Positions 1 to 64,000 of a stretch of DNA of 64,000 nucleotides are shown one piece after another. Position 1 is the stretch's first letter, and every line of letters begins with the position of its first letter. The notes below the pieces were generated by a model. That model saw only the letters and a list, made by a program, of their open reading frames with translations, was not told the DNA's origin and ran no database searches. Position numbers and translations under genes: made by a program. The DNA comes from Methanolobus vulcani (GTDB taxonomy: Archaea; Halobacteriota; Methanosarcinia; Methanosarcinales; Methanosarcinaceae), in contig NZ_FNCA01000001.1 in the NCBI RefSeq assembly GCF_900100715.1, forward strand, positions 248,001 through 312,000, read 5' to 3'.

Positions 1-810
1 AATGAAGAAGTAGAACTCATTCATACCATTAATAGTATTCATGAATATCCTGCATATGAACACGGCTTTGAGATATATGCAAATTGTGCCTGCTGTGCCG
101 GGATGTTTGCAGCCGTGAGAATGGGAGAAGCTATTAGCAAGGATGTTTCAGAATGGAAAATGGAAGCTCAAAAAATAAAAGACTCCATTCTGACGCGTCT
201 TTATAGTCCCCGAAGGAGGTCATTCATAAAATGCATAAGGGTGAAAGACCGAAATAGCAAACCAATTGGTTACGATGCATTTGCTTCCACCGTAATAGAT
301 GTGGATGCCGTGGAGTATTCACCTGCATACTTCGGACTTTTGAGTGATCATGATATAAAAATCAGATCCACTGTAAAAAGAATACATGAAAAACTCTGGG
401 ATCCTGAAATTGGGGGACTTAACAGGTATCCTGAGCACTGGGGACGAAATAACGGTGGATATGGTCCATGGTGTCATTTCACATGTCAGCTGGCCAATCA
501 TTATATTGAGACCGATAATATGGACATGGCCGAAATGTATCTTGGCTGGGTGGTTGATATGGCTCACAACTGTATGTTGCCCGAGCATATTTCTACTATA
601 GACAGATTTGAACTCTGGCTTGAGGATTATACCAATGCCAAGATACTCAGGGACAGTAAAAAGACCATGATTGAAAATGTACGTTCCCATCCTAAATGGG
701 AAGACGGTCTTGCGTATGTTACAATACCCCTGATCTGGCCGCATGCGGAATACATCAGGGCTTACAGGAATTTTACCAGCAAAATTGACAATGAATATTC
801 TTTCAAATAA
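1..810 (+). CDS. Glycoside hydrolase family 15 (glucoamylase-like), C-terminal part
   Basis: The reading frame is open from base 1, so the gene enters from outside the window; 269 codons and a TAA stop remain. The C-terminal half of a GH15 (alpha/alpha)6 barrel is visible: a Trp/Gly-rich stretch (NRYPEHWGRNNGGYGPW), then WLEDYTNAK and a final IPLIWPHAEYIRA, where these enzymes normally carry a PL-W-HAE motif. GH15 enzymes release glucose from alpha-glucans or cleave trehalose; the exact substrate cannot be read here. The next genes are glucosyl-3-phosphoglycerate synthase and alpha-glucan phosphorylase on the same strand, so glycogen turnover or compatible-solute supply is the likely context. 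The N-terminal part, including one catalytic Glu, is missing. Confidence 0.75.
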   Translation, partial: NEEVELIHTINSIHEYPAYEHGFEIYANCACCAGMFAAVRMGEAISKDVSEWKMEAQKIKDSILTRLYSPRRRSFIKCIRVKDRNSKPIGYDAFASTVIDVDAVEYSPAYFGLLSDHDIKIRSTVKRIHEKLWDPEIGGLNRYPEHWGRNNGGYGPWCHFTCQLANHYIETDNMDMAEMYLGWVVDMAHNCMLPEHISTIDRFELWLEDYTNAKILRDSKKTMIENVRSHPKWEDGLAYVTIPLIWPHAEYIRAYRNFTSKIDNEYSFK

Positions 811-891
811 TTAATATTCATCAGAAAATATGATTTGTAATATCCTTGTAATCTAATAATTATCCAAGGGGAGTAAAGGGAGTGTTTACTA

Positions 892-2103
892 ATGGATTTT
901 TACCAGGAAAAGATAACTACAATACATGATTTTTCAACAGATGACGGGGCAGTTGTAAGTCATTTAATAGAACTTTCTAAAACAAGGCCGGCAGCATTGA
1001 TAATTCCAATGCTGTATAAGGAAATAAAGAGTCCGTGCCTTGCAAAGATACGTGAAGAACTGAATAAATGTGAGTTCATTAACGAGGTTGTCATTTCACT
1101 TGCTGCCGACAGCAGAGAAGAATACGAACATGTTGTACGTTTCTTTCGGGAACTTAAATTAGACCACATAGTTGTATGGTGCAATGGTCCTAATGTAACC
1201 AGAATTGTAGAGGAAATGAAAGAAAAGGATCTTGATATCACACAGTTCAAAGGTAAAGGAAAGGATGTGTGGATCGCTATAGGTGTTGCAAGTCTGAATT
1301 CATACGCAATTGCCCTTCATGATGCGGATATAATAACATATTCCAGAGATTTTCCTGCAAAATTGTTGTATCCGATTCTCAATCCTAAACTCAATTTTCT
1401 GTTCAATAAGGGATTCTATGCCCGTATTAACAAAGAGAAGAAAACTATGCATGGAAGAGTATTCCGCCTTTTTGTCCGTCCTTTCATGGCAGCTTTACAG
1501 AGGGATGTGAAATACGAATCCTATGTACTTGATTATATCAGCGCTTTCAGATACACTCTGGCAGGTGAATTTGCCCTTACATCCGATATTGCACTACACC
1601 TGAGGTTCCCTTCAGACTGGGGACTTGAAATAGGTCTTCTCGCAGAAGTGTACAGAAATAGTTCCCTGAAGCGTACATGCCAGACAGACCTTGGTTTCTA
1701 TGATCATAAACACAAGGATACGGGAGAGAATATCACCGAAGGTCTTTGTAAGATGGTAAATGATATTGTATTGACTTTTCTCCGCATAGCCAATGAGACC
1801 ACCAGTGTCCATATTTCACAATCTTTCATTCAGGGACTATATGTAAAATATATACGGTTTGCCCAGGACTTGATCAGGCAACATCATGCTGATGCCATAT
1901 GTAATAATCTGAAATACGACAGGCATGTTGAGGAGAGATATGTTGAAGTATTTTCCAAGATTCTCCTGAAAACCGGCAATTCTTACCTTGAGACTCCTTT
2001 AAGCATACAGATGCCTGACTGGAAAAGGGCATTATCAGCAGTACCTGATCTGAGGGAACTTTTAAGGGATGCAGCTTTACAGGATCTTGAAACCGTAAAA
2101 TGA
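892..2103 (+). CDS. gpgS: Glucosyl-3-phosphoglycerate synthase (GT81)
   Basis: This 403-residue GT-A glycosyltransferase resembles the GpgS enzymes described from Methanococcoides burtonii and bacteria, which transfer glucose from an NDP-glucose to 3-phosphoglycerate as the first step to glucosylglycerate, a compatible solute. A DAD metal-binding motif sits at residues 144-146, after a Rossmann-like N-terminal half (AALIIPMLYKE, EVVISLAA). A GGGAG Shine-Dalgarno (SD)-like stretch lies upstream of the ATG. The partner phosphatase GpgP is not in the window, but a glucosylglycerate-synthase-like gene lies 1.8 kb away on the other strand. The cytosolic location is inferred from the lack of signal or membrane segments. 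Mannosyl-3-phosphoglycerate synthase is a less likely reading. Confidence 0.8.
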   Translation: MDFYQEKITTIHDFSTDDGAVVSHLIELSKTRPAALIIPMLYKEIKSPCLAKIREELNKCEFINEVVISLAADSREEYEHVVRFFRELKLDHIVVWCNGPNVTRIVEEMKEKDLDITQFKGKGKDVWIAIGVASLNSYAIALHDADIITYSRDFPAKLLYPILNPKLNFLFNKGFYARINKEKKTMHGRVFRLFVRPFMAALQRDVKYESYVLDYISAFRYTLAGEFALTSDIALHLRFPSDWGLEIGLLAEVYRNSSLKRTCQTDLGFYDHKHKDTGENITEGLCKMVNDIVLTFLRIANETTSVHISQSFIQGLYVKYIRFAQDLIRQHHADAICNNLKYDRHVEERYVEVFSKILLKTGNSYLETPLSIQMPDWKRALSAVPDLRELLRDAALQDLETVK

Positions 2104-2219
2104 AAATTTCATTCCAAAATTACATATCTCATTATAGATGCCTATCAAAAAGTTTTTTTATTTCTTATTTATATTTCTAGATAATATTTTTAATTATTAA
2201 TTATGCAATTCAAGGATGT

Positions 2220-3902
2220 ATGGAGAACATGTACAATATCTCAGGATTGAAAGGAAGAAAAATCGCCTATTTTTCCATGGAGATAGGACTGAAGAATGAA
2301 ATGCCTACTTACAGCGGTGGTCTGGGTATTCTGGCAGGAGATACTATAAGGGCGAGTGCTGATCTTGGTCTTCCTTTGATTGCCGTTACTCTTCTTAACA
2401 GAAAAGGATATTTTATGCAGAAGCTCGATTCAGAGGGCAGGCAAACAGAACATCATCAGGACTGGGCGCCAGCTGATTATATGGAACTTTTGCCACATGA
2501 AGTAACTGTTCAGATACAGAACAAGGACGTAAAGGTCAAAGCATGGCTTTATGAACACAAAAGTATGACTGAAGAGAAAGTTCCCGTACTTTTCCTTGAC
2601 ACTGATCTTGAAGGGAATTCTCCTGATAACAGGCAAATTACTTATAGTCTTTATGGCGGTGACAGGAAATACAGACTCAAGCAGGAGATGATACTTGGTA
2701 TAGGTGGAGTGAGAATGCTGAACTGCCTGGGTTGTTCCATATCCAAATATCACATGAATGAAGGTCACTCAAGCCTGCTTGCTATTGAACTATTGCGTCA
2801 GAACAACATGAATGCTGAAAAGGTTAAAGAACACTGTGTTTTTACTACCCATACGCCAATTAAAAGTGGTCATGATGTTTTTTTGCATGACATTGTACTT
2901 GACTTAATGAGTGACTATGTTAATTTTGAAACTCTGAAAAAGTATGGTGGAGAACATGATTTGAACATGACTCTTCTTGGACTGAATCTCTCCAACTATA
3001 TCAACGGGGTTGCAAAAAGACACAGGGAAATATCCCAGAAGATGTTTCCCGGATACAAGTTCAATTCCATTACTAATGGTGTTCATTCATACACCTGGGT
3101 TACCCCACATTTCAGACAACTATATGACAAATATCTACCTGGCTGGGCAAATGAACCTGAACTTCTTGTAAGAGTTAGGAGCATTCCTGATAATGAGATA
3201 TGGGATGCTCACAAAGCTGCAAAGAAGGAGCTTATTGACTTTGTTAATAGTAAATGTGATACCAAGATGGATTACAATACCCTGACAATTGGCTTTGCTA
3301 GACGTGTAACTGAATATAAGAGGCCGACCTTTATCTTTTCAGACCTTAGCAGACTCAGGAAAGTCAATGAAGCAGGTAAGATCCAGTTGATTTTTGCAGG
3401 AAAAGCTCATCCTCGCGATACCATGGGTAAGGGATTCATTGAAAAGATACACCAATATGCAAAGGAGCTAAAGGGAGAGATCGAGATTGCTTACCTTGAG
3501 AATTATGATATAGACATTGCTATGAAAATGGTTTCAGGCGTGGATATATGGCTTAACAACCCGCAGAAACCACTGGAAGCATCCGGTACAAGTGGAATGA
3601 AAGCGGCCCACAATGGTGTTGTGAATTTCAGTGTGCTTGACGGCTGGTGGATAGAAGGTTGTGTAGAAGGTATTACTGGTTATGCCATTGGCCCAAAACC
3701 TGAAGATGAGAAAACTCCTGAGCAGATCAGAATGATGGAACTTGACGACCTATATAATAAACTAGAATACATCATGATCCCAAAGTACTATTGCAGGAAG
3801 GATGAATGGATAAATCTCATGAATAATTCCATTGAGATGATCGCTTACTATTTCAATAGCCACAGGATGATGCATCGTTATGTTACTGAAGCCTACCTCT
3901 AA
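2220..3902 (+). CDS. glgP: Alpha-glucan (glycogen) phosphorylase, GT35
   Basis: The 560-residue protein is a short archaeal-type alpha-glucan phosphorylase, which cleaves glycogen or maltodextrin with phosphate to give glucose 1-phosphate. The N-terminus shows the family signature YFSMEIGLKNEMPTYSGGLG with its glycine-rich loop. The cofactor region EASGTSGMKAAHNG is near the end; its lysine, residue 461, should bind pyridoxal phosphate. Further matches are HMNEGHSS and FARRVTEYKRP. The ATG at 2220 follows a T-rich region without a strong ribosome site; an in-frame ATG lies three codons later. Together with the preceding GH15 and GpgS genes it could feed glucose 1-phosphate into NDP-glucose for solute synthesis; that link is inference. 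Confidence 0.88.
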   Translation: MENMYNISGLKGRKIAYFSMEIGLKNEMPTYSGGLGILAGDTIRASADLGLPLIAVTLLNRKGYFMQKLDSEGRQTEHHQDWAPADYMELLPHEVTVQIQNKDVKVKAWLYEHKSMTEEKVPVLFLDTDLEGNSPDNRQITYSLYGGDRKYRLKQEMILGIGGVRMLNCLGCSISKYHMNEGHSSLLAIELLRQNNMNAEKVKEHCVFTTHTPIKSGHDVFLHDIVLDLMSDYVNFETLKKYGGEHDLNMTLLGLNLSNYINGVAKRHREISQKMFPGYKFNSITNGVHSYTWVTPHFRQLYDKYLPGWANEPELLVRVRSIPDNEIWDAHKAAKKELIDFVNSKCDTKMDYNTLTIGFARRVTEYKRPTFIFSDLSRLRKVNEAGKIQLIFAGKAHPRDTMGKGFIEKIHQYAKELKGEIEIAYLENYDIDIAMKMVSGVDIWLNNPQKPLEASGTSGMKAAHNGVVNFSVLDGWWIEGCVEGITGYAIGPKPEDEKTPEQIRMMELDDLYNKLEYIMIPKYYCRKDEWINLMNNSIEMIAYYFNSHRMMHRYVTEAYL

Positions 3903-3945
3903 AGCAGGCTTCACTCTTTTCTTAGCACAAGTTATGCCATTTGTT

Positions 3946-5142
3946 TCATGGGTTTTTCTTCAATATTTCACATTTCAGATCTTCAAATATAGCTGCATTT
4001 TCACGGATAGCTACTTCAGCTTCAATAAAGTTCATATCCTTGCATTCGTTGTAGAATTCCACAAATCTTGCAAGCCAGAGTACACGGAGCGCGTCTATCA
4101 GTGTATCATCCTTTGTTTTTGAATATTCCTGAAACATGTGCCAGACACATATTGCCCAGCTTTCTGCATCAAGTGCTGCATTGCCTTCCGGGAATTTATG
4201 TGTAATTTCAAGTATCTCTTTCGGCAGTATCCTTTCAAATATCTCATTGTATTCATCATAACGTGTTGCCACTGTTTCCATCATTTTCTCCCTGTTCACC
4301 TCCACCGGAACAGGTATAGGTCCATAGTAATCTGAAACTATTATGTCAGTCTTTGCAGGCTTTTCACTCCGGTATGAGTAATAGACTGCCAGATCAAACA
4401 TAGTTGTAACCACCTGTCTGAACATTGGTATAAGAGATGATTCTGGGTCAAGATACTTTGTTGTAGATTCATGGAGTTTCAGACCTAGCATGGCTTCTCT
4501 TATTCTTGCTCTTTCTGCTGCAGCAACGGTTGTAATGAATATGTCGATTCCAAAATCCGAAGGGAAAAGAGGATGATTACGTAATATTTCCATGAGCTTT
4601 CTGGAAATACAGAACTCTCCTCCTATTGGTTGCCTGATATCGCTTCCATAATATGCTTTTGTGAATGGGTATGCAAGATTGTTGGTAATAACTCCGTCAA
4701 ATTTGTCCCGGACATAAAATGGCACTACAAGATCTGTTCTTCCATAGAGAACGGGCATGACCATTTCCTGTATCCATTCTCCTTTGATGGACAAAAGATC
4801 CCCGTCTACAAAGGCGACAGTTTTTGAATTAGTTTCATGGGCAATTTCCATTACAGTGTGTATTCCGTCTCCTTTTCCAGGTACTCCCATCTGCTCAATA
4901 ACTAACTTTTGTACAGGTTCTATTTCAAACATTCCTGCAAGTTCTGCAGTCCTGTCTGTGGAAAAACCATCTGCAACAACAATTAGTGTCCTGTACTGTG
5001 AAAGGTATTGTAATACTCCTTCCCTGACAACGTTTATTACGTGAAGTATGGTAGGCTCAACATTTTTAGTAAGGATGCCTATTACTACATCAACTTCACC
5101 TATTTCTTCGATTTTGTCTAATATTCCATGACTGAGTTCCAT
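3946..5142 (-). CDS. GT-A glycosyltransferase, glucosylglycerate synthase-like
   Basis: The 398-residue protein has a GT2-type fold: VDVVIGILTKN at the start, VVADGFSTDRT, a DGD metal motif at residues 113-115, and IRQPIGGEF near residue 170. The stretch from DGD to QPIGG matches my recollection of glucosylglycerate synthases (Persephonella Ggs) and related sugar-glycerate transferases, which couple NDP-glucose directly to D-glycerate. It is convergent with the phosphorylase gene, with 43 bases between them. With gpgS at 892 this gives two possible routes to glucosylglycerate in one locus. Substrate assignment is from family resemblance only; mannosylglycerate synthase activity is possible. 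Confidence 0.6.
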   Translation of the reverse strand: MELSHGILDKIEEIGEVDVVIGILTKNVEPTILHVINVVREGVLQYLSQYRTLIVVADGFSTDRTAELAGMFEIEPVQKLVIEQMGVPGKGDGIHTVMEIAHETNSKTVAFVDGDLLSIKGEWIQEMVMPVLYGRTDLVVPFYVRDKFDGVITNNLAYPFTKAYYGSDIRQPIGGEFCISRKLMEILRNHPLFPSDFGIDIFITTVAAAERARIREAMLGLKLHESTTKYLDPESSLIPMFRQVVTTMFDLAVYYSYRSEKPAKTDIIVSDYYGPIPVPVEVNREKMMETVATRYDEYNEIFERILPKEILEITHKFPEGNAALDAESWAICVWHMFQEYSKTKDDTLIDALRVLWLARFVEFYNECKDMNFIEAEVAIRENAAIFEDLKCEILKKNP

Positions 5143-5160
5143 CTAACCTACTCCCCATGG

Positions 5161-5379
5161 TCAGATCCCTTTCTTACTTTTCCGGAAAATATAGATATAT
5201 AATATAGGCAGAATTCCCAGTGTATTGATTATCAATATCGCAATAAACCAGTACTTATCATCATTTCTTGCAGCTTTCCATAAACCGACACCTTTCCAAA
5301 GTACTTCCCACAGGACCAGTACTATGAAAAAAGCCATGAATGCCGGACTTTGATATGACAGTAGCGTCATTCCTAGCAT
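5161..5379 (-). CDS. Small two-TM membrane protein, DUF5652-like
   Basis: A 72-residue protein with two hydrophobic segments (about residues 12-30 and 44-64) separated by KAARNDDKYWFIA, followed by NTLGILPILYIY and a lysine-rich C-terminus (RKSKKGI). This pattern resembles the DUF5652 family of small archaeal and bacterial membrane proteins, whose function is unknown. The gene lies 18 bases upstream of the Ggs-like gene on the same strand, so the two are probably co-transcribed. A TATA-like element on the minus strand (TTTTATAC around 5411-5420) sits about 25-30 bases before the likely transcript start. Confidence 0.6.
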   Translation of the reverse strand: MLGMTLLSYQSPAFMAFFIVLVLWEVLWKGVGLWKAARNDDKYWFIAILIINTLGILPILYIYIFRKSKKGI

Positions 5380-5410
5380 ATTTTACACTCCCATATAAAT
5401 TTGGATTCTT

Positions 5411-5521
5411 AGTGTATAAAAGCTTGTCCGTGTTTATACAAAAATTATTTATTAGTATCGTACAGGATAAATAAATTAATTTTAAATATAAGAAATATAG
5501 TAATTATGATGGGTTATTGAT
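5411..5521. promoter_or_regulatory. Divergent promoter region, DUF5652 gene / giant surface protein
   Basis: AT-rich intergenic DNA between divergent genes. On the minus strand TTTTATAC (about 5411-5420) can serve the small membrane gene. On the plus strand TTTAAATATAAG (about 5480-5492) lies some 25-30 bases before the giant-protein start, implying a very short leader; GGGTTATTG just before the ATG is at best a weak ribosome site. No operator-like repeat was noticed. Confidence 0.45.
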
Positions 5522-8500
5522 ATGAAATATCATTATTTAAAAACGTTGTTGATTCTGTATATATGTATCTCTTTTATGCTTGCAGGAAATGCAATGGCTG
5601 AGACTATTACAGTAGATTTGTCTGGAACTGGAGACTATACGTCTATTCAGGATGCAATTGAAAATGCAAGTTCTGGCGATGACATTGTAGTTTTTCCCGG
5701 ATTATATTCTGAAAATCTATTGATTAATAAGCCAATAAGTATAAGGTCTGAGTTAAACAATCCTGAAACTGTTGTAATAAGATCAGTTGATAATCAAAAT
5801 TATGCAATATTTATCAATTCAGATGATGTCGCACTGAAAGGTTTTACTGTAACTGGTGCAGATTCTTCTAAAGCAGTATTCCTTTATGAGTCATCAGGTT
5901 GCCTTATAGAGAACAACATCGTTGAATCAAACAAATATGGTATTTACCTCAACAATTCAGATAATAATGAAGTTTTCAATAACACCCTGAAATCTAACAC
6001 TTATATCGGATTATGCCTCTTTGAAAGTAATGACAATGAAATAAAATCAACGTATTCATCTAATGACTTTATTGGATTTGACCTCGTGAGATCCTGCAAC
6101 AATACTGTTTTTGAAAATCATTTACAGGACGACAACATATATGGCATATATTTCCATGAATCGTCCCACAACAATTCATTAATCAACAATTCTATAATTC
6201 ACACTTACTATTATGAAATTTCATCATCAAATGTTAACTCTTTTAGTGTTGATTCTTCAAATATTGATTGTCCTGACGAATTTGAACTTATTACAAAAGA
6301 GATACTAATCTCCTCAAACGAAAATGATAGCAAAAATAACACTGATTTAGTATTGAACTCTTACGTTACCCCTAATCTGGCAGTAGCAAGTGGAATTGCA
6401 TTGTTTTTAAATCGTGACAATACAGGGAACTTAATCTCAGGAAATGATATAGAAGGCAGTTACATGGAAGGAATGTACATCGCTTACGGTTCTTCCGGAA
6501 ATATGATATATAACAATTATTTCAATAACGATGTAAACCTGAAACAATATTCTAATGCATCTAACAGATGGAATATCGATAAAACAGCAGGAGAAAATAT
6601 TGTTGGTGGACCTTATCTTGGAGGAAACTGCTGGACCAATCCTGATGGAACAGATTTTTGCCAGACACATCTAGATACTGATGAAGATGGGATCTGTGAT
6701 GAAACCTATAATCTTAATCAGAATAATGTAGACAATTTACCTCTTTATTCTTATCAGAATCTCCCTCCTGAAGCTTCAATATTCTCAATATCTCCCGGAT
6801 ATGTAAAAACCGGTGAGAACGTTCACTTTGCAGGAATAGGTATTGACTACGATGGTTACATCCAGGAATATAGCTGGGAATCAAGCATTGATGGTAAATT
6901 AAGTGATGATGCTTACTTCAGCACAAACACATTGTCACCTGGAAATCATACAATCTATTACAAAGTAAAAGACAATGAAGATGAATGGTCAGCAGAAGTT
7001 ACAAGTCACTTGACTGTTGAAAATGACAATGAAGCATACATTAGAAGTCAGGTTTATAATGGAAGTGACCTCTTCTCTATTTTTAGAGAGAATGCCATTG
7101 ACACCGAAACCGGGTATCCTGCAATCGAAATAAACTCTTCAAATTTCAAAGCCTTTAACTATGATCTGGATACCAGTACGGGCAGTGAGTCATTAAGAAT
7201 TTACAATTCCACAAATACTAACCAATCAACAGATGGCAGAACTCTCGAAGAAGGAAGACTCAATTACAAAACTGAAATACTTCAGGTAGCTTACGAAGCA
7301 GACTTTGATAACGAAGAGGTGTATGGATCTACATATCCTACCACCTATCCATCAATAGGATTCTTTGGTGATAGGTATGTATCAATTTCTGATGAAAAGC
7401 CAGATGAAATTGCTAAATTACTTTTAGATAGTGACGACACACATGCAATTAGAACAAGTTCTACTTTAGAGCTCCCGGAGGGCTACGAACTTACTGCAAA
7501 ACAAATTAATATTGAAGGAGATAAAGTCTGGATGGAACTATCCCAAAATGGAGAGTTCATCGAAGATAAAATTATTGATATTTCCAGTGGTCCTGCAACA
7601 TGGGAATATTATCTGGATATTGGTGATGAAGACAATGTTATTGTTTTTAGATTGCTTGTTACTGACGTATTCATAGGTTCAGTTGACAGAATTGTTATTA
7701 CTGAAGGTATATGGTTAGTAGACTTTGAAAATCCCATAGATGTAGATGCACGATCAATATTTAATGAAATGGAAGTTCAGCTGGTTGATAATAATTCAAT
7801 TATTATGAACAATTTGAATAGTATTGTTCTTGAAAAAGATCGTATTATACCGGTTGCCAATGACCTTTGTTTTAAAGTTGCTGATTCAGATGCATTACGT
7901 TTCTGTCTGATAAAAACATATAATCAATCAACACAATATGATATCCCAGGTGCTATTGCAACAGGCCCAAAATTATGGGATTATTCTAATTTTGCGGGTC
8001 TGTTCTATGATGTTGACAATAATATATCTTCAGAAGTATTGAAAATAGCGGAACCTTTGACAAATACTGAAAAAATAATCCACCCAGGAAACCTTACATA
8101 CACAACAACTATCCAGAAAACTAATTTCACATGTGATGAATTAAATTCTGACGGAGAGCAATACGAAGTTGTAGGTATACTCGGAGAAAAGTACATACCT
8201 TTAGAACAGGGAAATCCGGCAAAACTTGGAAAACTGCTTCTTGATACAAATAAAGAATATGTTGTGACTGGAAGTGGTAATATTGATTTTAAGGATGGCT
8301 ATGGCATCCATTATTCATACGATGAAGAAGAAGATGATTTGTATATAGACTTTAAAAAAGACAACTGTATATATGGCAGAAGTTCTTTTGATAACAAAAT
8401 CACTTTTGACCCGGTATCTCAAGATGCTATATGGAAGTGGGAAGATGACATTGCTGGTGTAGACGATGTCAGAGTTATGAAATTGCATATTAAAAAAATA

Positions 8501-11500
8501 GAAGGACCAGTTTCAAAACAATTTATAATTGATGGTGTTTGGATTTTGGACTTTGAAGATATACTGAATTTTGAGATTTCGGATAAAGAGGGTTTACTAG
8601 AAGTAACTGATATTTCAGAGAATTCTATTACTTTCTCAAATTCGGATTATATCAATCTATTATCAGGAGAAAGATTTGATATTTATAATAGTTTGAAATT
8701 AGAAGTTGCAGATAACAGTACACTCTATTACTATCCGGTAATTGAAAAGACAATACCTGAAAATACACCAGCAAATATTGATTCTTATGAAACCAGAATA
8801 AGAAGTTACCAAAATGACAATCCTACGGTTAATATTCGTTTGGATTATCCCTCTGATGTATTATGGTATTTAGATGGTGATTACAAACAGATCAATTATT
8901 CCATAACAGATGCATCCTTTTGTCCAGATACATATGCATCAGGAGATTATGACATAACTGCCTTTGTATCAAATGGAAATGGTACAGATACTGTCAATTG
9001 GGAATGGATAATTGTAAAACCACCAACTTCAGTTGATATTACTCATGAAGGAAATATCGAAGTTAGAAGCCCTATATATGACAGTAATGATATAGGAGCT
9101 CTTAATAGCAACGGTTCTTATATAGAAATCAATGCATCCAACTTTCCAGGTTTTTACTATGATCTGGACAGAAATCTGTCAACTGAAACCATTTGTATCA
9201 AAAACATGACAGATACAGGAACCAGCGACATTAAAATCGGGAAATATGGCATCAACTATCTGACTTCTGTTCAACGGGTGGTGTATAAAGCAGATTTTGA
9301 AAACACCAGATATTTACTAAATGAAACTTATCCAATAATAGGAATTTTTGGTGACCCATATGTCCCCATTACAGAAATTAAAACTAGTACAAAATGTCAG
9401 TTTGCAAGATTGCTAGTTGACACTGGTAACAAATATACATTAAGAACAAACTCACCCCTTGAACTTGCAGATGGATATGCTCTCACAGCAAAACAGATTG
9501 ATGTTGAAGGAAATAAAGTCTGGATAGAACTATCCCGAAATGGAGAGTTTGTTGAAGATGAAGTAATAGATGTAAGTGATGGATTAGCAATATGGGAATA
9601 TTACTCAGACCTTGGAAACGAGTCTCATGTGCTTGTCTACAGACTACTTGTAAGTGACGTATTTCAGGGTCAAGTAGATGCCCTTGTAGTAATAGAAGGA
9701 ATGTGGATGATCGACAGCAATGAAGATAATCTGCTTGAAATTGGCTATGGTGACAAGTTCAATGAATTAGATGTTGATCTTTTGGATAATAACAGAATTT
9801 CCATGTCTAATAATTATGATGACATCATTCTGAAAGCTGGAACTGAGACAGATATAGCACCGTACCTCTCAATAAAGCTCTCAAATTCAAGTGAGCATAA
9901 TTTCTATCTCAAAAAGGATATTTACTCTACTAATGAATATGAAATTCGGGGCACGGTAGCAACCGGACCAATTACATGGAATGATAAATTATCCTGGGAT
10001 TACAAGAACTTTGCAGGCTTCGTATATGACTTTGAAGAAAACATAGGAAATGAGCAACTTGATATAAGCCATATTTCAAATACATCTATTGAGGAAGGAG
10101 GAATCACATATTTCTCCACACTTCTTCAAAAAGAATATGCTGCAAATTTTACTCCTGAAAACAATGCATCATATAATGAAACGTACCCTATGATTGGTAT
10201 TTTCGGGGAAGAATATGTATCTCTTAAAGACAACAGACCGGATGAATTAGTAAAACTGATCATCGATTCAGATTCACAATATACTTTGAAAATTGGTTCG
10301 CCGCTGGAGTTTTCAGATGGCTATGAATTGGTAGCAAACGATATTGAAGACAATAATACTGCTGTTATAAGCCTATTAAAGAACGGAGAACTACTTTTCA
10401 GTGAAAATATAGATTCTTTTGCTGGAGAGTTTACTCTGGAATGTCAGGAAGATATAGGCTTTCAGGAAAATGTTATTTTTCTCCGCACAAATATCAAAGA
10501 AATATCCTCTGGACAATCAGACAGTTATATAGTACTGAATGGTATCTGGTTAGTAGATTCTAAAAGTTATCTTGCAATAAATACTAGAGATAGATTTGGA
10601 GAATTTGTAGTTGATTCTATCACAGAGAACAATATCCATATGGTTAATTTTAGAAGCATTCCTATAGGAAAGGGATACGAAATAGAACTTGCTGAAGGTA
10701 TCAAACTAAGAATTGCTGACAGTGATTCATTACGTTTCTATCCTTATAGAGAATATGAACCTACAGGCTCCATAAATAATTGTGTACCATCTGTATCTTC
10801 GTTATTCCTTTCAACAAACAGCATAATGTTCGGCTCAGAGATAAGCTTCTACGGTAATGGTACTGATTCAGATGGTTCAATTACTGCCTACAACTGGCGT
10901 TCCAACATAGATGGCCAGTTAAGCACAGAATCCAGCTTCACAACGTCCAATCTCTCGGTAGGTAATCATACAATATATTTTAAGATCAAAGATGACAACG
11001 GAGACTGGTCCAGCGAAGTATCAACAAATATTCTTGTTAATACAGCTTCAGGCTCCAATTCTGTTTCAACAACCTCCAGCTCCAGTGGTGGCGGAGGAGG
11101 CGGTGGTGGAACCACCGGCGAAACCTACGAAAACATCGCATTCAAGGATGTAAAATCAGAGTTTATAACCAAAGATTCAGTCACACACTATGACTTTGAT
11201 AATGAGAACAATGAAATAGAATTCATCCAGTTCACAGCTTCCCGTAACTGGGGTAAGATATCTGCAACCATTGAATGCCTGCATGATACATCTGCTCTTG
11301 TGGACAAGGAACCTGAAGGAACAGTGTACCGAAACCTCAACATATGGGTTGGAAAATCAGGATTCTCAGATTCAGACAATATCAAGGACTGTGTGATTGG
11401 ATTTAAGGTAAGCAGGCAGTGGCTTGAAGACAATGGAATAGATGAGGGTTCTATAAGGCTGTTGCACTATTCAGATAGAGAATGGGAAGAACTTAATACG

Positions 11501-11773
11501 GATATGACCGACAAGGATGATGAGTATCTACACTTTGAAGCAAGAACATCAGGATTGTCTCCTTTTGCAATCGTTGGTGATTCTGAGGAAGAAAAACAGA
11601 ACTCTAATTCAGATTCCGCAAAAATGTCAACAGATTCAGTTGAAAACAATAATGATGTTGAAGAAGAGCTAACTGAAACTGCATTACAAAGCACACCTGG
11701 ATTTGAATGTGTTACTTCAATAGCCGCATTTGTGCTTGTAATCTGTTGCATGACTCTCATGAGAAAGGACTAA
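5522..11773 (+). CDS. Giant secreted surface protein: beta-helix, PKD, four S-layer duplication domains, PGF-CTERM
   Basis: The 2083-residue precursor has a signal peptide (residues 1-26, ending GNAMA). A right-handed beta-helix region (about 27-410) is rich in NNS/NNI turns. A PKD-like domain (415-500) follows, then four copies of the Methanosarcina-type S-layer duplication domain starting near residues 504, 810, 1180 and 1474, with an Ig/PKD-like spacer at about 1080-1175. A second PKD-like domain starts near 1745, then eight glycines (about 1855-1862), a PGF-pre-PGF-type domain (about 1869-2020) and a tail PGFECVTSIAAFVLVICC starting at 2059, a PGF-CTERM sorting signal. Proteins with this tail are known to be processed and lipid-anchored by archaeosortase A. 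The mix of beta-helix and S-layer modules suggests a large envelope or adhesion protein. Many N-x-S/T sites fit heavy N-glycosylation. Confidence 0.85.
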   Translation: MKYHYLKTLLILYICISFMLAGNAMAETITVDLSGTGDYTSIQDAIENASSGDDIVVFPGLYSENLLINKPISIRSELNNPETVVIRSVDNQNYAIFINSDDVALKGFTVTGADSSKAVFLYESSGCLIENNIVESNKYGIYLNNSDNNEVFNNTLKSNTYIGLCLFESNDNEIKSTYSSNDFIGFDLVRSCNNTVFENHLQDDNIYGIYFHESSHNNSLINNSIIHTYYYEISSSNVNSFSVDSSNIDCPDEFELITKEILISSNENDSKNNTDLVLNSYVTPNLAVASGIALFLNRDNTGNLISGNDIEGSYMEGMYIAYGSSGNMIYNNYFNNDVNLKQYSNASNRWNIDKTAGENIVGGPYLGGNCWTNPDGTDFCQTHLDTDEDGICDETYNLNQNNVDNLPLYSYQNLPPEASIFSISPGYVKTGENVHFAGIGIDYDGYIQEYSWESSIDGKLSDDAYFSTNTLSPGNHTIYYKVKDNEDEWSAEVTSHLTVENDNEAYIRSQVYNGSDLFSIFRENAIDTETGYPAIEINSSNFKAFNYDLDTSTGSESLRIYNSTNTNQSTDGRTLEEGRLNYKTEILQVAYEADFDNEEVYGSTYPTTYPSIGFFGDRYVSISDEKPDEIAKLLLDSDDTHAIRTSSTLELPEGYELTAKQINIEGDKVWMELSQNGEFIEDKIIDISSGPATWEYYLDIGDEDNVIVFRLLVTDVFIGSVDRIVITEGIWLVDFENPIDVDARSIFNEMEVQLVDNNSIIMNNLNSIVLEKDRIIPVANDLCFKVADSDALRFCLIKTYNQSTQYDIPGAIATGPKLWDYSNFAGLFYDVDNNISSEVLKIAEPLTNTEKIIHPGNLTYTTTIQKTNFTCDELNSDGEQYEVVGILGEKYIPLEQGNPAKLGKLLLDTNKEYVVTGSGNIDFKDGYGIHYSYDEEEDDLYIDFKKDNCIYGRSSFDNKITFDPVSQDAIWKWEDDIAGVDDVRVMKLHIKKIEGPVSKQFIIDGVWILDFEDILNFEISDKEGLLEVTDISENSITFSNSDYINLLSGERFDIYNSLKLEVADNSTLYYYPVIEKTIPENTPANIDSYETRIRSYQNDNPTVNIRLDYPSDVLWYLDGDYKQINYSITDASFCPDTYASGDYDITAFVSNGNGTDTVNWEWIIVKPPTSVDITHEGNIEVRSPIYDSNDIGALNSNGSYIEINASNFPGFYYDLDRNLSTETICIKNMTDTGTSDIKIGKYGINYLTSVQRVVYKADFENTRYLLNETYPIIGIFGDPYVPITEIKTSTKCQFARLLVDTGNKYTLRTNSPLELADGYALTAKQIDVEGNKVWIELSRNGEFVEDEVIDVSDGLAIWEYYSDLGNESHVLVYRLLVSDVFQGQVDALVVIEGMWMIDSNEDNLLEIGYGDKFNELDVDLLDNNRISMSNNYDDIILKAGTETDIAPYLSIKLSNSSEHNFYLKKDIYSTNEYEIRGTVATGPITWNDKLSWDYKNFAGFVYDFEENIGNEQLDISHISNTSIEEGGITYFSTLLQKEYAANFTPENNASYNETYPMIGIFGEEYVSLKDNRPDELVKLIIDSDSQYTLKIGSPLEFSDGYELVANDIEDNNTAVISLLKNGELLFSENIDSFAGEFTLECQEDIGFQENVIFLRTNIKEISSGQSDSYIVLNGIWLVDSKSYLAINTRDRFGEFVVDSITENNIHMVNFRSIPIGKGYEIELAEGIKLRIADSDSLRFYPYREYEPTGSINNCVPSVSSLFLSTNSIMFGSEISFYGNGTDSDGSITAYNWRSNIDGQLSTESSFTTSNLSVGNHTIYFKIKDDNGDWSSEVSTNILVNTASGSNSVSTTSSSSGGGGGGGGTTGETYENIAFKDVKSEFITKDSVTHYDFDNENNEIEFIQFTASRNWGKISATIECLHDTSALVDKEPEGTVYRNLNIWVGKSGFSDSDNIKDCVIGFKVSRQWLEDNGIDEGSIRLLHYSDREWEELNTDMTDKDDEYLHFEARTSGLSPFAIVGDSEEEKQNSNSDSAKMSTDSVENNNDVEEELTETALQSTPGFECVTSIAAFVLVICCMTLMRKD
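7031..10760 (+). repeat. Internal duplication of S-layer domain pairs
   Basis: Two segments of the giant gene encode similar pairs of S-layer duplication domains. A clear landmark is a stretch at about 7490-7570 matched at about 9480-9560, an offset of roughly 2 kb; both encode the pattern TAKQI(N/D)-EG-KVW-ELS-NGEF. The second members of each pair (near 7951 and 9940) share AT-GP--W and FAG--YD. This shows that the four-domain array arose by duplication of a two-domain unit. Confidence 0.7.
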
Positions 11774-11784
11774 AGCTGAAAGAT

Positions 11785-11812
11785 TTAGTTTTTCGTTCTC
11801 GATCTTTTTTAT
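11785..11812 (+). terminator. T-rich terminator after the surface-protein gene
   Basis: Two T runs (GTTTTTC and TCTTTTTTAT) follow the stop codon within about 40 bases. Archaeal RNA polymerase terminates at such T-rich stretches. No hairpin is needed or evident. Confidence 0.45.
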
Positions 11813-11952
11813 AACCTGCCTATTTTACATTTACAGTTATACTTACATTTTCTGAATTTACAGATAAAACAGTCCACCACGGTTAAATATATAGTACAAT
11901 ATTTGAATCCCTATAACTCTTAAACGCATTCTTATTATTTCAGGTGAATTTT

Positions 11953-13011
11953 TTGATCGGAAAATTAGTCAAAGAAAAGGTAAGATCCGGGAAACAGGCC
12001 ATCAACGAGCTTTACAACACCGGATACTATGGTCGTCCAAAGGGCGATGTTCTTGAGCTCACACTTGTTGAAGCCGCATATCTGCTTTATAAGAACAAGC
12101 TTGAGATAACTCTTGATGAAAAAAACCTTGGATTTGAAGAGTTTTTCACAGAAGCATCAAAAAGACAGCAGTTCTTTGAACTGAAATACATCGTTTACAA
12201 AGACCTCCGTGAAAGAGGCTACTATGTCCAGCCCAGCGTAACTGACTTCAGGGTATATCCAAGAGGCGGCCACCCCGGCAAGACACAGGCAAAGATGTTC
12301 GTTTATGTCAGGTCAGAACGTGTACCGATGCTACTAAAAGACTTGCTCACCCAGTATAATGCTGCGCTTAACGTCCGAAAACAAATGGTGCTTGCCATTG
12401 TTGACGAGGAAAGTGACATCACATATTATGAAGTAAAAAGACTGGACATTAAAGGCGAGATGGAACAAATTCTCCCTCTGGAAAAGCCTGTATCTGTTAC
12501 GATGCTCGAAGACCGCGTTCTTGTCTGGGACGGCGAGACATCCAGGCTTCTTTATGAGAACGGCTTTTACGGTAAACCACTTGATAATGAGCGTCTTCAG
12601 TTGTCACTTGTGGAATCTGCCTACCTGCTTGATAAAGGCATAATAGACATAAAGGACAGCAATAACGGAATAATTCCTGACATCTCTGAATTCTCCGAAA
12701 TTGCAGCTTCAATTGATCCTGATTTCACACGCAAGTACAGTGCATATGTTGACCTTCGCAGCAGAGGATTTGTCCCGAAGACCGGCTTTAAGTTCGGTAC
12801 ACACTTCAGGGTTTACAGCGAGTTGCATTCAACTGACAAGCTTCCTCACTCCAAATATCTGATACATGCGATACCACATGATCATGAGTTCTTACTCCCC
12901 GTAATGTCCAGAGCCATCAGACTTGCAAATAGCGTACGGAAACAGATGCTCTATGCAGTGAAATTTACTGATGCTATTGAGTACATCGATATTGGTAGAA
13001 TTAAGATGTGA
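11953..13011 (+). CDS. endA: tRNA-splicing endonuclease EndA, fused two-repeat type
   Basis: A protein of about 352 residues made of two similar halves, each with LYE/NTGYYGRP-like and LSLVE/AYLL motifs. This is the fused archaeal form that acts as a dimer and cuts bulge-helix-bulge introns from pre-tRNA. The C-terminal half carries the expected catalytic set: Tyr in HFRVY, His in HSKYLIH and Lys in NSVRKQ. The N-terminal half keeps FRVY and NVRKQ but reads differently around the His. A GTG at 11944 opens the frame, but it forms part of AGGTGA (11942-11947), which looks like the ribosome site for a TTG at 11953 six bases on; I prefer the TTG start. A TATA-like AAATATATA lies near 11885-11892. 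Confidence 0.88.
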   Translation: MIGKLVKEKVRSGKQAINELYNTGYYGRPKGDVLELTLVEAAYLLYKNKLEITLDEKNLGFEEFFTEASKRQQFFELKYIVYKDLRERGYYVQPSVTDFRVYPRGGHPGKTQAKMFVYVRSERVPMLLKDLLTQYNAALNVRKQMVLAIVDEESDITYYEVKRLDIKGEMEQILPLEKPVSVTMLEDRVLVWDGETSRLLYENGFYGKPLDNERLQLSLVESAYLLDKGIIDIKDSNNGIIPDISEFSEIAASIDPDFTRKYSAYVDLRSRGFVPKTGFKFGTHFRVYSELHSTDKLPHSKYLIHAIPHDHEFLLPVMSRAIRLANSVRKQMLYAVKFTDAIEYIDIGRIKM

Positions 13012-13083
13012 TTATAGAAATAAGAGAGAGCAAACTTCAAAACCGCTCAGACTTAAATAATATACCCGTCTTTGCTTTAGAAG

Positions 13084-13476
13084 ATGTTTGATATAATCGC
13101 AGTGGATATTTCCGGGAGACACAAAGTAAATAATGAATATCTCATGGTATGTGCGGCAGTTGCTGTTTCTGTCACTGCAGATCACATAGAGAAAGTCAAC
13201 CAGATGGCTCTGAGATCTTTCAGGAGTAGATCCGCCCCTGATATCCAATCAGTTGTGAAGATGGTTGAGACCACTGTTTCTGAACTGAAGTCCGATGGTG
13301 TCATTGTCACAGAAGCAGGTGATTTCTACAATAAACCCCAATGGTTAATTGATAGTATGTTCACACGGGATTTCAAATATCAGGAATCGATCAGTGAAAG
13401 GCGATGCATTGAGATTGCTCACCACGCATCTCTTAGTTCACGAAAGCTTCTTTTAAAAGAACTGGACATCCAGTGA
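13084..13476 (+). CDS. Conserved archaeal protein, DUF2209-like
   Basis: The 130-residue protein begins MFDIIAVDISGRH and contains EYLMVCAAVAVSV and a C-terminal RRCIEIAHHASLSSRKLL. The opening is reminiscent of RNase-H-fold proteins (hydrophobic strand ending in Asp), but that is inference. It resembles archaeal hypothetical proteins grouped as DUF2209, function unknown. A TATA-like element, CTTAAATAATATA (13051-13063), sits about 25 bases before the ATG, predicting a leaderless transcript. The next gene, hflX, starts 22 bases downstream and is probably co-transcribed. Confidence 0.6.
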   Translation: MFDIIAVDISGRHKVNNEYLMVCAAVAVSVTADHIEKVNQMALRSFRSRSAPDIQSVVKMVETTVSELKSDGVIVTEAGDFYNKPQWLIDSMFTRDFKYQESISERRCIEIAHHASLSSRKLLLKELDIQ

Positions 13477-13498
13477 AATGCCCATATAAGGTATCCAT

Positions 13499-14749
13499 AT
13501 GATGCGTGCTATTTTAGTTAAACGGAATGACCCCAGGTCTGAAGATGAAAAAAATGAGCTTCAGATGAATGAGCTTCGCGAACTTGCCGGAGCCGCAGGC
13601 TATGAAATAATTTTTGAAATGATGCAGACACGTCATCCTGACCGTAAATATCATCTTGGAAGGGGAAAGGTTGAGGAACTGGCACAGGTTGTAGTAGACC
13701 TGAGACCCGATAAGATAATATTCCACAACCCTCTCAGCACCATGCAGATATATAATATTTCAGAAACATGCCGTTGTGAAACCATTGACAAATTTCAGCT
13801 TATCCTTGAGATATTCGCAACCAGAGCCACTACCCACCGTTCTAAATTACAAGTAGAACTTGCAAGACTGGAATATGAACTTCCTCGTGCCAGAGCAGTG
13901 ATATCTATCCTTAAAAAGGATGAAAGACCTGGTTTTATGGGACTTGGTGGTTATGAGGACTCATATGCACAGGATATCAAGAACCGTATGACACGTATCA
14001 GAAATGAGCTTGAAACTATACAGAAGGATAATGAGTCCTTGCGGACACACCGCCATTCAAAAGGCTTCTCACTTGCAGCCCTTGCAGGTTACACTAATGC
14101 AGGAAAAAGCACTCTTTTCAATGCACTCGTGGATGAAAATGTCGAGTCAAAGGACATGTTGTTCACCACACTGTTGCCTACCACAAGATCACTTAAAGTA
14201 GAGGGTCGTGACATTCTTATCACGGATACTGTAGGATTTATAGAAGACCTTCCACACTGGATGGTTGATGCTTTCAGGTCAACACTTGATGAGATATTCC
14301 TTGCAGATGTTGTTCTTCTTGTAGTGGATTCATCGGAGCCTTTCGAGACTGTACGCAAAAAACTTCTTGTATGTCATGAGACAATGTGGGATCAGTTGCA
14401 GGATGTTGCCATTGTGACTGTTTTTAACAAGATAGACCTAATCACAGATGATGAACTGCAGGAAAAGTTCACAGGTCTTGCGTATCTTGCACCTAACTCT
14501 GTTGCTGTATCTGCAAAAACCGGTTTTGGATTTGAACAACTCAAATCCGAGATTAGAAACATTCTTCCTGAATGGAAAAGGATAGAACTTATAATACCAC
14601 TATCAGAAGAAGGTATGTCACTTGTAGCATGGATATATGATGAGGGGCTTGTTCACGATATCAATTACACTGATGTAATTTCAATTGATTTTGAAGCAAG
14701 GGATAAAGTTATAAATAAAGCCATATCTTTAGTGAATGGACTATCATAA
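13499..14749 (+). CDS. hflX: HflX-type ribosome-associated GTPase
   Basis: The 416-residue protein has the HflX N-terminal domain (MMQTRHPDRKYHLGRGK, with HNPLSTMQ for the Asn-Pro-Leu-Ser motif), a helical linker (QVELARLEYELPR, GFMGLGGYE) and a GTPase domain with P-loop AGYTNAGKST, switch II DTVGFIEDLPHW and NKIDL. HflX binds the large ribosomal subunit and splits stalled ribosomes. Start codons at 13499 and 13502 are adjacent ATGs and cannot be separated by sequence alone. The following intergenic region contains the candidate small RNA. Confidence 0.92.
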   Translation: MMRAILVKRNDPRSEDEKNELQMNELRELAGAAGYEIIFEMMQTRHPDRKYHLGRGKVEELAQVVVDLRPDKIIFHNPLSTMQIYNISETCRCETIDKFQLILEIFATRATTHRSKLQVELARLEYELPRARAVISILKKDERPGFMGLGGYEDSYAQDIKNRMTRIRNELETIQKDNESLRTHRHSKGFSLAALAGYTNAGKSTLFNALVDENVESKDMLFTTLLPTTRSLKVEGRDILITDTVGFIEDLPHWMVDAFRSTLDEIFLADVVLLVVDSSEPFETVRKKLLVCHETMWDQLQDVAIVTVFNKIDLITDDELQEKFTGLAYLAPNSVAVSAKTGFGFEQLKSEIRNILPEWKRIELIIPLSEEGMSLVAWIYDEGLVHDINYTDVISIDFEARDKVINKAISLVNGLS

Positions 14750-14793
14750 CATGTATATACAGCTGTGAGATGTAAAATTTTTCATATACAGCG

Positions 14794-14803
14794 TTATATA
14801 TAT
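14794..14803 (+). promoter_or_regulatory. TATA box of the candidate small RNA
   Basis: TTATATATAT precedes TATGCTATC. Archaeal transcription normally starts about 25 bases beyond the centre of such a box, which places the start at about 14822-14829, exactly at the first base of the 10-bp stem. Confidence 0.6.
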
Positions 14804-14825
14804 ATGCTATCAGGTAGTTAGTACA

Positions 14826-14910
14826 TATGCGAACGGGAAAACACTCTAATGTACCACCAATCCTATCCAACCACCCAACCACCAAAATTCTATCCCCGTT
14901 CGCAGTTTTT
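14826..14910 (+). ncRNA. Candidate small RNA with C-rich loop
   Basis: A perfect 10-bp inverted repeat, TGCGAACGGG (14828-14837) and CCCGTTCGCA (14895-14904), closes a 57-base loop and is followed by a run of Ts (14906-14910). A strong TATA box sits about 25-30 bases upstream. The loop is unstructured by eye and carries repeated CC/CCACC blocks (about 14851-14883), as expected of an RNA that pairs with GGTGG-type targets. There is no sensible open reading frame. The size (about 80-85 nt), promoter, stem and T-run together make an independent transcript likely. I do not recognise it as a described family; targets are unknown. Confidence 0.6.
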
Positions 14911-14997
14911 CTATTAATCACACATTGTTTGATTCGACCTTCGTTTTAAACGTTGAATCTAAATATCTTTATTAACCTTTACGACCAAGTTGCTTAC

Positions 14998-15669
14998 ATG
15001 AAGTTCGATCTTCACGTTCATTCCTGTTATTCCAAAGACAGCAACGCCAGTCTGGATGATATTCTTGAATCTGCTGCTGAAAATGGGCTAGATGGGTTTG
15101 CAATATGTGATCACGACCGCATAGAAGGCGGTTTTGTCTGTGCAAAAAGAGCAGAAGAGCTCGGCTCAAAACTGATTGTCATTCCAGGTGTTGAAGTTAG
15201 TTCCTCAAAAGGCCACATACTTGCTCTTGGGATCACTGAGCCGATTGAACCTGGACTCAGTCCAGAAGAGACCATCAAAAAGGCACGTCAGCAGGGAGCA
15301 GTAGTTATAATACCACACCCCTTTAAACTGACATCCCATGGAATAGGTTATATTGAGGGTCTGGATGCAGATGCAATCGAAGTCCTTAATTCAAGGTGTG
15401 TGACCGATGGCCCCAATAATAAAGCCCGAGAAGCCGCAGAAGAACTTGGATTTCCTATGGTTGGCGGAAGTGATTCACATGAAGCGGAAATGGTTGGCAG
15501 GTCATATACTGAAATTGATACTAACGCCACAACCGCTGAAGAAGTGCTGGATGCTATCAGGACAGGAAAGACAAGTCCTGGAGGCGGAAAAACACCGATG
15601 TCATTTGTGGTAAAACAAATGTTCATAGGGCATATGAATAAACTCACAAGACGTCTTGGAATGAGATAA
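14998..15669 (+). CDS. PHP-domain metal-dependent phosphoesterase
   Basis: Starting at the ATG at 14998 the protein is 223 residues and opens MKFDLHVHSCYSKDS, the classic first PHP metal motif (HxH). CDHDRIEGG, PGVEVSSSKGH, IPHPFK and GGSDSHEAEM follow as the other metal-binding motifs, all present. PHP proteins of this size hydrolyse phosphoesters (nucleotide or RNA-type substrates; some act on 3',5'-bisphosphates). The upstream in-frame TTG at 14953 would add 15 unconserved residues and is unlikely. No Shine-Dalgarno site is evident, so the transcript is probably leaderless or nearly so. Confidence 0.82.
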   Translation: MKFDLHVHSCYSKDSNASLDDILESAAENGLDGFAICDHDRIEGGFVCAKRAEELGSKLIVIPGVEVSSSKGHILALGITEPIEPGLSPEETIKKARQQGAVVIIPHPFKLTSHGIGYIEGLDADAIEVLNSRCVTDGPNNKAREAAEELGFPMVGGSDSHEAEMVGRSYTEIDTNATTAEEVLDAIRTGKTSPGGGKTPMSFVVKQMFIGHMNKLTRRLGMR

Positions 15670-15692
15670 AAAATAAGCAGTCATGATTTAAA

Positions 15693-16397
15693 TTATATCT
15701 CATCCATAATTAGAGGTATATCTTCCGGTTTTTCCAGTATGCTAATGCCTTCCAGTTCCTTTATTATCTCTACGTTCCTTGCATCGATATCCCTTACTTT
15801 AAGCTCAACAGGACCGCCTTTTATTGCATTGTAGTTGCAGAGGTCTTTACAGATACCACAGCCACTGCATTTGAGCAGATCTATCTGATCGGTTATCGCA
15901 CCATTTGGACAATTATCCTTTGGAGGACATGAGTCACATTTCTGGCATTTTTCCCTGGCAATGCCATAAGGAAGCTCTGATATAACAACACCTGCAATAT
16001 CAACAGGGACCACATATACAGGCACACCACCTTTTACAGCCTGGGCAACCGCGTTGCTTACAAGTGAATCTGCCGTGCCGTGTGCTATCTTGGAAACCGT
16101 ATTTGATGTGGCTGGTGTGACTACAAGGGCATCATATTTGTCTAGCAGGAAACGTCCGGTCTTAGGCCAGCTCTTACCCTGCTGCGTTTCAAGGAAAACT
16201 TCCTCTAGGTATTCACCGCAGGATATCTTTTCCAGTTCCTGCTCAAGTCCATACATCCTCACAACTTCTTCGGCAGCACTGGAAAGGAAAGTGTTCACTC
16301 TGATATCGTATTCACTTTTCATCTGGCTGAATATTTCAAAACTTGAGGTGAGAAAATGGCCTGCTCCGGTAATTCCCCATGCTATCGTTTTTGCCAT
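15693..16397 (-). CDS. dmrX: Archaeal dihydromethanopterin reductase (acceptor), DmrX
   Basis: The 234-residue protein begins with a flavoprotein domain (ITGAGHF, VVTPATSNTVSKIAHG, residues 1-150). It then has two 4Fe-4S cysteine sets, CQKCDSCPPKDNCP and CSGCGICKDLC (about residues 155-195). That architecture matches DmrX of Methanosarcina mazei, which reduces dihydromethanopterin to tetrahydromethanopterin with ferredoxin-like electron donors in the last step of C1-carrier biosynthesis. It has its own TATA-like element (AGTATATAAC on the minus strand near 16418-16428), about 25 bases from the ATG, suggesting a leaderless mRNA separate from the DUF447 gene upstream. Confidence 0.82.
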   Translation of the reverse strand: MAKTIAWGITGAGHFLTSSFEIFSQMKSEYDIRVNTFLSSAAEEVVRMYGLEQELEKISCGEYLEEVFLETQQGKSWPKTGRFLLDKYDALVVTPATSNTVSKIAHGTADSLVSNAVAQAVKGGVPVYVVPVDIAGVVISELPYGIAREKCQKCDSCPPKDNCPNGAITDQIDLLKCSGCGICKDLCNYNAIKGGPVELKVRDIDARNVEIIKELEGISILEKPEDIPLIMDEI

Positions 16398-16463
16398 AGG
16401 GAGAAAATAGTCCTTCTGTGTTATATACTTTAATATACTTGATTTTGCATTGAATCCGAATGA

Positions 16464-17051
16464 TTACAGATAACCATAGAGCAGTTTCATGGCTTCCTTT
16501 TCTTTTTCCCCGCCGCATTTATCCACAATATCACCATATGCCTTGATGAGTTTGAGGTACTTGTCCTCACCTGTAAGCTGGTATCTGGTTGCATGGATGC
16601 ATGCCTCAATTACACCAAAAATCCCACGATTTGGAGCTCTTATCCGGCATTTATTGACATGTGTTCTCAAAGGAATGAGTTCAGCAACCAGAGCGTCAGA
16701 TGTGAGTTTAATATTGATACATTCAAAAGCCACCCAGCACTGTGCCTCCTTGAGAGCTACGATAGTCCTTCCATTAACATTGGTAGAGTCAAATTCAGAG
16801 TCTTTCAGATCGGAAAATGTTGAGTTTACAAAAGTGATGGCATCCCATGTGGTATTTGCAACAAGGACCTTTTCTGACAACACATTATCATAAGTGGTGG
16901 ACCCTTTAAAAAGACGCACAAAAAGTTTGTCATTTCTGCGAATAATACCCATGGGTGCAGCATTCATAGACCATCCTCGATTTGTTGTAACAATAGTTTC
17001 CGAAATGCCTTCGTATATCCCGTAATCCTCAAGATTCAATTTTATGTGCAT
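16464..17051 (-). CDS. DUF447 family protein (flavin-reductase-like fold)
   Basis: The 195-residue protein opens with IYEGISETIVTT, NAAPMG and TTYDN, the pattern of DUF447 proteins, which adopt a split-barrel flavin-binding fold and are widespread in methanogens and in methylotrophs that use tetrahydromethanopterin. Its ATG shares one base with the stop codon of the upstream CitG-like gene (TAATG at 17053-17049), so the two are translationally coupled. From the neighbours (CitG-like, DmrX) a role in methanopterin biosynthesis is likely, but the reaction is not known to me. The C-terminal half is helical with IRAPNRGIFGVIEACIH. Confidence 0.72.
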   Translation of the reverse strand: MHIKLNLEDYGIYEGISETIVTTNRGWSMNAAPMGIIRRNDKLFVRLFKGSTTYDNVLSEKVLVANTTWDAITFVNSTFSDLKDSEFDSTNVNGRTIVALKEAQCWVAFECINIKLTSDALVAELIPLRTHVNKCRIRAPNRGIFGVIEACIHATRYQLTGEDKYLKLIKAYGDIVDKCGGEKEKEAMKLLYGYL

Positions 17052-18007
17052 TAAAATCGGACTCCGGCAAGTAATGCTATGAACAGACCTGCAATGACCA
17101 TATCTGCTGTGGAACCCGGGTTTATCTTCTTTTGAAGAAGCTCCTTATCCAGTTTCTCGATCAATGGTAATATACTATTAAAGTCTTCACCGATATTATA
17201 CATTTGCTCAAGTATCCCTTTAGCTTTTTCAGATACATAAAGAGCCGTATTCGTATCATATTTAGTGCTTATGAATGTGTCTTCATTCTCAGAAAGCATC
17301 TTCAGAAATGCATAAACGGTAACATTATTAATATCAGCCTGAAGCCTGGGAGCTTCCAGGCCGTTCATACCATCAATTATCAGTTCCGCACAACGGGCAC
17401 ATCTCTTAAAACCCGTGACCCATTCATTGGCTATGATATCATAACCTCTGGCAATGTCCATGAGTTTGTAAAGGCTCATGTCCTTTTCATGGAGCTCATC
17501 TATAGCACTGTTGCTTTGAAGATCGAATTCATCAACGGAATTGACCTTGACACCTGCAACATCAAAACAACTATAGAAATCCACTGAATCTGCAGTTGTA
17601 GTATTTTTGACTATCCTGTAAGCAGACTCTGTTAGTTGCTGGATAGTAAATGTTTCATCTTCCTCAAACAGCTCTCCGGCAGCCATTGCAAAAGGTATCA
17701 GTAACAGAAAAGCCCCGAAATGGGTATTGCCGCCTTTCTGCCAGCACATGCTTTCATTAACTGCGCTTTTTATAAGTCTCCCTACACCAGTCTCGCAGGA
17801 AACTGCTTCTTCAATTACAGGATAAACAGCACTTGCAGATGCAAGGAAGTGCTCGTATCTTGTATCTTCATAATCACTGAACCTGTCAATATTCCCGGGT
17901 TTAGGTGAAGAGGAAACCTCAAGACACATGGCAAGCTGCGCACACCGTGCAATATGTGCTGGCAGAGGATAAGCCCCCCTGTCAATTGTGTAGAGAGAAT
18001 CGATCAT
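17051..18007 (-). CDS. CitG-like triphosphoribosyl-dephospho-CoA synthase family protein
   Basis: The 318-residue protein carries CitG-family marks: CLEVSSSPKPGNIDRF near residue 30, KGGNTHFGAFLLLIPF near 95 and PGSTADMVIAGLF at the end. The bacterial family makes the citrate-lyase prosthetic-group precursor, but methanogens have no such lyase. Homologues in tetrahydromethanopterin-using organisms sit in cofactor clusters and are thought to act there, possibly attaching a ribose-phosphate unit. Here the gene overlaps DUF447 by one base and lies near dmrX, supporting that view. Function is inferred from context. Confidence 0.7.
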   Translation of the reverse strand: MIDSLYTIDRGAYPLPAHIARCAQLAMCLEVSSSPKPGNIDRFSDYEDTRYEHFLASASAVYPVIEEAVSCETGVGRLIKSAVNESMCWQKGGNTHFGAFLLLIPFAMAAGELFEEDETFTIQQLTESAYRIVKNTTTADSVDFYSCFDVAGVKVNSVDEFDLQSNSAIDELHEKDMSLYKLMDIARGYDIIANEWVTGFKRCARCAELIIDGMNGLEAPRLQADINNVTVYAFLKMLSENEDTFISTKYDTNTALYVSEKAKGILEQMYNIGEDFNSILPLIEKLDKELLQKKINPGSTADMVIAGLFIALLAGVRF

Positions 18008-18056
18008 CTGTACCTTCTTCTATCTTCTAGCTAAGATGTGATTTTAATTTTGCTAT

Positions 18057-19199
18057 TCATGCCTGACTGTTGATAGGCTTTTTAGCGTGCTCAAGTATGT
18101 AATCTGCAAGTTCCTTTTTAAGGCGCATGTACTCTGAATCTGAAAGACCAAGGGTTTCAAGTACTCCATCTCTCAGATAGCATGGTTTTGATATCTTACA
18201 GCACCATACAAGACTGCCAAAACATGTGCTATCGCCATATTCAAGCATTGTGCCTTTTGCAAATTCCATCTTTATATCTGCAAATTCCTGTGCGGAATAG
18301 CCAAGCTTGGAAATGTTGTGGTGAACCGGACATGGTTTTACAGGCAGGCAGCAGAATGCAAGTCCTCTAAGGTCGCCTTCACCGCGGCAAACATGTTTAG
18401 GTGCGTTGTACCAACCCATGTCTTCCTGCTGTATTGAGATCCTGTTCACAAGCTGACTTATTATGCCAGGCTCATCCAGAACAACACGTGCCACAGAAAC
18501 CATTTCAGCTCCCCTTGTGAACATATCCTTTGCAGCCTCAATGTCAGTGACAGAGTTGTTGCAAATGAGGAACATTCTGGTAGAGTCGCGAATCTCTTTT
18601 ATGAGTTTCAGGTCTGCACCGGTACCTTCCTTCATGGCATCAAGGTGAAGTATGTCTGCACCGGCAGCTTCTATTGCTTTTACAAGTTCAATATCATCAA
18701 CAACATTTGCACGTACTTTTACAGAGAGCACGACCCCTGTTTCCTTGACCTTTGATATCCATTCGCTAAGCTTTGGAATATCATTTAGCAATGCCTGTCC
18801 GACACCGATATCTGTCATTTCCTTTTGTCTGCAGTGGGCATCAAGTTCAAGTATGGCACCGGCATCCTTTACAATCTCTGCTGCCTTTATGAGAGGGTCG
18901 ACCTTTGAGCTCCTCACATTAATCCCGACAACAGGCCCTTCATTCATAGCTTTTATCTCGTTCTCTATAACCTTAAGAGGCTCATGGGACTCAAATTCCT
19001 TTCTTCCACGGGAAACCATTTCTGCAGCGGCTTTCTGTGTTGCAGAGTCGAGGTTATATCCTCCAAGGATCACAAGTCCTGCATCATTTGCTTTATCATT
19101 CGCAAAAGTACTGTTTGTAATTCCCCCCATGGGTGCAAGCGCTATTGGATTTCTGAAAGAGAAATCACCTACCTTAATATCAAAAAGATCATCAGACAC
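18057..19199 (-). CDS. Putative methanogenesis marker protein 9 (Dus-like TIM barrel plus Cys-rich domain)
   Basis: The 380-residue protein has an N-terminal flavoprotein TIM barrel related to tRNA-dihydrouridine synthases (NPIALAPMGGITNSTF, VGINVRS, SVKVRAN, LHLDAMKEGTG, residues 1-250). A Cys/His-rich C-terminal domain follows (HVCRGEGDLRGLAFCCLPVK, HHNIS, CFGSLVWCCKISKPC, residues 270-350), the signature of methanogenesis marker 9. Such proteins are found in methanogens and their function is unknown; the cysteines could hold an Fe-S cluster. The start is GTG at 19199, preceded by GAGGT on the minus strand about seven bases upstream. It heads the run towards citG-like, DUF447 and dmrX with a 49-base gap to the next gene. 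Confidence 0.82.
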   Translation of the reverse strand: MSDDLFDIKVGDFSFRNPIALAPMGGITNSTFANDKANDAGLVILGGYNLDSATQKAAAEMVSRGRKEFESHEPLKVIENEIKAMNEGPVVGINVRSSKVDPLIKAAEIVKDAGAILELDAHCRQKEMTDIGVGQALLNDIPKLSEWISKVKETGVVLSVKVRANVVDDIELVKAIEAAGADILHLDAMKEGTGADLKLIKEIRDSTRMFLICNNSVTDIEAAKDMFTRGAEMVSVARVVLDEPGIISQLVNRISIQQEDMGWYNAPKHVCRGEGDLRGLAFCCLPVKPCPVHHNISKLGYSAQEFADIKMEFAKGTMLEYGDSTCFGSLVWCCKISKPCYLRDGVLETLGLSDSEYMRLKKELADYILEHAKKPINSQA

Positions 19200-19341
19200 G
19201 TTTTTACCTCAGGTAAATATAATATATATCAAGATTGATTTGAATTGTCTTCTATGCCGCTGAATAATGATAGGTTCTATTATTAAAATTGCGCCTTGTT
19301 TTGAGTTATTTTCCTGCAAAATAGTGTTTAGGCTTAAAGCC

Positions 19342-19425
19342 TATATACTATCAGCACAGACATTTAAAATAACCATAGATTCACACATATGAGTCTATGA
19401 ATAATGTAAATGTGGAGGTAAATTC
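19342..19425 (+). promoter_or_regulatory. Promoter and leader of the small zinc-ribbon gene
   Basis: CTATATACTAT (about 19343-19353) is a TATA-like element; a start about 25 bases on leaves a leader of about 50 bases. Just upstream is AGGCTTAAAGCCT (about 19331-19343), a palindrome overlapping the box. GGAGGT near 19412-19417 is a good ribosome site for the ATG at 19426. Confidence 0.45.
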
Positions 19426-19632
19426 ATGAACTGTATTGTTTGTGGTATTGAAAGTGAAACAAAGTATTGTGATGAGTGTGGAAAGGTAATGGATGAGGTA
19501 ATAAGAACCGTAGGAGAAAAGCGCTGGAATGCAATTGATGATTGTTCTTTCATCTATCCGATGGTTCTCAGGGTTGCCAGAGGTGAGCTTACAGTCCATG
19601 ATATAATCCAGGCTCTTGAAGTCGAGGATTAA
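19426..19632 (+). CDS. Small zinc-ribbon protein
   Basis: A 68-residue protein with CIVCGIESETKYCDECGK at its N-terminus, a C-x2-C...C-x2-C zinc ribbon, followed by about 45 residues that are mostly helical (KRWNAIDD, MVLRVARGELTVHDIIQALE). It has its own promoter and GGAGGT ribosome site and is followed by a T run near 19640-19648. The function is unknown; the basic and acidic helices suggest a protein- or nucleic-acid-binding adaptor. Confidence 0.7.
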   Translation: MNCIVCGIESETKYCDECGKVMDEVIRTVGEKRWNAIDDCSFIYPMVLRVARGELTVHDIIQALEVED

Positions 19633-19824
19633 TCATCTTTCTTTTTTTAAATAGAAACATATTTCCAAAAAAAAGTGATCATCAGACTTACGTGTTAATC
19701 TTTAAGTTTCTCCAAACACTTTCTTTAAGGTCTGATATTTGAGTAATACCATTTGATTTAACATTATACCATTGATTTTCCGATATGGAAAATTTCACCC
19801 AAGTCATTTTTTTTTAGGTTATTT

Positions 19825-20250
19825 TCATGGCAGATCCAAATTATCATTTGTATCAAGTTCCCAGAATGGATTAAATGCGACCTCAAATAAATGTCCGTCT
19901 AAATCCTTAAAGTATCCGCTGTAACCTCCCCAGAATACTTTTTGTGCCGGTTTTACAATTGTTGCCCCAATCTTTTTTAGATGTTCGAGAACATCTTCAA
20001 CTTCTTTTTCACTTTTAGCATTGTAGGCAAGTGAAATTCCAGAAAATCCTGTAGTTTCATCTTTTACTGTTGCATCATCAGCTAAAAGATTTCTTGGATA
20101 AAGAGAGAGAACAATTCCTCCAAGCGGAAACAATGCAAGATGATCCTGACTTGCAGAAGATCTTTTCCAACCTAACCCTTTCTCATAAAACTCAACTGAT
20201 CTTTCGAAGTCGCTTACTCCAAGTGTAATTACATTAATTTTTTGTCTCAT
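19825..20250 (-). CDS. VOC (glyoxalase/bleomycin-resistance) family protein
   Basis: The 141-residue protein has the two beta-alpha-beta-beta-beta halves of the vicinal-oxygen-chelate fold: INVITLGVSDFERSVEFYEKG at the start and GGYSGYFKDLDGHLFEVAFNP near the end, with the conserved D-DGH-E metal-site pattern. These proteins are metal-dependent lyases, isomerases or dioxygenases; the substrate cannot be told. GAGGT lies about eight bases before the ATG on the minus strand. It stands alone between a zinc-ribbon gene and the GDT1 gene. Confidence 0.8.
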   Translation of the reverse strand: MRQKINVITLGVSDFERSVEFYEKGLGWKRSSASQDHLALFPLGGIVLSLYPRNLLADDATVKDETTGFSGISLAYNAKSEKEVEDVLEHLKKIGATIVKPAQKVFWGGYSGYFKDLDGHLFEVAFNPFWELDTNDNLDLP

Positions 20251-20464
20251 ATTATACCTCTGGCATAATCAATTTATCTCGTTTTTTCTTCAATTCCTGT
20301 GCAGTTTAGCACAAGAAAATGGCAATGAATGCGCAGCTTCTGAGAGCCGGATAGTTGAATTCTTAACGTATTACAGCAGGCAAAAGGCTATTCCTATTAA
20401 CAATAAAAATGCACTTTCATAGTTTTATTATTTTACATTCAGATAGATTTCAGAAACATTTTTT

Positions 20465-21040
20465 ATGGGAAACACCATTTCTGTCAACATGATACAGGAT
20501 ATTCTTATCCCATTCATTCTTGTAGGTCTGGCGGAACTGGGAGATAAGACACAATTAGCTGTACTTGTTTTGTCCACGAAAACAAGAGAATACGCTCGTT
20601 TACTTGCCGGAGTGATGCTGGCCTTTATTCTGACAGATGGTCTGGCAATCCTTCTTGGAAATGTTATTGCAAACAGAATACCAATGGATTACGTGCGTAT
20701 TGGTGCCGGGGTCATGTTCATCCTTTTTGGTGTGATAACACTGGTCAACAAAGATGAAGAGGATGAAGAAGGTACATATGAATTAAAAAGTCCTTTTATG
20801 TCCGGTTTTGGTCTTATCCTTGTATCTGAGATGGGAGACAAGACACAACTTGCATCTGCACTTTTTGCAACACAGTACAATCCGGTTATGGTATTCATAG
20901 GTGTCATCCTTGCACTGTTCCTGCTCTCTTCAATGGCAGTATATATAGGCAAGATGCTCATGGAGAAGATCAATAAAAACACTATTTCCAGAGCTGCAGG
21001 TGTTCTCTTTATTGTAATCGGTATTTCATTCTTCCTCTGA
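20465..21040 (+). CDS. GDT1/TMEM165 family cation exporter
   Basis: The 191-residue membrane protein has about six hydrophobic segments arranged as two inverted repeats. Each repeat carries the family motif E-x-G-D-K-T: AELGDKTQ (Glu24) and SEMGDKTQ (Glu122). Family members (yeast Gdt1, human TMEM165, bacterial MneA-type proteins) exchange Mn2+ or Ca2+ for protons across membranes. An acidic loop, DEEDEEG, separates the halves. The ATG at 20465 follows a T-rich stretch; an alternative ATG eight codons later would shorten only the unconserved N-terminus. Confidence 0.88.
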   Translation: MGNTISVNMIQDILIPFILVGLAELGDKTQLAVLVLSTKTREYARLLAGVMLAFILTDGLAILLGNVIANRIPMDYVRIGAGVMFILFGVITLVNKDEEDEEGTYELKSPFMSGFGLILVSEMGDKTQLASALFATQYNPVMVFIGVILALFLLSSMAVYIGKMLMEKINKNTISRAAGVLFIVIGISFFL

Positions 21041-21126
21041 AGTACGGTTATTTTTCCTTCCTTTTTTGCAGTCAAAACAAAAATTAATAAGGCAGGAGTT
21101 TTAACATTAATAAAGGAGGTTTTACA

Positions 21127-21345
21127 ATAGTACATATACTCAGGTGCAAGGATCTTGGCTTCAATGATGATTTTATAGTCATTGACAATGACCCGAAAAA
21201 AGCAAAGGAAAGAATGAAGGAACATGTCCTGACCGAGCACAAGGAAGAATTTGAATCACTATCAGACTTCCATCAGGAAGAGATCATTTCCAAAATGGAT
21301 TTCCTGCTCACACGCGGTTGTGGCTGTGGAGTGCTTAAGCTCTAA
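21127..21345 (+). CDS. DUF1059-like small protein with apparent ATA start
   Basis: A 72-codon gene not opened by ATG, GTG or TTG. The frame is closed upstream by a TAA at 21088-21090 and contains no usual start before the conserved core. A strong ribosome site AAAGGAGGT (21112-21120) stands six bases before ATA (21127-21129), where homologues begin with Met. The product would read (M)VHILRCKDLGFNDDF, then a helical region and a C-terminal GCGCGVLKL. The N-terminal C-K-D-L-G-F motif fits DUF1059 proteins, whose function is unknown. Either ATA is used, or an ATG was lost by mutation or sequencing error. Confidence in the gene is good; the start is uncertain. Confidence 0.65.
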   Translation: MVHILRCKDLGFNDDFIVIDNDPKKAKERMKEHVLTEHKEEFESLSDFHQEEIISKMDFLLTRGCGCGVLKL

Positions 21346-21371
21346 GCCATCATTTATATTTTACTCACCCT

Positions 21372-21617
21372 TTACTGTTTACTTTGCTGAGAATTGTCCT
21401 TTTTTGTTCTGAAAACAACATAAATAGCTGCAAGCAAAAGAGGAAATCCTATTCCTAAAAGCAATACCTCAAATCCGTCATCTGAAGCATCAAATCCATT
21501 CACATGGAACAGACTGGTGTCAGTTTTTGTTACAGCTCCAGAGAACATGAATAGAAATAGTACCGTCAACAGCGTAATACCAACAATAAGATACCTGTTA
21601 TATTTCATACCAACCAT
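21372..21617 (-). CDS. Small two-TM membrane protein
   Basis: An 81-residue protein with hydrophobic stretches near residues 10-28 and 50-68 and a basic, glutamine-rich C-terminus. It is convergent with the DUF1059 gene. A TATA-like element on the minus strand (within 21633-21648) sits about 25 bases before the ATG, consistent with a leaderless transcript. I do not recognise the family; an ATG three codons later is an equally good start. Confidence 0.5.
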   Translation of the reverse strand: MVGMKYNRYLIVGITLLTVLFLFMFSGAVTKTDTSLFHVNGFDASDDGFEVLLLGIGFPLLLAAIYVVFRTKKDNSQQSKQ

Positions 21618-21777
21618 CTTAGTTGTTTAATTGGATTATAAATAAATGTTGTGATTCATATCCAATAATTTTAAGATGACGTGTTATTTTTAAATAGAAT
21701 ATGAAATTTCAATGAGATATTAAATTATAATAGTGTTGAAAGTCCACACGACATATTAGTACGCTATTGTCACAAGC

Positions 21778-21784
21778 TATATAT
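21778..21784 (+). promoter_or_regulatory. TATA box of the RNase P RNA gene
   Basis: TATATAT in GCTATATATCA; its centre is 25 bases before 21806, the first base of the P1 stem, so it fits the RNase P RNA start closely. Confidence 0.6.
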
Positions 21785-21803
21785 CATTTGATTTCATCTC
21801 AGC

Positions 21804-22194
21804 TATTGAGAGAGGAAGGACGGCCGCCGGGTCATTTGACCTGAGGAAAGTCTCCCCACCTTCTAAACACACGAATGCCTGTAAAGGGCATCGGGCGAGA
21901 GCCCGGGCAGTTGCTTTGCAACTCATGTGCTCTGCACATGCTGGCACAGAAACGATACCGTACCATGTCAATGCAATGATGCTGAAAAAGCTGAGGTCTC
22001 ATGGAATGCGGATGGAACGGCGAATCCTCGTGGGTGCAAGTCAGTAGTAGGGGGCAATGGTTGTTTAGACCATTCCCGAAGTTTATGTACGCGTAGCCGA
22101 ATGCCGTCAATGCAGCTCTTATGAGCACATCATCCTGCCGGTCGGGATGAATGTATTGCATTAACAGAAGGGAGCTTACTCTCCTCACTCAACA
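21804..22194 (+). ncRNA. rnpB: RNase P RNA, archaeal type A
   Basis: The conserved core elements are visible in order: GAGGAAAGTC (21843-21852, CR-I and 5' strand of P4), ACAGAAAC (21946-21953), TGGGTGCAAG (22031-22040, CR-IV region) and ACAGAAGGGAGCTTAC near 22164-22179 (CR-V and 3' strand of P4; AAGTCTCC pairs with GGAGCTT around the usual bulge). The ends pair as P1: TTGAG-GAGGA (21806-21816) with TCCTC-CTCAA (22182-22192). This RNA matures the 5' ends of tRNAs with its protein subunits. It is convergent with the geranylgeranyl reductase gene, whose stop lies about 12 bases on. The length, about 390 nt, suits Methanosarcinales. Confidence 0.9.
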
Positions 22195-22205
22195 ATAATC
22201 TAATT

Positions 22206-23345
22206 TTAAGTGTTAGCTTTTGAGCCAGGAAGTAAGAATTCTGTAATAAATTTTTTAGCTAGATCTTTATACGTTTTGTTGAAAGCTGCCACTTCCAGAT
22301 ACATTTCAAAGAGCTCATTGCTGCTGTTTAGCGCATTAAATACTTTTTCCGGCTGACTTTGCATCAATTTTGCAAGGTAAAGTGAATACTTAAGATGTTC
22401 GCCAAATTCTGCATAGCACTTATTTTCATATTCCTTAAGTTTTCCTTTATTGCCTATGTTCATTGCAACAATTTCTGCCGCAATCTGTCCGGATCTTATG
22501 GCATAGGGCAAGCCCTCACCTGTCAGCGCATCAACGAAACCTGCTGAATCTCCGCTTAACAGAACTCTGCCTTTCACAAGTTTTCTTTTATGACCACCAC
22601 ATGGGAGTATATGCCCCCTTAGTTTGTACTCTCCGTTAAATCCATTATCTGCAAGGAATTTCTTCATGGTTTGTTTTGGATGTGGGGAATATTTTGCCAT
22701 AGCACTTCCAAAACCTATGGAAAAATTATCATCATGCGGGAAAATCCAACCATATCCCATTCCTTCAGGACTAAAGTCTATTTCAATCACATCATTAGGT
22801 CTGTCAATATTTTTGCAGTCTATTTCAGTAACAAGACATACACCATATTCCTCTCTGCTATCAGGTTCCCTAACATGATTTTTAAGTGTACAAAGCGCAC
22901 CGGTTGCAATAACCACAAATTTGCATTTATAGGTGTTTTTATCTGTTGTAACTGTTACTGAATCCTTTTCCGGTAAAATACCAGTGGCTTTTTCCCCTAA
23001 ATTTACATCTATTCCTGTTTCTTTTGCCTTTTCAAGCAGGAAATTATCAAAAGTGCTCCTTGTTACAAGGAAATTTATGATATCATCCTTGTGAAATTCA
23101 ACAACTTGGTCCCGGTAGCGAAGTTTTCCTTTAAAAACAGACTTTTTGATTAACTCTGCAGATATATCAAAATCCAGATAGGATATTGTATGCCCTGATA
23201 TTGCTCCTCCGCATGGTTTATACCTGGGAAATATCTCTTTTTCTAAAATCAGTGTTTTAAGCCCTTTCTGTCCTGCGATTCTGCCAGCCGACGAACCTGA
23301 AGGACCTGCTCCTATGATTATAAGATCATATGTCTTCGCATCCAT
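22206..23345 (-). CDS. Geranylgeranyl reductase family FAD-dependent oxidoreductase
   Basis: The 379-residue flavoprotein starts with the dinucleotide-binding motif IIIGAGPSGSSAGRIA, then FPRYKPCGGAIS (the family's P-x-x-K-x-CGG motif) and GDSAGFVDALTGEGLPYAI, which binds FAD. Archaeal members reduce the double bonds of geranylgeranyl chains in ether lipids, or those of polyprenols and quinone-like side chains. A Cys near residue 45 lies where the family has a redox or structural cysteine. It ends a minus-strand run behind two DUF116 genes, 12 bases from the nearer one. The lipid substrate is not certain: methanophenazine or dolichol saturation are alternatives. Confidence 0.82.
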   Translation of the reverse strand: MDAKTYDLIIIGAGPSGSSAGRIAGQKGLKTLILEKEIFPRYKPCGGAISGHTISYLDFDISAELIKKSVFKGKLRYRDQVVEFHKDDIINFLVTRSTFDNFLLEKAKETGIDVNLGEKATGILPEKDSVTVTTDKNTYKCKFVVIATGALCTLKNHVREPDSREEYGVCLVTEIDCKNIDRPNDVIEIDFSPEGMGYGWIFPHDDNFSIGFGSAMAKYSPHPKQTMKKFLADNGFNGEYKLRGHILPCGGHKRKLVKGRVLLSGDSAGFVDALTGEGLPYAIRSGQIAAEIVAMNIGNKGKLKEYENKCYAEFGEHLKYSLYLAKLMQSQPEKVFNALNSSNELFEMYLEVAAFNKTYKDLAKKFITEFLLPGSKANT

Positions 23346-23357
23346 CTATATTCAATA

Positions 23358-23978
23358 TTAACTTGAAAGTATTTTAAGTGTTTCAATTACTTTATCGTAG
23401 TCAACCTTTGTGTTGAAACATCCATCATTAAGCATTGGAATACCATACGTTACGATTTTCTTGCCTTTAAGGCCCATCATAACCTTATTTAGCTCATAAT
23501 CACATGCAATGAGTAAGGCTGCATCGTAATTTTTTTCTTTAAGAACATGCTTTACAAACGATGAGCCTGTTACAATGTAAAGATCATATCCATATTTAGG
23601 AGCGTCTATTTTCAATTGGCTGAAGACACATTTACCACATTTGATGCATTGTATCCCGGTTCTTTTTGAAGAAGCAGGGCAATCCATTGCACGCATGCAA
23701 TGAGGAGCTATGATCATACGTTTATTGGTTTTCTTAAAACTATTCCTGTTGGAGATGTTCTTCAGGGATACCATCCATTTATCAAGAATACGCGGATCTG
23801 AAAACTTATAGAAGAAATATTTCAGTGGCATATAGAAGAAATCCAGTATGCCTGCAAAGAATCCCGCAAGCCATACATGCCTGTTCAGGCTGATACGACT
23901 GACCAGCAGTGCTATTGCTGCCAGCAGGAATGAAATGATAAGTAAGAGAGTCACAATAATGCCAATTACCCTATACAT
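23358..23978 (-). CDS. DUF116 family membrane-anchored Cys-rich protein (second copy)
   Basis: The 206-residue protein has an N-terminal transmembrane region (about residues 5-50) and then a soluble domain with APHCMRAMDCPASS, CIKCGKC, LYIVTGSSFVKH and IACDYELN. This is the DUF116 pattern with conserved cysteines that could bind Fe-S or zinc. The start overlaps the end of the preceding DUF116 gene by eight bases, so the pair is coupled. Family function is unknown. Its neighbour downstream is the geranylgeranyl reductase. Confidence 0.78.
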   Translation of the reverse strand: MYRVIGIIVTLLLIISFLLAAIALLVSRISLNRHVWLAGFFAGILDFFYMPLKYFFYKFSDPRILDKWMVSLKNISNRNSFKKTNKRMIIAPHCMRAMDCPASSKRTGIQCIKCGKCVFSQLKIDAPKYGYDLYIVTGSSFVKHVLKEKNYDAALLIACDYELNKVMMGLKGKKIVTYGIPMLNDGCFNTKVDYDKVIETLKILSS

Positions 23979-24612
23979 CGTCGCATTCCTCCATCTTCCT
24001 TATGACCTCATCCACATCAACCTGGGTATCATAGCAACCATCCCGCAGCAGTGAAACGCCCTGTACGACCATAAATGGTGATGCTCCCTGCATGGACTCT
24101 GCAAGTTCAGGATAACAAGCTACCCCTATACAACTTTCCGGCCGATGCGCTTTGATGATCTTTTTCACAAAACTGCCTCCGGGAATAATATAAACTTCAA
24201 AGTTTCGTTCTTTGGCAGCTTTACATATGGCTCCGATATCACACAGACCACACAATTTACATTCGTATCCTATTAAAGGGTCACAACGAGCTTTACAGTT
24301 CGGATGCCTGAGACACTGAGGAAGAAACACGACCCTGCCATTTTTGATCTCTTTGAACTTATCAAGCATTACAGCATTACGAACCTCTACAAGAATCTCG
24401 TCTACAAGCGTATCTTTAATACTGAACACCCTGCATATCCACTTTGCAGGTCCGTAGAACAGATAAAGAATGAAGAGAACAAAATTAGGAAACAATATTT
24501 TGTGTTTCTTGAAACTGTAAGCACCAACCAATAGCGCTATTGATAGTACTACAAGTACAGTCACAAATATAAGAATAAAGACTTTTCCAAGTAATTCATA
24601 AGGGATTTGCAT
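23971..24612 (-). CDS. DUF116 family membrane-anchored Cys-rich protein (first copy)
   Basis: This 213-residue paralogue of the next gene has two N-terminal hydrophobic segments (about residues 8-30 and 38-58). The DUF116 domain follows with LPQCLRHPNCKARC, CKLCGLCDIG, VYIIPGGSFVKK, GVACYPEL and a C-terminal VSLLRDGCYDTQVD that has an exact counterpart in the second copy (PMLNDGCFNTKVD). The cysteine sets suggest a metal centre close to the membrane face. It begins the operon DUF116-DUF116-geranylgeranyl reductase. The biochemical role is unknown. Confidence 0.78.
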   Translation of the reverse strand: MQIPYELLGKVFILIFVTVLVVLSIALLVGAYSFKKHKILFPNFVLFILYLFYGPAKWICRVFSIKDTLVDEILVEVRNAVMLDKFKEIKNGRVVFLPQCLRHPNCKARCDPLIGYECKLCGLCDIGAICKAAKERNFEVYIIPGGSFVKKIIKAHRPESCIGVACYPELAESMQGASPFMVVQGVSLLRDGCYDTQVDVDEVIRKMEECDDV

Positions 24613-24651
24613 GAGAAAAGTAAATAGTACGAATAAGTATATTCAATTTGC

Positions 24652-24685
24652 CCTAAAAATAAAAGATAGAGTGATAAAATCACTC
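24652..24685 (-). terminator. Hairpin plus T-run terminator of the hdrED operon
   Basis: On the minus strand GAGTGAT and ATCACTC (24685-24669, a perfect 7-bp stem with a 3-base loop) overlap the hdrD stop codon and are followed by TATCTTTTATTTTTAGGG. This looks like an intrinsic terminator. Confidence 0.6.
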
Positions 24686-25924
24686 TGGTGCATCGCTGAG
24701 GTCAATTCCCATTGCTTCTGCAGCAAGAACTACTACATCCTCAACTTCAAGTTCCTTTGCGCCTATTGCATCCCTACCGTCACTGAGATTCCTTTTACAG
24801 AATGGGCATGCACTTGAAAGGAGTTCTGCGTTGGTTGCAAGTGCGTCTTCAACACGGGTTGAAGCAACACCGAGTGCGAGATCAGGAATACCTGCTTTTA
24901 CTCCACCGCCAGCTCCACAGCAGCGCTGGTTCTCTTCGATCCTTTCCATCTCAATGAACTCAATACCTGGAATTGCTTCAAGTACAGCTCTTGGAGGTTC
25001 AAAGACACCAACGTGACGTCCGAGGTGACATGGGTCGTGGTATGTGACCTTCTTATCAATGGACTTCTCCCAGTTGATCTCTCCCTTCTCGATGAGATCC
25101 TGCAGGTACTGTGTGATGTGCATTACCTTAAATGGAAGTTCCTTTTCTGTGAGTCTTGGCCAATCGATAAGTGACGCTCTGAAACATCCTGCACATGCGT
25201 AGAGTACAATCTTTGCACCCTTTGCCTTGATGTTATCAATGTTCTTCTGGGCATTTACTTTTGCAGTGTCATTGACGAAATACTGACCGGTTCTGATAAG
25301 TGCTGAACCACAGCATATCTCATCCTCACCAAGCATTGTGAACTTGATTCCAAGCTTGTTAAGAAGACGTGTTGTTGCAAGAGCAAGTTTCCTCTGCTTG
25401 AGTTCTGCGGTACATCCACCGAAGTAAAGGATCTCTGCCTTATCTTCTACCTGAATGTCATCAGGGAACCAGTTGATCCTGTTTGCATTGTCTTCCATGT
25501 ATGGGTTCTTGTACTCACCAATGAGCTTGAGGAAAGCACCCTGCTTGCCGAATGGACCGTTTCCGCGCTTTACAAGGTTTGCACGCATGGATTCCCAGAG
25601 TTCTACGGTGTTAATTGCTGATTCACAGACTGTTGCACACATACCGCATGTTGTACAGCCGTATACATCGTTCTTGAACTGTTCGATATCTTCCTCTGGA
25701 ATCTCTTTTGGACCGAAGAGCTTTGCACGAAGTCCATAGGACTGGTTCATGTATTCTCTCCACCTGAGGATCTTGTCTCTTGGTGCAAGTCCTGGATCCT
25801 GTCCGGATGCATCGTATGTTGGACACCATTCCACACATTCGCCACAGCGGCTGCATGAGTCAAGTTCCATAAGCTGAACAGCTGTAAAGTTTTCAGTTGT
25901 AATGGATGGTTCACGTTTTGCCAT
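24680..25924 (-). CDS. hdrD: Heterodisulfide reductase subunit D
   Basis: The 414-residue catalytic subunit of membrane heterodisulfide reductase, which reduces CoM-S-S-CoB at the end of methanogenesis. Two 4Fe-4S sets lie near the N-terminus ([24 protein letters not shown]). Two CCG domains follow: GGCTAEL with [12 protein letters not shown], and DPCHLGRH with QRCCGAGGG; the CCG motifs hold the unusual active-site clusters. A longer frame starts at 25957, but GGAGGAG sits just before the ATG at 25924, and MAKREP fits homologues, so I use that. hdrE lies upstream with one base between its stop and this ATG. Confidence 0.95.
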
Positions 25925-25925
25925 T

Positions 25926-26717
25926 TTATTCTCCTCCCTTGTTTGCAAGGAGTGCAAGTGGAATTGCTATTACGTGTATATACTTACTGAATGGAATATA
26001 TGCAATACAGAACAGAAGTGAAATAACCACGTGGAAAAGTGCCATTGGTGGTGCGAATTCAGAGTCAATTCCGAATCCCCAGATTCTGCCTGTTCTGATA
26101 CCATCAGAAATGAATCCTGAAATGGTAATAATAGTAAGTCCTATAAGAAGAATAGAATCGTATGCGATTGTTGCCTCTCTGACCTTTACAACAAAGAGCC
26201 TTCTGTAGATCGCGATTACAATACCGATGAGCAGTATGTAACTGAATACGTCATTTGGAACTGAAAGAAGCTCTCTGAATGTCTCAGGGATCATGAACCA
26301 TGGAAGTGAATGAGCATATCCTACCTTCTCGCCTATCAAGTGTATCATCTCAACAGCGAACATTGCACCGGACATTGCAAAAAGAGTCATCCAGCCTACG
26401 AAAATAGTGAAGTGCATAAACCATCTGAGAGGGCTTCTTCTCAGGATCCTTCTCTGGAAAAGGATGTCAAGTACAAATGTTTCAAGAACGGACTGATTGT
26501 GAACATGTGCATGCTCACTCATCTGATACATGAGCATTTTAGGGAATGCCATTATACTCTTAGATGGGGAAGCACCATATCCTGTGGAGCCCATACCCCA
26601 TTTCTTTAAGTTAATGTACATTCCTACAACAAAAATACCCATGGCAAGAATAGAGATGAGCATCATCTGCACAAAAGTAACCCTTAGTGCATCGGTTACA
26701 CCGGCAAAATAATCCAT
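25926..26717 (-). CDS. hdrE: Heterodisulfide reductase subunit E (cytochrome b)
   Basis: The 263-residue integral membrane cytochrome b of HdrDE has five hydrophobic segments and histidines in membrane segments such as [10 protein letters not shown], suited to heme b. It takes electrons from reduced methanophenazine and passes them to HdrD, contributing to the proton gradient. AGGAGAAG (26724-26731 on the minus strand) is a good ribosome site six bases before the ATG. HdrE with HdrD is typical of cytochrome-containing Methanosarcinales and one of the best taxonomic clues here. Confidence 0.93.
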
Positions 26718-26723
26718 ATTTTT

Positions 26724-26763
26724 CTTCTCCTGATATTATTATAAAGATATAATTATTATAAAT
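26724..26763 (-). promoter_or_regulatory. hdrED promoter
   Basis: ATTTATAAT on the minus strand (26763-26755) is a TATA-like box; a start about 25 bases downstream gives a leader of about 17 bases that includes the AGGAGAAG ribosome site. Confidence 0.5.
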
Positions 26764-26977
26764 ATTAGCTATGCTTTACTTTAAAATAACCAGTTTGGTT
26801 TGCATGATTGTGGTGCCGATATTATTTAAAGATTTTCATCATTAAAATCTACATCGGCTGACGTGTTGTTGTGCTCAATCTCCACACAATTGACGATAAA
26901 TAATTAATTAACCTTATATGTCGTCACATGCTTAATTAGTCGAAGAACAAAAAAGAAGCAATAGGTAGACTTTACAA

Positions 26978-27703
26978 ATGGACCTTAAAATTGTGCTCGT
27001 TGAACCTCTATACCAGGGAAATGTAGGTTCAGTTACAAGAGCAATGAAGAATTTTGGATTCTCTGACCTTGTACTTGTAAATCCCTGTAAGTTATCAGAC
27101 GAAGCAAAAGCCATGTCCTCTCATGCAAGGGATCTTCTGGAAAACGCAAAGAGAGTTTCAAGTCTGGATGAGGCCATTGCGGATTGCAGTATTATAATAG
27201 GTACTACAGGTATAGCAGGGTCAAGATTCGATTTGCATCTCAGAGTACCCGGATATTCTCCAAAAGAGATGAAAGAACGCCTTTCAGGTCTTGAAGGAAA
27301 AGTGGCAGTTCTTTTTGGAAGAGAAGATAATGGGTTCACCAGAGAAGAACTTAAAAAATGCGATCTGATAATGACAATTCCAACATCGGAAGTCTATCCT
27401 GTCATGAATCTCTCACATGCTGTTGCAGTTGTTCTTTATGAGTTCAGTGATATCAAAAGTGCACAGGCCCCTCTTGCAGACTCAAGGGATATGAGAATAC
27501 TATATGAACATTTTGCAGAACTTCTTGATGCTATCGACTACCCTGAACACAAAAAGGAAAAGACGAATCTGATGCTTAAAAGGATATTTGGAAGATCCTG
27601 CCTGCTCTCTAGGGAAGTCCACACATTGCATGGAATTTTCAGGAAGATACAGAGAAAATCCGGCAATAATTACGAAGATGAGAATACCGATTGTGAAAAT
27701 TAG
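26978..27703 (+). CDS. trmJ: TrmJ-like SPOUT tRNA 2'-O-methyltransferase
   Basis: The 241-residue SPOUT methyltransferase begins IVLVEPLYQGNVGSVTRAMK, the family's N-x-G-S-x-x-R motif. It has LFGREDNGFTREEL in the middle and PVMNLSHAVAVVLYE, which forms the trefoil knot that binds S-adenosylmethionine. TrmJ methylates the ribose of nucleotide 32 of tRNAs; in archaea the preferred base is cytidine. The C-terminal 70 residues form the helical dimer or tRNA-binding extension. It is divergent from hdrE across about 260 bases. Confidence 0.85.
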   Translation: MDLKIVLVEPLYQGNVGSVTRAMKNFGFSDLVLVNPCKLSDEAKAMSSHARDLLENAKRVSSLDEAIADCSIIIGTTGIAGSRFDLHLRVPGYSPKEMKERLSGLEGKVAVLFGREDNGFTREELKKCDLIMTIPTSEVYPVMNLSHAVAVVLYEFSDIKSAQAPLADSRDMRILYEHFAELLDAIDYPEHKKEKTNLMLKRIFGRSCLLSREVHTLHGIFRKIQRKSGNNYEDENTDCEN

Positions 27704-27796
27704 AATAGACAGTAAGGGATGTGTTTCGAAATGTTCATATCATTTGAAACCTATGTTGCATTCCCTAAATGATTTTTAACTAATTATTGATTGAAC

Positions 27797-29887
27797 ATGA
27801 CTGAAGGTAAGTGGGACGAAAAATTCGTAGTGTTCCTTAAAAAATACTATTGGGATGATATTCTTCAATTGGCTAATAGCTATCCCGACCAGCGCAGCTT
27901 GGAAGTGGACTTCTACGATCTAGATGTTTTTGACAGGGAAATAGCAAACGAACTTCTTTTTAACCCGGATGAGGTACTGCCAAGTGCTAACAATGCACTC
28001 CAGCAGATCGATCTTCCGGTAGAGAAAAAACTAATTGACGCTAAAGTGCGCTTTGTCAAGATCCCGAACAAGATACCAAACAGGGATCTTAGAAGTAAGC
28101 ACCTTTTACAATTCGTTGCCATCGAAGGAATGATACGCAAAGCAACAGAAGTACGTCCTAAGGTGCTTAATGCCGCATTCCAGTGTATGCGCTGTGAACA
28201 TGTGACAATGGTCCCCCAGAATGAGATCAAATTCGTTGAGCCAGTGGAATGTGAGAATGAAACATGTGGTCGAAAAGGACCATTCAAGATCCTTGTCAAC
28301 CAGTCTGTTTTCGTCGATGCCCAGAAACTTCAGATACAGGAATCTCCTGAGAACCTCAAAGGCGGTACTCAACCTCAGAGTCTTGATGTTGATATTGAAG
28401 ATGACCTTGCAGGTCTTGTAAAACCTGGTGATCGTGTTATAATCAACGGAGTGCTTCGCTCTCACCAGCGAACCACAAGAGAGGGAAAATCTCCTTTCTA
28501 TGACCTTGTACTGCATGCAAACTCCATTGAATACACTGATCTTGAATTCGATGAGCTGGAAATAACACCTGAAGAGGAAGAAGAGATACTTGCCCTGAGT
28601 CGTGATCCTGAGATATACCAGAAAGTTATCGGGTCAATTGCTCCTTCAATTTACGGTTATGAAGATGTAAAAGAAGCTCTTTCACTTCAATTATTCTCAG
28701 GTGTTGCAAAACACCTCCCTGATGGTTCAAGGGTACGTGGTGATATTCACATGCTCTTTATGGGAGACCCGGGTGTAGCTAAAAGTCAGTTGCTAAGATA
28801 CATGGTAAAACTCTCACCTCGTGGTGTTTTTGCATCCGGTAAAAGTGCATCATCAAGTGGTCTTACCGCAGCAGCCGTTCGTGATGACCTTGGAGACGGC
28901 CGTTGGACACTGGAAGCCGGTGCGCTTGTTATGGCAGACATGGGAATTGCTGCAGTGGACGAGATGGATAAAATGAGCACCGAAGATAAAAGTGCACTCC
29001 ACGAAGCTATGGAACAGCAGACCATCAGTGTTGCAAAGGCGGGAATCCTTGCCACATTGAAATCCCGTTGTGCGCTCCTTGGTGCAGCTAACCCAAAATA
29101 CGGTCGTTTTGACAGGTACGAAGGTATTGCCCAACAAATCAACATGCCACCTGCCCTTATTTCAAGGTTTGACATGATATTTGTCCTTCTGGATACCCCG
29201 AACGAAGACATGGACTCCAAGATAGCAAAGCATATTCTCAAATCACACTATGCAGGTGAACTCTCAGAACAGCGCAAGAACCTGCCTTCAAGTACTATAA
29301 CCCAGGAACAGGTTGATGGTCATATGGAAGTTATCAAACCTGTAATTAATCCTGATTTTCTTAGAAAATACGTAGCATATTCAAGAAGGAATATCTTCCC
29401 TGTAATGGAAGATGAGGCCCGTGACCATCTTGTGAAATTCTATATGGACCTGCGAAGGATGGGAGACGGAAAAGATGCACCTGTCCCGGTCACAGCACGT
29501 CAGCTTGAAGCTCTTGTAAGACTTGCAGAGGCCAGTGCACGTCTGAGACTCAGTAACGTTGCAACCATGGATGATGCAAAAAGAACCACAAGAATCGTAT
29601 ATTCATGTCTCAGACAGGTTGGTGTCGACCCGGACACCGGGGCATTCGATGTGGATGTAATTGCCTCTGGTACAAGTAAGAGTCAGAGGGACAGGATCAA
29701 GACTATCAAGGAAATCATAAAGTCAGTCGGAGAAAAGCACCCCGGTGGAAAAGCCCCACTTGAAGAGGTTTATGCAGAAGCCCAGAACCAGCAGATAGAC
29801 AGGCAACATGCTGAAGACCTTATTGCACGCATGAGGCGTTCCGGCGATCTTATTAAACCCGACAAAGAACATGTAAAAGTAGTTTAG
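27797..29887 (+). CDS. mcm: MCM replicative helicase
   Basis: A 696-residue archaeal MCM, the hexameric 3'-5' helicase of the replication fork. A four-cysteine zinc motif (CMRC...CENETC, about residues 128-165) precedes the OB domain. The AAA+ domain carries GDPGVAKSQLLRY (Walker A), DEMDKM (Walker B), AANPKYGR (sensor 1) and ISRFDMIF with the arginine finger. The C-terminus is a winged-helix region (KHPGGKAPLEEVYAEA). A TTG two codons upstream (27791) is in frame, but the ATG at 27797 is preferable. DUF424 follows 21 bases downstream. Confidence 0.95.
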   Translation: MTEGKWDEKFVVFLKKYYWDDILQLANSYPDQRSLEVDFYDLDVFDREIANELLFNPDEVLPSANNALQQIDLPVEKKLIDAKVRFVKIPNKIPNRDLRSKHLLQFVAIEGMIRKATEVRPKVLNAAFQCMRCEHVTMVPQNEIKFVEPVECENETCGRKGPFKILVNQSVFVDAQKLQIQESPENLKGGTQPQSLDVDIEDDLAGLVKPGDRVIINGVLRSHQRTTREGKSPFYDLVLHANSIEYTDLEFDELEITPEEEEEILALSRDPEIYQKVIGSIAPSIYGYEDVKEALSLQLFSGVAKHLPDGSRVRGDIHMLFMGDPGVAKSQLLRYMVKLSPRGVFASGKSASSSGLTAAAVRDDLGDGRWTLEAGALVMADMGIAAVDEMDKMSTEDKSALHEAMEQQTISVAKAGILATLKSRCALLGAANPKYGRFDRYEGIAQQINMPPALISRFDMIFVLLDTPNEDMDSKIAKHILKSHYAGELSEQRKNLPSSTITQEQVDGHMEVIKPVINPDFLRKYVAYSRRNIFPVMEDEARDHLVKFYMDLRRMGDGKDAPVPVTARQLEALVRLAEASARLRLSNVATMDDAKRTTRIVYSCLRQVGVDPDTGAFDVDVIASGTSKSQRDRIKTIKEIIKSVGEKHPGGKAPLEEVYAEAQNQQIDRQHAEDLIARMRRSGDLIKPDKEHVKVV

Positions 29888-29908
29888 AATCAGGAGTGAA
29901 GTGACCTC

Positions 29909-30199
29909 ATGTATCTGAAAATCCATAAATCAGGCGATAGCACAATTGTTGCTCTGTGTGACAGAGAACTTATTGGAAAGACACTTAAAGAAGGTAACAT
30001 AAAGGTTACTATAACTGAAGAATTCTACAAAGGAGAACTCATATCCAGGGAAGAAGCAGTTGAAATTCTTTCAACAGCAGGAAATGTAAATATCTTTGGG
30101 GAAAAAGCAGTATCTTGTGCCATTGAATGTGGGGTTGTAGATAAGAATAATGTAAAGATCATTAATGAAGTAGCACATGCCCAGGTATTTCGGATATAA
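29909..30199 (+). CDS. DUF424 family protein
   Basis: The 96-residue protein reads MYLKIHKSGDSTIVALCDRE, then ISREEAVEILSTAGNVNIFGE and ends NEVAHAQVF. It is a member of the archaeal DUF424 family, which is often found near translation or replication genes; the function is unknown. GGAGTGAAGTGACC supplies a ribosome site. It lies 21 bases after MCM and just before two coiled-coil genes, so a four-gene operon is likely. Confidence 0.8.
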   Translation: MYLKIHKSGDSTIVALCDRELIGKTLKEGNIKVTITEEFYKGELISREEAVEILSTAGNVNIFGEKAVSCAIECGVVDKNNVKIINEVAHAQVFRI

Positions 30200-30217
30200 T
30201 TGCTACGAGGTTTTGTT

Positions 30218-30892
30218 ATGAATAACGAGATGGCGGATCAGGGCGCAGAGAACAGTGCGCCACATACCTATGACAGGAAAGAGCTTATTGAAGCCGTTGT
30301 AGTGAAACACAAAAAGTACATTGATGAATACACTACTGAATTCAATGAGATTGGAAGCAAAATGAAGGAACTTCAGGACAACATCGATTCTTCCAAAAAG
30401 AACAGAACAGAGGTTCTGGAAAAGATCGAGATACTGGCTGAAAAGAGACAGTTGTTCTATCACCAGGCAGAGAAATTACTGGATGAACTCGCAGAATCTG
30501 TATCTAGTAGCGATTTTACCCGTGAGAAATCTAATGTTATGGATAAATTATCCAAAGTAAAAGGTTCACTGAGTCCCGAAGAGGAAAAAAAGCAGGTTGA
30601 TTTGATCCTTCAGAGTATCTCAACACTGGGGTCAAAGGCATCCGGCATCGATAGTCAACTTGCAGTAATTAGCGAAAGAATAAAAGATGCTATTGGGTAC
30701 AAAATAGAAATGAGCTCAATAGACAGTTCTGAAGAATCATTCAACAGCAACATGTCTTCCTGTGAAGAAGGAATAAAAGAGATCGAACCACGTTACAAAT
30801 GGCTGGAGAACAGAATCAATAGTCACAAGGAAGCTATGGGATACTGGGAAAAGCAGCCACTTTCCAGTGACAAGCAGGAGGTTGAAGCATGA
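30218..30892 (+). CDS. Coiled-coil protein
   Basis: From the ATG at 30218 the protein has 224 residues, mostly charged heptads (for example ELIEAVVVKHKKYIDEY and SHKEAMGYWEKQ), with no membrane segment or signal. An upstream TTG at 30200 would add six residues; GAGGTTTTGTT before the ATG gives a modest ribosome site, so I prefer 30218. Its last four bases (ATGA) overlap the start of the next coiled-coil gene, so the pair is coupled and the products probably form a complex. I cannot assign a function. Confidence 0.65.
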   Translation: MNNEMADQGAENSAPHTYDRKELIEAVVVKHKKYIDEYTTEFNEIGSKMKELQDNIDSSKKNRTEVLEKIEILAEKRQLFYHQAEKLLDELAESVSSSDFTREKSNVMDKLSKVKGSLSPEEEKKQVDLILQSISTLGSKASGIDSQLAVISERIKDAIGYKIEMSSIDSSEESFNSNMSSCEEGIKEIEPRYKWLENRINSHKEAMGYWEKQPLSSDKQEVEA

Positions 30893-31812
30893 GCGATATC
30901 GACGTTTCATCAATGAATGAAAAAGACCTCAAAAATAAGGTGAACGACCTTCGTACCCAGATAGGCCACCATGAACGCGAGCTTAAAGGTATTTTCCGCG
31001 AACTCAAACTTCACCGCACAAACACCGATGATCTGAAAAAGAAAAGAGACAAGCTGAACGGCCAGGTAAAAGAACTGGTGGGGAAAGCACGCAATTCAAA
31101 ATCAAAAAGAGATGAAATAAATGCAAAGATCTCTTCACTGAAAGCATCCAGAAATGCTGTCAATGAAAAAAGCCGCTCATTCTCAGATAATATCAACGAG
31201 TTCAAGACAAAAAGAGATGAACTCAACAAATTGTCAAAAGGAAGTGTAGAAACACTGTCAAAAGCCTATGCCGCTGACCTTGAACTTTTCCTTAATGCAG
31301 ATATTCCATTGAAACATGAGATTGACCTTTTCGGAAGGCTCCTTGACCTGAAAGAACGTCTTGGAGCAGCTTTTGATGCAAACGCAATGCATGAGAAACT
31401 CATGGAAACCTATGCAGAATCCAAGGAAGTGTTTGAGTCCAGAGACGACTTTGGTAGTGAGATCGGTAAACTTGCTGAAGAGTCACAGAAATATCACCTT
31501 GAGATGATAGAACTCTACAACCAGGCCGATGAACTGAGAAAGGCAGCAGATACCGCTCACTCACAAATATCCGAGAAATATGCAGTTACTGCACCTATCA
31601 GAGAAAAGATCGATCCACTCAAAAAGAAAATAGCAGCCCTCAGAGAAGAACTTGATGTTTATCTTAGCAAACTCAATGACATTCAGGTTGAAAAGGATGA
31701 TAAGAAGCAGGAAGAACATCTTGTTGTTGCAAAAGAGAAACTTGAGAAGAGTGGTCGTCTGAGTCTTGAAGACCTGAAAGTCCTTATGGAAAAGGGAGAT
31801 CTGAAGTTCTGA
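30889..31812 (+). CDS. Archaeal coiled-coil protein, COG1340-like
   Basis: The 307-residue protein is almost wholly coiled coil: LRTQIGHHERELKGIFRELK, KSKRDEINAKISSLKASRN, then a central less regular region (about 120-200) and another coil (200-290). This matches the uncharacterised archaeal coiled-coil family COG1340, found widely in Euryarchaeota. The start overlaps the previous gene by four bases. SMC/Rad50-like coils without ATPase heads, or a scaffold for translation or replication, are possible, but nothing in the sequence decides. A T run near 31828-31834 probably ends the operon. Confidence 0.7.
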   Translation: MSDIDVSSMNEKDLKNKVNDLRTQIGHHERELKGIFRELKLHRTNTDDLKKKRDKLNGQVKELVGKARNSKSKRDEINAKISSLKASRNAVNEKSRSFSDNINEFKTKRDELNKLSKGSVETLSKAYAADLELFLNADIPLKHEIDLFGRLLDLKERLGAAFDANAMHEKLMETYAESKEVFESRDDFGSEIGKLAEESQKYHLEMIELYNQADELRKAADTAHSQISEKYAVTAPIREKIDPLKKKIAALREELDVYLSKLNDIQVEKDDKKQEEHLVVAKEKLEKSGRLSLEDLKVLMEKGDLKF

Positions 31813-31848
31813 TCGTTCCCTTTCTGACTTTTTTATTGCAATTTCATT

Positions 31849-32427
31849 TTACTTTTTAATAGCAACTCTGCACAATATTAATGCGGATATGCATGCAAAT
31901 GCCTGAAGTATAGTAAATCCACCAGTCTGTACCGTGGACGGATCTCCGGTTGAATTCTGGTCTTCTTCCTGGACAGAATTATTTGTCGTTTCTACAATTT
32001 CAGGCTCTGGATAATCGTCATCCAGATATTGATACACAGGTTTGAAAGTGATAAGTTCTCCCCCGGGACTTACATAGATCGTATCTACAGTAATACTAAG
32101 GATTTCTGAACTTTTAGAATATGCAAAAATATCACCTTCGGACAGGATATCGTCCTGTAACAATTCACCGTCATGTAAAAGCTTCACCCACACCTGTTTT
32201 TTATCCGGGTTAACACTTTTGACACTTAATGAATAGCCCTGATAGAAATCCCAGGAATCGCCAGTTGTCAGGAATATTCCCGTACCATTTATTAATACAG
32301 TATCTGTACCCATATCCATGCCCAAAGCTGAATTGATATGCAGAGGCTCAGCATTAACTGCCGTTGTTATGGTACTTAAAAGAAAAAAAATAAAGAAAAC
32401 AGAACAAGTCCTTTTCAGAAAATCCAT
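31849..32427 (-). CDS. Small secreted protein with S-layer-domain-like module and C-terminal anchor
   Basis: The 192-residue protein has a signal peptide (about 1-26, ending TTAVNA). A middle domain (GYSLSVKSVNPDKKQVWVKL, residues 65-140) parallels the core of the S-layer duplication domains in the giant protein (ELTAKQINIEGDKVWMEL). An acidic, Asn-rich linker follows, then a C-terminal GGFTILQAFACISALILCR with two final lysines. That tail has the layout of a sorting signal or membrane anchor but lacks the PGF triplet. It lies 18 bases downstream of birA on the same strand. A small envelope protein is the best guess. Confidence 0.6.
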   Translation of the reverse strand: MDFLKRTCSVFFIFFLLSTITTAVNAEPLHINSALGMDMGTDTVLINGTGIFLTTGDSWDFYQGYSLSVKSVNPDKKQVWVKLLHDGELLQDDILSEGDIFAYSKSSEILSITVDTIYVSPGGELITFKPVYQYLDDDYPEPEIVETTNNSVQEEDQNSTGDPSTVQTGGFTILQAFACISALILCRVAIKK

Positions 32428-32445
32428 GAAAGGTCACTTCATCAA

Positions 32446-33423
32446 CTAATCACTGTAACGGCAATTTCCGGCAATGATCTCGTGTTTTTTATTATTTTTG
32501 TCAAGAACAACAAGTGCACCTTTTTCAGTGATACCAACTGCTTTTCCTTCAATAAGCTTTATAGGAGTTGTAACCTTCACATTTCTTCCAATGGTATCTG
32601 AAAGATTTATCCACTCATCTACGATCTCAGCAAACTGCCTTGTCTTGAACCTTATATATTGCTGTTCAAGTTCATAGAGAAGAGAAGCCAGGAAAGACGT
32701 CCTGTCAATTGGTTTTCCAATTTCATTTGCAATACTGGTGGAATCTCTTCTAATATCATCTTTCAGGTCAGGAAGTTTGACATTTACATTAATACCTATT
32801 CCAAGGACAACATAATCTACTTTCCCGATCTCAGCACTAACTTCTGTTAGTATTCCGCATATCTTCTTACCTTTGACAAGTACATCATTGGGCCATTTGA
32901 TATGAGCATCCACACCCATATTCCTGAGAGTATTGGCCACGGCAATACCTGCAACCAGAGTCACCTTTGACAGATTCTCAAGAGGGATTGAAGGTTTAAG
33001 AATAAGGGAAAGCCATAATCCTCCAGGAACAGATTGCCATTCCGTACCCATACGGCCTCTTCCGTTCTTCTGGGTCTCTGCAAGTACAACAGTACCCTCT
33101 GAGGCACTGGGTGCAATTTCTCTGGCAGTGCTATTGGTAGATTCAAGTTCGGAATAGTAGCGAACATCGTTACCGATTAGACTGGTTTTAAGAATATTTT
33201 GCAGCATCTCAGGATCGACCTTATCAGGACAGGAATCTAATATGTATCCGGTCTTCGGTGAAGATCGGACATCATATCCTTCTTTCCTGAGGGCCTTTAT
33301 GTATTTCCATACCATAGCCCTGGTGATGCCTAACTTTTCTCCAATCTCCTGCCCGGATACCGGAGTCCCTTCTGATTTCCTTAATATACTGATAATGGAT
33401 TTTTTATTATCATTCACAGGCAT
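32446..33423 (-). CDS. birA: Biotin--protein ligase with N-terminal HTH (BirA)
   Basis: The 325-residue protein has a winged-helix domain (GQEIGEKLGITRAMVWKYIK, residues 1-65). The ligase domain follows, with STNSTARE, the biotin-AMP loop NGRGRMGTEWQS near residues 117-128, HIKWPNDVLV and GIGINVN, and a C-terminal SH3-like domain (KAVGITEKGALVVL). It attaches biotin to the PycB lysine and, with its HTH, may repress biotin-related genes. It follows pycA by 50 bases on the same strand, so enzyme and modifier are probably made together. Confidence 0.92.
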   Translation of the reverse strand: MPVNDNKKSIISILRKSEGTPVSGQEIGEKLGITRAMVWKYIKALRKEGYDVRSSPKTGYILDSCPDKVDPEMLQNILKTSLIGNDVRYYSELESTNSTAREIAPSASEGTVVLAETQKNGRGRMGTEWQSVPGGLWLSLILKPSIPLENLSKVTLVAGIAVANTLRNMGVDAHIKWPNDVLVKGKKICGILTEVSAEIGKVDYVVLGIGINVNVKLPDLKDDIRRDSTSIANEIGKPIDRTSFLASLLYELEQQYIRFKTRQFAEIVDEWINLSDTIGRNVKVTTPIKLIEGKAVGITEKGALVVLDKNNKKHEIIAGNCRYSD

Positions 33424-33473
33424 TCCACCCTATGGATGTTACTCCCCAATTAAACATACGTTGCCAAAGTTTA

Positions 33474-34955
33474 TTACTTTGTCTGTTTTTTGGCAGCATT
33501 CACATATGAACTTACAGCAGCCGTTACCGCAGCAACTTTCTGGTCCTGATTGGAAAGTGCAGATGCAAGTGTTGCTCCCTTGGCAGAATCTTCTTCAACA
33601 ACCTTTCTGACATCATCGATAATATTATAATCATCTATGAAGTGAGTTGTGAGCTTTCCTTCCCTGAATGCAGGATGCCTAAGAACTGCCTTGTGGAATG
33701 GTATGTTAGTTGTTACTCCAACGACAACGTACTCATAGAGTGCACGCTGCATCCTGTCAATGGCTTCGTCCCTGTCACTTCCCCATGCACAGAGCTTGGA
33801 GATCATTGAATCATAATATGGTGAAATGGTGTAACCCATGTGAACACCACTGTCAACCCTGATACCTGGTCCTCCGGCTGAACGATATCTTCTTATCTTT
33901 CCTGGTGAAGGAGCAAAATCATTCAGTGGATCCTCAGCATTTATACGACACTCAATAGCCCATCCTCGGATAGTGATATCTTCCTGTTTGAATGGCAATG
34001 GTTCACCGCATGCGATATGGAGCTGTTGTTTTGCAAGGTCTATACCTGTGATCATTTCACTGATAGTATGTTCTACCTGAAGTCTTGTGTTAACCTCAAG
34101 GAAATAGAAATCACCTTTAGAATAAAGGAACTCAACTGTACCTGCATTTTCATAGCCTATTGCTTTTGCAGCCTTAACAGCAGTTTCTCCCATCTTCTGA
34201 CGTAGTTCCGGTGTCATTACCGGAGACGGAGCCTCTTCAATAAGCTTCTGATGTCTGCGCTGGATAGAGCATTCCCTTTCCATGACATAAACAGCATCAC
34301 CATACTTGTCAGCAAGTATCTGGAACTCAATGTGCCTTGGTTCCTCAACATATTTTTCAATAAATACGGTCGAATCTCCAAAAGCAGATTCAGCAACGGA
34401 CTGTATAGAATGAAGTGCATTGTTGAAATCTTTTCTGGAATGAACTATCTTCATTCCTATTCCACCGCCGCCTGCAGATGCCTTGATAATTACCGGATAG
34501 CCAATGCCATCTGCGATATCTGCAGCTTCTTCTGGATCAGAGATAGCTTCATTGGTTCCGGGAACTACAGGAACTCCGGCTTCTATCATGGTGTTCCTGG
34601 CAGCTATCTTACTTCCCATCTGCTCAATAGCCTTGCTGGAAGGACCGATGAATGTAATACCTGCTTCCTCGCACTTGCGGGCAAATTTAGCATTCTCTGA
34701 AAGAAAACCATATCCAGGATGAATTCCTTCTGCTCCGCATTCAAGTGCAACTTCTATTATTCTGTCACCATTCAGATAGCTCTGACTGGAAGGTGCAGGA
34801 CCTATATTGTATGCTTCATCTGCATACTTTGCAAAGAGAGCATTCTTGTCAGCTTCGGAGTGAACTGCAACGGTCTGCACACCAAGTTCACGGCATGCAC
34901 GCATTGCACGAATTGCTATCTCACCCCTGTTAGAGATAAGTACTTTCTTGAACAT
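33474..34955 (-). CDS. pycA: Pyruvate carboxylase subunit A (biotin carboxylase)
   Basis: The 493-residue biotin carboxylase subunit uses ATP and bicarbonate to carboxylate biotin. It begins [20 protein letters not shown], has [10 protein letters not shown], the ATP-grasp glycine loop [32 protein letters not shown] and [10 protein letters not shown], and a standard C-terminal domain. A tail of about 45 residues ([22 protein letters not shown]) is an extra often seen in archaeal PycA. It sits 10 bases after pycB. The complex makes oxaloacetate for biosynthesis, since methanogens run an incomplete TCA pathway. Confidence 0.94.
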
Positions 34956-34965
34956 GTCTGTTCAC

Positions 34966-36693
34966 CTACTCAATACTCAAAAGTACATCACCTGATTTCA
35001 CAGCATCACCCTCTGAGATCAGTATGGCTTTGACAGTTCCGCCGTGTGGTGCGTGAATTGCATTCTCCATCTTCATGGCCTCAATAACACAAACAGTGTC
35101 ACCTTCGTTGATACAATCACCTACGCACACCTTTACAGAGAGAACCATTCCCTGCATGTGGCTTGTTACAGCTCCGGGAACAGAGTCTGCTGTTGGCTTA
35201 TCAGCTGCTTCAACAACCTGTACTGCACCGCCAACCGGATTGACCTTTACATTGAAGACCTCACCATCGATCTCAACATTATACTCTGTTGGTATACCGG
35301 TCATATCAGATACAGCACATGGATTCTTTTTCCCCATGATAGGTGTAAGTTGTTCTTCCTCGAGTTCACCCTTGAGGAATGCAGGAGCAATTGCAGGATA
35401 AAGTGCGTATGTAAGGATATCTTCTTCCTTCTTGACAATACCCATTTCCTCGGCTTCCTTTTTAACCTTCTCATATTCAGGAGCTATAAGGTCAGCAGGT
35501 CTGCATGTGATAGGTTCTTCGTCACCAATGATCTTTGCGACAATCTCGTCACTGATCTTCTGCGGTGGTCTGCCGTAAAGACCGCGGACATAGTCCTTTA
35601 CCTCTTTTGGAATTACCTTGTATCTTTCACCCATGAGCACATTCAGAACTGCCTGGGTACCTACGATCTGGCTTGTTGGTGTGACAAGTGGCGGATAACC
35701 AAGTTCTGCACGGACAAGTGGCATTTCCTTTAGCACATCATCAAATTTGTCAAGTGCATCCTGTTCCTTAAGCTGTGAAACAAGGTTTGAAAGCATTCCG
35801 CCAGGGATCTGGTAAAGCAGAACATTAGTATCGACCTGCTCTGATATCGGGTCAAGGATGCATCGATATTCTTCCTTGAGCTCCTTGAAGTATTGTGAAA
35901 TCTCTGAAATAAGTTCTAAATCAAGTCCTGTTGCACGCCCGGTCTCAGCAAGCGCTGCTACAATGGATTCTGTTGGTGGCTGCGATGTTCCCCATGCAAA
36001 TGGAGAAAGTGCAGTGTCAAGAATATCAACACCTGCTCTGCATGCAGCCATATAGCTCATTGGAGCCATACCTGAAGTACAGTGGGCATGCAGGTCTACA
36101 GGGAGATTGACCTCAGTCTTAAGAGCCTTTACAAGATCATATGCCTGCTGCGGTGAAATAAGACCTGCCATATCTTTGATACAGAGTGAATCACATCCAA
36201 GCTCTGCAAGACCTGTGGCAAGCTCTACATATTTATCTACGGTATGAACAGGACTGATAGTATACGCAATTGTACCCTGTACATGTGCCCCTTCCTTTTT
36301 GGCTACAGTAATGGCTTTTTCCATGTTGCGTATATCGTTGACAGCATCAAAGACCCTGAATATGTCAATACCGTTCTCATAAGCCTTCTTTACGAACTTT
36401 TCAACAACATCATCCGAATAATGCCTGTAACCTACGAGGTTCTGTCCCCTGAGAAGCATCTGTGCAGGAGTTTCTTGCATGTGTTTTTTAAGTTCTCTTA
36501 GTCTCTCCCATGGATCTTCATTTAGATACCTTATAGAACTGTCAAATGTTGCTCCGCCCCACATCTCTAAAGAATAGTATCCGACCTGGTCAAGTTTATC
36601 CACAATCGGGAGCATGTTGCGGGTGCGCATTCTTGTGGCAATGAGGGATTGATGCGCATCTCGAAGAATAGTTTCAGTTATTTTTACTTTCAT
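34966..36693 (-). CDS. pycB: Pyruvate carboxylase subunit B (carboxyltransferase and biotin carrier)
   Basis: The 575-residue subunit has the carboxyltransferase TIM barrel (ETILRDAHQSLIATRMRT, MWGGATFDSS, CIKDMAGL, DLHAHCTSGM, residues 1-300), a PYC_OADA-like middle region and a C-terminal biotinyl domain with VIEAMKMENA, in which Lys541 should carry biotin. It completes transfer of CO2 to pyruvate. A perfect GGAGG ribosome site (36704-36700) lies six bases before the ATG. Gene order pycB-pycA-birA gives a self-contained biotin-enzyme operon. Confidence 0.94.
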   Translation of the reverse strand: MKVKITETILRDAHQSLIATRMRTRNMLPIVDKLDQVGYYSLEMWGGATFDSSIRYLNEDPWERLRELKKHMQETPAQMLLRGQNLVGYRHYSDDVVEKFVKKAYENGIDIFRVFDAVNDIRNMEKAITVAKKEGAHVQGTIAYTISPVHTVDKYVELATGLAELGCDSLCIKDMAGLISPQQAYDLVKALKTEVNLPVDLHAHCTSGMAPMSYMAACRAGVDILDTALSPFAWGTSQPPTESIVAALAETGRATGLDLELISEISQYFKELKEEYRCILDPISEQVDTNVLLYQIPGGMLSNLVSQLKEQDALDKFDDVLKEMPLVRAELGYPPLVTPTSQIVGTQAVLNVLMGERYKVIPKEVKDYVRGLYGRPPQKISDEIVAKIIGDEEPITCRPADLIAPEYEKVKKEAEEMGIVKKEEDILTYALYPAIAPAFLKGELEEEQLTPIMGKKNPCAVSDMTGIPTEYNVEIDGEVFNVKVNPVGGAVQVVEAADKPTADSVPGAVTSHMQGMVLSVKVCVGDCINEGDTVCVIEAMKMENAIHAPHGGTVKAILISEGDAVKSGDVLLSIE

Positions 36694-36772
36694 GGGAATC
36701 CTCCGGGAGTTTTATAATAGTATAATGATCAATGTGATAGAGAATCATCTAATTTCCAGATGAAATTGTACC

Positions 36773-36780
36773 TTATATAT
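36773..36780 (-). promoter_or_regulatory. TATA box of the pycBA-birA operon
   Basis: ATATATAA on the minus strand, in CATGATATATAAGG. A start near 36750 gives a leader of about 55 bases ending in the GGAGG ribosome site. Confidence 0.55.
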
Positions 36781-36895
36781 CATGTTCTTTTATGTAGTTT
36801 CTGGTGAGCGTTTATATAGCCACAGATGCCACACAATCATGATTTATAAACAAAGAAAAAGAGAGAAAAATATAGTTACGTTGCCATTAAATATC

Positions 36896-38323
36896 TTACA
36901 GAGGATCTATTTTTCTGGTAGTTCCCTGAAAACCCTGATAATTTCCACCCTCATCAAAAAGCATTTTTCCATAGATATCAATGGGTACCAGATCCATCTC
37001 CTTATTATAGATTAATGACTCTATACGGGTTCTAGAATTATCAGTCCCATTTTCCAGGAAATAAATAATAATTTCATTCAATTTTTGCATTTCGTTTTCA
37101 GGAAAATGATCACTTAATTTAGTACCTATCCATTCTTCAGGAGCATAACCTGCTATATCGTAAACTGCAGGATTCACATAAGTAAATACCATATCTTTAT
37201 CTATAGTCCAGATGCAGTCCATGGTATTCTCAGCAAGAAGACGATATTTTCTTTCACTTTCCTTTAACTCTTCTTCAATTTTTCTCTGCTCAGTAATGTC
37301 CTGACCCGATGAAAGTATCCCGGTCACATTACCATATTTATCTTTCAAAGCAACATGTAACCACTTAATAAGTTTTGATTTTCCACTGGGAGTAATAATA
37401 TAACTTTCACAGTTAATCTCTTTTTCTCCATCAAAAATCTGCTGACCCCTTTTCATTGATGATTCCCTGCATTCTTCAAGAATAAATTCATTCACGAAGT
37501 GATGACCTATGACATCATCAATTTCCCTCTCCAGGATATCAAGACCTTTTTTATTAATGAGAGTACATTTTCCATCAGTTTCTATCACAGCTATCAAAAC
37601 ACCGGCAATGTTCAGGTAGTTTTGAGCTTTTTCATGCTCATCCTGAAGCTTTTCTTCAATCTTTTTTCTCTCATCGATCTCTTTTTTGAGCATTTCATTA
37701 GTTTCTTTAAGCTCGGATGTCCTCTGAGAAACCAGTATTTCAAGCTTTTCCTGTTGTCTCTTGAGAATATTTCTGGAATTGATTTCCTCTGTGATGTTTT
37801 CCATAATAAGAGTAACACCATTTTCCCCATCGTCAAATGTAGAAGGGATTATCTTAGCCTTGAAGAAACACAATTCATTGTCAACGAATATATCTAAAGT
37901 CTCTACCTGCTCATTTCCATTCCTAGCATCCTTTATACTTTCCAGTAAGGTCTTGTTGGAAATCATCGGAGGGAACACATCACATAGTTTTTTGCCCTGT
38001 ATTGCGTTTTTGGAAACTTTACTAAGTTCTAAAAACCTATCATTTGCCTGAACTACTTTGTTGTTATCATTAATAACTACGATAAAATCAGATGAAAAGT
38101 TAAGCAAAGTGGAAACAGGTATCCTTTGTGACAGAAAATAGACTTTTGCAGTGCCCACATTTTCCATCTCAATGTGACCACTGATCCTCAGAAGTTCCAG
38201 ATACTTTGCAACTGTATTACGGTTAACACTCACATGTTTGGAAATATCCGTGACACTCATGCCACGAGGATTTTCTTTAAGAAGTGATTTTATCTTAGCA
38301 GCCTCGTCATTATATAACTCCAT
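36896..38323 (-). CDS. HTH-PAS sensory regulator (three PAS domains)
   Basis: The 475-residue protein has an N-terminal winged helix (MSVTDISKHVSVNRNTVAKY, residues 20-60). PAS domains lie at about 75-185 (DFIVVINDNNKVVQANDRFL), 240-345 and 360-470 (YVNPAVYDIAGYAPEEW), with a coiled coil (190-235) between the first two. There is no kinase or ATPase domain, so it probably acts directly as a ligand- or redox-responsive transcription regulator, a type common in Methanosarcinales. It borders the chemoreceptor genes and is divergent from the first. Which signal it senses, and which genes it binds, cannot be seen. Confidence 0.82.
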   Translation of the reverse strand: MELYNDEAAKIKSLLKENPRGMSVTDISKHVSVNRNTVAKYLELLRISGHIEMENVGTAKVYFLSQRIPVSTLLNFSSDFIVVINDNNKVVQANDRFLELSKVSKNAIQGKKLCDVFPPMISNKTLLESIKDARNGNEQVETLDIFVDNELCFFKAKIIPSTFDDGENGVTLIMENITEEINSRNILKRQQEKLEILVSQRTSELKETNEMLKKEIDERKKIEEKLQDEHEKAQNYLNIAGVLIAVIETDGKCTLINKKGLDILEREIDDVIGHHFVNEFILEECRESSMKRGQQIFDGEKEINCESYIITPSGKSKLIKWLHVALKDKYGNVTGILSSGQDITEQRKIEEELKESERKYRLLAENTMDCIWTIDKDMVFTYVNPAVYDIAGYAPEEWIGTKLSDHFPENEMQKLNEIIIYFLENGTDNSRTRIESLIYNKEMDLVPIDIYGKMLFDEGGNYQGFQGTTRKIDPL

Positions 38324-38634
38324 TAATATAATAGAGACATTTTCTCTTTATAAATTTTACGAGCAATGTAGCTGTTAATTGGAAGTGGTACACAATAAAA
38401 GAGGTTATTATATCCACTTTACTTAGAAATAAGACAGCATATCCCGTAGGATTTTTATCCAAAAAACAACAGAGCTGATTTCTTCTCAAATATTGTTAAT
38501 ATATAGGATAAATTTATATATGTACCCATGATAATATTCTTTTGCATTGCAAAGATGCTTGTCAAATGTGTGCTTTGCGCAAAGTTCTCACAGAAGGTAC
38601 ACAAAAAGGATCAATCGTTAATGGACGGGTGTAT
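38324..38634 (+). promoter_or_regulatory. Divergent intergenic region; promoters of HTH-PAS gene and chemoreceptor 1
   Basis: A 311-base gap. Two TATA-like stretches on the plus strand (TTAATATATAG near 38496-38506 and AATTTATATATG, 38511-38522) are placed to start the chemoreceptor transcript near 38530-38545, leaving a leader of about 90-100 bases. GGGTG shortly before the ATG at 38635 is a weak ribosome site. The chemoreceptor frame stays open in this leader back to a TTG at 38542, encoding a Cys-rich peptide start; I treat that as chance. No other gene is seen. Confidence 0.45.
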
Positions 38635-41600
38635 ATGTTAGGAATGAACGACAAATTAAAAACAGAAATTATCAATGTACTTGAGGCAGCGAACTCAGGA
38701 GATTCAGAGGCCAGAATCTCCACTAAAGATTCAAAACAGGATGATCAAGTTGCACAATCACTAAACTCCCTTTTAGATGACTACTTTTCTTTAAAAAATG
38801 AAGTTGCACAAAAAAGAAGCATTATTGAACTAAAAGAGGCAGAAGATTATCATAACCAAATGCTTGCAAATCAGGTTGTAGAACTTATTAATGCAGTTGT
38901 TGAAGGCAAATTGGATGCCCGTGGCGATACGTCCGAACTGAACGGCAATTGTAAAAATGTACTGGAAGGTGTTAATCAGCTTCTAGATGCTGTAATGGGA
39001 CCACTCAACGTATCTGCGGAATATATCGACCGCATATCAAAAGGAGATATTCCCGAAAAGATAACTGACGAATACAAAGGTGATTTCAATGAGATTAAGA
39101 ACAATCTCAACATGTGCATAGATGCCATTAACGCCCTGGTTGAAGATTCCATAATGCTGGCCCAGGCAGGAGTTGAAGGACAGCTTGACAGGCGCGCTAA
39201 TGCCAGCAGGCATAACGGAGATTTCCGTAAGGTTGTGGAAGGAGTCAACGGATGTCTGGACGCATTCATTGGACCTCTGAATGTTGCAGCTGAATATATC
39301 GACCGTATATCAAAAGGAGACATCCCACAAAAGATCACAGACTCTTATAGCGGGGACTTTAACGAAATAAAGAACAATCTCAACCTTTGTATCGATTCTA
39401 TTAACTCATTACTTAAAGAAGCTGAATCCCTTACAGATGCTGCGATTGAAGGTAAACTGGCAACACGCGCAGATTCTGCAAAATTCAATGGTGAATATGC
39501 CAGACTCGTAGACGGAATGAACCAGGTTGTTGGTACACTTGTAAGCCATATAGATAGTATCCCGGTACCATTCATGATAATCGACCGTGATTATAATGTC
39601 AATTATGTCAACACAAAAGCAGCAGAAACAGTGAACCTCACAACTGGCTCTATGGTTGGCACAAAATGCTACGACCATTATAATACTAACGTATGTAAGA
39701 CCGATAGCTGCGTATGCACACGTTCTATGATCTCAAATTCTGTAGAACATGGTGAAGCTGTTGCAGATCTTGGCAAAGATATACATATTACTTGCAGCGG
39801 TGTTCCTCTTAGAAACAGAAATGGAAATGTAATCGGTTCCCTTGAAATATTTATGGATCAGACTGAGATCAAAGAAGCCATCGAGGACTCAAGCTCAAAG
39901 GTTGAGCTTCTCAACAAGATCCCATCTACAGTAATGGCAGTTGACACAGACATGAACATTACTTTCATAAATGAATATGGAGCCAATGCTGCGGGAAGAC
40001 CGGCAGAGGAATGTGTTGGTGTAAAATGTCATGAATTTTTCAAGAACGCCCATTGTAATACCGAAAAATGTTGCGTTGCAAGGACTATGAGAGAAGGAGT
40101 AGCCTTCACAGCAGACACCGTTGTCCGATCTCCAACCGGTGACCAGCCAATAAGATACACTGCTTCACCATTAAGGGATGAGAACGGATTCATTGTAGGA
40201 GCACTTGAATATATGGTCGATCTGACCTCCGAAGTAAATGTTACAAAGGAAGTGCTGAAACTTGCAGATGCAGCAGTGAACGGAAGACTGGATGCACGCG
40301 CTGATATTAATCAGTTCCAAGGTAATCCGCGTGATATAGTCAATGCTGTAAATGAAACATTAGATTCTTTTATCGGCCCTTTGAATGTGGCTGCAGAATA
40401 TGTTGATCGTATATCAAAAGGAGATATACCTGAAAAGATCACAGATGAGTACAGAGGAGACTTCAATGAAATAAAGAACAACCTCAATCAGTGTATTGAC
40501 GGACTTGGAGCTCTTGTGGAATGCAATAATGTACTTCAGAAAATGGCAGAAAACGATCTTACAACTGATGTGTCAAACAACTACCAGGGAATCTATAATG
40601 AAATTGCCGAAGGCACCAATAAAGCCCTGGACCATAACAGGGTAGTGCTGAATACCACAAAGGAAATTGCCAGTGGAAATCTCAGGATGCTTGAAACCTA
40701 TAGAGAAATAGGAAGAAGGTCTGAAAATGATGAATTCATTCCTGCTTACACAAAAATGATGGAAAACATACAGGGTCTTGTTGACCAGTTCGTTGCTCTT
40801 GGAACTGCCGTGGAGGAAGGAAAGCTGGATTACAGAGCTGATCCATCTGGTTTTGAGGGAGTATACAATGAAGCAATACAAGATGTCAATGGAGCTTTTG
40901 ATGCTGTTGTATCACCATTGAATGTGGCTGCTGAATATATTGACAGGATTTCAAAAGGTGATATTCCAGATCACATCACTGACACTTATTATGGTGACTT
41001 CAATGAAATAAAGAACAATATCAATGGATGTATTGATGCAATCAACCTTCTTATAAAGGATTCACAATTACTGGCTCAGGCCGGAGTTGATGGCCAGCTA
41101 TCCGTACGTGCCGATGCTTCAGAGCATGGGGGCGATTTTGCCAGGATAATTGAAGGATTCAACAATACACTGGATGCTATTGTCACTCCATTAAAGATAA
41201 GTTCCGAAGTAATATCAGCATATGCACAAGGTGACCTTAATAGTAGAATCACAATGAAGATGAATGGTGATTTTAATGAACTGGCAAACACTTTGAACTC
41301 TTTTGGTAATAATCTCCAGGAACTGATAAGCGATGCCAGCGAAGTCCTGTCAGAGATCTCAAAGGACAATCTTACAAAAGGAATTACTTTTGAATCTGTT
41401 GGAGATTTCAGAAAGCTCACTGATGGCATTGAAAGTGCACGTATGTCACTCAACGAAGTTGTCTCACACGTTATGAATGTTGCTGACATGGTTGTGAACA
41501 CTGCAGAAAATATGTCTGCAGCAACCACACAACTGAACTCTTCAGCAACTGAGGTATCAGGAACTGTTGAAGAAATATCCCGTGGCTCACATGACCAGTC

Positions 41601-42468
41601 CATAAAAACAGAAGAAGTGTCACGTACCATGCAGCACATGACACAGAGTATTCAGGATGTTGCATGTAATTCACAGAATGTTGCAAGTCATGCACGTGAA
41701 TCAAACCAGAAAATGACAGAGCTTGGAAGGACCAGTAATGAACTTCTCAGAATGATGGATGGCATAAAAGATGCAGTATCGGGTTCAGCTTCAGTTATCA
41801 ACAATCTTGAAGAAAAATCAAAGCGCATTGATGAAATAGTTAACCTTATCACAAACATTGCCGACCAGACAAACCTGCTCGCTCTTAATGCTGCAATAGA
41901 AGCTGCACGTGCAGGGGACCATGGCCGTGGGTTTGCTGTTGTAGCAGATGAGGTCAGAAAACTTGCAGAAGATTCAGGAAATGCCGCAAAACAGATAGCT
42001 GATCTTATTCATGAAATACAGGCTGGTACTTCAGAAGCTGTTAGCTCCATGGAAACGGGTACAACTGAAGTTACCAAAGGTGCGGAATCATTAGGAGAAG
42101 GAGTCAGGGAAATAGAACAAGTGATCATTGCTGTGGACTATATCACAAAAATGGTCGTAGATATTGCGACTGCTGCTGAAGAGCAATCTGCTGCCATTGA
42201 ACATGTCGCATCCTCCATTGAAGAGGTTGCAGCAATTTCAGAAGAGACAGCAGCAGGAACTGAACAAACTGCAGCAGCTGTCCAGGAACAAACATCTTCA
42301 ATGCATGAACTTGCAAACTCTGCTGATTCATTATCAGAGATTGCAAAAGACATGAAGAATGTCGTCAGCAGGTTCAGAATTGTTTGTGCGGAAAGCAAGG
42401 TGAATAATAAAGGTTCTGAAAAACCTGAGACACGTGGATCCCGAACAAAGAATACTGCACTCGTCTGA
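38635..42468 (+). CDS. Soluble chemoreceptor 1: tandem HAMP-like units, two Cys-rich PAS domains, MCP signalling domain
   Basis: From the ATG at 38635 the protein has 1277 residues and no membrane segment. Four copies of a unit headed N-V-(S/A)AEY(I/V)DRISKGDIP start at residues 125, 216, 584 and 763; the spacing is about 90 residues or twice that, as in poly-HAMP arrays. Between the second and third lie two PAS domains (about 305-420 and 430-550), each with C-x8-C-x4-C (Cys345/354/359 and Cys465/474/479). The MCP hairpin tip is near 1063-1120 ([35 protein letters not shown]). The start matches the MLG- start of chemoreceptor 2. It should signal through CheW to a CheA kinase; cheA is not in the window. 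Confidence 0.85.
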
Positions 42469-42484
42469 TAGGGAGGAATTATGA

Positions 42485-42997
42485 ATGGAAGATACGTTTT
42501 CAGCTTCAAATGCAGCTCCTGAACATATGCTTCAGGTAGTTGTTTTTCAACTAGCAGATGAAGAGTTTGGGATTGACATCATGAGCGTGAAAGAGATAAT
42601 ACGTATACCAGAACTGGTCCAGATCCCACAATCTCCGGATTATGTTGAAGGTGTGGTCAATATTCGGGGCGATATAATAGTTGCGTTGAATATTTCAAAT
42701 ATATTTAATGTAGAAACTAAGGAAAATGATCATAATTCACGCATAATTGTCACAGAGCTTGATGATATCACTGTAGGGATCATGGTTGACTCTGTAAGTG
42801 AAGTCCTTAGAATCCCATATTCAGATATTGATCCGGCACCTGCCATGCTCCTATCCGGCAAAAATTCTGAATGTGTAGAAGGCGTAGGTAAACTTGATAA
42901 TCGACTTCTTCTATTGATAGATTCTAAGAAGATACTAGGAAAAGATGAACAATTGACTATTGTTGAATCCGGATATCAGGAAATGGTTCCTACATAA
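42485..42997 (+). CDS. cheW: CheW chemotaxis coupling protein (first copy)
   Basis: The 170-residue CheW-like protein has QVVVFQLADEEFGIDIMSV, the PQSPDYVEGVVNIRGDIIVA strand pair and GVGKLDNRLLLLID, as in scaffolding proteins that link receptors to CheA. It follows chemoreceptor 1 by 16 bases, with GGAGG (42472-42476) eight bases before the ATG at 42485. An ATG at 42481 is out of frame and stops soon. The tight pairing suggests this CheW serves chemoreceptor 1. Confidence 0.92.
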   Translation: MEDTFSASNAAPEHMLQVVVFQLADEEFGIDIMSVKEIIRIPELVQIPQSPDYVEGVVNIRGDIIVALNISNIFNVETKENDHNSRIIVTELDDITVGIMVDSVSEVLRIPYSDIDPAPAMLLSGKNSECVEGVGKLDNRLLLLIDSKKILGKDEQLTIVESGYQEMVPT

Positions 42998-43206
42998 TCT
43001 TTTTTTAAAGATAAATCAATAACAGAAAGCATAAGTGAATTTATCCATGTACTTATATACATTTGGAAGATATATTTTTATATAATTATCAACATCTCTA
43101 ACTCTGCATAATTATAATTATACAGAAGAGTATCATGTGCAAATAGGCAGCAGGTGAGTAAAAGTTAAACTTTGAGAGATGACTTTTATTACTTTAGGGT
43201 GAAAAC
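42995..43206 (+). promoter_or_regulatory. Intergenic region: T-rich terminator and chemoreceptor 2 promoter
   Basis: ATCTTTTTTTAAAGAT at 42997-43012 follows the cheW stop and may end transcription. ACTTATATAC (about 43051-43060) and TTTTTATATAATTA (about 43074-43087) are TATA-like. The leader before the ATG at 43207 would be about 95-130 bases, unusually long for this genome; GGGTG lies eight bases before the ATG. Confidence 0.45.
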
Positions 43207-46200
43207 ATGTTAGGGAAAAACAACAATAAAGCATATTATGAGATCATCGAAGTCTTGAGATCAGTTGATAATGGGGATTTCGATGCAAGACTTGATAAGG
43301 CATCAACAGGTGTCGAGAAAGAAATGGCAGATGCACTAAACGCATTTTTGGATAAAGCTGCAGGATGGAAGAATGAAGTTGAACAACAACATGAACTATC
43401 AAAGCAGGTAAATAAAATGGTAACTGCAACTGTTGAAGGTCGCCTGGATGTAAGGACGAATCCTGATGAATTTGAGGGAGAATTCAGAGAACTTGCAGCA
43501 GGTGTGAACCAGATGCTTGATGCCATAGTTACCCCATTTATGGCAGCATCAAAGTATGTTACCCGCCTTTCCGACGGAGACATTCCTCCAAAGATCACAA
43601 AGGAGTTCAAAGGCAGTTACAACGACTTTAAGGACAGGCTCAACATATGTGTAGATGCTATCAATGCTCTTATTGAAGATTCTGAAATGCTGGCACAGGC
43701 AGGTTCTGAGGGTAAGGTTGACATCCGGGCAGATGCCGCCAGACATGGCGGAGAGTTCAGAACTATTATAGAGAACCTGAACAACACTCTTGATTCCATA
43801 GCAAAACCCCTGAGAGAAAGTACAGACATTCTTCTCAAACTGGCTGTCAATGACTTTGACAGTGCTGTTGAAGGAGAATACGATGGAATTTTCAAAGACA
43901 ATGCATACGCAGTCAATGAGGTTCGCAACAGGCTCCTGAATATCCAGCGTACATTTGAATTCATGGCCAGAGGTGACTTTAGCGATCTGCCAAGATACAG
44001 GCAGGCTGGAAAGCGCTCTGATAATGATAAATTATTGCCATATACCATCAGACTTATGGAAACTGTCAAAGGAATGGCAGATGAGTTCATTGAACTGGGA
44101 CAGGCTGCTGAAGCAGGAAGTCTTGATTACAGATTGGATGCTTCAAAATTCGATGGTCTTTTTCAGGAAGCTGTTGGCACTGTAAACGGTGCATTTGATG
44201 CATTGATCAATCCACTTAATATGACTGCAGATTATGTAGACCAGATCTCAAAAGGAGAGATCCCTGAAAAGATCACAGATGAATATAGTGGGGATTTCAA
44301 CAAGATCAAAGATAATATCAATGCATGTATCGATGGTCTTGGCGGCATGGTCGAGGCAAATAATGTATTGCAGAAAATGGCAGTCAATGATTATACAAGC
44401 CATGTCGAAGGCAACTATCAGGGAATCTATTCTGAAGTCGGCAATGCAGTAAATGGTGTTCGTGAACGCCTTCTCAATCTAACAGACACTGCTCAGAATA
44501 TATCACGCGGAGATATGAGCGATCTTGAGACATACCGTGTGATAGGTAACGGAACTGGAAAACGTTCAGAGAATGATGACATTACTCCTTCTTTCATTAA
44601 AATGATGGAAAATGTCAACGGAATGATCAATGAGACTGTTGACCTTACAGATGCAGCCAAGGCAGGAAACCTTGATTACAGAGCGGACTCTTCCGGCTAT
44701 GAAGGTGGATTCAAACTTGTTCTTGATGGTATCAACGAAACACTTGATTCCGTAGTTGGCCCCCTTAACGTTGCAGCCGATTATGTTGACCGGATTTCCA
44801 AAGGTAATATTCCAGAGAAGATCACCGACCAATACAATGGTGACTTCAACCACATAAAAGACAACCTCAACCAGTGTATCGATGCTGTGAACATGCTTGT
44901 TGATGATGCTTTGTTGCTGGCAAATGCAGGTGTTGAAGGTCGTCTTGATGTAAGAGCAGATGCTTCCAGACACACAGGAGACTTCAGCAAAGTTGTTGAG
45001 GGAGTGAATAATTGCCTGGATGCCATCATCTGTCCACTGAATATGACCGCCGGATATGTAGAGCAGATCTCAAAAGGAGAAATTCCTGAAAGAATAACTG
45101 ACGAGTATCTTGGAGATTTCAACAGGATCAAGAACAATATCAATGATTGTATTGAAGGACTTGGAGGACTTGTCGAGGCAAATGAGGTCCTGCACCTGAT
45201 GGCGAACAATGACCTGACAAGAAGTGTTGAAGGTGACTATCAGGGAATCTATTCCGAAGTCGCAGAAGCAACTAACGGCATTCGCCAGAGAGTACTCACT
45301 ATTACAAATGTAAATAAGAATATTGCTAAGGGTGATCTGAGCGACCTTGAAGGACTGAAGAAGATCGGTAAACGTTCAGAGAACGATGAACTGATCCCAT
45401 GTTACATCACCATGATGGGCAATATTGAAGGAATTGTTGATGAATTTATAAAACTCGGTAACGCTGCCGAAGCTGGTAATCTGGATTACAGAGCTGATGG
45501 AAATCCATACGAGGGAAGCTTTAAGGATGCTATCAACACTGTCAATCTGGCAATTGATGCCCTTATGGCACCAATGAATGAAGCAATGCGCATGGTCCAT
45601 GAATACGCCGCCGGTCATCTGGAAGCAAAGTTCGGCTTTGATACAAAGGGTGATTTCAAGGTATTCTCAGATGCTATTGATGAATTCGGTGGAAACCTCC
45701 AGGCCATTATTGCAGACTCTTCAAGAGTTCTTGAAGCCATATCCAAAAATGACCTGAGCAAACCTATAAGGATACACGGAGTAGGTGATTTCAAAGAACT
45801 TACAGAAGGTATCGAGAACACCAGAAGATCCCTGAATGATGTTGTTTCACTTATCCATGACAGCTCAAGAAATGTTGCATCCACCTCACAAGAGATGTCA
45901 GCATCCGTCGAAGAGATGTCATCTTCATCCTACCAGATAGCCGATACAGTGTCTGAGATCTCAAAAGGAGCACAGAGCCAGGCATCAAAGACGGAAGAAG
46001 TTTCACGTGCAATGGTAGATATGACCATGACCGTGCAGGAAGTTGCAACTAACTCACAAAAGGCAGCAGAGAATGCAAAGGATTCCAATGACCTGATCAA
46101 TAACCTTGGCACAATAGCCAAAGACCTGATCATAAAGATGGATTCAATTAAGAATGCAACTGCTGATTCATCCGGAGTTATTATGGAGCTTGATGGCAAA

Positions 46201-46848
46201 TCCAAACAGATAGGAGAAATTGTTAATCTCATTACTAATATCGCTGACCAGACAAACCTCCTTGCACTGAATGCAGCTATTGAAGCAGCACGTGCAGGAG
46301 AACATGGCCGTGGATTTGCAGTAGTAGCAGATGAAGTTAGAAAGCTTGCAGAAGATTCAGGCAATGCTGCAAAGCAGATATCAACACTTATCGGTGAGAT
46401 ACAGGAAGGTACGCACAACGCAGTTACTTCAATGCAGCAGGGATCTGCTGAAGTTGATACCGGTGCTGTTGCCCTGAATGAAGCAGTACAGGTTGTCGAA
46501 CAGGTCGTAGCTGCAGGTACACAGATAGCTAATATGGTACAGGATATTGCTGCTGCTGCGCAGGAGCAGTCTGCTTCAATTGAAGAAGTCACTTCCTCAA
46601 TAGAAGAAGTAAGTGCCATATCAGAAGAATCTGCTGCAGGAACCGAAGAAGCATCAGCCGCCGTTGAACAGCAAACTGCAACTATGCAGGAGCTTTCAAG
46701 ATCAGCAGAGGATCTTTCAAGCCTGGCAGCTGATATGAAGCTTGTAGTTGACAAATTTATATTAGAATCCGTTTCCATGAATGGTGGGAAAAGTGCTAGC
46801 CCCGGGAAAATGGAACAAAAAGACAAAGAGGAACATATCCTCGTATAA
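43207..46848 (+). CDS. Soluble chemoreceptor 2: tandem HAMP-like units and MCP signalling domain
   Basis: The 1213-residue soluble receptor is a paralogue of the preceding one. It has repeat heads at residues 112 ([15 protein letters not shown]), 338, 521 and 612 ([16 protein letters not shown]), each followed by KITDEY-GDFN-IK-N-N-CID-type helices; 521 to 612 shows the 91-residue period. The gap from about 600 to 800 carries less regular units. There is no PAS domain, so sensing must rely on the HAMP-like array or bound partners. The MCP tip near 999-1057 is conserved ([20 protein letters not shown]). It is followed by its own CheW. Confidence 0.85.
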
Positions 46849-46860
46849 TGAGATGAGAAG

Positions 46861-47352
46861 ATGAAAGATGTTTCAATATCCGGAAATGGCCCGACTGATG
46901 AATTATTACAGATGGTAGTTTTCCAGCTGGGTGGTGAAGAGTTTGGCGTAGAGATAATGAAAGTGCAGGAAATAATCAGGATGCCTGAGATCACTCAGAT
47001 CCCTCAATCTCCTGAATTCGTAGAAGGTGTTATCAATCTTCGTGGCAGGATCATCGTTGTCATTAACCTTGACAAACGTTTCAACCTTGCTTCAAAGGAA
47101 GTGGACGCACACTCACGTATCATTGTTGTTGAGATCGGCGAAAATGTTGTTGGAATGATAGTCGATTCCGTTAATGAGGTTTTGAGAATTCCCAGATCAA
47201 GTGTAGACCCTGCACCTGAACTTGTAACATCTAACATCAGCCGTGAATATATTACCGGTGTTGGAAAGATCGATGGCCGTCTTCTGATCCTTCTTGATCT
47301 TGCAAAGGTCATGGACAAGAAGGAAGCACAGGAAATCGCAAATCTTGCCTGA
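46861..47352 (+). CDS. cheW: CheW chemotaxis coupling protein (second copy)
   Basis: The 163-residue CheW has QMVVFQLGGEEFGVEIMKV, PQSPEFVEGVINLRGRIIVV and GVGKIDGRLLILLDLAKVM. It is close to the first CheW of the island, so receptor and CheW were probably duplicated as a pair. It lies 12 bases after chemoreceptor 2. A GAGATGAGAAG stretch before the ATG is a fair ribosome site. A T run follows at 47370-47378. Confidence 0.92.
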   Translation: MKDVSISGNGPTDELLQMVVFQLGGEEFGVEIMKVQEIIRMPEITQIPQSPEFVEGVINLRGRIIVVINLDKRFNLASKEVDAHSRIIVVEIGENVVGMIVDSVNEVLRIPRSSVDPAPELVTSNISREYITGVGKIDGRLLILLDLAKVMDKKEAQEIANLA

Positions 47353-47359
47353 TAAGGCA

Positions 47360-47379
47360 GGATTTTCGTCTTTTTTATA
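47360..47379 (+). terminator. T-run terminator after the second cheW
   Basis: GGATTTTCGTCTTTTTTATA follows the stop codon by about 10 bases; a T-rich archaeal termination site is likely. Confidence 0.45.
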
Positions 47380-47480
47380 GTAATATTTTTCAGTGCTATT
47401 CATTTAACTTCTTTGTTAATTTTTAAATTTATCTTGTATTTGTTAATTGATATTTCGAGCCAATTACGCCATCAGAAAAC

Positions 47481-47530
47481 ATGGACATAGGTTACTTACT
47501 TTTGAACATTATATATATATTAATGTCCAT
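47481..47530 (+). promoter_or_regulatory. Promoter of the cheR-like gene flanked by an 8-bp inverted repeat
   Basis: ATGGACAT (47481-47488) and ATGTCCAT (47523-47530) form a perfect inverted repeat around a strong TATA box, ATTATATATATATTA (47509-47522 or so). A regulator bound to both arms would cover the promoter. Transcription would start near 47545, with GGAGAGG before the ATG at 47562. Confidence 0.45.
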
Positions 47531-47561
47531 TAACTATTTCCAATATAGGAGAGGAAAAATT

Positions 47562-48164
47562 ATGGCATTCACTTATTTCTTCAGAGACATGCAAACACTG
47601 GAAATGATCAGAGATTATGTAATTCCTGAACTCAGAAGCAGAAGATACATCCATATATGGGATGCAGGTTGTGCAATGGGACCTGAACCGTATTCCCTGG
47701 CTATAGTGTTAAGAGAGAATATGGGAATGATCTTCAGGAATGTAAAAATACACGCAACTGACATTGATAACAGTAACCTTTTCGGTGACATCATCAAAGA
47801 CGGAATATATCCAAGAGAAATGGTTCAGAGAATACCAAAACCAATATTTGAGAAGTATTTCTCACCAGCAGACGAACCTGACCATTTCCAGATCTCCGAT
47901 GAGATCAGAAGAAGTGTTGATTTCACAAGACACAACCTTCTTGACATGAAACCCATCAGATCAGGACTGAACCTTGTTCTCTGTAAAAATGTCCTGCTAC
48001 ATTTCACCGAAGCTGAAAGGATAGAAGTAATGCAGATGTTCCATGACTCCCTTGACGGTGGCTATTTTGCAACAGAACAAACACAGAAGATGCCAGCAGA
48101 GCTTCAGGACCATTTTGAACCGGTTGTTGCAAATGCACAGTTGTACCGCAAATTGAACAACTAG
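47562..48164 (+). CDS. CheR-like methyltransferase lacking the usual N-terminal domain
   Basis: The 200-residue protein opens AFTYFFRDMQTLEMIRDY and has WDAGCAMGPEPYSLA (S-adenosylmethionine site), HATDIDNSNL, VDFTRHNLLD and LNLVLCKNVLLHFT. These are the catalytic-domain motifs of CheR, the methyltransferase that modifies receptor glutamates. The small N-terminal helical domain of classical CheR is absent; the upstream in-frame ATG at 47481 lies in the promoter region and adds unrelated residues, and GGAGAGG marks 47562. Its position after two receptor-cheW pairs supports a role in adapting them. A standalone methylase for another target is the alternative. Confidence 0.75.
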   Translation: MAFTYFFRDMQTLEMIRDYVIPELRSRRYIHIWDAGCAMGPEPYSLAIVLRENMGMIFRNVKIHATDIDNSNLFGDIIKDGIYPREMVQRIPKPIFEKYFSPADEPDHFQISDEIRRSVDFTRHNLLDMKPIRSGLNLVLCKNVLLHFTEAERIEVMQMFHDSLDGGYFATEQTQKMPAELQDHFEPVVANAQLYRKLNN

Positions 48165-48192
48165 CTACATTTGTACACTAAATGGAGAGATT

Positions 48193-48531
48193 ATGAACAT
48201 GCCCCAGGAATTAAAATTCACACTACTTCCACCTGCACAGGGCTCTGAATGCAGGTGGATGAACATAGACAGAAGAGGAATAAGAGTAGGAAAAGCCAGG
48301 GGCAAGGCGGAAGGTAACGTTCTTATAATCTATTCCATCAACATTTTCCCGGAATTTGAAGGCAAACATTACGGGAAAAGGACGATCGATTTGTTAAAAT
48401 CACAGTTCAACACCATTGTTGCGGACAGAGTAAGACCTACTGCAATTGGTTTCTGGGAAAAGATGGAATTTGTCAACAGAGGAGATGGCTCCTACATATT
48501 CATAAAAAATAGGTCTGTGCATAATTCCTAA
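48193..48531 (+). CDS. GNAT-like N-acetyltransferase domain protein
   Basis: The 112-residue protein has VLIIYSINIFPEFEGKHYGK, resembling GNAT motif A (the V-x-P-x-x-R/K-G-x-G/H region that binds acetyl-CoA), and a C-terminal VRPTAIGFWEKMEFV, matching motif B. It is a minimal GNAT and lies 28 bases after the cheR-like gene with GGAGAG before the ATG; the two are probably one operon. The acetyl acceptor is unknown. The N-terminal 40 residues are not typical, so the assignment is moderate. Confidence 0.65.
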   Translation: MNMPQELKFTLLPPAQGSECRWMNIDRRGIRVGKARGKAEGNVLIIYSINIFPEFEGKHYGKRTIDLLKSQFNTIVADRVRPTAIGFWEKMEFVNRGDGSYIFIKNRSVHNS

Positions 48532-48638
48532 GAATGTTACATTCCTACTATTAATTTCGTTTAATTCACCCTTCATTTTGCTGCTAATCCTGCTATTACT
48601 GGTAGAAACTTTTTAACTCTTGACACATATTTCTCAGT

Positions 48639-49892
48639 ATGGAAATTGAAGCTAAATTCCTCATATCTGAACGTGATACTTTTGAAAAGCTCAAAGGCAT
48701 TGAAACTGTTACCGGATTCAATCCGAAAAAGCCTGTTGATAAAGATTTCACTGATACCTATCTTGACACAATGGATATGGCAATTTATGCTTCCGGTTTT
48801 TCCTTCCGCTGCCGTGAAAAAGGTAGCAAAGTGACCTACACACTAAAATCACTTTCAACATCAAGCTCGCTTGTACACATGAGGGAAGAAGTTGAATTCA
48901 CACTTACTGAAAAGCTACCTGTAAAAGACTGGGATAATTGCGTTCTCAGGAAAAGAGTAATTGATATAATAGGCTCCGGAGAGCTATTCCCACTCTTTAC
49001 TGTAACACACAAAAGAACTGACATCCTGTTGAGCAGAGACCAGAGAAATGTTGCAGAGATGAGCTTTGATGATGTGGTCCTTACCTGCGAGAAAAGCGAG
49101 AAAAGCTATCTCGAACTGGAAGTTGAACTTACAGGTGATGGTACGGAAGCGGAAATGAACCAGATTGCTGAATATTTCAGAGATGACAGGGGACTGACTC
49201 CGGGAAGCAATTCAAAGTTTGATAATGGTCTTGAGCTTTTCATGGAGAATGTGAGGAAGAATGCCAGTATATTAAATTATGACATAAATATCGGAAGTAA
49301 AAATACCAAATATTCACCCCTTCAGGACATGATCGAGGAATATGGTATTGAAAGAGAACATGCAAGAAGAGTTGCAGAAAATTCCTACCGGCTTTTTAAA
49401 GATTTGAAAAATATACATCATGTGCGTAATGAGTTAATTCACACACTGAGAATAGCCTCAGTTGTTCATGATATTGGTGTCATGACCAATGTCAAGAACC
49501 ACCATAAGGCCGGGAGAGATATTCTCTCTGAGACATGTCCTGATGAACTTCCATACCCTTTATGTGCTTTCCTTCCATGGATGACATTCCTGCATAAGAA
49601 AAGAATAGACCGGAAAAAACTGGATAAACTGTCCCTGAAAAAGAAATTCTTATCACTTCCATCCCAGATGCAGGATGATATACTCAAACTTGCAGCCATA
49701 CTGAGAATGGCTGATGCTCTGGATTACAGCCGGATGGAAAGCAGAATATCAGAGATCGATCTCTCAAAAGAGGATATCATCGTCAAAATAGCCGGAAAAG
49801 GAGCCAGTATCGATGCCGACAGAGCAGACACAAAAGCTGACCTCTGGCGCCTTCTCTTTGAAAAAGATATATATTTCAGGGAAGATTACTGA
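48639..49892 (+). CDS. CYTH domain fused to an exopolyphosphatase-type HD domain
   Basis: The 417-residue protein starts MEIEAKFLI, the EIEAKF signature of CYTH triphosphate-tunnel enzymes; the domain runs to about residue 190, with basic and acidic strand residues pointing into the tunnel. The C-terminal half (about 225-415) matches the HD domain found at the end of long Ppx/GppA phosphatases (IASVVHDIGVM, HHKAGRDIL, RMADALDYS). CYTH proteins hydrolyse or bind tripolyphosphate and polyphosphate. The PPX gene at 61891 is a short form without this domain, so the two may act together. No Shine-Dalgarno site is seen; a short leader or leaderless mRNA is likely. Confidence 0.78.
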   Translation: MEIEAKFLISERDTFEKLKGIETVTGFNPKKPVDKDFTDTYLDTMDMAIYASGFSFRCREKGSKVTYTLKSLSTSSSLVHMREEVEFTLTEKLPVKDWDNCVLRKRVIDIIGSGELFPLFTVTHKRTDILLSRDQRNVAEMSFDDVVLTCEKSEKSYLELEVELTGDGTEAEMNQIAEYFRDDRGLTPGSNSKFDNGLELFMENVRKNASILNYDINIGSKNTKYSPLQDMIEEYGIEREHARRVAENSYRLFKDLKNIHHVRNELIHTLRIASVVHDIGVMTNVKNHHKAGRDILSETCPDELPYPLCAFLPWMTFLHKKRIDRKKLDKLSLKKKFLSLPSQMQDDILKLAAILRMADALDYSRMESRISEIDLSKEDIIVKIAGKGASIDADRADTKADLWRLLFEKDIYFREDY

Positions 49893-49909
49893 AACATGCA
49901 TCCCTAAGG

Positions 49910-49930
49910 TCATTTTATTTTCATTTAAAA
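49910..49930 (+). terminator. T-rich region between convergent genes
   Basis: CATTTTATTTTCATTT lies after the CYTH-HD stop and before the convergent histidine kinase end; it could terminate the plus-strand transcript. Confidence 0.35.
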
Positions 49931-49943
49931 TGTAGTGATAGCC

Positions 49944-52900
49944 CTACAAATCATTTCTCTGAATTGGTATCCTAATGGAGAAAGTGCTTCCTTCTCCTTC
50001 GTTGCTTTCAACATAGATTTTACCCGAATGCATCTCTATGTAATGTTTGGCAATAGCAAGCCCGAGTCCTGTTCCACCATGAGCACGGTTTACAAATGAA
50101 CTAACCTGTTTAAATGGGTCAAATATAGCTTTTTGCTGATCCAGAGGAATACCTATTCCATTATCACACACAGTTATCAGAACATTACCGTTCACTACTT
50201 TTGAATTTAGCTGCACTTTACCTTTTTCAGGTGTGAATTTGATAGCATTGCTAAGAAGATTATAGATTACCTGTTTGATCTTTAACTTATCAGCATTGAT
50301 TTCCAGTTTCTCAAATTCAATATTCATTTCAAAATCGTGCCCTTTCTCCTTAAAAAGAGGGTCCATCAATGATATGATCTCACACATCTCTTTGTGAAGA
50401 TCAATTCTTTCAGGCTTATATTCCATTCCACCAGATTCTATTTTTGAAATATCAAGAATATCATTGATCAATTCTAACAGATGGTTTCCACTTTTAAGAA
50501 TGTTGCAAACATAATGCGTTTGCCGTTCATTTAGATCTCCAAATAGTTTATCATTCAATACCTGTGAAAAACCGATTACTGAATTGAGTGGTGTGCGAAG
50601 TTCATGGCTCATATTTGCAATAAACTCTGATTTAATTTTATTTGACTCTTCAGCCAATGCTTTGCCTTGAAGAAGAGCCATTTCAGCTTGCTTCCTTTCA
50701 GTTATGTCAGTTAAGAACAACGTAAGCCCAATAATAGTTCCTTCATCATCTCTGAGAGGACTGTAAACATTCTCGTACCATTTTCTTTCAAGTAATGAAT
50801 CACCGTATTCTTCAACAATTGTGAAGGCTTCCCCTGCAAGCACCCTGTCAAAATTTGCTTTTGCCTTTTCTGCGTCTACGGGGTTTTTGATGTAATCCAG
50901 CATACTGAAGCCAATTTCGATTTTGGCACCCCATATATGTTCCATTGTCAGTTGATGATTCTCATTAAAAGTAATGTACTGATATTTTTTGTCAAGAGCA
51001 AATATGACAACATCCCTTGGACTTTCAATAACTTCCTGCAACAACTTATATGCATGCCTGTATTTCTGCTGGGCCTGTTTCAGCATTTCTTCGGCTTTCT
51101 TTCTGTCAGTAATATCCCTACAAACACAAAAAGAGAGTTTCTGACCATCAATAATTGCTCCGTTCGAACTAACTTCTACATTGATTAAAGTCCCATTTTT
51201 ACGACGATGGCATGTTTCAAATGTAAGTCCTGATTCATCAACGTCCTTTATTACCTGAATTACCTCTTCAGGTGTCCAAATATGTTCCCAGTCCCATACG
51301 TGTAACTTAGCAATTTCATCCAGAGAATACCCCAGCATATCCGCAAATTTCTGATTAGCCTCAACAACTTCACCTTTGCCGTTGACAACAACGATCCCAT
51401 CGTTTGATTGTTCAACAAGTATGTTCTTTCTGATACGTTCTTCTTCGATTTTCTTCTCAGCTCTCTTTTTCTCTGTAATGTCTGAATGGGTTCCATACAT
51501 GAGAAGAGGATTGCCAACTTCATCCCACTCTATAACCTTGCCACGGTCAAGCACCCATATCCAATCGCCACTCTTGTGTCGCATGCGTGCTTCAGTTTCA
51601 TAATATTCCAAAACACCTGTAAAATGTTTATTAAGGATTATTTCTGCTTTCCTCATATCCACAGGATGAATCAGCTTCCTCCATGTGTGAATATCAAGTG
51701 GAGTCAGTTCATCAAGTGTATAACCTACTATTTCAGCCCAGCGTTCATTGAATGAAGTTTCACCAGTCTGTATGTTCCATTCCCATGTTCCGACATTCGT
51801 ACCTTCAATGATATTCGCAAGACGCTTGCGTTCTTCTAAGACTGCCTTTTCTGCTTGTTTTCTTTCAGAAATGTCCCTGCCAACACCTATAACTCCTATG
51901 ACTTTGCCACTGGAATCACGCATAGGACTTTTGATAGTTTCCAGATATTCTTTGTGGCCGTCATACGCATAAGTTATGAGTTCTTCATTAACCGATGGTC
52001 TTCCAGCTTCCAGTGCCTCAATATCCTTTTGCCTGAATAAATCTGCAAGTTCTTTATCGACAAAATCATAATCGGTCTTTCCAATAATTTCTTCTTCTTT
52101 TGCACCAAAGAAACGTTCAAATTTAGCATTACATGAAAGATAACTTCCATTGGCATCCTTTAGCCATACAAGATCAGGAATAGTATCTATCAAAGTACGC
52201 AGTTGTCCTTCACTATTTCTTAGTGCTATCTCTGCATTTTTACGTTCAGTTATGTCAATTGTTGTTGCCATTACCCTTTCTACGCCGTTGATTAGCACAG
52301 GGCTTAGTCGAACAAACTCCCAAAAATGTTCTCCATTTGCTTTTCTATTAAACCACTCAAACTCTTGCTGTCCTTCGGATGCAGTTTTATGTATCCATTC
52401 AAGTGCATCGCTAAAGGAATATGGAGAATCAGCCCAGAACTCATTTGCTTTTAATTGTTCTAAAGAAGAAAAACCATACATTTCATAGGTTTTCGGGTTA
52501 GCATCGATTATCTCTCCGCTTTCCTTGTCATGTATTATTATTGAAATAGGTGCTTCTGTGAAAAGAGTTCTATATTGCACCTCTCTTTCAAGAATAGCTT
52601 TTTCCGCTTCCTTACGTTCAGTGACGTCTTGAAATACAGTTGCAAAACAATTTTTATCAACTTTATAGGCATTAATACTGTAATGCTTATTCAATGATGG
52701 TGAAAATGTTTCAAAATTAGTAGGAGTACCTGTGAGCACAACGTTTCCATATGTATTTATTAAGGTTGATTCTTCAACACCAGGAAGAACTTCAGTAATA
52801 GGCTTCCCAATGATATCATTTACATTCAGTCCAGTATGTTTTTCGAATGATTCATTTGCATCAAGGAAGATGTAATCAATTGGCTTACCATTGTCATCGA

Positions 52901-53885
52901 AAATAACTTTATGGATTGCCACGCCACTAATATCGTTTTCAAAAAGTCCCCTGAATTTTTGTTCACTTTCTTTTAGTGCATTCTCAGCTCCTATCTTTCC
53001 TATGATATTCCATACGGAATCCATAAGTAAAGTAAGCTGTAGGGCATCGTTATCAGTATAATCTGATTCTTTGTTGGCAACTCCGACAACGGCAACGGTT
53101 TTGTTGTTCTTAAAAATTGGTACAGTCATGAACTTATGAAGTTTGACATGTCCTTGCGGGTAGCCTTTTTTCAACGGATTTGAAGCATGGAAATCATTTA
53201 CAATTATCGTTTTACGTTGCCTGACAACTTCCCCCCATATGCCCGTTTCTTTAAGATCATATATTGTCTGAGGTTCTGTTATCTCACATTCTTTCATTAC
53301 ATCTTTAGACCATGTGTTTAAAGTGAACTGTTCTTTTTTCTCACTATAATAGTAAATGTAACCAAATTTACTATTAGTAAGTTTAATAGCTTCATTGAGT
53401 GTAAAATCAAGGAATTCCTGGATAGAATCATGTCTAGAACCCAGAATCTCAAGGATACTTCTCAATCTGGCTTCCTCAAAATCGAGCTCTTCTCCCATTT
53501 CTTTAGTTATAGTAATGTCATGAACTATAAAAGAAAGCAGGATTTTATCTTCGGTTTTGATAGGAATAACACAAGTTTCAACATCATGGATGCTATGGTC
53601 CTGCAATCGATGTTTAAAAAGAAAATGATTTTTAATTCCCTGTTTTGCTTTAGACAGTTCTGTTTTTAGCTTTTGTTCAGGTAATGTATCAATCTGGCTC
53701 ATTTTCTTTTGTCTAAGCTCTACGCATGACCAGCCATAGTAATTAGAAGCAGCATTATTAGCATCAACAATATCCAGGCTATCAGGATCAATGCTTAACA
53801 TCACAACATAATCATTAGCGAATAGCTGTGCATAGTCTATTGTTTCATCCTGAATGCATCTAGAAGAGATGTTATTGTTTTGCAT
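49944..53885 (-). CDS. Soluble multi-PAS/GAF hybrid-type sensor histidine kinase
   Basis: The 1313-residue kinase has no membrane segment. By eye the order is PAS (about 15-125), GAF (150-310, [30 protein letters not shown]), six further PAS domains (about 315-1070; several end in ITERK), HisKA with SHELRTPLN (His1094) and a HATPase domain with N-box [16 protein letters not shown] and [13 protein letters not shown]. No receiver domain follows, and no response regulator lies in the window. It would autophosphorylate in response to small ligands, redox or light-type cofactors; none can be named. The leader carries TATTTATAAAT near 53950. Confidence 0.88.
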
Positions 53886-54306
53886 TATAACCCTTTGTTG
53901 ATAGCTTTGAAAATCAATAGTTGTTTAGTCGTTTGAACATCGCAATATACATTTATAAATGGTAAATATGTTATGCAACTTTTGCACACTAATATAATAC
54001 ACCATATTATATAACCAAGAGTATTTAATAGTGTTCAGGCTATGATATGATCTAAATAATTGAGAGATTTAATTTTTGTAGCAATTGCAATATTAATAGC
54101 TCCTTCATTTCCAGTGCAAAATATACTACTTTTCTATTTTAGTATAATTTTGAAAAGTAGTGATTTGTCTGTATTTATTTCAAAAGCAAGTTGAAAGTTA
54201 TTCTCAATAAATACTCCGTAAACTCATCAAGCAAGATACATGATATATACAAAATAAAACGGAAACTATATTTCCAGGGAATTAAAATGAACGCTGATGG
54301 GGAAGA
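53886..54306 (-). promoter_or_regulatory. 421-base intergenic region with kinase promoter and a 10-bp hairpin
   Basis: ATTTATAAAT (53951-53960) is a TATA-like box, about 25 bases from the expected start of the kinase transcript and about 65 bases from its ATG. Further on, ACTACTTTTC (54125-54134) and GAAAAGTAGT (54152-54161) form a perfect 10-bp stem with a 17-base loop. Read on the minus strand this lies downstream of ppk2 and could stabilise or end that transcript, though no long T run follows at once. No gene was seen. Confidence 0.4.
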
Positions 54307-55809
54307 TTACTGAAGTCCTCGTTCCCTCAGTTCATTTTCAATACGCTCAATGACCGTGTTCATAATCTTTATCCTGGAATAATACTTGTCATTGGACTCC
54401 ACAATGGTCCAGGGTGCCCATGAAGTACTGGTCTTCTTCAGCATCTCGTCAGCAGCATCAAGGTAAAGATTCCACTTCTCGCGATTGCGCCAGTCATCTG
54501 GGGTGATCTTCCATTGTTTATACTCAACTTTTTCACGCTGTTTGAACCTTTTTAACTGCTCATCCTTATCAATGTGCATCCAGAACTTGATAATTATAGT
54601 ACCGTAATTGGAGAGCGTTTCTTCAAATTCATTGATCTCCCTGTAGGCACGTTTCCATTCCTCAACATTACAGAGGTCCTCGACTCTCTCAACCAGCACT
54701 CTTCCGTACCAGCTCCTGTCATATATTCCTATATGACCCGCTTCAGGGATCTGGTTGTAGAATCTCCACAGGTAATGACGTCGAAGTTCATCGGGAGTGG
54801 GAACTCCTATAGGACTTACCTGGTAAAGTCTGGGATTAAGCTCTTTAACAAGCCTTCTGATACCTCCTCCCTTACCTGAGGCATCCCAGCCCTCAAATAC
54901 AGCAATAAGTGGTATCCTGTTTCTGAAAAGGTCATACTGGAGCCTTTTAAGCTTTTTCTGACATTTTTTCTTTTCTTTCTTATATTCTTCGTTAGTGAGG
55001 TTCTTGTCAAGATCAATTTTTTCCAGTATAGAAGACTCGATATTAGGAATGATACAATTATCCTTTTTCTGATTTTGTTCTATTAGTGCCTTGTTTTCAA
55101 AATCCTGAACCTTGTATTCAATAGATTCTATGACCTTTGCCAGGACTTTTACGGTTGCAAAATTCTTATCATCAGCTTCCACAATGGTCCATGGAGCAGA
55201 GGCACGATCGGTTTTTTCAAGAATTCCCTCAATAAGCGGCAGATATTTGTCATAACCGTTAAGATAATCCCGTTCTTCCTCTTCAATAATGAACTGGGGA
55301 ACTCCTGTATCCTTCATCTCCTTGTATCTTTTGTCCTGTTCATCCTTGCTGATATGCAAGAACAGTTTGACCATAAGATAACCACCGTCAGTGAGCTGCC
55401 TTTCAAAATATGTAAGTCCTTCAAGACATTTGTTCATGTCTTTGTTGGTCTTACCTTTCTTGTTATGTTCAATGATAATTCTGCGATACCAGCTTCTGTC
55501 AAAAATTACCATTCTGCCTTTTTCCGGGATCTTTGTCCAGAAACGCCATAAAAGAGGCTTCTGCTCTTCCTGATAACACGGTCTTCCGGTGGTGTGCAGG
55601 TTAAAACCCATTGGACTTAAGGTCAGAAGGAACCTGTTAATTATCTCAGACATACCTGAAGCATGCCAGCCTTCAAAAACAATAATTATCGGAATATCCA
55701 TTTTCCAGGCTTTTCGCTGTAGTTCTCCCATTCGAATTTTCAGGTCTTCCATTAGCGTTTTATACTCATCCTTTGGAAGGGTTTTGGTAAGATCTACATT
55801 TTCAAGCAT
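54307..55809 (-). CDS. Two-domain polyphosphate kinase 2 (polyphosphate:AMP phosphotransferase type)
   Basis: From the ATG at 55809 the protein has 500 residues and two PPK2 domains. The C-terminal one has an intact Walker A, FEGWDASGKGG (Lys313), and YDRSWYGRVLVER. The N-terminal one reads FEGWHASGMSE, with Met53 where the Lys should be, and FDRSWYRR. In two-domain PPK2 enzymes the C-terminal domain is the active one; they phosphorylate AMP to ADP with polyphosphate. A TATA-like ACTATATATAC (55839-55849) about 25 bases upstream supports this start; a longer frame to 55926 is unlikely. Confidence 0.88.
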   Translation of the reverse strand: MLENVDLTKTLPKDEYKTLMEDLKIRMGELQRKAWKMDIPIIIVFEGWHASGMSEIINRFLLTLSPMGFNLHTTGRPCYQEEQKPLLWRFWTKIPEKGRMVIFDRSWYRRIIIEHNKKGKTNKDMNKCLEGLTYFERQLTDGGYLMVKLFLHISKDEQDKRYKEMKDTGVPQFIIEEEERDYLNGYDKYLPLIEGILEKTDRASAPWTIVEADDKNFATVKVLAKVIESIEYKVQDFENKALIEQNQKKDNCIIPNIESSILEKIDLDKNLTNEEYKKEKKKCQKKLKRLQYDLFRNRIPLIAVFEGWDASGKGGGIRRLVKELNPRLYQVSPIGVPTPDELRRHYLWRFYNQIPEAGHIGIYDRSWYGRVLVERVEDLCNVEEWKRAYREINEFEETLSNYGTIIIKFWMHIDKDEQLKRFKQREKVEYKQWKITPDDWRNREKWNLYLDAADEMLKKTSTSWAPWTIVESNDKYYSRIKIMNTVIERIENELRERGLQ

Positions 55810-55876
55810 AGTATCATCATAATTATGGTTTATCTTTGTATATATAGTTATATTGATACGAATTTGGTATAAATTA

Positions 55877-57151
55877 TCAGATATAGAAGCTCCATACCAG
55901 CAAAGTGACCGTTCCAACCAGTGCAATCACTATGAAAGATAATACCGCTGTTCTGAAAAACTCCGGTGAACCACTTACCTTGATATACAATGGCTTGTTG
56001 AGGGTGCTTACAAGACCTGCAAGTATAGCCGTTATGCCGGCAGTGTGATAGGAAATATTACCTGAGAAAGCAAGGGCTGCAACGGAAGCAGTAACTGCCG
56101 AGCTGCTGACTATTCCACCCAGTGCCGTTATGTAGGTTCCTTCGGCTCCTCCATATACATTTGCATAATTTGCGATAATTAAGAGTATTGTAAAAACGGC
56201 ACCGAACTTGAATGCCGGACCAAGGGCAAAAGGTGATCCTATTTCGATACTTTCCTGAGGATTTAATGTCTTTTTCCATTTAATCGCCACAAATGTAAGA
56301 GCAACTATTCCCATTATGATGAAAGGAGGGGCCATAATGGAAGCGGTCTGAGCGGTTGGGTCTGCTATCAGCGCAATTATGGTGTTACTGATTATCATGG
56401 ATACAACTGCCAGTAAGGAGCCTATATGAACAGAATCTTTTAACAAAGGACCTTTTTTTGACAGACCTGCAAGAGCTGCAACTGTTGCTTCACTGCTTAT
56501 GAATCCTCCAAAAAAGCCAGAGTAAGGGATACCACCTTTTGGACCCATTTTTTTCAGGGATACATAACTTACAAAACTAATGAAAGAAACAAGTACAACA
56601 ATAAGTATGGATTGTTTCAGATTTATTATTCCAAAGATAGGTTCTTCTGGCATTACCGGATACAGCACAAAGGCAACTGCAAGAAATTTAAGTGCGCTGC
56701 TTATGTCTTCATCTGAGAGATGCTCTGCAAATGAATGAAGTGGTTTTTTCTCAATGAGCAGGAATGTCATTAGAAGTCCTGTAACTATGGCTATCAGATA
56801 GAATCCTTCAGCTACAATAACTCCGAGCAGATATGTACAGAATAACGCAATAGCTGTTGTAAGGCCGGATTTTCCCTTGATGATGTTGACAAGATATACA
56901 ATGGATGCAGAAGCAAATAATACCAGTAATGTTGTCAGTACGAGTATCCACATACCTATATAATCAACCAGGAATGTTGCAAGAGTACCGGCAATACACG
57001 TAATGGAAAATGTCCTCACACCTGCAAATATTTTTTTATCTGAACGCCAGTGTTCTCTTTCAAGACCTACAAGTACACCTATTGCCATTGAAAGTATGAT
57101 TTTTTCAAGTATAATAGCATATAATGGATCAAGAGCCCACTGAACATTCAT
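55877..57151 (-). CDS. MgtC/SapB and DUF4010 membrane protein
   Basis: The protein of about 424 residues has some twelve hydrophobic segments. The N-terminal third is MgtC-like (KIILSMAIGVLVGLEREHW, GVRTFSITCIAG), and the rest resembles the DUF4010 permease-like domain (GFFGGFISSEATVAALAG, GGIVSSSAVTASVAALA). Proteins of this build are predicted ion transporters, often linked to Mg2+ or phosphate homeostasis, but the substrate is not established. It precedes ppk2 on the same strand by about 67 bases. The start is uncertain: GGGAGAA lies before a GTG at 57160 and the ATG at 57151; a TTG at 57175 is also in frame. Confidence 0.75.
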   Translation of the reverse strand: MNVQWALDPLYAIILEKIILSMAIGVLVGLEREHWRSDKKIFAGVRTFSITCIAGTLATFLVDYIGMWILVLTTLLVLFASASIVYLVNIIKGKSGLTTAIALFCTYLLGVIVAEGFYLIAIVTGLLMTFLLIEKKPLHSFAEHLSDEDISSALKFLAVAFVLYPVMPEEPIFGIINLKQSILIVVLVSFISFVSYVSLKKMGPKGGIPYSGFFGGFISSEATVAALAGLSKKGPLLKDSVHIGSLLAVVSMIISNTIIALIADPTAQTASIMAPPFIIMGIVALTFVAIKWKKTLNPQESIEIGSPFALGPAFKFGAVFTILLIIANYANVYGGAEGTYITALGGIVSSSAVTASVAALAFSGNISYHTAGITAILAGLVSTLNKPLYIKVSGSPEFFRTAVLSFIVIALVGTVTLLVWSFYI

Positions 57152-57314
57152 AGCGATCACGTTTCTCCCAAACAACTGAATGGCATATGCGATTTCAACT
57201 TCTGTACAGGTATTATAGTAATCAAATAATTAATAACGCAGCATTCTAAGTATATCATATTCACTGTATATACTTTTATACCTTCTAAACCCATTAGTAA
57301 TGGGGACTGATATC

Positions 57315-57659
57315 ATGCCATGGGTCAATAAAAAGAAATGTGTGTCATGTAAGAAGTGCGTTAAGAAATGCCCGGTGGACGCCATTGAAATGGTAAAAGG
57401 TAAAGCCCTTATCGAAGAAGACAAATGCATCAATTGTGGAAAATGCATAAAGATCTGCCCGGTCAAAGCGATTCTGAAGGACAAGGACATCATAGATTTC
57501 ACCATTGATTCAAATGTAAAAGCTGCAAAAGCATCAATTTCAAATTACAAGGGTAAAAAAGCAAAGAAACGCGCCATAAAAAGTCAGATGAGGCAACTGA
57601 AGCGCCAGCAAAAGATCTTTCAGGGAACAATGAAAAAATTAAAGCGCATCAAACTTTAA
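57315..57659 (+). CDS. Two-[4Fe-4S] ferredoxin-like protein with basic tail
   Basis: From the ATG at 57315 the protein has 114 residues. Two complete 4Fe-4S motifs (CVSCKKCVKKCPVDAIEM and CINCGKCIKICPVKAI) fill the first 60 residues. The rest is a lysine- and arginine-rich helix (KGKKAKKRAIKSQMRQLK), which is unusual for a ferredoxin and suggests binding to nucleic acid, ribosomes or polyanions such as polyphosphate. An upstream in-frame ATG at 57300 adds MGTDI. A TATA-like CTTTTATAC (about 57268-57276) precedes it. It lies between MgtC/ppk2 (minus strand) and the CHAD gene. Confidence 0.75.
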   Translation: MPWVNKKKCVSCKKCVKKCPVDAIEMVKGKALIEEDKCINCGKCIKICPVKAILKDKDIIDFTIDSNVKAAKASISNYKGKKAKKRAIKSQMRQLKRQQKIFQGTMKKLKRIKL

Positions 57660-57739
57660 TTATTGAAAGACAATATTGTAACAATACAAAATTCCAGGCA
57701 GAGTATTATTAATAATTGGAGATTGTCAGGGGGAGAACA

Positions 57740-59662
57740 ATGGCATCGAATATATTCGTAAAGAAATATTCCTTAGCGGCATCACTGGGTTTTCTTGCAG
57801 GCCTTGTATCCTGTATGACGGGACTGCTTTTTGCTATTGTCAGCAGACTTAACCGTGGTTCAGGTTCAGAGACAATTCTGGTGGTCTGCATGTTATTTGG
57901 TGCAGGCGTTGTGCTGATACTTTCAGGAATAAATGTTGCAGGTATTGGCCAGAAGCTTTCACGCAGCTATTCCTTCCTTGCCGGTCTTTTGTTATCCGCG
58001 ATCGGACTATTTATTTTTATGATATCTTTCCCTGATAACTGGGTCTATCCAAGGGTCAGCTATGCAATTATAGCATACTCACTTGGTATTTTCCTGTTGC
58101 TTATCAATATATTTGTGAACTATTTCCTGCAGGCATTGGGAGATTCAGGACAGCAGGAAGATAAGAATAAAACGGACAATGTTCAATATGAACCTCAACA
58201 CAATGATTGTTCTGTTCTTACAACCTTTGCAGGCATACTAATGACAAATATCACATCAGGTACCTACGAGCCTGCTTTTATAACAAGTACCAGTGATGAT
58301 GAGAACACTTACATTATAAATAATACCACTTCAGAAGAAAAACATCCGGAGCCTCTATTTATGGAATCCAACGAGGAAAAATCCATCACCGAGACTAAAA
58401 GTATAACTGCAACAGATGCGGTTAACGATAAAAGCGTAAAAATATGTAATGTTGATGACGAGCAGGAAGAAACTACCGCTCTTGAAACAACACAATTCCC
58501 TGAGATAGCTGAAGTTATTGAACCTGAGATTGAAAAAGAGATCGAGGATATTGAAGGAACTCAGGATAATAAAGGAGAGGGAGAAGCACAATATTCATCT
58601 GAGGAAGCGCTTTGTTCAAAGGAAAAAACTGATGTACAGGAACTTGTTGTTCCATATGCGGAATTCCGGTCACTTAAAAAAACAGATATAAGATCTGATG
58701 ATACCATGCGTGAAGCTGCACGCAAGATCCTCATGTATCATTTTGGACAGATGCTGGAGCATGAGAGAGGTACCAAGATCGGTCGGGATATTGAAGAACT
58801 CCATGACATGAGAGTTGCTGCAATGCGTATGCGTTCAACTGTAGAAGTTCTTGAAGATTATCTAAACATGAACGAGATGTCTTCCTATTACAAGGATATA
58901 AAGTCCATAAGGAAGACACTTGGAGCTGTACGCGATCTGGACGTATTCCTTGAGAAAATAGACCATTATCTTACGGCCCAGCCACTTGAAAGAGCTCTGG
59001 AAATTGAGCCTCTTACAGATTCACTCCTGATAGAAAGGGCAAAGCATCGTGGAAGTATGCTTGTGTACCTTGATGATTCACGTTACAATAAATTCAAAAA
59101 GAACTTTGCAGATTACCTGCGTACCAGGAAATCATGGAAGATGAAATCTGCAAAGAAAAATGGTGAACCTATACCTGCCAGAGTTGTAGATGTACTGCCT
59201 GTGCTTCTTTACTCTCAGCTTGCGACTGTGAGAGCATATAGTGATGTACTTACTGACGACACAACTATTGACCCTTACCTTGAAAAATACCATCAGTTGA
59301 GAATAGATGTGAAGATACTGCGTTACACCATAGAATTCTTTAAAGAAGTCTTGGGTTCTGAAACAAAGACCCTTATAAAAGACCTCAAAGGCCTTCAGGA
59401 CAATCTTGGTGATATGCATGACACTGTGGTTGCACTTGAGATGCTTGAGAACTTCGAGAAATATGGCGTGTGGGGAGAGACCCACGGAAAGAAGAACTCT
59501 GTAAGTATCAGGGACTATCCTGGCGTTGATGCATATATTGAATATAGAAAGAAGGAACTTGCATCTCTGCTTGATTCATTCCCTGATGCATGGTCAAAGG
59601 TTATCGATCCCGATTTCAGCGTGAGGTTCTCACAGGCAATAGCAGGAATTTACAATTCCTGA
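57740..59662 (+). CDS. Membrane-anchored CHAD-domain protein
   Basis: The 640-residue protein starts at an ATG behind GGGGGAG (57716 is a TTG that adds eight residues). Four hydrophobic segments fill residues 5-130, followed by an acidic, low-complexity linker (about 140-310: EPEIEKEIEDIEGTQ and others). A CHAD domain (about 320-635) follows, with conserved HDMRVAAMRMRSTVEV, VRDLDVF and KDLKGLQDNLGDMHD. CHAD domains bind polyphosphate through basic surface grooves. An anchor that brings polyphosphate or its enzymes to the membrane is the natural reading, next to ppk1 and ppx; that is inference. The membrane segments and long linker are unusual for this family. Confidence 0.8.
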   Translation: MASNIFVKKYSLAASLGFLAGLVSCMTGLLFAIVSRLNRGSGSETILVVCMLFGAGVVLILSGINVAGIGQKLSRSYSFLAGLLLSAIGLFIFMISFPDNWVYPRVSYAIIAYSLGIFLLLINIFVNYFLQALGDSGQQEDKNKTDNVQYEPQHNDCSVLTTFAGILMTNITSGTYEPAFITSTSDDENTYIINNTTSEEKHPEPLFMESNEEKSITETKSITATDAVNDKSVKICNVDDEQEETTALETTQFPEIAEVIEPEIEKEIEDIEGTQDNKGEGEAQYSSEEALCSKEKTDVQELVVPYAEFRSLKKTDIRSDDTMREAARKILMYHFGQMLEHERGTKIGRDIEELHDMRVAAMRMRSTVEVLEDYLNMNEMSSYYKDIKSIRKTLGAVRDLDVFLEKIDHYLTAQPLERALEIEPLTDSLLIERAKHRGSMLVYLDDSRYNKFKKNFADYLRTRKSWKMKSAKKNGEPIPARVVDVLPVLLYSQLATVRAYSDVLTDDTTIDPYLEKYHQLRIDVKILRYTIEFFKEVLGSETKTLIKDLKGLQDNLGDMHDTVVALEMLENFEKYGVWGETHGKKNSVSIRDYPGVDAYIEYRKKELASLLDSFPDAWSKVIDPDFSVRFSQAIAGIYNS

Positions 59663-59742
59663 TGATAATCTACAACCTGAATTGTATTGATTATGTAAGC
59701 TATATTGTGCTATATACTACTATATATGAAACTGTATGAAGT

Positions 59743-59752
59743 GTTATATAAT
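59743..59752 (+). promoter_or_regulatory. TATA-like element before ppk1
   Basis: TTATATAATA in GTTATATAATAG; transcription about 25 bases on would start near 59775, giving a leader of about 38 bases to the ATG at 59813. Confidence 0.35.
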
Positions 59753-59812
59753 AGAATCACTGTTGTTTTCTCAAAACACAACAGTTATCTAACGTTTTTA
59801 AAACTGAAAAAC

Positions 59813-61891
59813 ATGAGTTTTATGCCAAATGAAGTAAACGAATATGTCAACAGGGAAATCAGCTGGCTTTCTTTCAACGCAAGGGTACTGCAGGAAGCAA
59901 AGGACCCAAGTGTCCCCTTACTTGAGCGTCTGAAATTCCTAGGGATATTTTCTTCCAATCTTGATGAATTCTTTAGTGTGAGAGTCGGTACCCTGCAGAG
60001 AATGATAGATGCAGGCGTTAAATCAAAAGCAATGGTTGGTGTCTCACCCAAGAAGGTCATGAAAGAGGTACACAGTACAGTACTTGACCTGAGAGATGAA
60101 TTCGATAAGGTTTTCACAAGAGTGACAAAGGAACTTGAAACCCAAAATATTTATATTGTTGATGAAACTCAGTTGGATGATGTCCAGAAAGCATTCCTGA
60201 AAGTCTATTTCCAGGAGAAGGTACGTCCACGTCTTATTCCTGTGATGCTGAAGGATATTCCGGATTTCCCATACCTTAAAAACCAGGTGATCTATCTTGT
60301 TATCGACGTCAGGAAGAAATGGGACCCTCAAAACTCAAAATTCGCATTGATAGAAGTTCCCGCAGATGTACTTCCCCGTTTTGTCAATCTCCCGGATTCA
60401 CAAGGACGTAAATGTGTGATCATGCTTGATGATATAATTCGTTTCGGACTGGATGATATATTCTCAACCTTTGATTATGACTCCATAGGTGCGTACACCA
60501 TCAAGCTCACAAGGGATGCTGAACTCGATATTGATGATGATGTTACCAAGAGTTTCTTTGAAAAAGTATCAGAGAGTCTTGAGGAAAGGAAAAAAGGTCA
60601 ACCGGTACGTTTTGTTTATGACAGGGAAATACCTTATTACCTTCTTGATTTCACCCTGAAAAGACTGGATATAGAAAACTTCGAAAACCTTGTACCTGGT
60701 GGTAAATATCACAATGCTAAGGATTTCATGGGTTTTCCGAAAATTGGACCGGAATCATTCTATTATGAGAAAAAGCATCCTTTACCTCACAAAGACCTGA
60801 GAAATTACAAGAGCATGCTTGCCGCCATCAGGGAAAAAGATATCCTTCTTCACTATCCATACCAGTCCTTTGATTATTTCATTGACCTGTTAAGAGAAGC
60901 AGCAATTGACCCTAATGTCACAAGCATAAAAGTCACTCTTTACAGGGTTGCGCGCAATTCTAATGTGATCAATGCACTCATAAACGCTATCAAGAATGGA
61001 AAAACTGTAACTGTTGTCATTGAACTTCAGGCACGTTTTGATGAAGAATCTAACATTTACTGGACCCAGAAACTGGAAGATGCAGGTGCAAGGATCATCG
61101 ATGGTGTGCCAGGTCTTAAGGTACATTCCAAACTCTGCCACATTACCAGAAAAGAAGGTGAAGACATCGTTCACTATTCCTGTATCGGAACCGGTAATTT
61201 CAATGAGTCAACTGCCAAACTCTATTGCGACCACATGTTAATGACCAGAAACAAGGACATTACGCATGAAGTTGAAAAGGTCTTTGATTTCTTTGATCAT
61301 AACTACAAGGTCTACGATTATGAACACCTTTTTGTTGCACCACTTCAGATGAGAAATAAGTTTACAAGACTTATTGAGAATGAGATCAAGAACGCAAAAG
61401 AAGGGAAACCTGCATACATCCATGCCAAGATGAACAGCCTTGTGGACAGTGAAATGATAGACCAGCTTTATGAAGCCAGCGAAGCGGGTGTAAAGATCAA
61501 ACTTGTTGTAAGGGGTATATGTTCACTGGTCCCGGGTATTAAAGGACGCAGTGATAACATTGAGGTCATCAGTATAGTCGACAAATATCTAGAACACTCC
61601 AGGATATTCATATTCTGCAATGATGGTGATGAGAAATACTTCATCTCATCTGCTGACTGGATGGTAAGGAACCTTGACAGGCGTGTCGAGGTTGCTACAC
61701 CGATATATGATGTGGCTTTAAAAAAGGAACTCAGAGAATATATGGACATCCAGTTTGTTGACAATACAAAGGCCAGAATAATCAATGAAGCCCAGGATAA
61801 CAAGTACGTTAGAAACAATTGTAAGATCTGTCGTGCCCAGGAAGACACATACGCATTCCTTGAAAAGCAACTGCAAAATGAGGACACATAA
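59813..61891 (+). CDS. ppk1: Polyphosphate kinase 1
   Basis: About 692 residues from the ATG at 59813. It begins with the PPK1 helical domain (YVNREISWLSFNARVLQEA, FFSVRVGTLQRM), then a head domain, and ends with the two phospholipase-D-like catalytic domains. KVHSKLCHI holds His438, which lines up with the phosphorylated histidine of bacterial PPK1 (E. coli His435), and CIGTGNFNESTAKLYCDH follows. It polymerises ATP gamma-phosphate into polyphosphate. The frame is open back to 59705, but those residues look non-conserved. The last base of the TAA is shared with the ATG of ppx (TAATG at 61889-61893). Confidence 0.93.
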   Translation: MSFMPNEVNEYVNREISWLSFNARVLQEAKDPSVPLLERLKFLGIFSSNLDEFFSVRVGTLQRMIDAGVKSKAMVGVSPKKVMKEVHSTVLDLRDEFDKVFTRVTKELETQNIYIVDETQLDDVQKAFLKVYFQEKVRPRLIPVMLKDIPDFPYLKNQVIYLVIDVRKKWDPQNSKFALIEVPADVLPRFVNLPDSQGRKCVIMLDDIIRFGLDDIFSTFDYDSIGAYTIKLTRDAELDIDDDVTKSFFEKVSESLEERKKGQPVRFVYDREIPYYLLDFTLKRLDIENFENLVPGGKYHNAKDFMGFPKIGPESFYYEKKHPLPHKDLRNYKSMLAAIREKDILLHYPYQSFDYFIDLLREAAIDPNVTSIKVTLYRVARNSNVINALINAIKNGKTVTVVIELQARFDEESNIYWTQKLEDAGARIIDGVPGLKVHSKLCHITRKEGEDIVHYSCIGTGNFNESTAKLYCDHMLMTRNKDITHEVEKVFDFFDHNYKVYDYEHLFVAPLQMRNKFTRLIENEIKNAKEGKPAYIHAKMNSLVDSEMIDQLYEASEAGVKIKLVVRGICSLVPGIKGRSDNIEVISIVDKYLEHSRIFIFCNDGDEKYFISSADWMVRNLDRRVEVATPIYDVALKKELREYMDIQFVDNTKARIINEAQDNKYVRNNCKICRAQEDTYAFLEKQLQNEDT

Positions 61892-62784
61892 TGAAATTCG
61901 CTGCCATAGACGTTGGTTCAAACGCTGTCAGGCTTCTTCTCTCAAAAGTTGATTCTGAAGGAGTTGAACCGGTCTTTGAAAAGATATCATTTATACGAAT
62001 GCCAATCAGACTTGGAGAAGATTCTTTCATTCACAATAACATCTCACCGGAAAAAGAATCAAGCCTCGTAAAAACCATGATGGGTTTCAAATATCTGATG
62101 GATGCGTACGAACCACTGAATTACATGGCATGCGCCACTTCAGCCATGCGAGAAGCAGAAAACAGTGATGAGATCATAGCCAGAATTAAAGAAAAAAGCG
62201 GCATTGATCTGAAAGTGATAAGCGGCAGGAAGGAAGCAAAGATAATCTATTCCAACAGGATAGAAAAAATAATAGGAAGCAGCGATTCAACTTACCTGCA
62301 TGTGGATGTGGGTGGTGGAAGTACGGAACTTATCCTTTTTAAGGGAAAACAGGTCTTTGCATACAGGTCATTTAATATCGGGACCATCCGACTGCTTGAA
62401 GGTATTGTGACAAAAGAGGACTGGAATGAAATGAAGAAGTGGGTAAGGAAAGTTACCAATGAACACAAACCGGATTATGCAATTGGAAGTGGCGGCAACA
62501 TAAATAAACTTTATCGAATGTCTGGTCGAAAAGATGGTACACTCCTGTTAAGAGACGACATACGTCAACTCAAAAAGTACCTGAGAGGATTCACACTGGA
62601 GCAGAGAATTACAAAACTTGGTCTAAAGCCGGACAGGGCAGATGTTATAGTTCCCGCTTCCAAGATATATTACTCCGTTATGAAATGGGGTGACATTGAA
62701 TATATGCATGTACCAAAACTTGGTCTTGCAGACGGAATAGTGCATGTACTGTATAAAAAACATATAGACAGATATATAAAATAA
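61891..62784 (+). CDS. ppx: Exopolyphosphatase, short Ppx/GppA type
   Basis: The 297-residue protein has the two actin-like halves of Ppx/GppA enzymes: AAIDVGSNAVRLLLSKVDS, ATSAMREAENS, DVGGGSTELILF and GSGGNINKL. Such enzymes hydrolyse terminal phosphate from polyphosphate or pppGpp. The C-terminal HD domain of longer bacterial Ppx is absent; a domain of that type is instead fused to CYTH at 48639. The start overlaps the ppk1 stop by one base, so synthesis and breakdown enzymes are translationally coupled. Confidence 0.9.
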   Translation: MKFAAIDVGSNAVRLLLSKVDSEGVEPVFEKISFIRMPIRLGEDSFIHNNISPEKESSLVKTMMGFKYLMDAYEPLNYMACATSAMREAENSDEIIARIKEKSGIDLKVISGRKEAKIIYSNRIEKIIGSSDSTYLHVDVGGGSTELILFKGKQVFAYRSFNIGTIRLLEGIVTKEDWNEMKKWVRKVTNEHKPDYAIGSGGNINKLYRMSGRKDGTLLLRDDIRQLKKYLRGFTLEQRITKLGLKPDRADVIVPASKIYYSVMKWGDIEYMHVPKLGLADGIVHVLYKKHIDRYIK

Positions 62785-62913
62785 AGTCCATATTTACCGT
62801 GTTTTTTGAACATGGAATATTTTCCAAATATCCGGCATACTGATGTCTTTTTGTGATTATGTTGAAATTTATGTACGGAAAATATAGCCATAGATGGCAA
62901 ATCCTATGTTCAT

Positions 62914-62924
62914 AATATATAAAT
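62914..62924 (+). promoter_or_regulatory. TATA-like element before the MamK-like gene
   Basis: AATATATAAAT follows the ppx gene by about 130 bases; transcription would start near 62945, before both possible starts of the actin gene. Confidence 0.4.
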
Positions 62925-63018
62925 ACTGATTTAATCGAATCAACTTTTATCAAGAAAAACGGATCCCATGTATTTTGTTGTAATTCCATGTGGGTCTCAA
63001 AAACAAGCAGTTGATTAC

Positions 63019-64000
63019 ATGGAAGATCAGACAACCAGTGATAAGAGCCTGTATATTGGCATAGATGCAGGAATGTTCAAAACCTCTGTGTGTACCAGTG
63101 AAGGAAAAAGGTTCACTGAACGCAGTACTGTTGCTTATTCCGGTGAGAACAGCAACAACCAGGAACAAAAAGTAGTATCCGGCAAGGATGCACTTGATCT
63201 GACAAATGGGAATATAAAAGAGCTTTTCAAAGGTGAGCTCAGGACAGAAGAAGACATAGATACTTGCAGAAAGTTCCTGAGATCTATTCTTGAAAAGCAT
63301 GATATTGACACAAGTAGAAATACTTATGCAATACTTGGAACTCCTTCAAATGCAAGCAAAGAATACAAACGTAAATTCCTTGAACTTGCAAATGAGGTAT
63401 TTTCAGGTGCTATGCTTGTTGATGAACTCTTTTGTGCATCCTACAAGAACAATCTTCCTGACAGGTCCATAATAGTTGACATTGGTTACAGTAAAACGGA
63501 TATTTCCATAATAGACAGTGAAGTTCCCAGGGAAAATGATTGCCTGAGAATCTCATGTGCCGGGAAGGACATTGATTCTGAGATCGTTAAACTGATCAGC
63601 GAAAGGTGGGAAGATTCAAAAGTAACTGAAGAACTTGCCAGTGAATGGAAAGAGAAATACGGACATCTGGGGTCCGGCTCAAACAACTGTGTCGTTGAGG
63701 TTCCACTGGAAAGTGGCAATGTCCAGGAATCTATTTTAGAAGAGTTGCAACTGGCATGTGAGTTCGTTGTAACGGACATTGTGTCGGGAATTATCAAACT
63801 GATATCGGATATTGAGCCGGAACTGCGTGAAAAGTTAAGGAACAATATCCATATTTTAGGGGGGACCAGCGATCTTGAGGGACTTGATACTTTTATCGAG
63901 AACGAATTGAAGGTGCTGGGCGGTGGTAAAGTTATTTCTGATATCGATCCTGTGTACGGGATCTCAGAAGGTGCACTTGAAATTGCAAAGAATATGCCAC
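63019..64000 (+). CDS. MamK-like actin family protein, partial at window end
   Basis: The frame is open to the last base and gives 327 residues without a stop. It has actin-fold ATPase motifs: LYIGIDAGMFKTSVC (phosphate 1), IIVDIGYSKTDISI (phosphate 2) and HILGGTSDLEGL (adenosine motif). The pairing of ILGTPSNASKEYKRKFL and YGISEGALEIAKNMP closely resembles the bacterial magnetosome filament protein MamK as I recall it, more than MreB or crenactin. An upstream in-frame ATG at 62968 would add 17 residues; I prefer 63019 because the product then starts a few residues before the first motif, as in MamK. It is probably a filament-forming cytoskeletal protein; its end and partners are outside the window. 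Confidence 0.75.
   Translation, partial: MEDQTTSDKSLYIGIDAGMFKTSVCTSEGKRFTERSTVAYSGENSNNQEQKVVSGKDALDLTNGNIKELFKGELRTEEDIDTCRKFLRSILEKHDIDTSRNTYAILGTPSNASKEYKRKFLELANEVFSGAMLVDELFCASYKNNLPDRSIIVDIGYSKTDISIIDSEVPRENDCLRISCAGKDIDSEIVKLISERWEDSKVTEELASEWKEKYGHLGSGSNNCVVEVPLESGNVQESILEELQLACEFVVTDIVSGIIKLISDIEPELREKLRNNIHILGGTSDLEGLDTFIENELKVLGGGKVISDIDPVYGISEGALEIAKNMP

Follow-up and report, generated by a model that had tools for sequence, protein, structure and literature searches.

The interval between the hflX gene and a PHP-domain gene of Methanolobus vulcani contains a TATA box followed by an inverted repeat that encloses a C-rich stretch, which raises the question of whether this locus encodes an RNA of its own and what such an RNA would do. 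The locus lies in the window analysed here, which is the whole stretch of 64,000 nucleotides from contig NZ_FNCA01000001.1 (positions 248,001 to 312,000). Our analysis indicates that the element is very probably a real and conserved RNA gene. With about even probability, judged from sequence, it encodes an autonomous pairing-type sRNA of about 80 nt that was originally redox-controlled. It belongs to an sRNA family of the Methanosarcinaceae that is not represented in Rfam, and the traits of this family are a fixed promoter layout, a near-invariant terminal stem of 9-10 bp, synteny, a second copy in Methanolobus and, in most copies, an open loop, poor in G, that measures about 54-75 nt.

The stem, the loop and their conservation

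A scan of the whole 64 kb for perfect 10-bp stems that have six or more GC pairs and enclose 30-90 nt returned the hflX-PHP element (Table 1) and no other, and ten shuffled windows scanned with the same settings contained one such stem in total (mean 0.1). Folding predicted one stem of 10 bp that closes a fully unpaired loop of 57 nt (-15.8 kcal/mol, z -4.3), the same fold that the first-pass annotation had described from the letters, and none of 200 shuffles of the element was equally stable. Loops of the A copies (copy A being the one in the window) consist of 36% C and 3% G. The strong TATA box with the expected spacing, which had also been described, was found at the proper distance from the stem. 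The T run had been said to follow the stem directly: the run is present, but one G separates it from the 3' arm, and the post-stem sequence, including the run as a possible terminator, is not conserved in relatives. The RNA of the minus strand also folds well, but no conserved promoter-like sequence was found upstream of it, and it was rejected.

Table 1 Features of the hflX-PHP interval, in window coordinates
Feature	Position	Strand	Basis or remark
hflX GTPase gene, upstream neighbour	13499..14749	+	PF13167, PF16360, PF01926, PF19275
TATA box of the sRNA, TTATATATATATG	14794..14806	+	zero indels to the stem in the Methanolobus alignment
Promoter box GTAGTTAGTA (consensus GTNGTTNGTA)	14814..14823	+	between TATA and expected transcript start
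Near-palindrome GTTAGTA-N4-TGCGAAC	14817..14834	+	covers most of the 5' stem arm
Predicted sRNA, about 80 nt	14828..14910	+	ends predicted from the T run and the distance to the TATA box
5' stem arm TGCGAACGGG	14828..14837	+	fold; consensus GCGAACGGG nearly invariant in 83 copies
Open loop, 57 nt, C-rich, G-poor	14838..14894	+	fold
Loop core ATGTACCACCAATCCTATCCAACCACCCAACCA	14849..14881	+	near-invariant across Methanolobus, mostly retained in genus g25
3' stem arm CCCGTTCGCA	14895..14904	+	fold; consensus CCCGTTCGC
T run TTTTT, possible terminator in the window copy	14906..14910	+	sequence; not conserved
PHP-domain gene, downstream neighbour	14998..15669	+	PF02811, PF13263

Judged by hflX, the nearest named relatives belong to Methanolobus. 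A 146-bp stretch of the locus was matched in all 26 other Methanolobus genomes, so the element is present in all 27, and at the loci that were fetched with hflX it is located between hflX and the PHP gene. Three conserved blocks were observed in the Methanolobus alignment, namely the TATA box together with GTNGTTNGTA, the arms GCGAACGGG/CCCGTTCGC and the loop core ATGTACCACCAATCCTATCCAACCACCCAACCA, the last of which persists at the nucleotide level across indels that shift any reading frame. A search of the window against Rfam 15 at the gathering score returned only the archaeal RNase P RNA, at 21808-22190, and nothing at the sRNA locus, which agrees with the first-pass annotation, where no described family of this form was named. 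A DUF2209 gene (13084-13476) is located directly 5' of hflX, and a similar gene is found there in a Methanococcoides-type genome.

Variation of the stem was followed in 50 distinct arm pairs from 83 copies, and standard pairs fill 444 of 450 cells. Exchanges affect mostly the outermost pair (G-C, G-U, A-U), and one G-U is found at the inner end. Covariation support for the stem is weak, at about one compensatory pair and little more, since the sequence of the stem hardly changes. A possible reason for this constancy is that the 5' arm would also serve as half of a DNA operator. The first-pass annotation had staked the RNA on conservation of both stem covariation and loop in relatives: stem and loop core are indeed kept across Methanolobus, whereas covariation is minimal.

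Promoter layout, related copies and the redox box

The promoter box GTAGTTAGTA, which was absent from the first-pass annotation, is about as conserved as the stem, and its spacing to the stem is fixed at 4 nt in copy A, in a second Methanolobus copy (copy B) and in the Methanosarcina copies. The near-palindrome that runs from this box into the 5' arm is a possible DNA operator (O2), for which the comparator is O1, GTTCGYA-N4-TRCGAA, present in copy B and in other genera. A regulon defined by the O2 palindrome was rejected, since its matches in the M. vulcani genome were not above those of the reversed control.

The bare stem pattern was found at two places in most Methanolobus genomes, and the reversed control pattern at none. 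With looser matching, copy B was detected in 27 of 27 Methanolobus genomes, carrying the same promoter box and stem and a different loop that is also G-poor (AGTACCTCTCCA...CACCATACCTGTGCATTCAACCCC). In M. vulcani, it is flanked by the gene of an FtsX/MacB-type permease and that of a pyrophosphatase-family protein. A family-wide search found the exact stem in four genera, and the loop core of copy A again in genus g25. At the hflX-PHP place, one Methanococcoides-type genome carries the element with a third loop, and related copies also occupy this interval in ANME-3-type relatives. A class-wide promoter search returned one copy in most Methanosarcina-type genomes, and at the loci examined these copies adjoin hflX and/or the PHP gene (hflX in Methanosarcina sp. 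KYL-1, L054) and contain the loop TGTCTACTGAAGACATCAGACCCTCCTAATATCCTAAACTACCCCTACACC. Outside the family, the promoter pattern gave a few single-mismatch matches, in one related family and without a stem match.

Close pairs of sRNA copies were observed in two Methanococcoides-type genomes (L222, G076:C1:594895-595206; G074:C2:937695-938002), and in the L222 pair each copy has its own promoter and box. A link to viruses was considered and rejected, as the 30 bare-stem matches in IMG/VR were GC-rich DNA without a TATA box or C-rich loop and were judged to be chance.

In each of the 27 Methanolobus genomes, copy B has GTTCGYA-N4-TRCGAA or a close variant directly 5' of its TATA box, and so do the Methanosarcina and Methanococcoides-type copies. 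The pattern of box, TATA and GTNGTTNGT, searched with a permitted spacing of 18-26 bases, was found in 48 of 112 genomes and never more than once in any of them, and the element from the box to GTNGTTNGT measured 43 bp in all 48 matches. The box equals TTCGTAN4TACGAA, the published binding sequence of MsvR, and is placed over the BRE/TATA as in the msvR promoter; in the autoregulated promoters of MsvR, this sequence lies just 5' of the TATA box and covers the BRE, and M. acetivorans MsvR binds this sequence only when reduced (PMC3729527). There it controls protein genes, whereas here it precedes an sRNA. We infer that the ancestral sRNA may have been controlled by the regulator of this box, of the MsvR type that binds when reduced, and the sRNA would then rise under oxidation.

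At the BRE/TATA of Methanolobus copy A, no TTCGTAN4TACGAA (TTCGN7-9CGAA) box was found, and this copy retains GTNGTTNGTA-N4-TGCGAAC; without the upstream box, its expression may differ from that of copy B. A profile search of the M. vulcani genome for an HTH-V4R MsvR protein gave no hit, although a diverged one could be missed by such a search. The two V4R proteins that were found, one ACT-V4R and one V4R only, have no recognised DNA-binding domain and were rejected as MsvR-like.

The trigger is known for few archaeal sRNAs. The sRNA predicted here is old within the Methanosarcinaceae and has a fixed address in tractable Methanosarcina species, and the box present in most of its forms matches that of a characterised redox regulator, which makes trigger, regulator and targets directly testable. 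If true, redox control would offer a lead on the post-transcriptional oxygen response of strict anaerobes.

Two further boxes were noticed in these searches. An MsvR-type box, GTTCGTATCGATACGAA, is located just 5' of the TATA box of an IscA/HesB-type Fe-S_biosyn gene in many Methanolobus genomes (L211, L218 at G000:C5:53796, and orthologs). Three Methanolobus genomes (L164, L165, L166) have a box-like palindrome, GTTCGTANNNNTGCGAACC, close to a small gene and to the gene of a DtxR-like regulator; this GTTCGTA...TGCGAAC sequence is without the stem and loop and was set aside as unrelated.

Possible partners of the loop

For a pairing-type sRNA, transcription would start at or just before the stem, so that the stem joins the 5' and 3' ends and keeps the loop open. 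Short C-rich segments of the loop (GTACCACC and CCAACCACC in copy A, CCCTCCT in Methanosarcina) would pair with G/U-rich RNA sites, and this pairing would block or alter the translation or stability of other RNAs. Pairing with GGTGG-type sites, possibly ribosome sites of mRNAs, had been proposed in the first-pass annotation, and for ribosome sites it is a conjecture. Long antisense targets were rejected: two 20-nt windows of the loop core, searched through 27 genomes with three mismatches allowed at most, had no recurring complementary site besides the gene itself.

The lack of a long complementary target in the 27 genomes would also suit a real RNA whose C-rich loop, kept single-stranded and open by the stem, serves as a platform on which an RNA-binding protein is stored or titrated, and does not pair with RNA. 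About 33 nt of the loop are near-invariant in the genus, which exceeds the need of a short seed, and the stem sequence is frozen as though it were recognised. However, copies A and B of the same cell have strongly different loops, as do the copies of different genera; a single protein site would tolerate such differences poorly, and no known C-rich-binding partner was identified. We consider such a platform unlikely.

A candidate partner for the loop came from tracing the MsvR-type box, through which an ORF-free locus was found (G000:C15:213630-217250; L238:2630-6256). The locus occupies the same place in other Methanosarcinaceae, with a length of about 1-4 kb, and adjoins a conserved 149-aa gene without a Pfam match. 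In M. vulcani, it contains three diverged repeat units and many hairpins, and the 3 kb tested had no Rfam match; it has the appearance of a long noncoding RNA or of a noncoding RNA cluster. The box region of genome G019 was left out of the set of such loci as a CRISPR-type repeat array, and the box loci of G009 and G020 (L251, L252) are situated in other contexts. The G019 array (L254, G019:C133) has about 27 copies of a unit that includes TTTCAATCCCTCTAAGGTCTGATTTTAAC and is likely CRISPR.

The most enriched multi-genome 8-mer of the ORF-free locus, in 13 genomes of one Methanolobus subclade, is GGTGGTAC, the exact complement of the loop-core segment GTACCACC. It occurs there in 19 copies in 11 of the 13 genomes, against 0.19 expected, and hairpins with GCCTGATA/TATCAGGC-type stems hold several of the sites. 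In this subclade, the sRNA might therefore pair with the loops of the long noncoding RNA, which would act as its target, sponge or partner. Besides the enrichment, the best duplex energies were better than those of target shuffles in three genomes, several sites are located in the apical parts of hairpins, and the promoter of the locus bears the same box as the sRNA. On the other hand, shuffled loops performed nearly equally in the duplex test, the predicted accessibility of the sites was low, and the copies and genomes counted are not independent of each other. The other Methanolobus subclade also lacks the partner, and other genera nearly lack it, yet the loop core is retained in that other subclade and in genus g25. 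We regard this pairing as distinctly unlikely, and the GGTGGTAC-rich noncoding locus as a clade-limited candidate partner that serves as a lead only.

More doubtful still is a redox-controlled sRNA system spanning the whole family, in which the promoter and stem would form a constant cassette, the loop would be exchanged between copies and genera as a pairing module, and the sRNA would be partnered in one Methanolobus subclade with a hairpin-rich long noncoding RNA that displays the loop complement.

That no RNA is made, and that the inverted repeat acts as DNA between two genes, either as an operator or as a structural element, is very unlikely. The 5' arm does overlap a near-palindrome similar to the upstream box, and the stem sequence is near-invariant, but the TATA box stands at a fixed distance, few stretches are as conserved as the loop core, the arms remain matched despite changes in loop length, and copy B repeats this layout around a different loop. 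A leaderless small protein gene or a 5' leader of the PHP gene is barely credible: many copies have an ATG that overlaps the start of the stem, and the PHP gene follows about 90 nt downstream, but the triplet at the stem start varies (ATG, TTG, GTG or ACG), as does the frame offset from the stem start to the loop core (13/7/5), so that no small protein is conserved, and a separate TATA-like sequence precedes the PHP gene near 14968-14975, just 5' of its ATG. The autonomous RNA proposed in the first-pass annotation is well supported by its own TATA box at a constant distance, by this TATA-like sequence of the PHP gene, by synteny throughout Methanolobus and in other genera and by the lack of a conserved frame.

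Comparison with described archaeal sRNAs

Within the preferred reading of a pairing-type sRNA, the closest descriptions come from M. mazei. According to a review (PMC5867862), the intergenic sRNA41 masks ribosome binding sites. The C-rich loop of the Methanosarcina ortholog of our sRNA holds CCCTCCT, the complement of the Shine-Dalgarno core, whereas the loop of Methanolobus copy A is without CCTCC. From this motif, and compared by description alone, the Methanosarcina ortholog could be M. mazei sRNA41; the ortholog may already be among the listed M. mazei sRNAs. Loop-based pairing with a ribosome binding site is also shared with M. mazei sRNA154 (PMC5867862), which differs in having two stem loops and in its association with nitrogen limitation; this comparison was again by description.

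Like sRNA162 and sRNA171 (PMC3510493), the element would be a Methanosarcinaceae sRNA whose single-stranded region pairs with mRNAs. Identity with the sRNA162 family was rejected, because M. mazei sRNA162 is 191 nt long, forms three stem loops and lies between MM2441 and MM2442 (PMC3510493), as opposed to one stem at the hflX-PHP place. In M. psychrophilus R15, 195 intergenic sRNAs were mapped, of which nine conserved, cold-induced ones share an upstream 'cold box' (PMC5378194); these sRNAs come from the genus Methanolobus, as do copies A and B.
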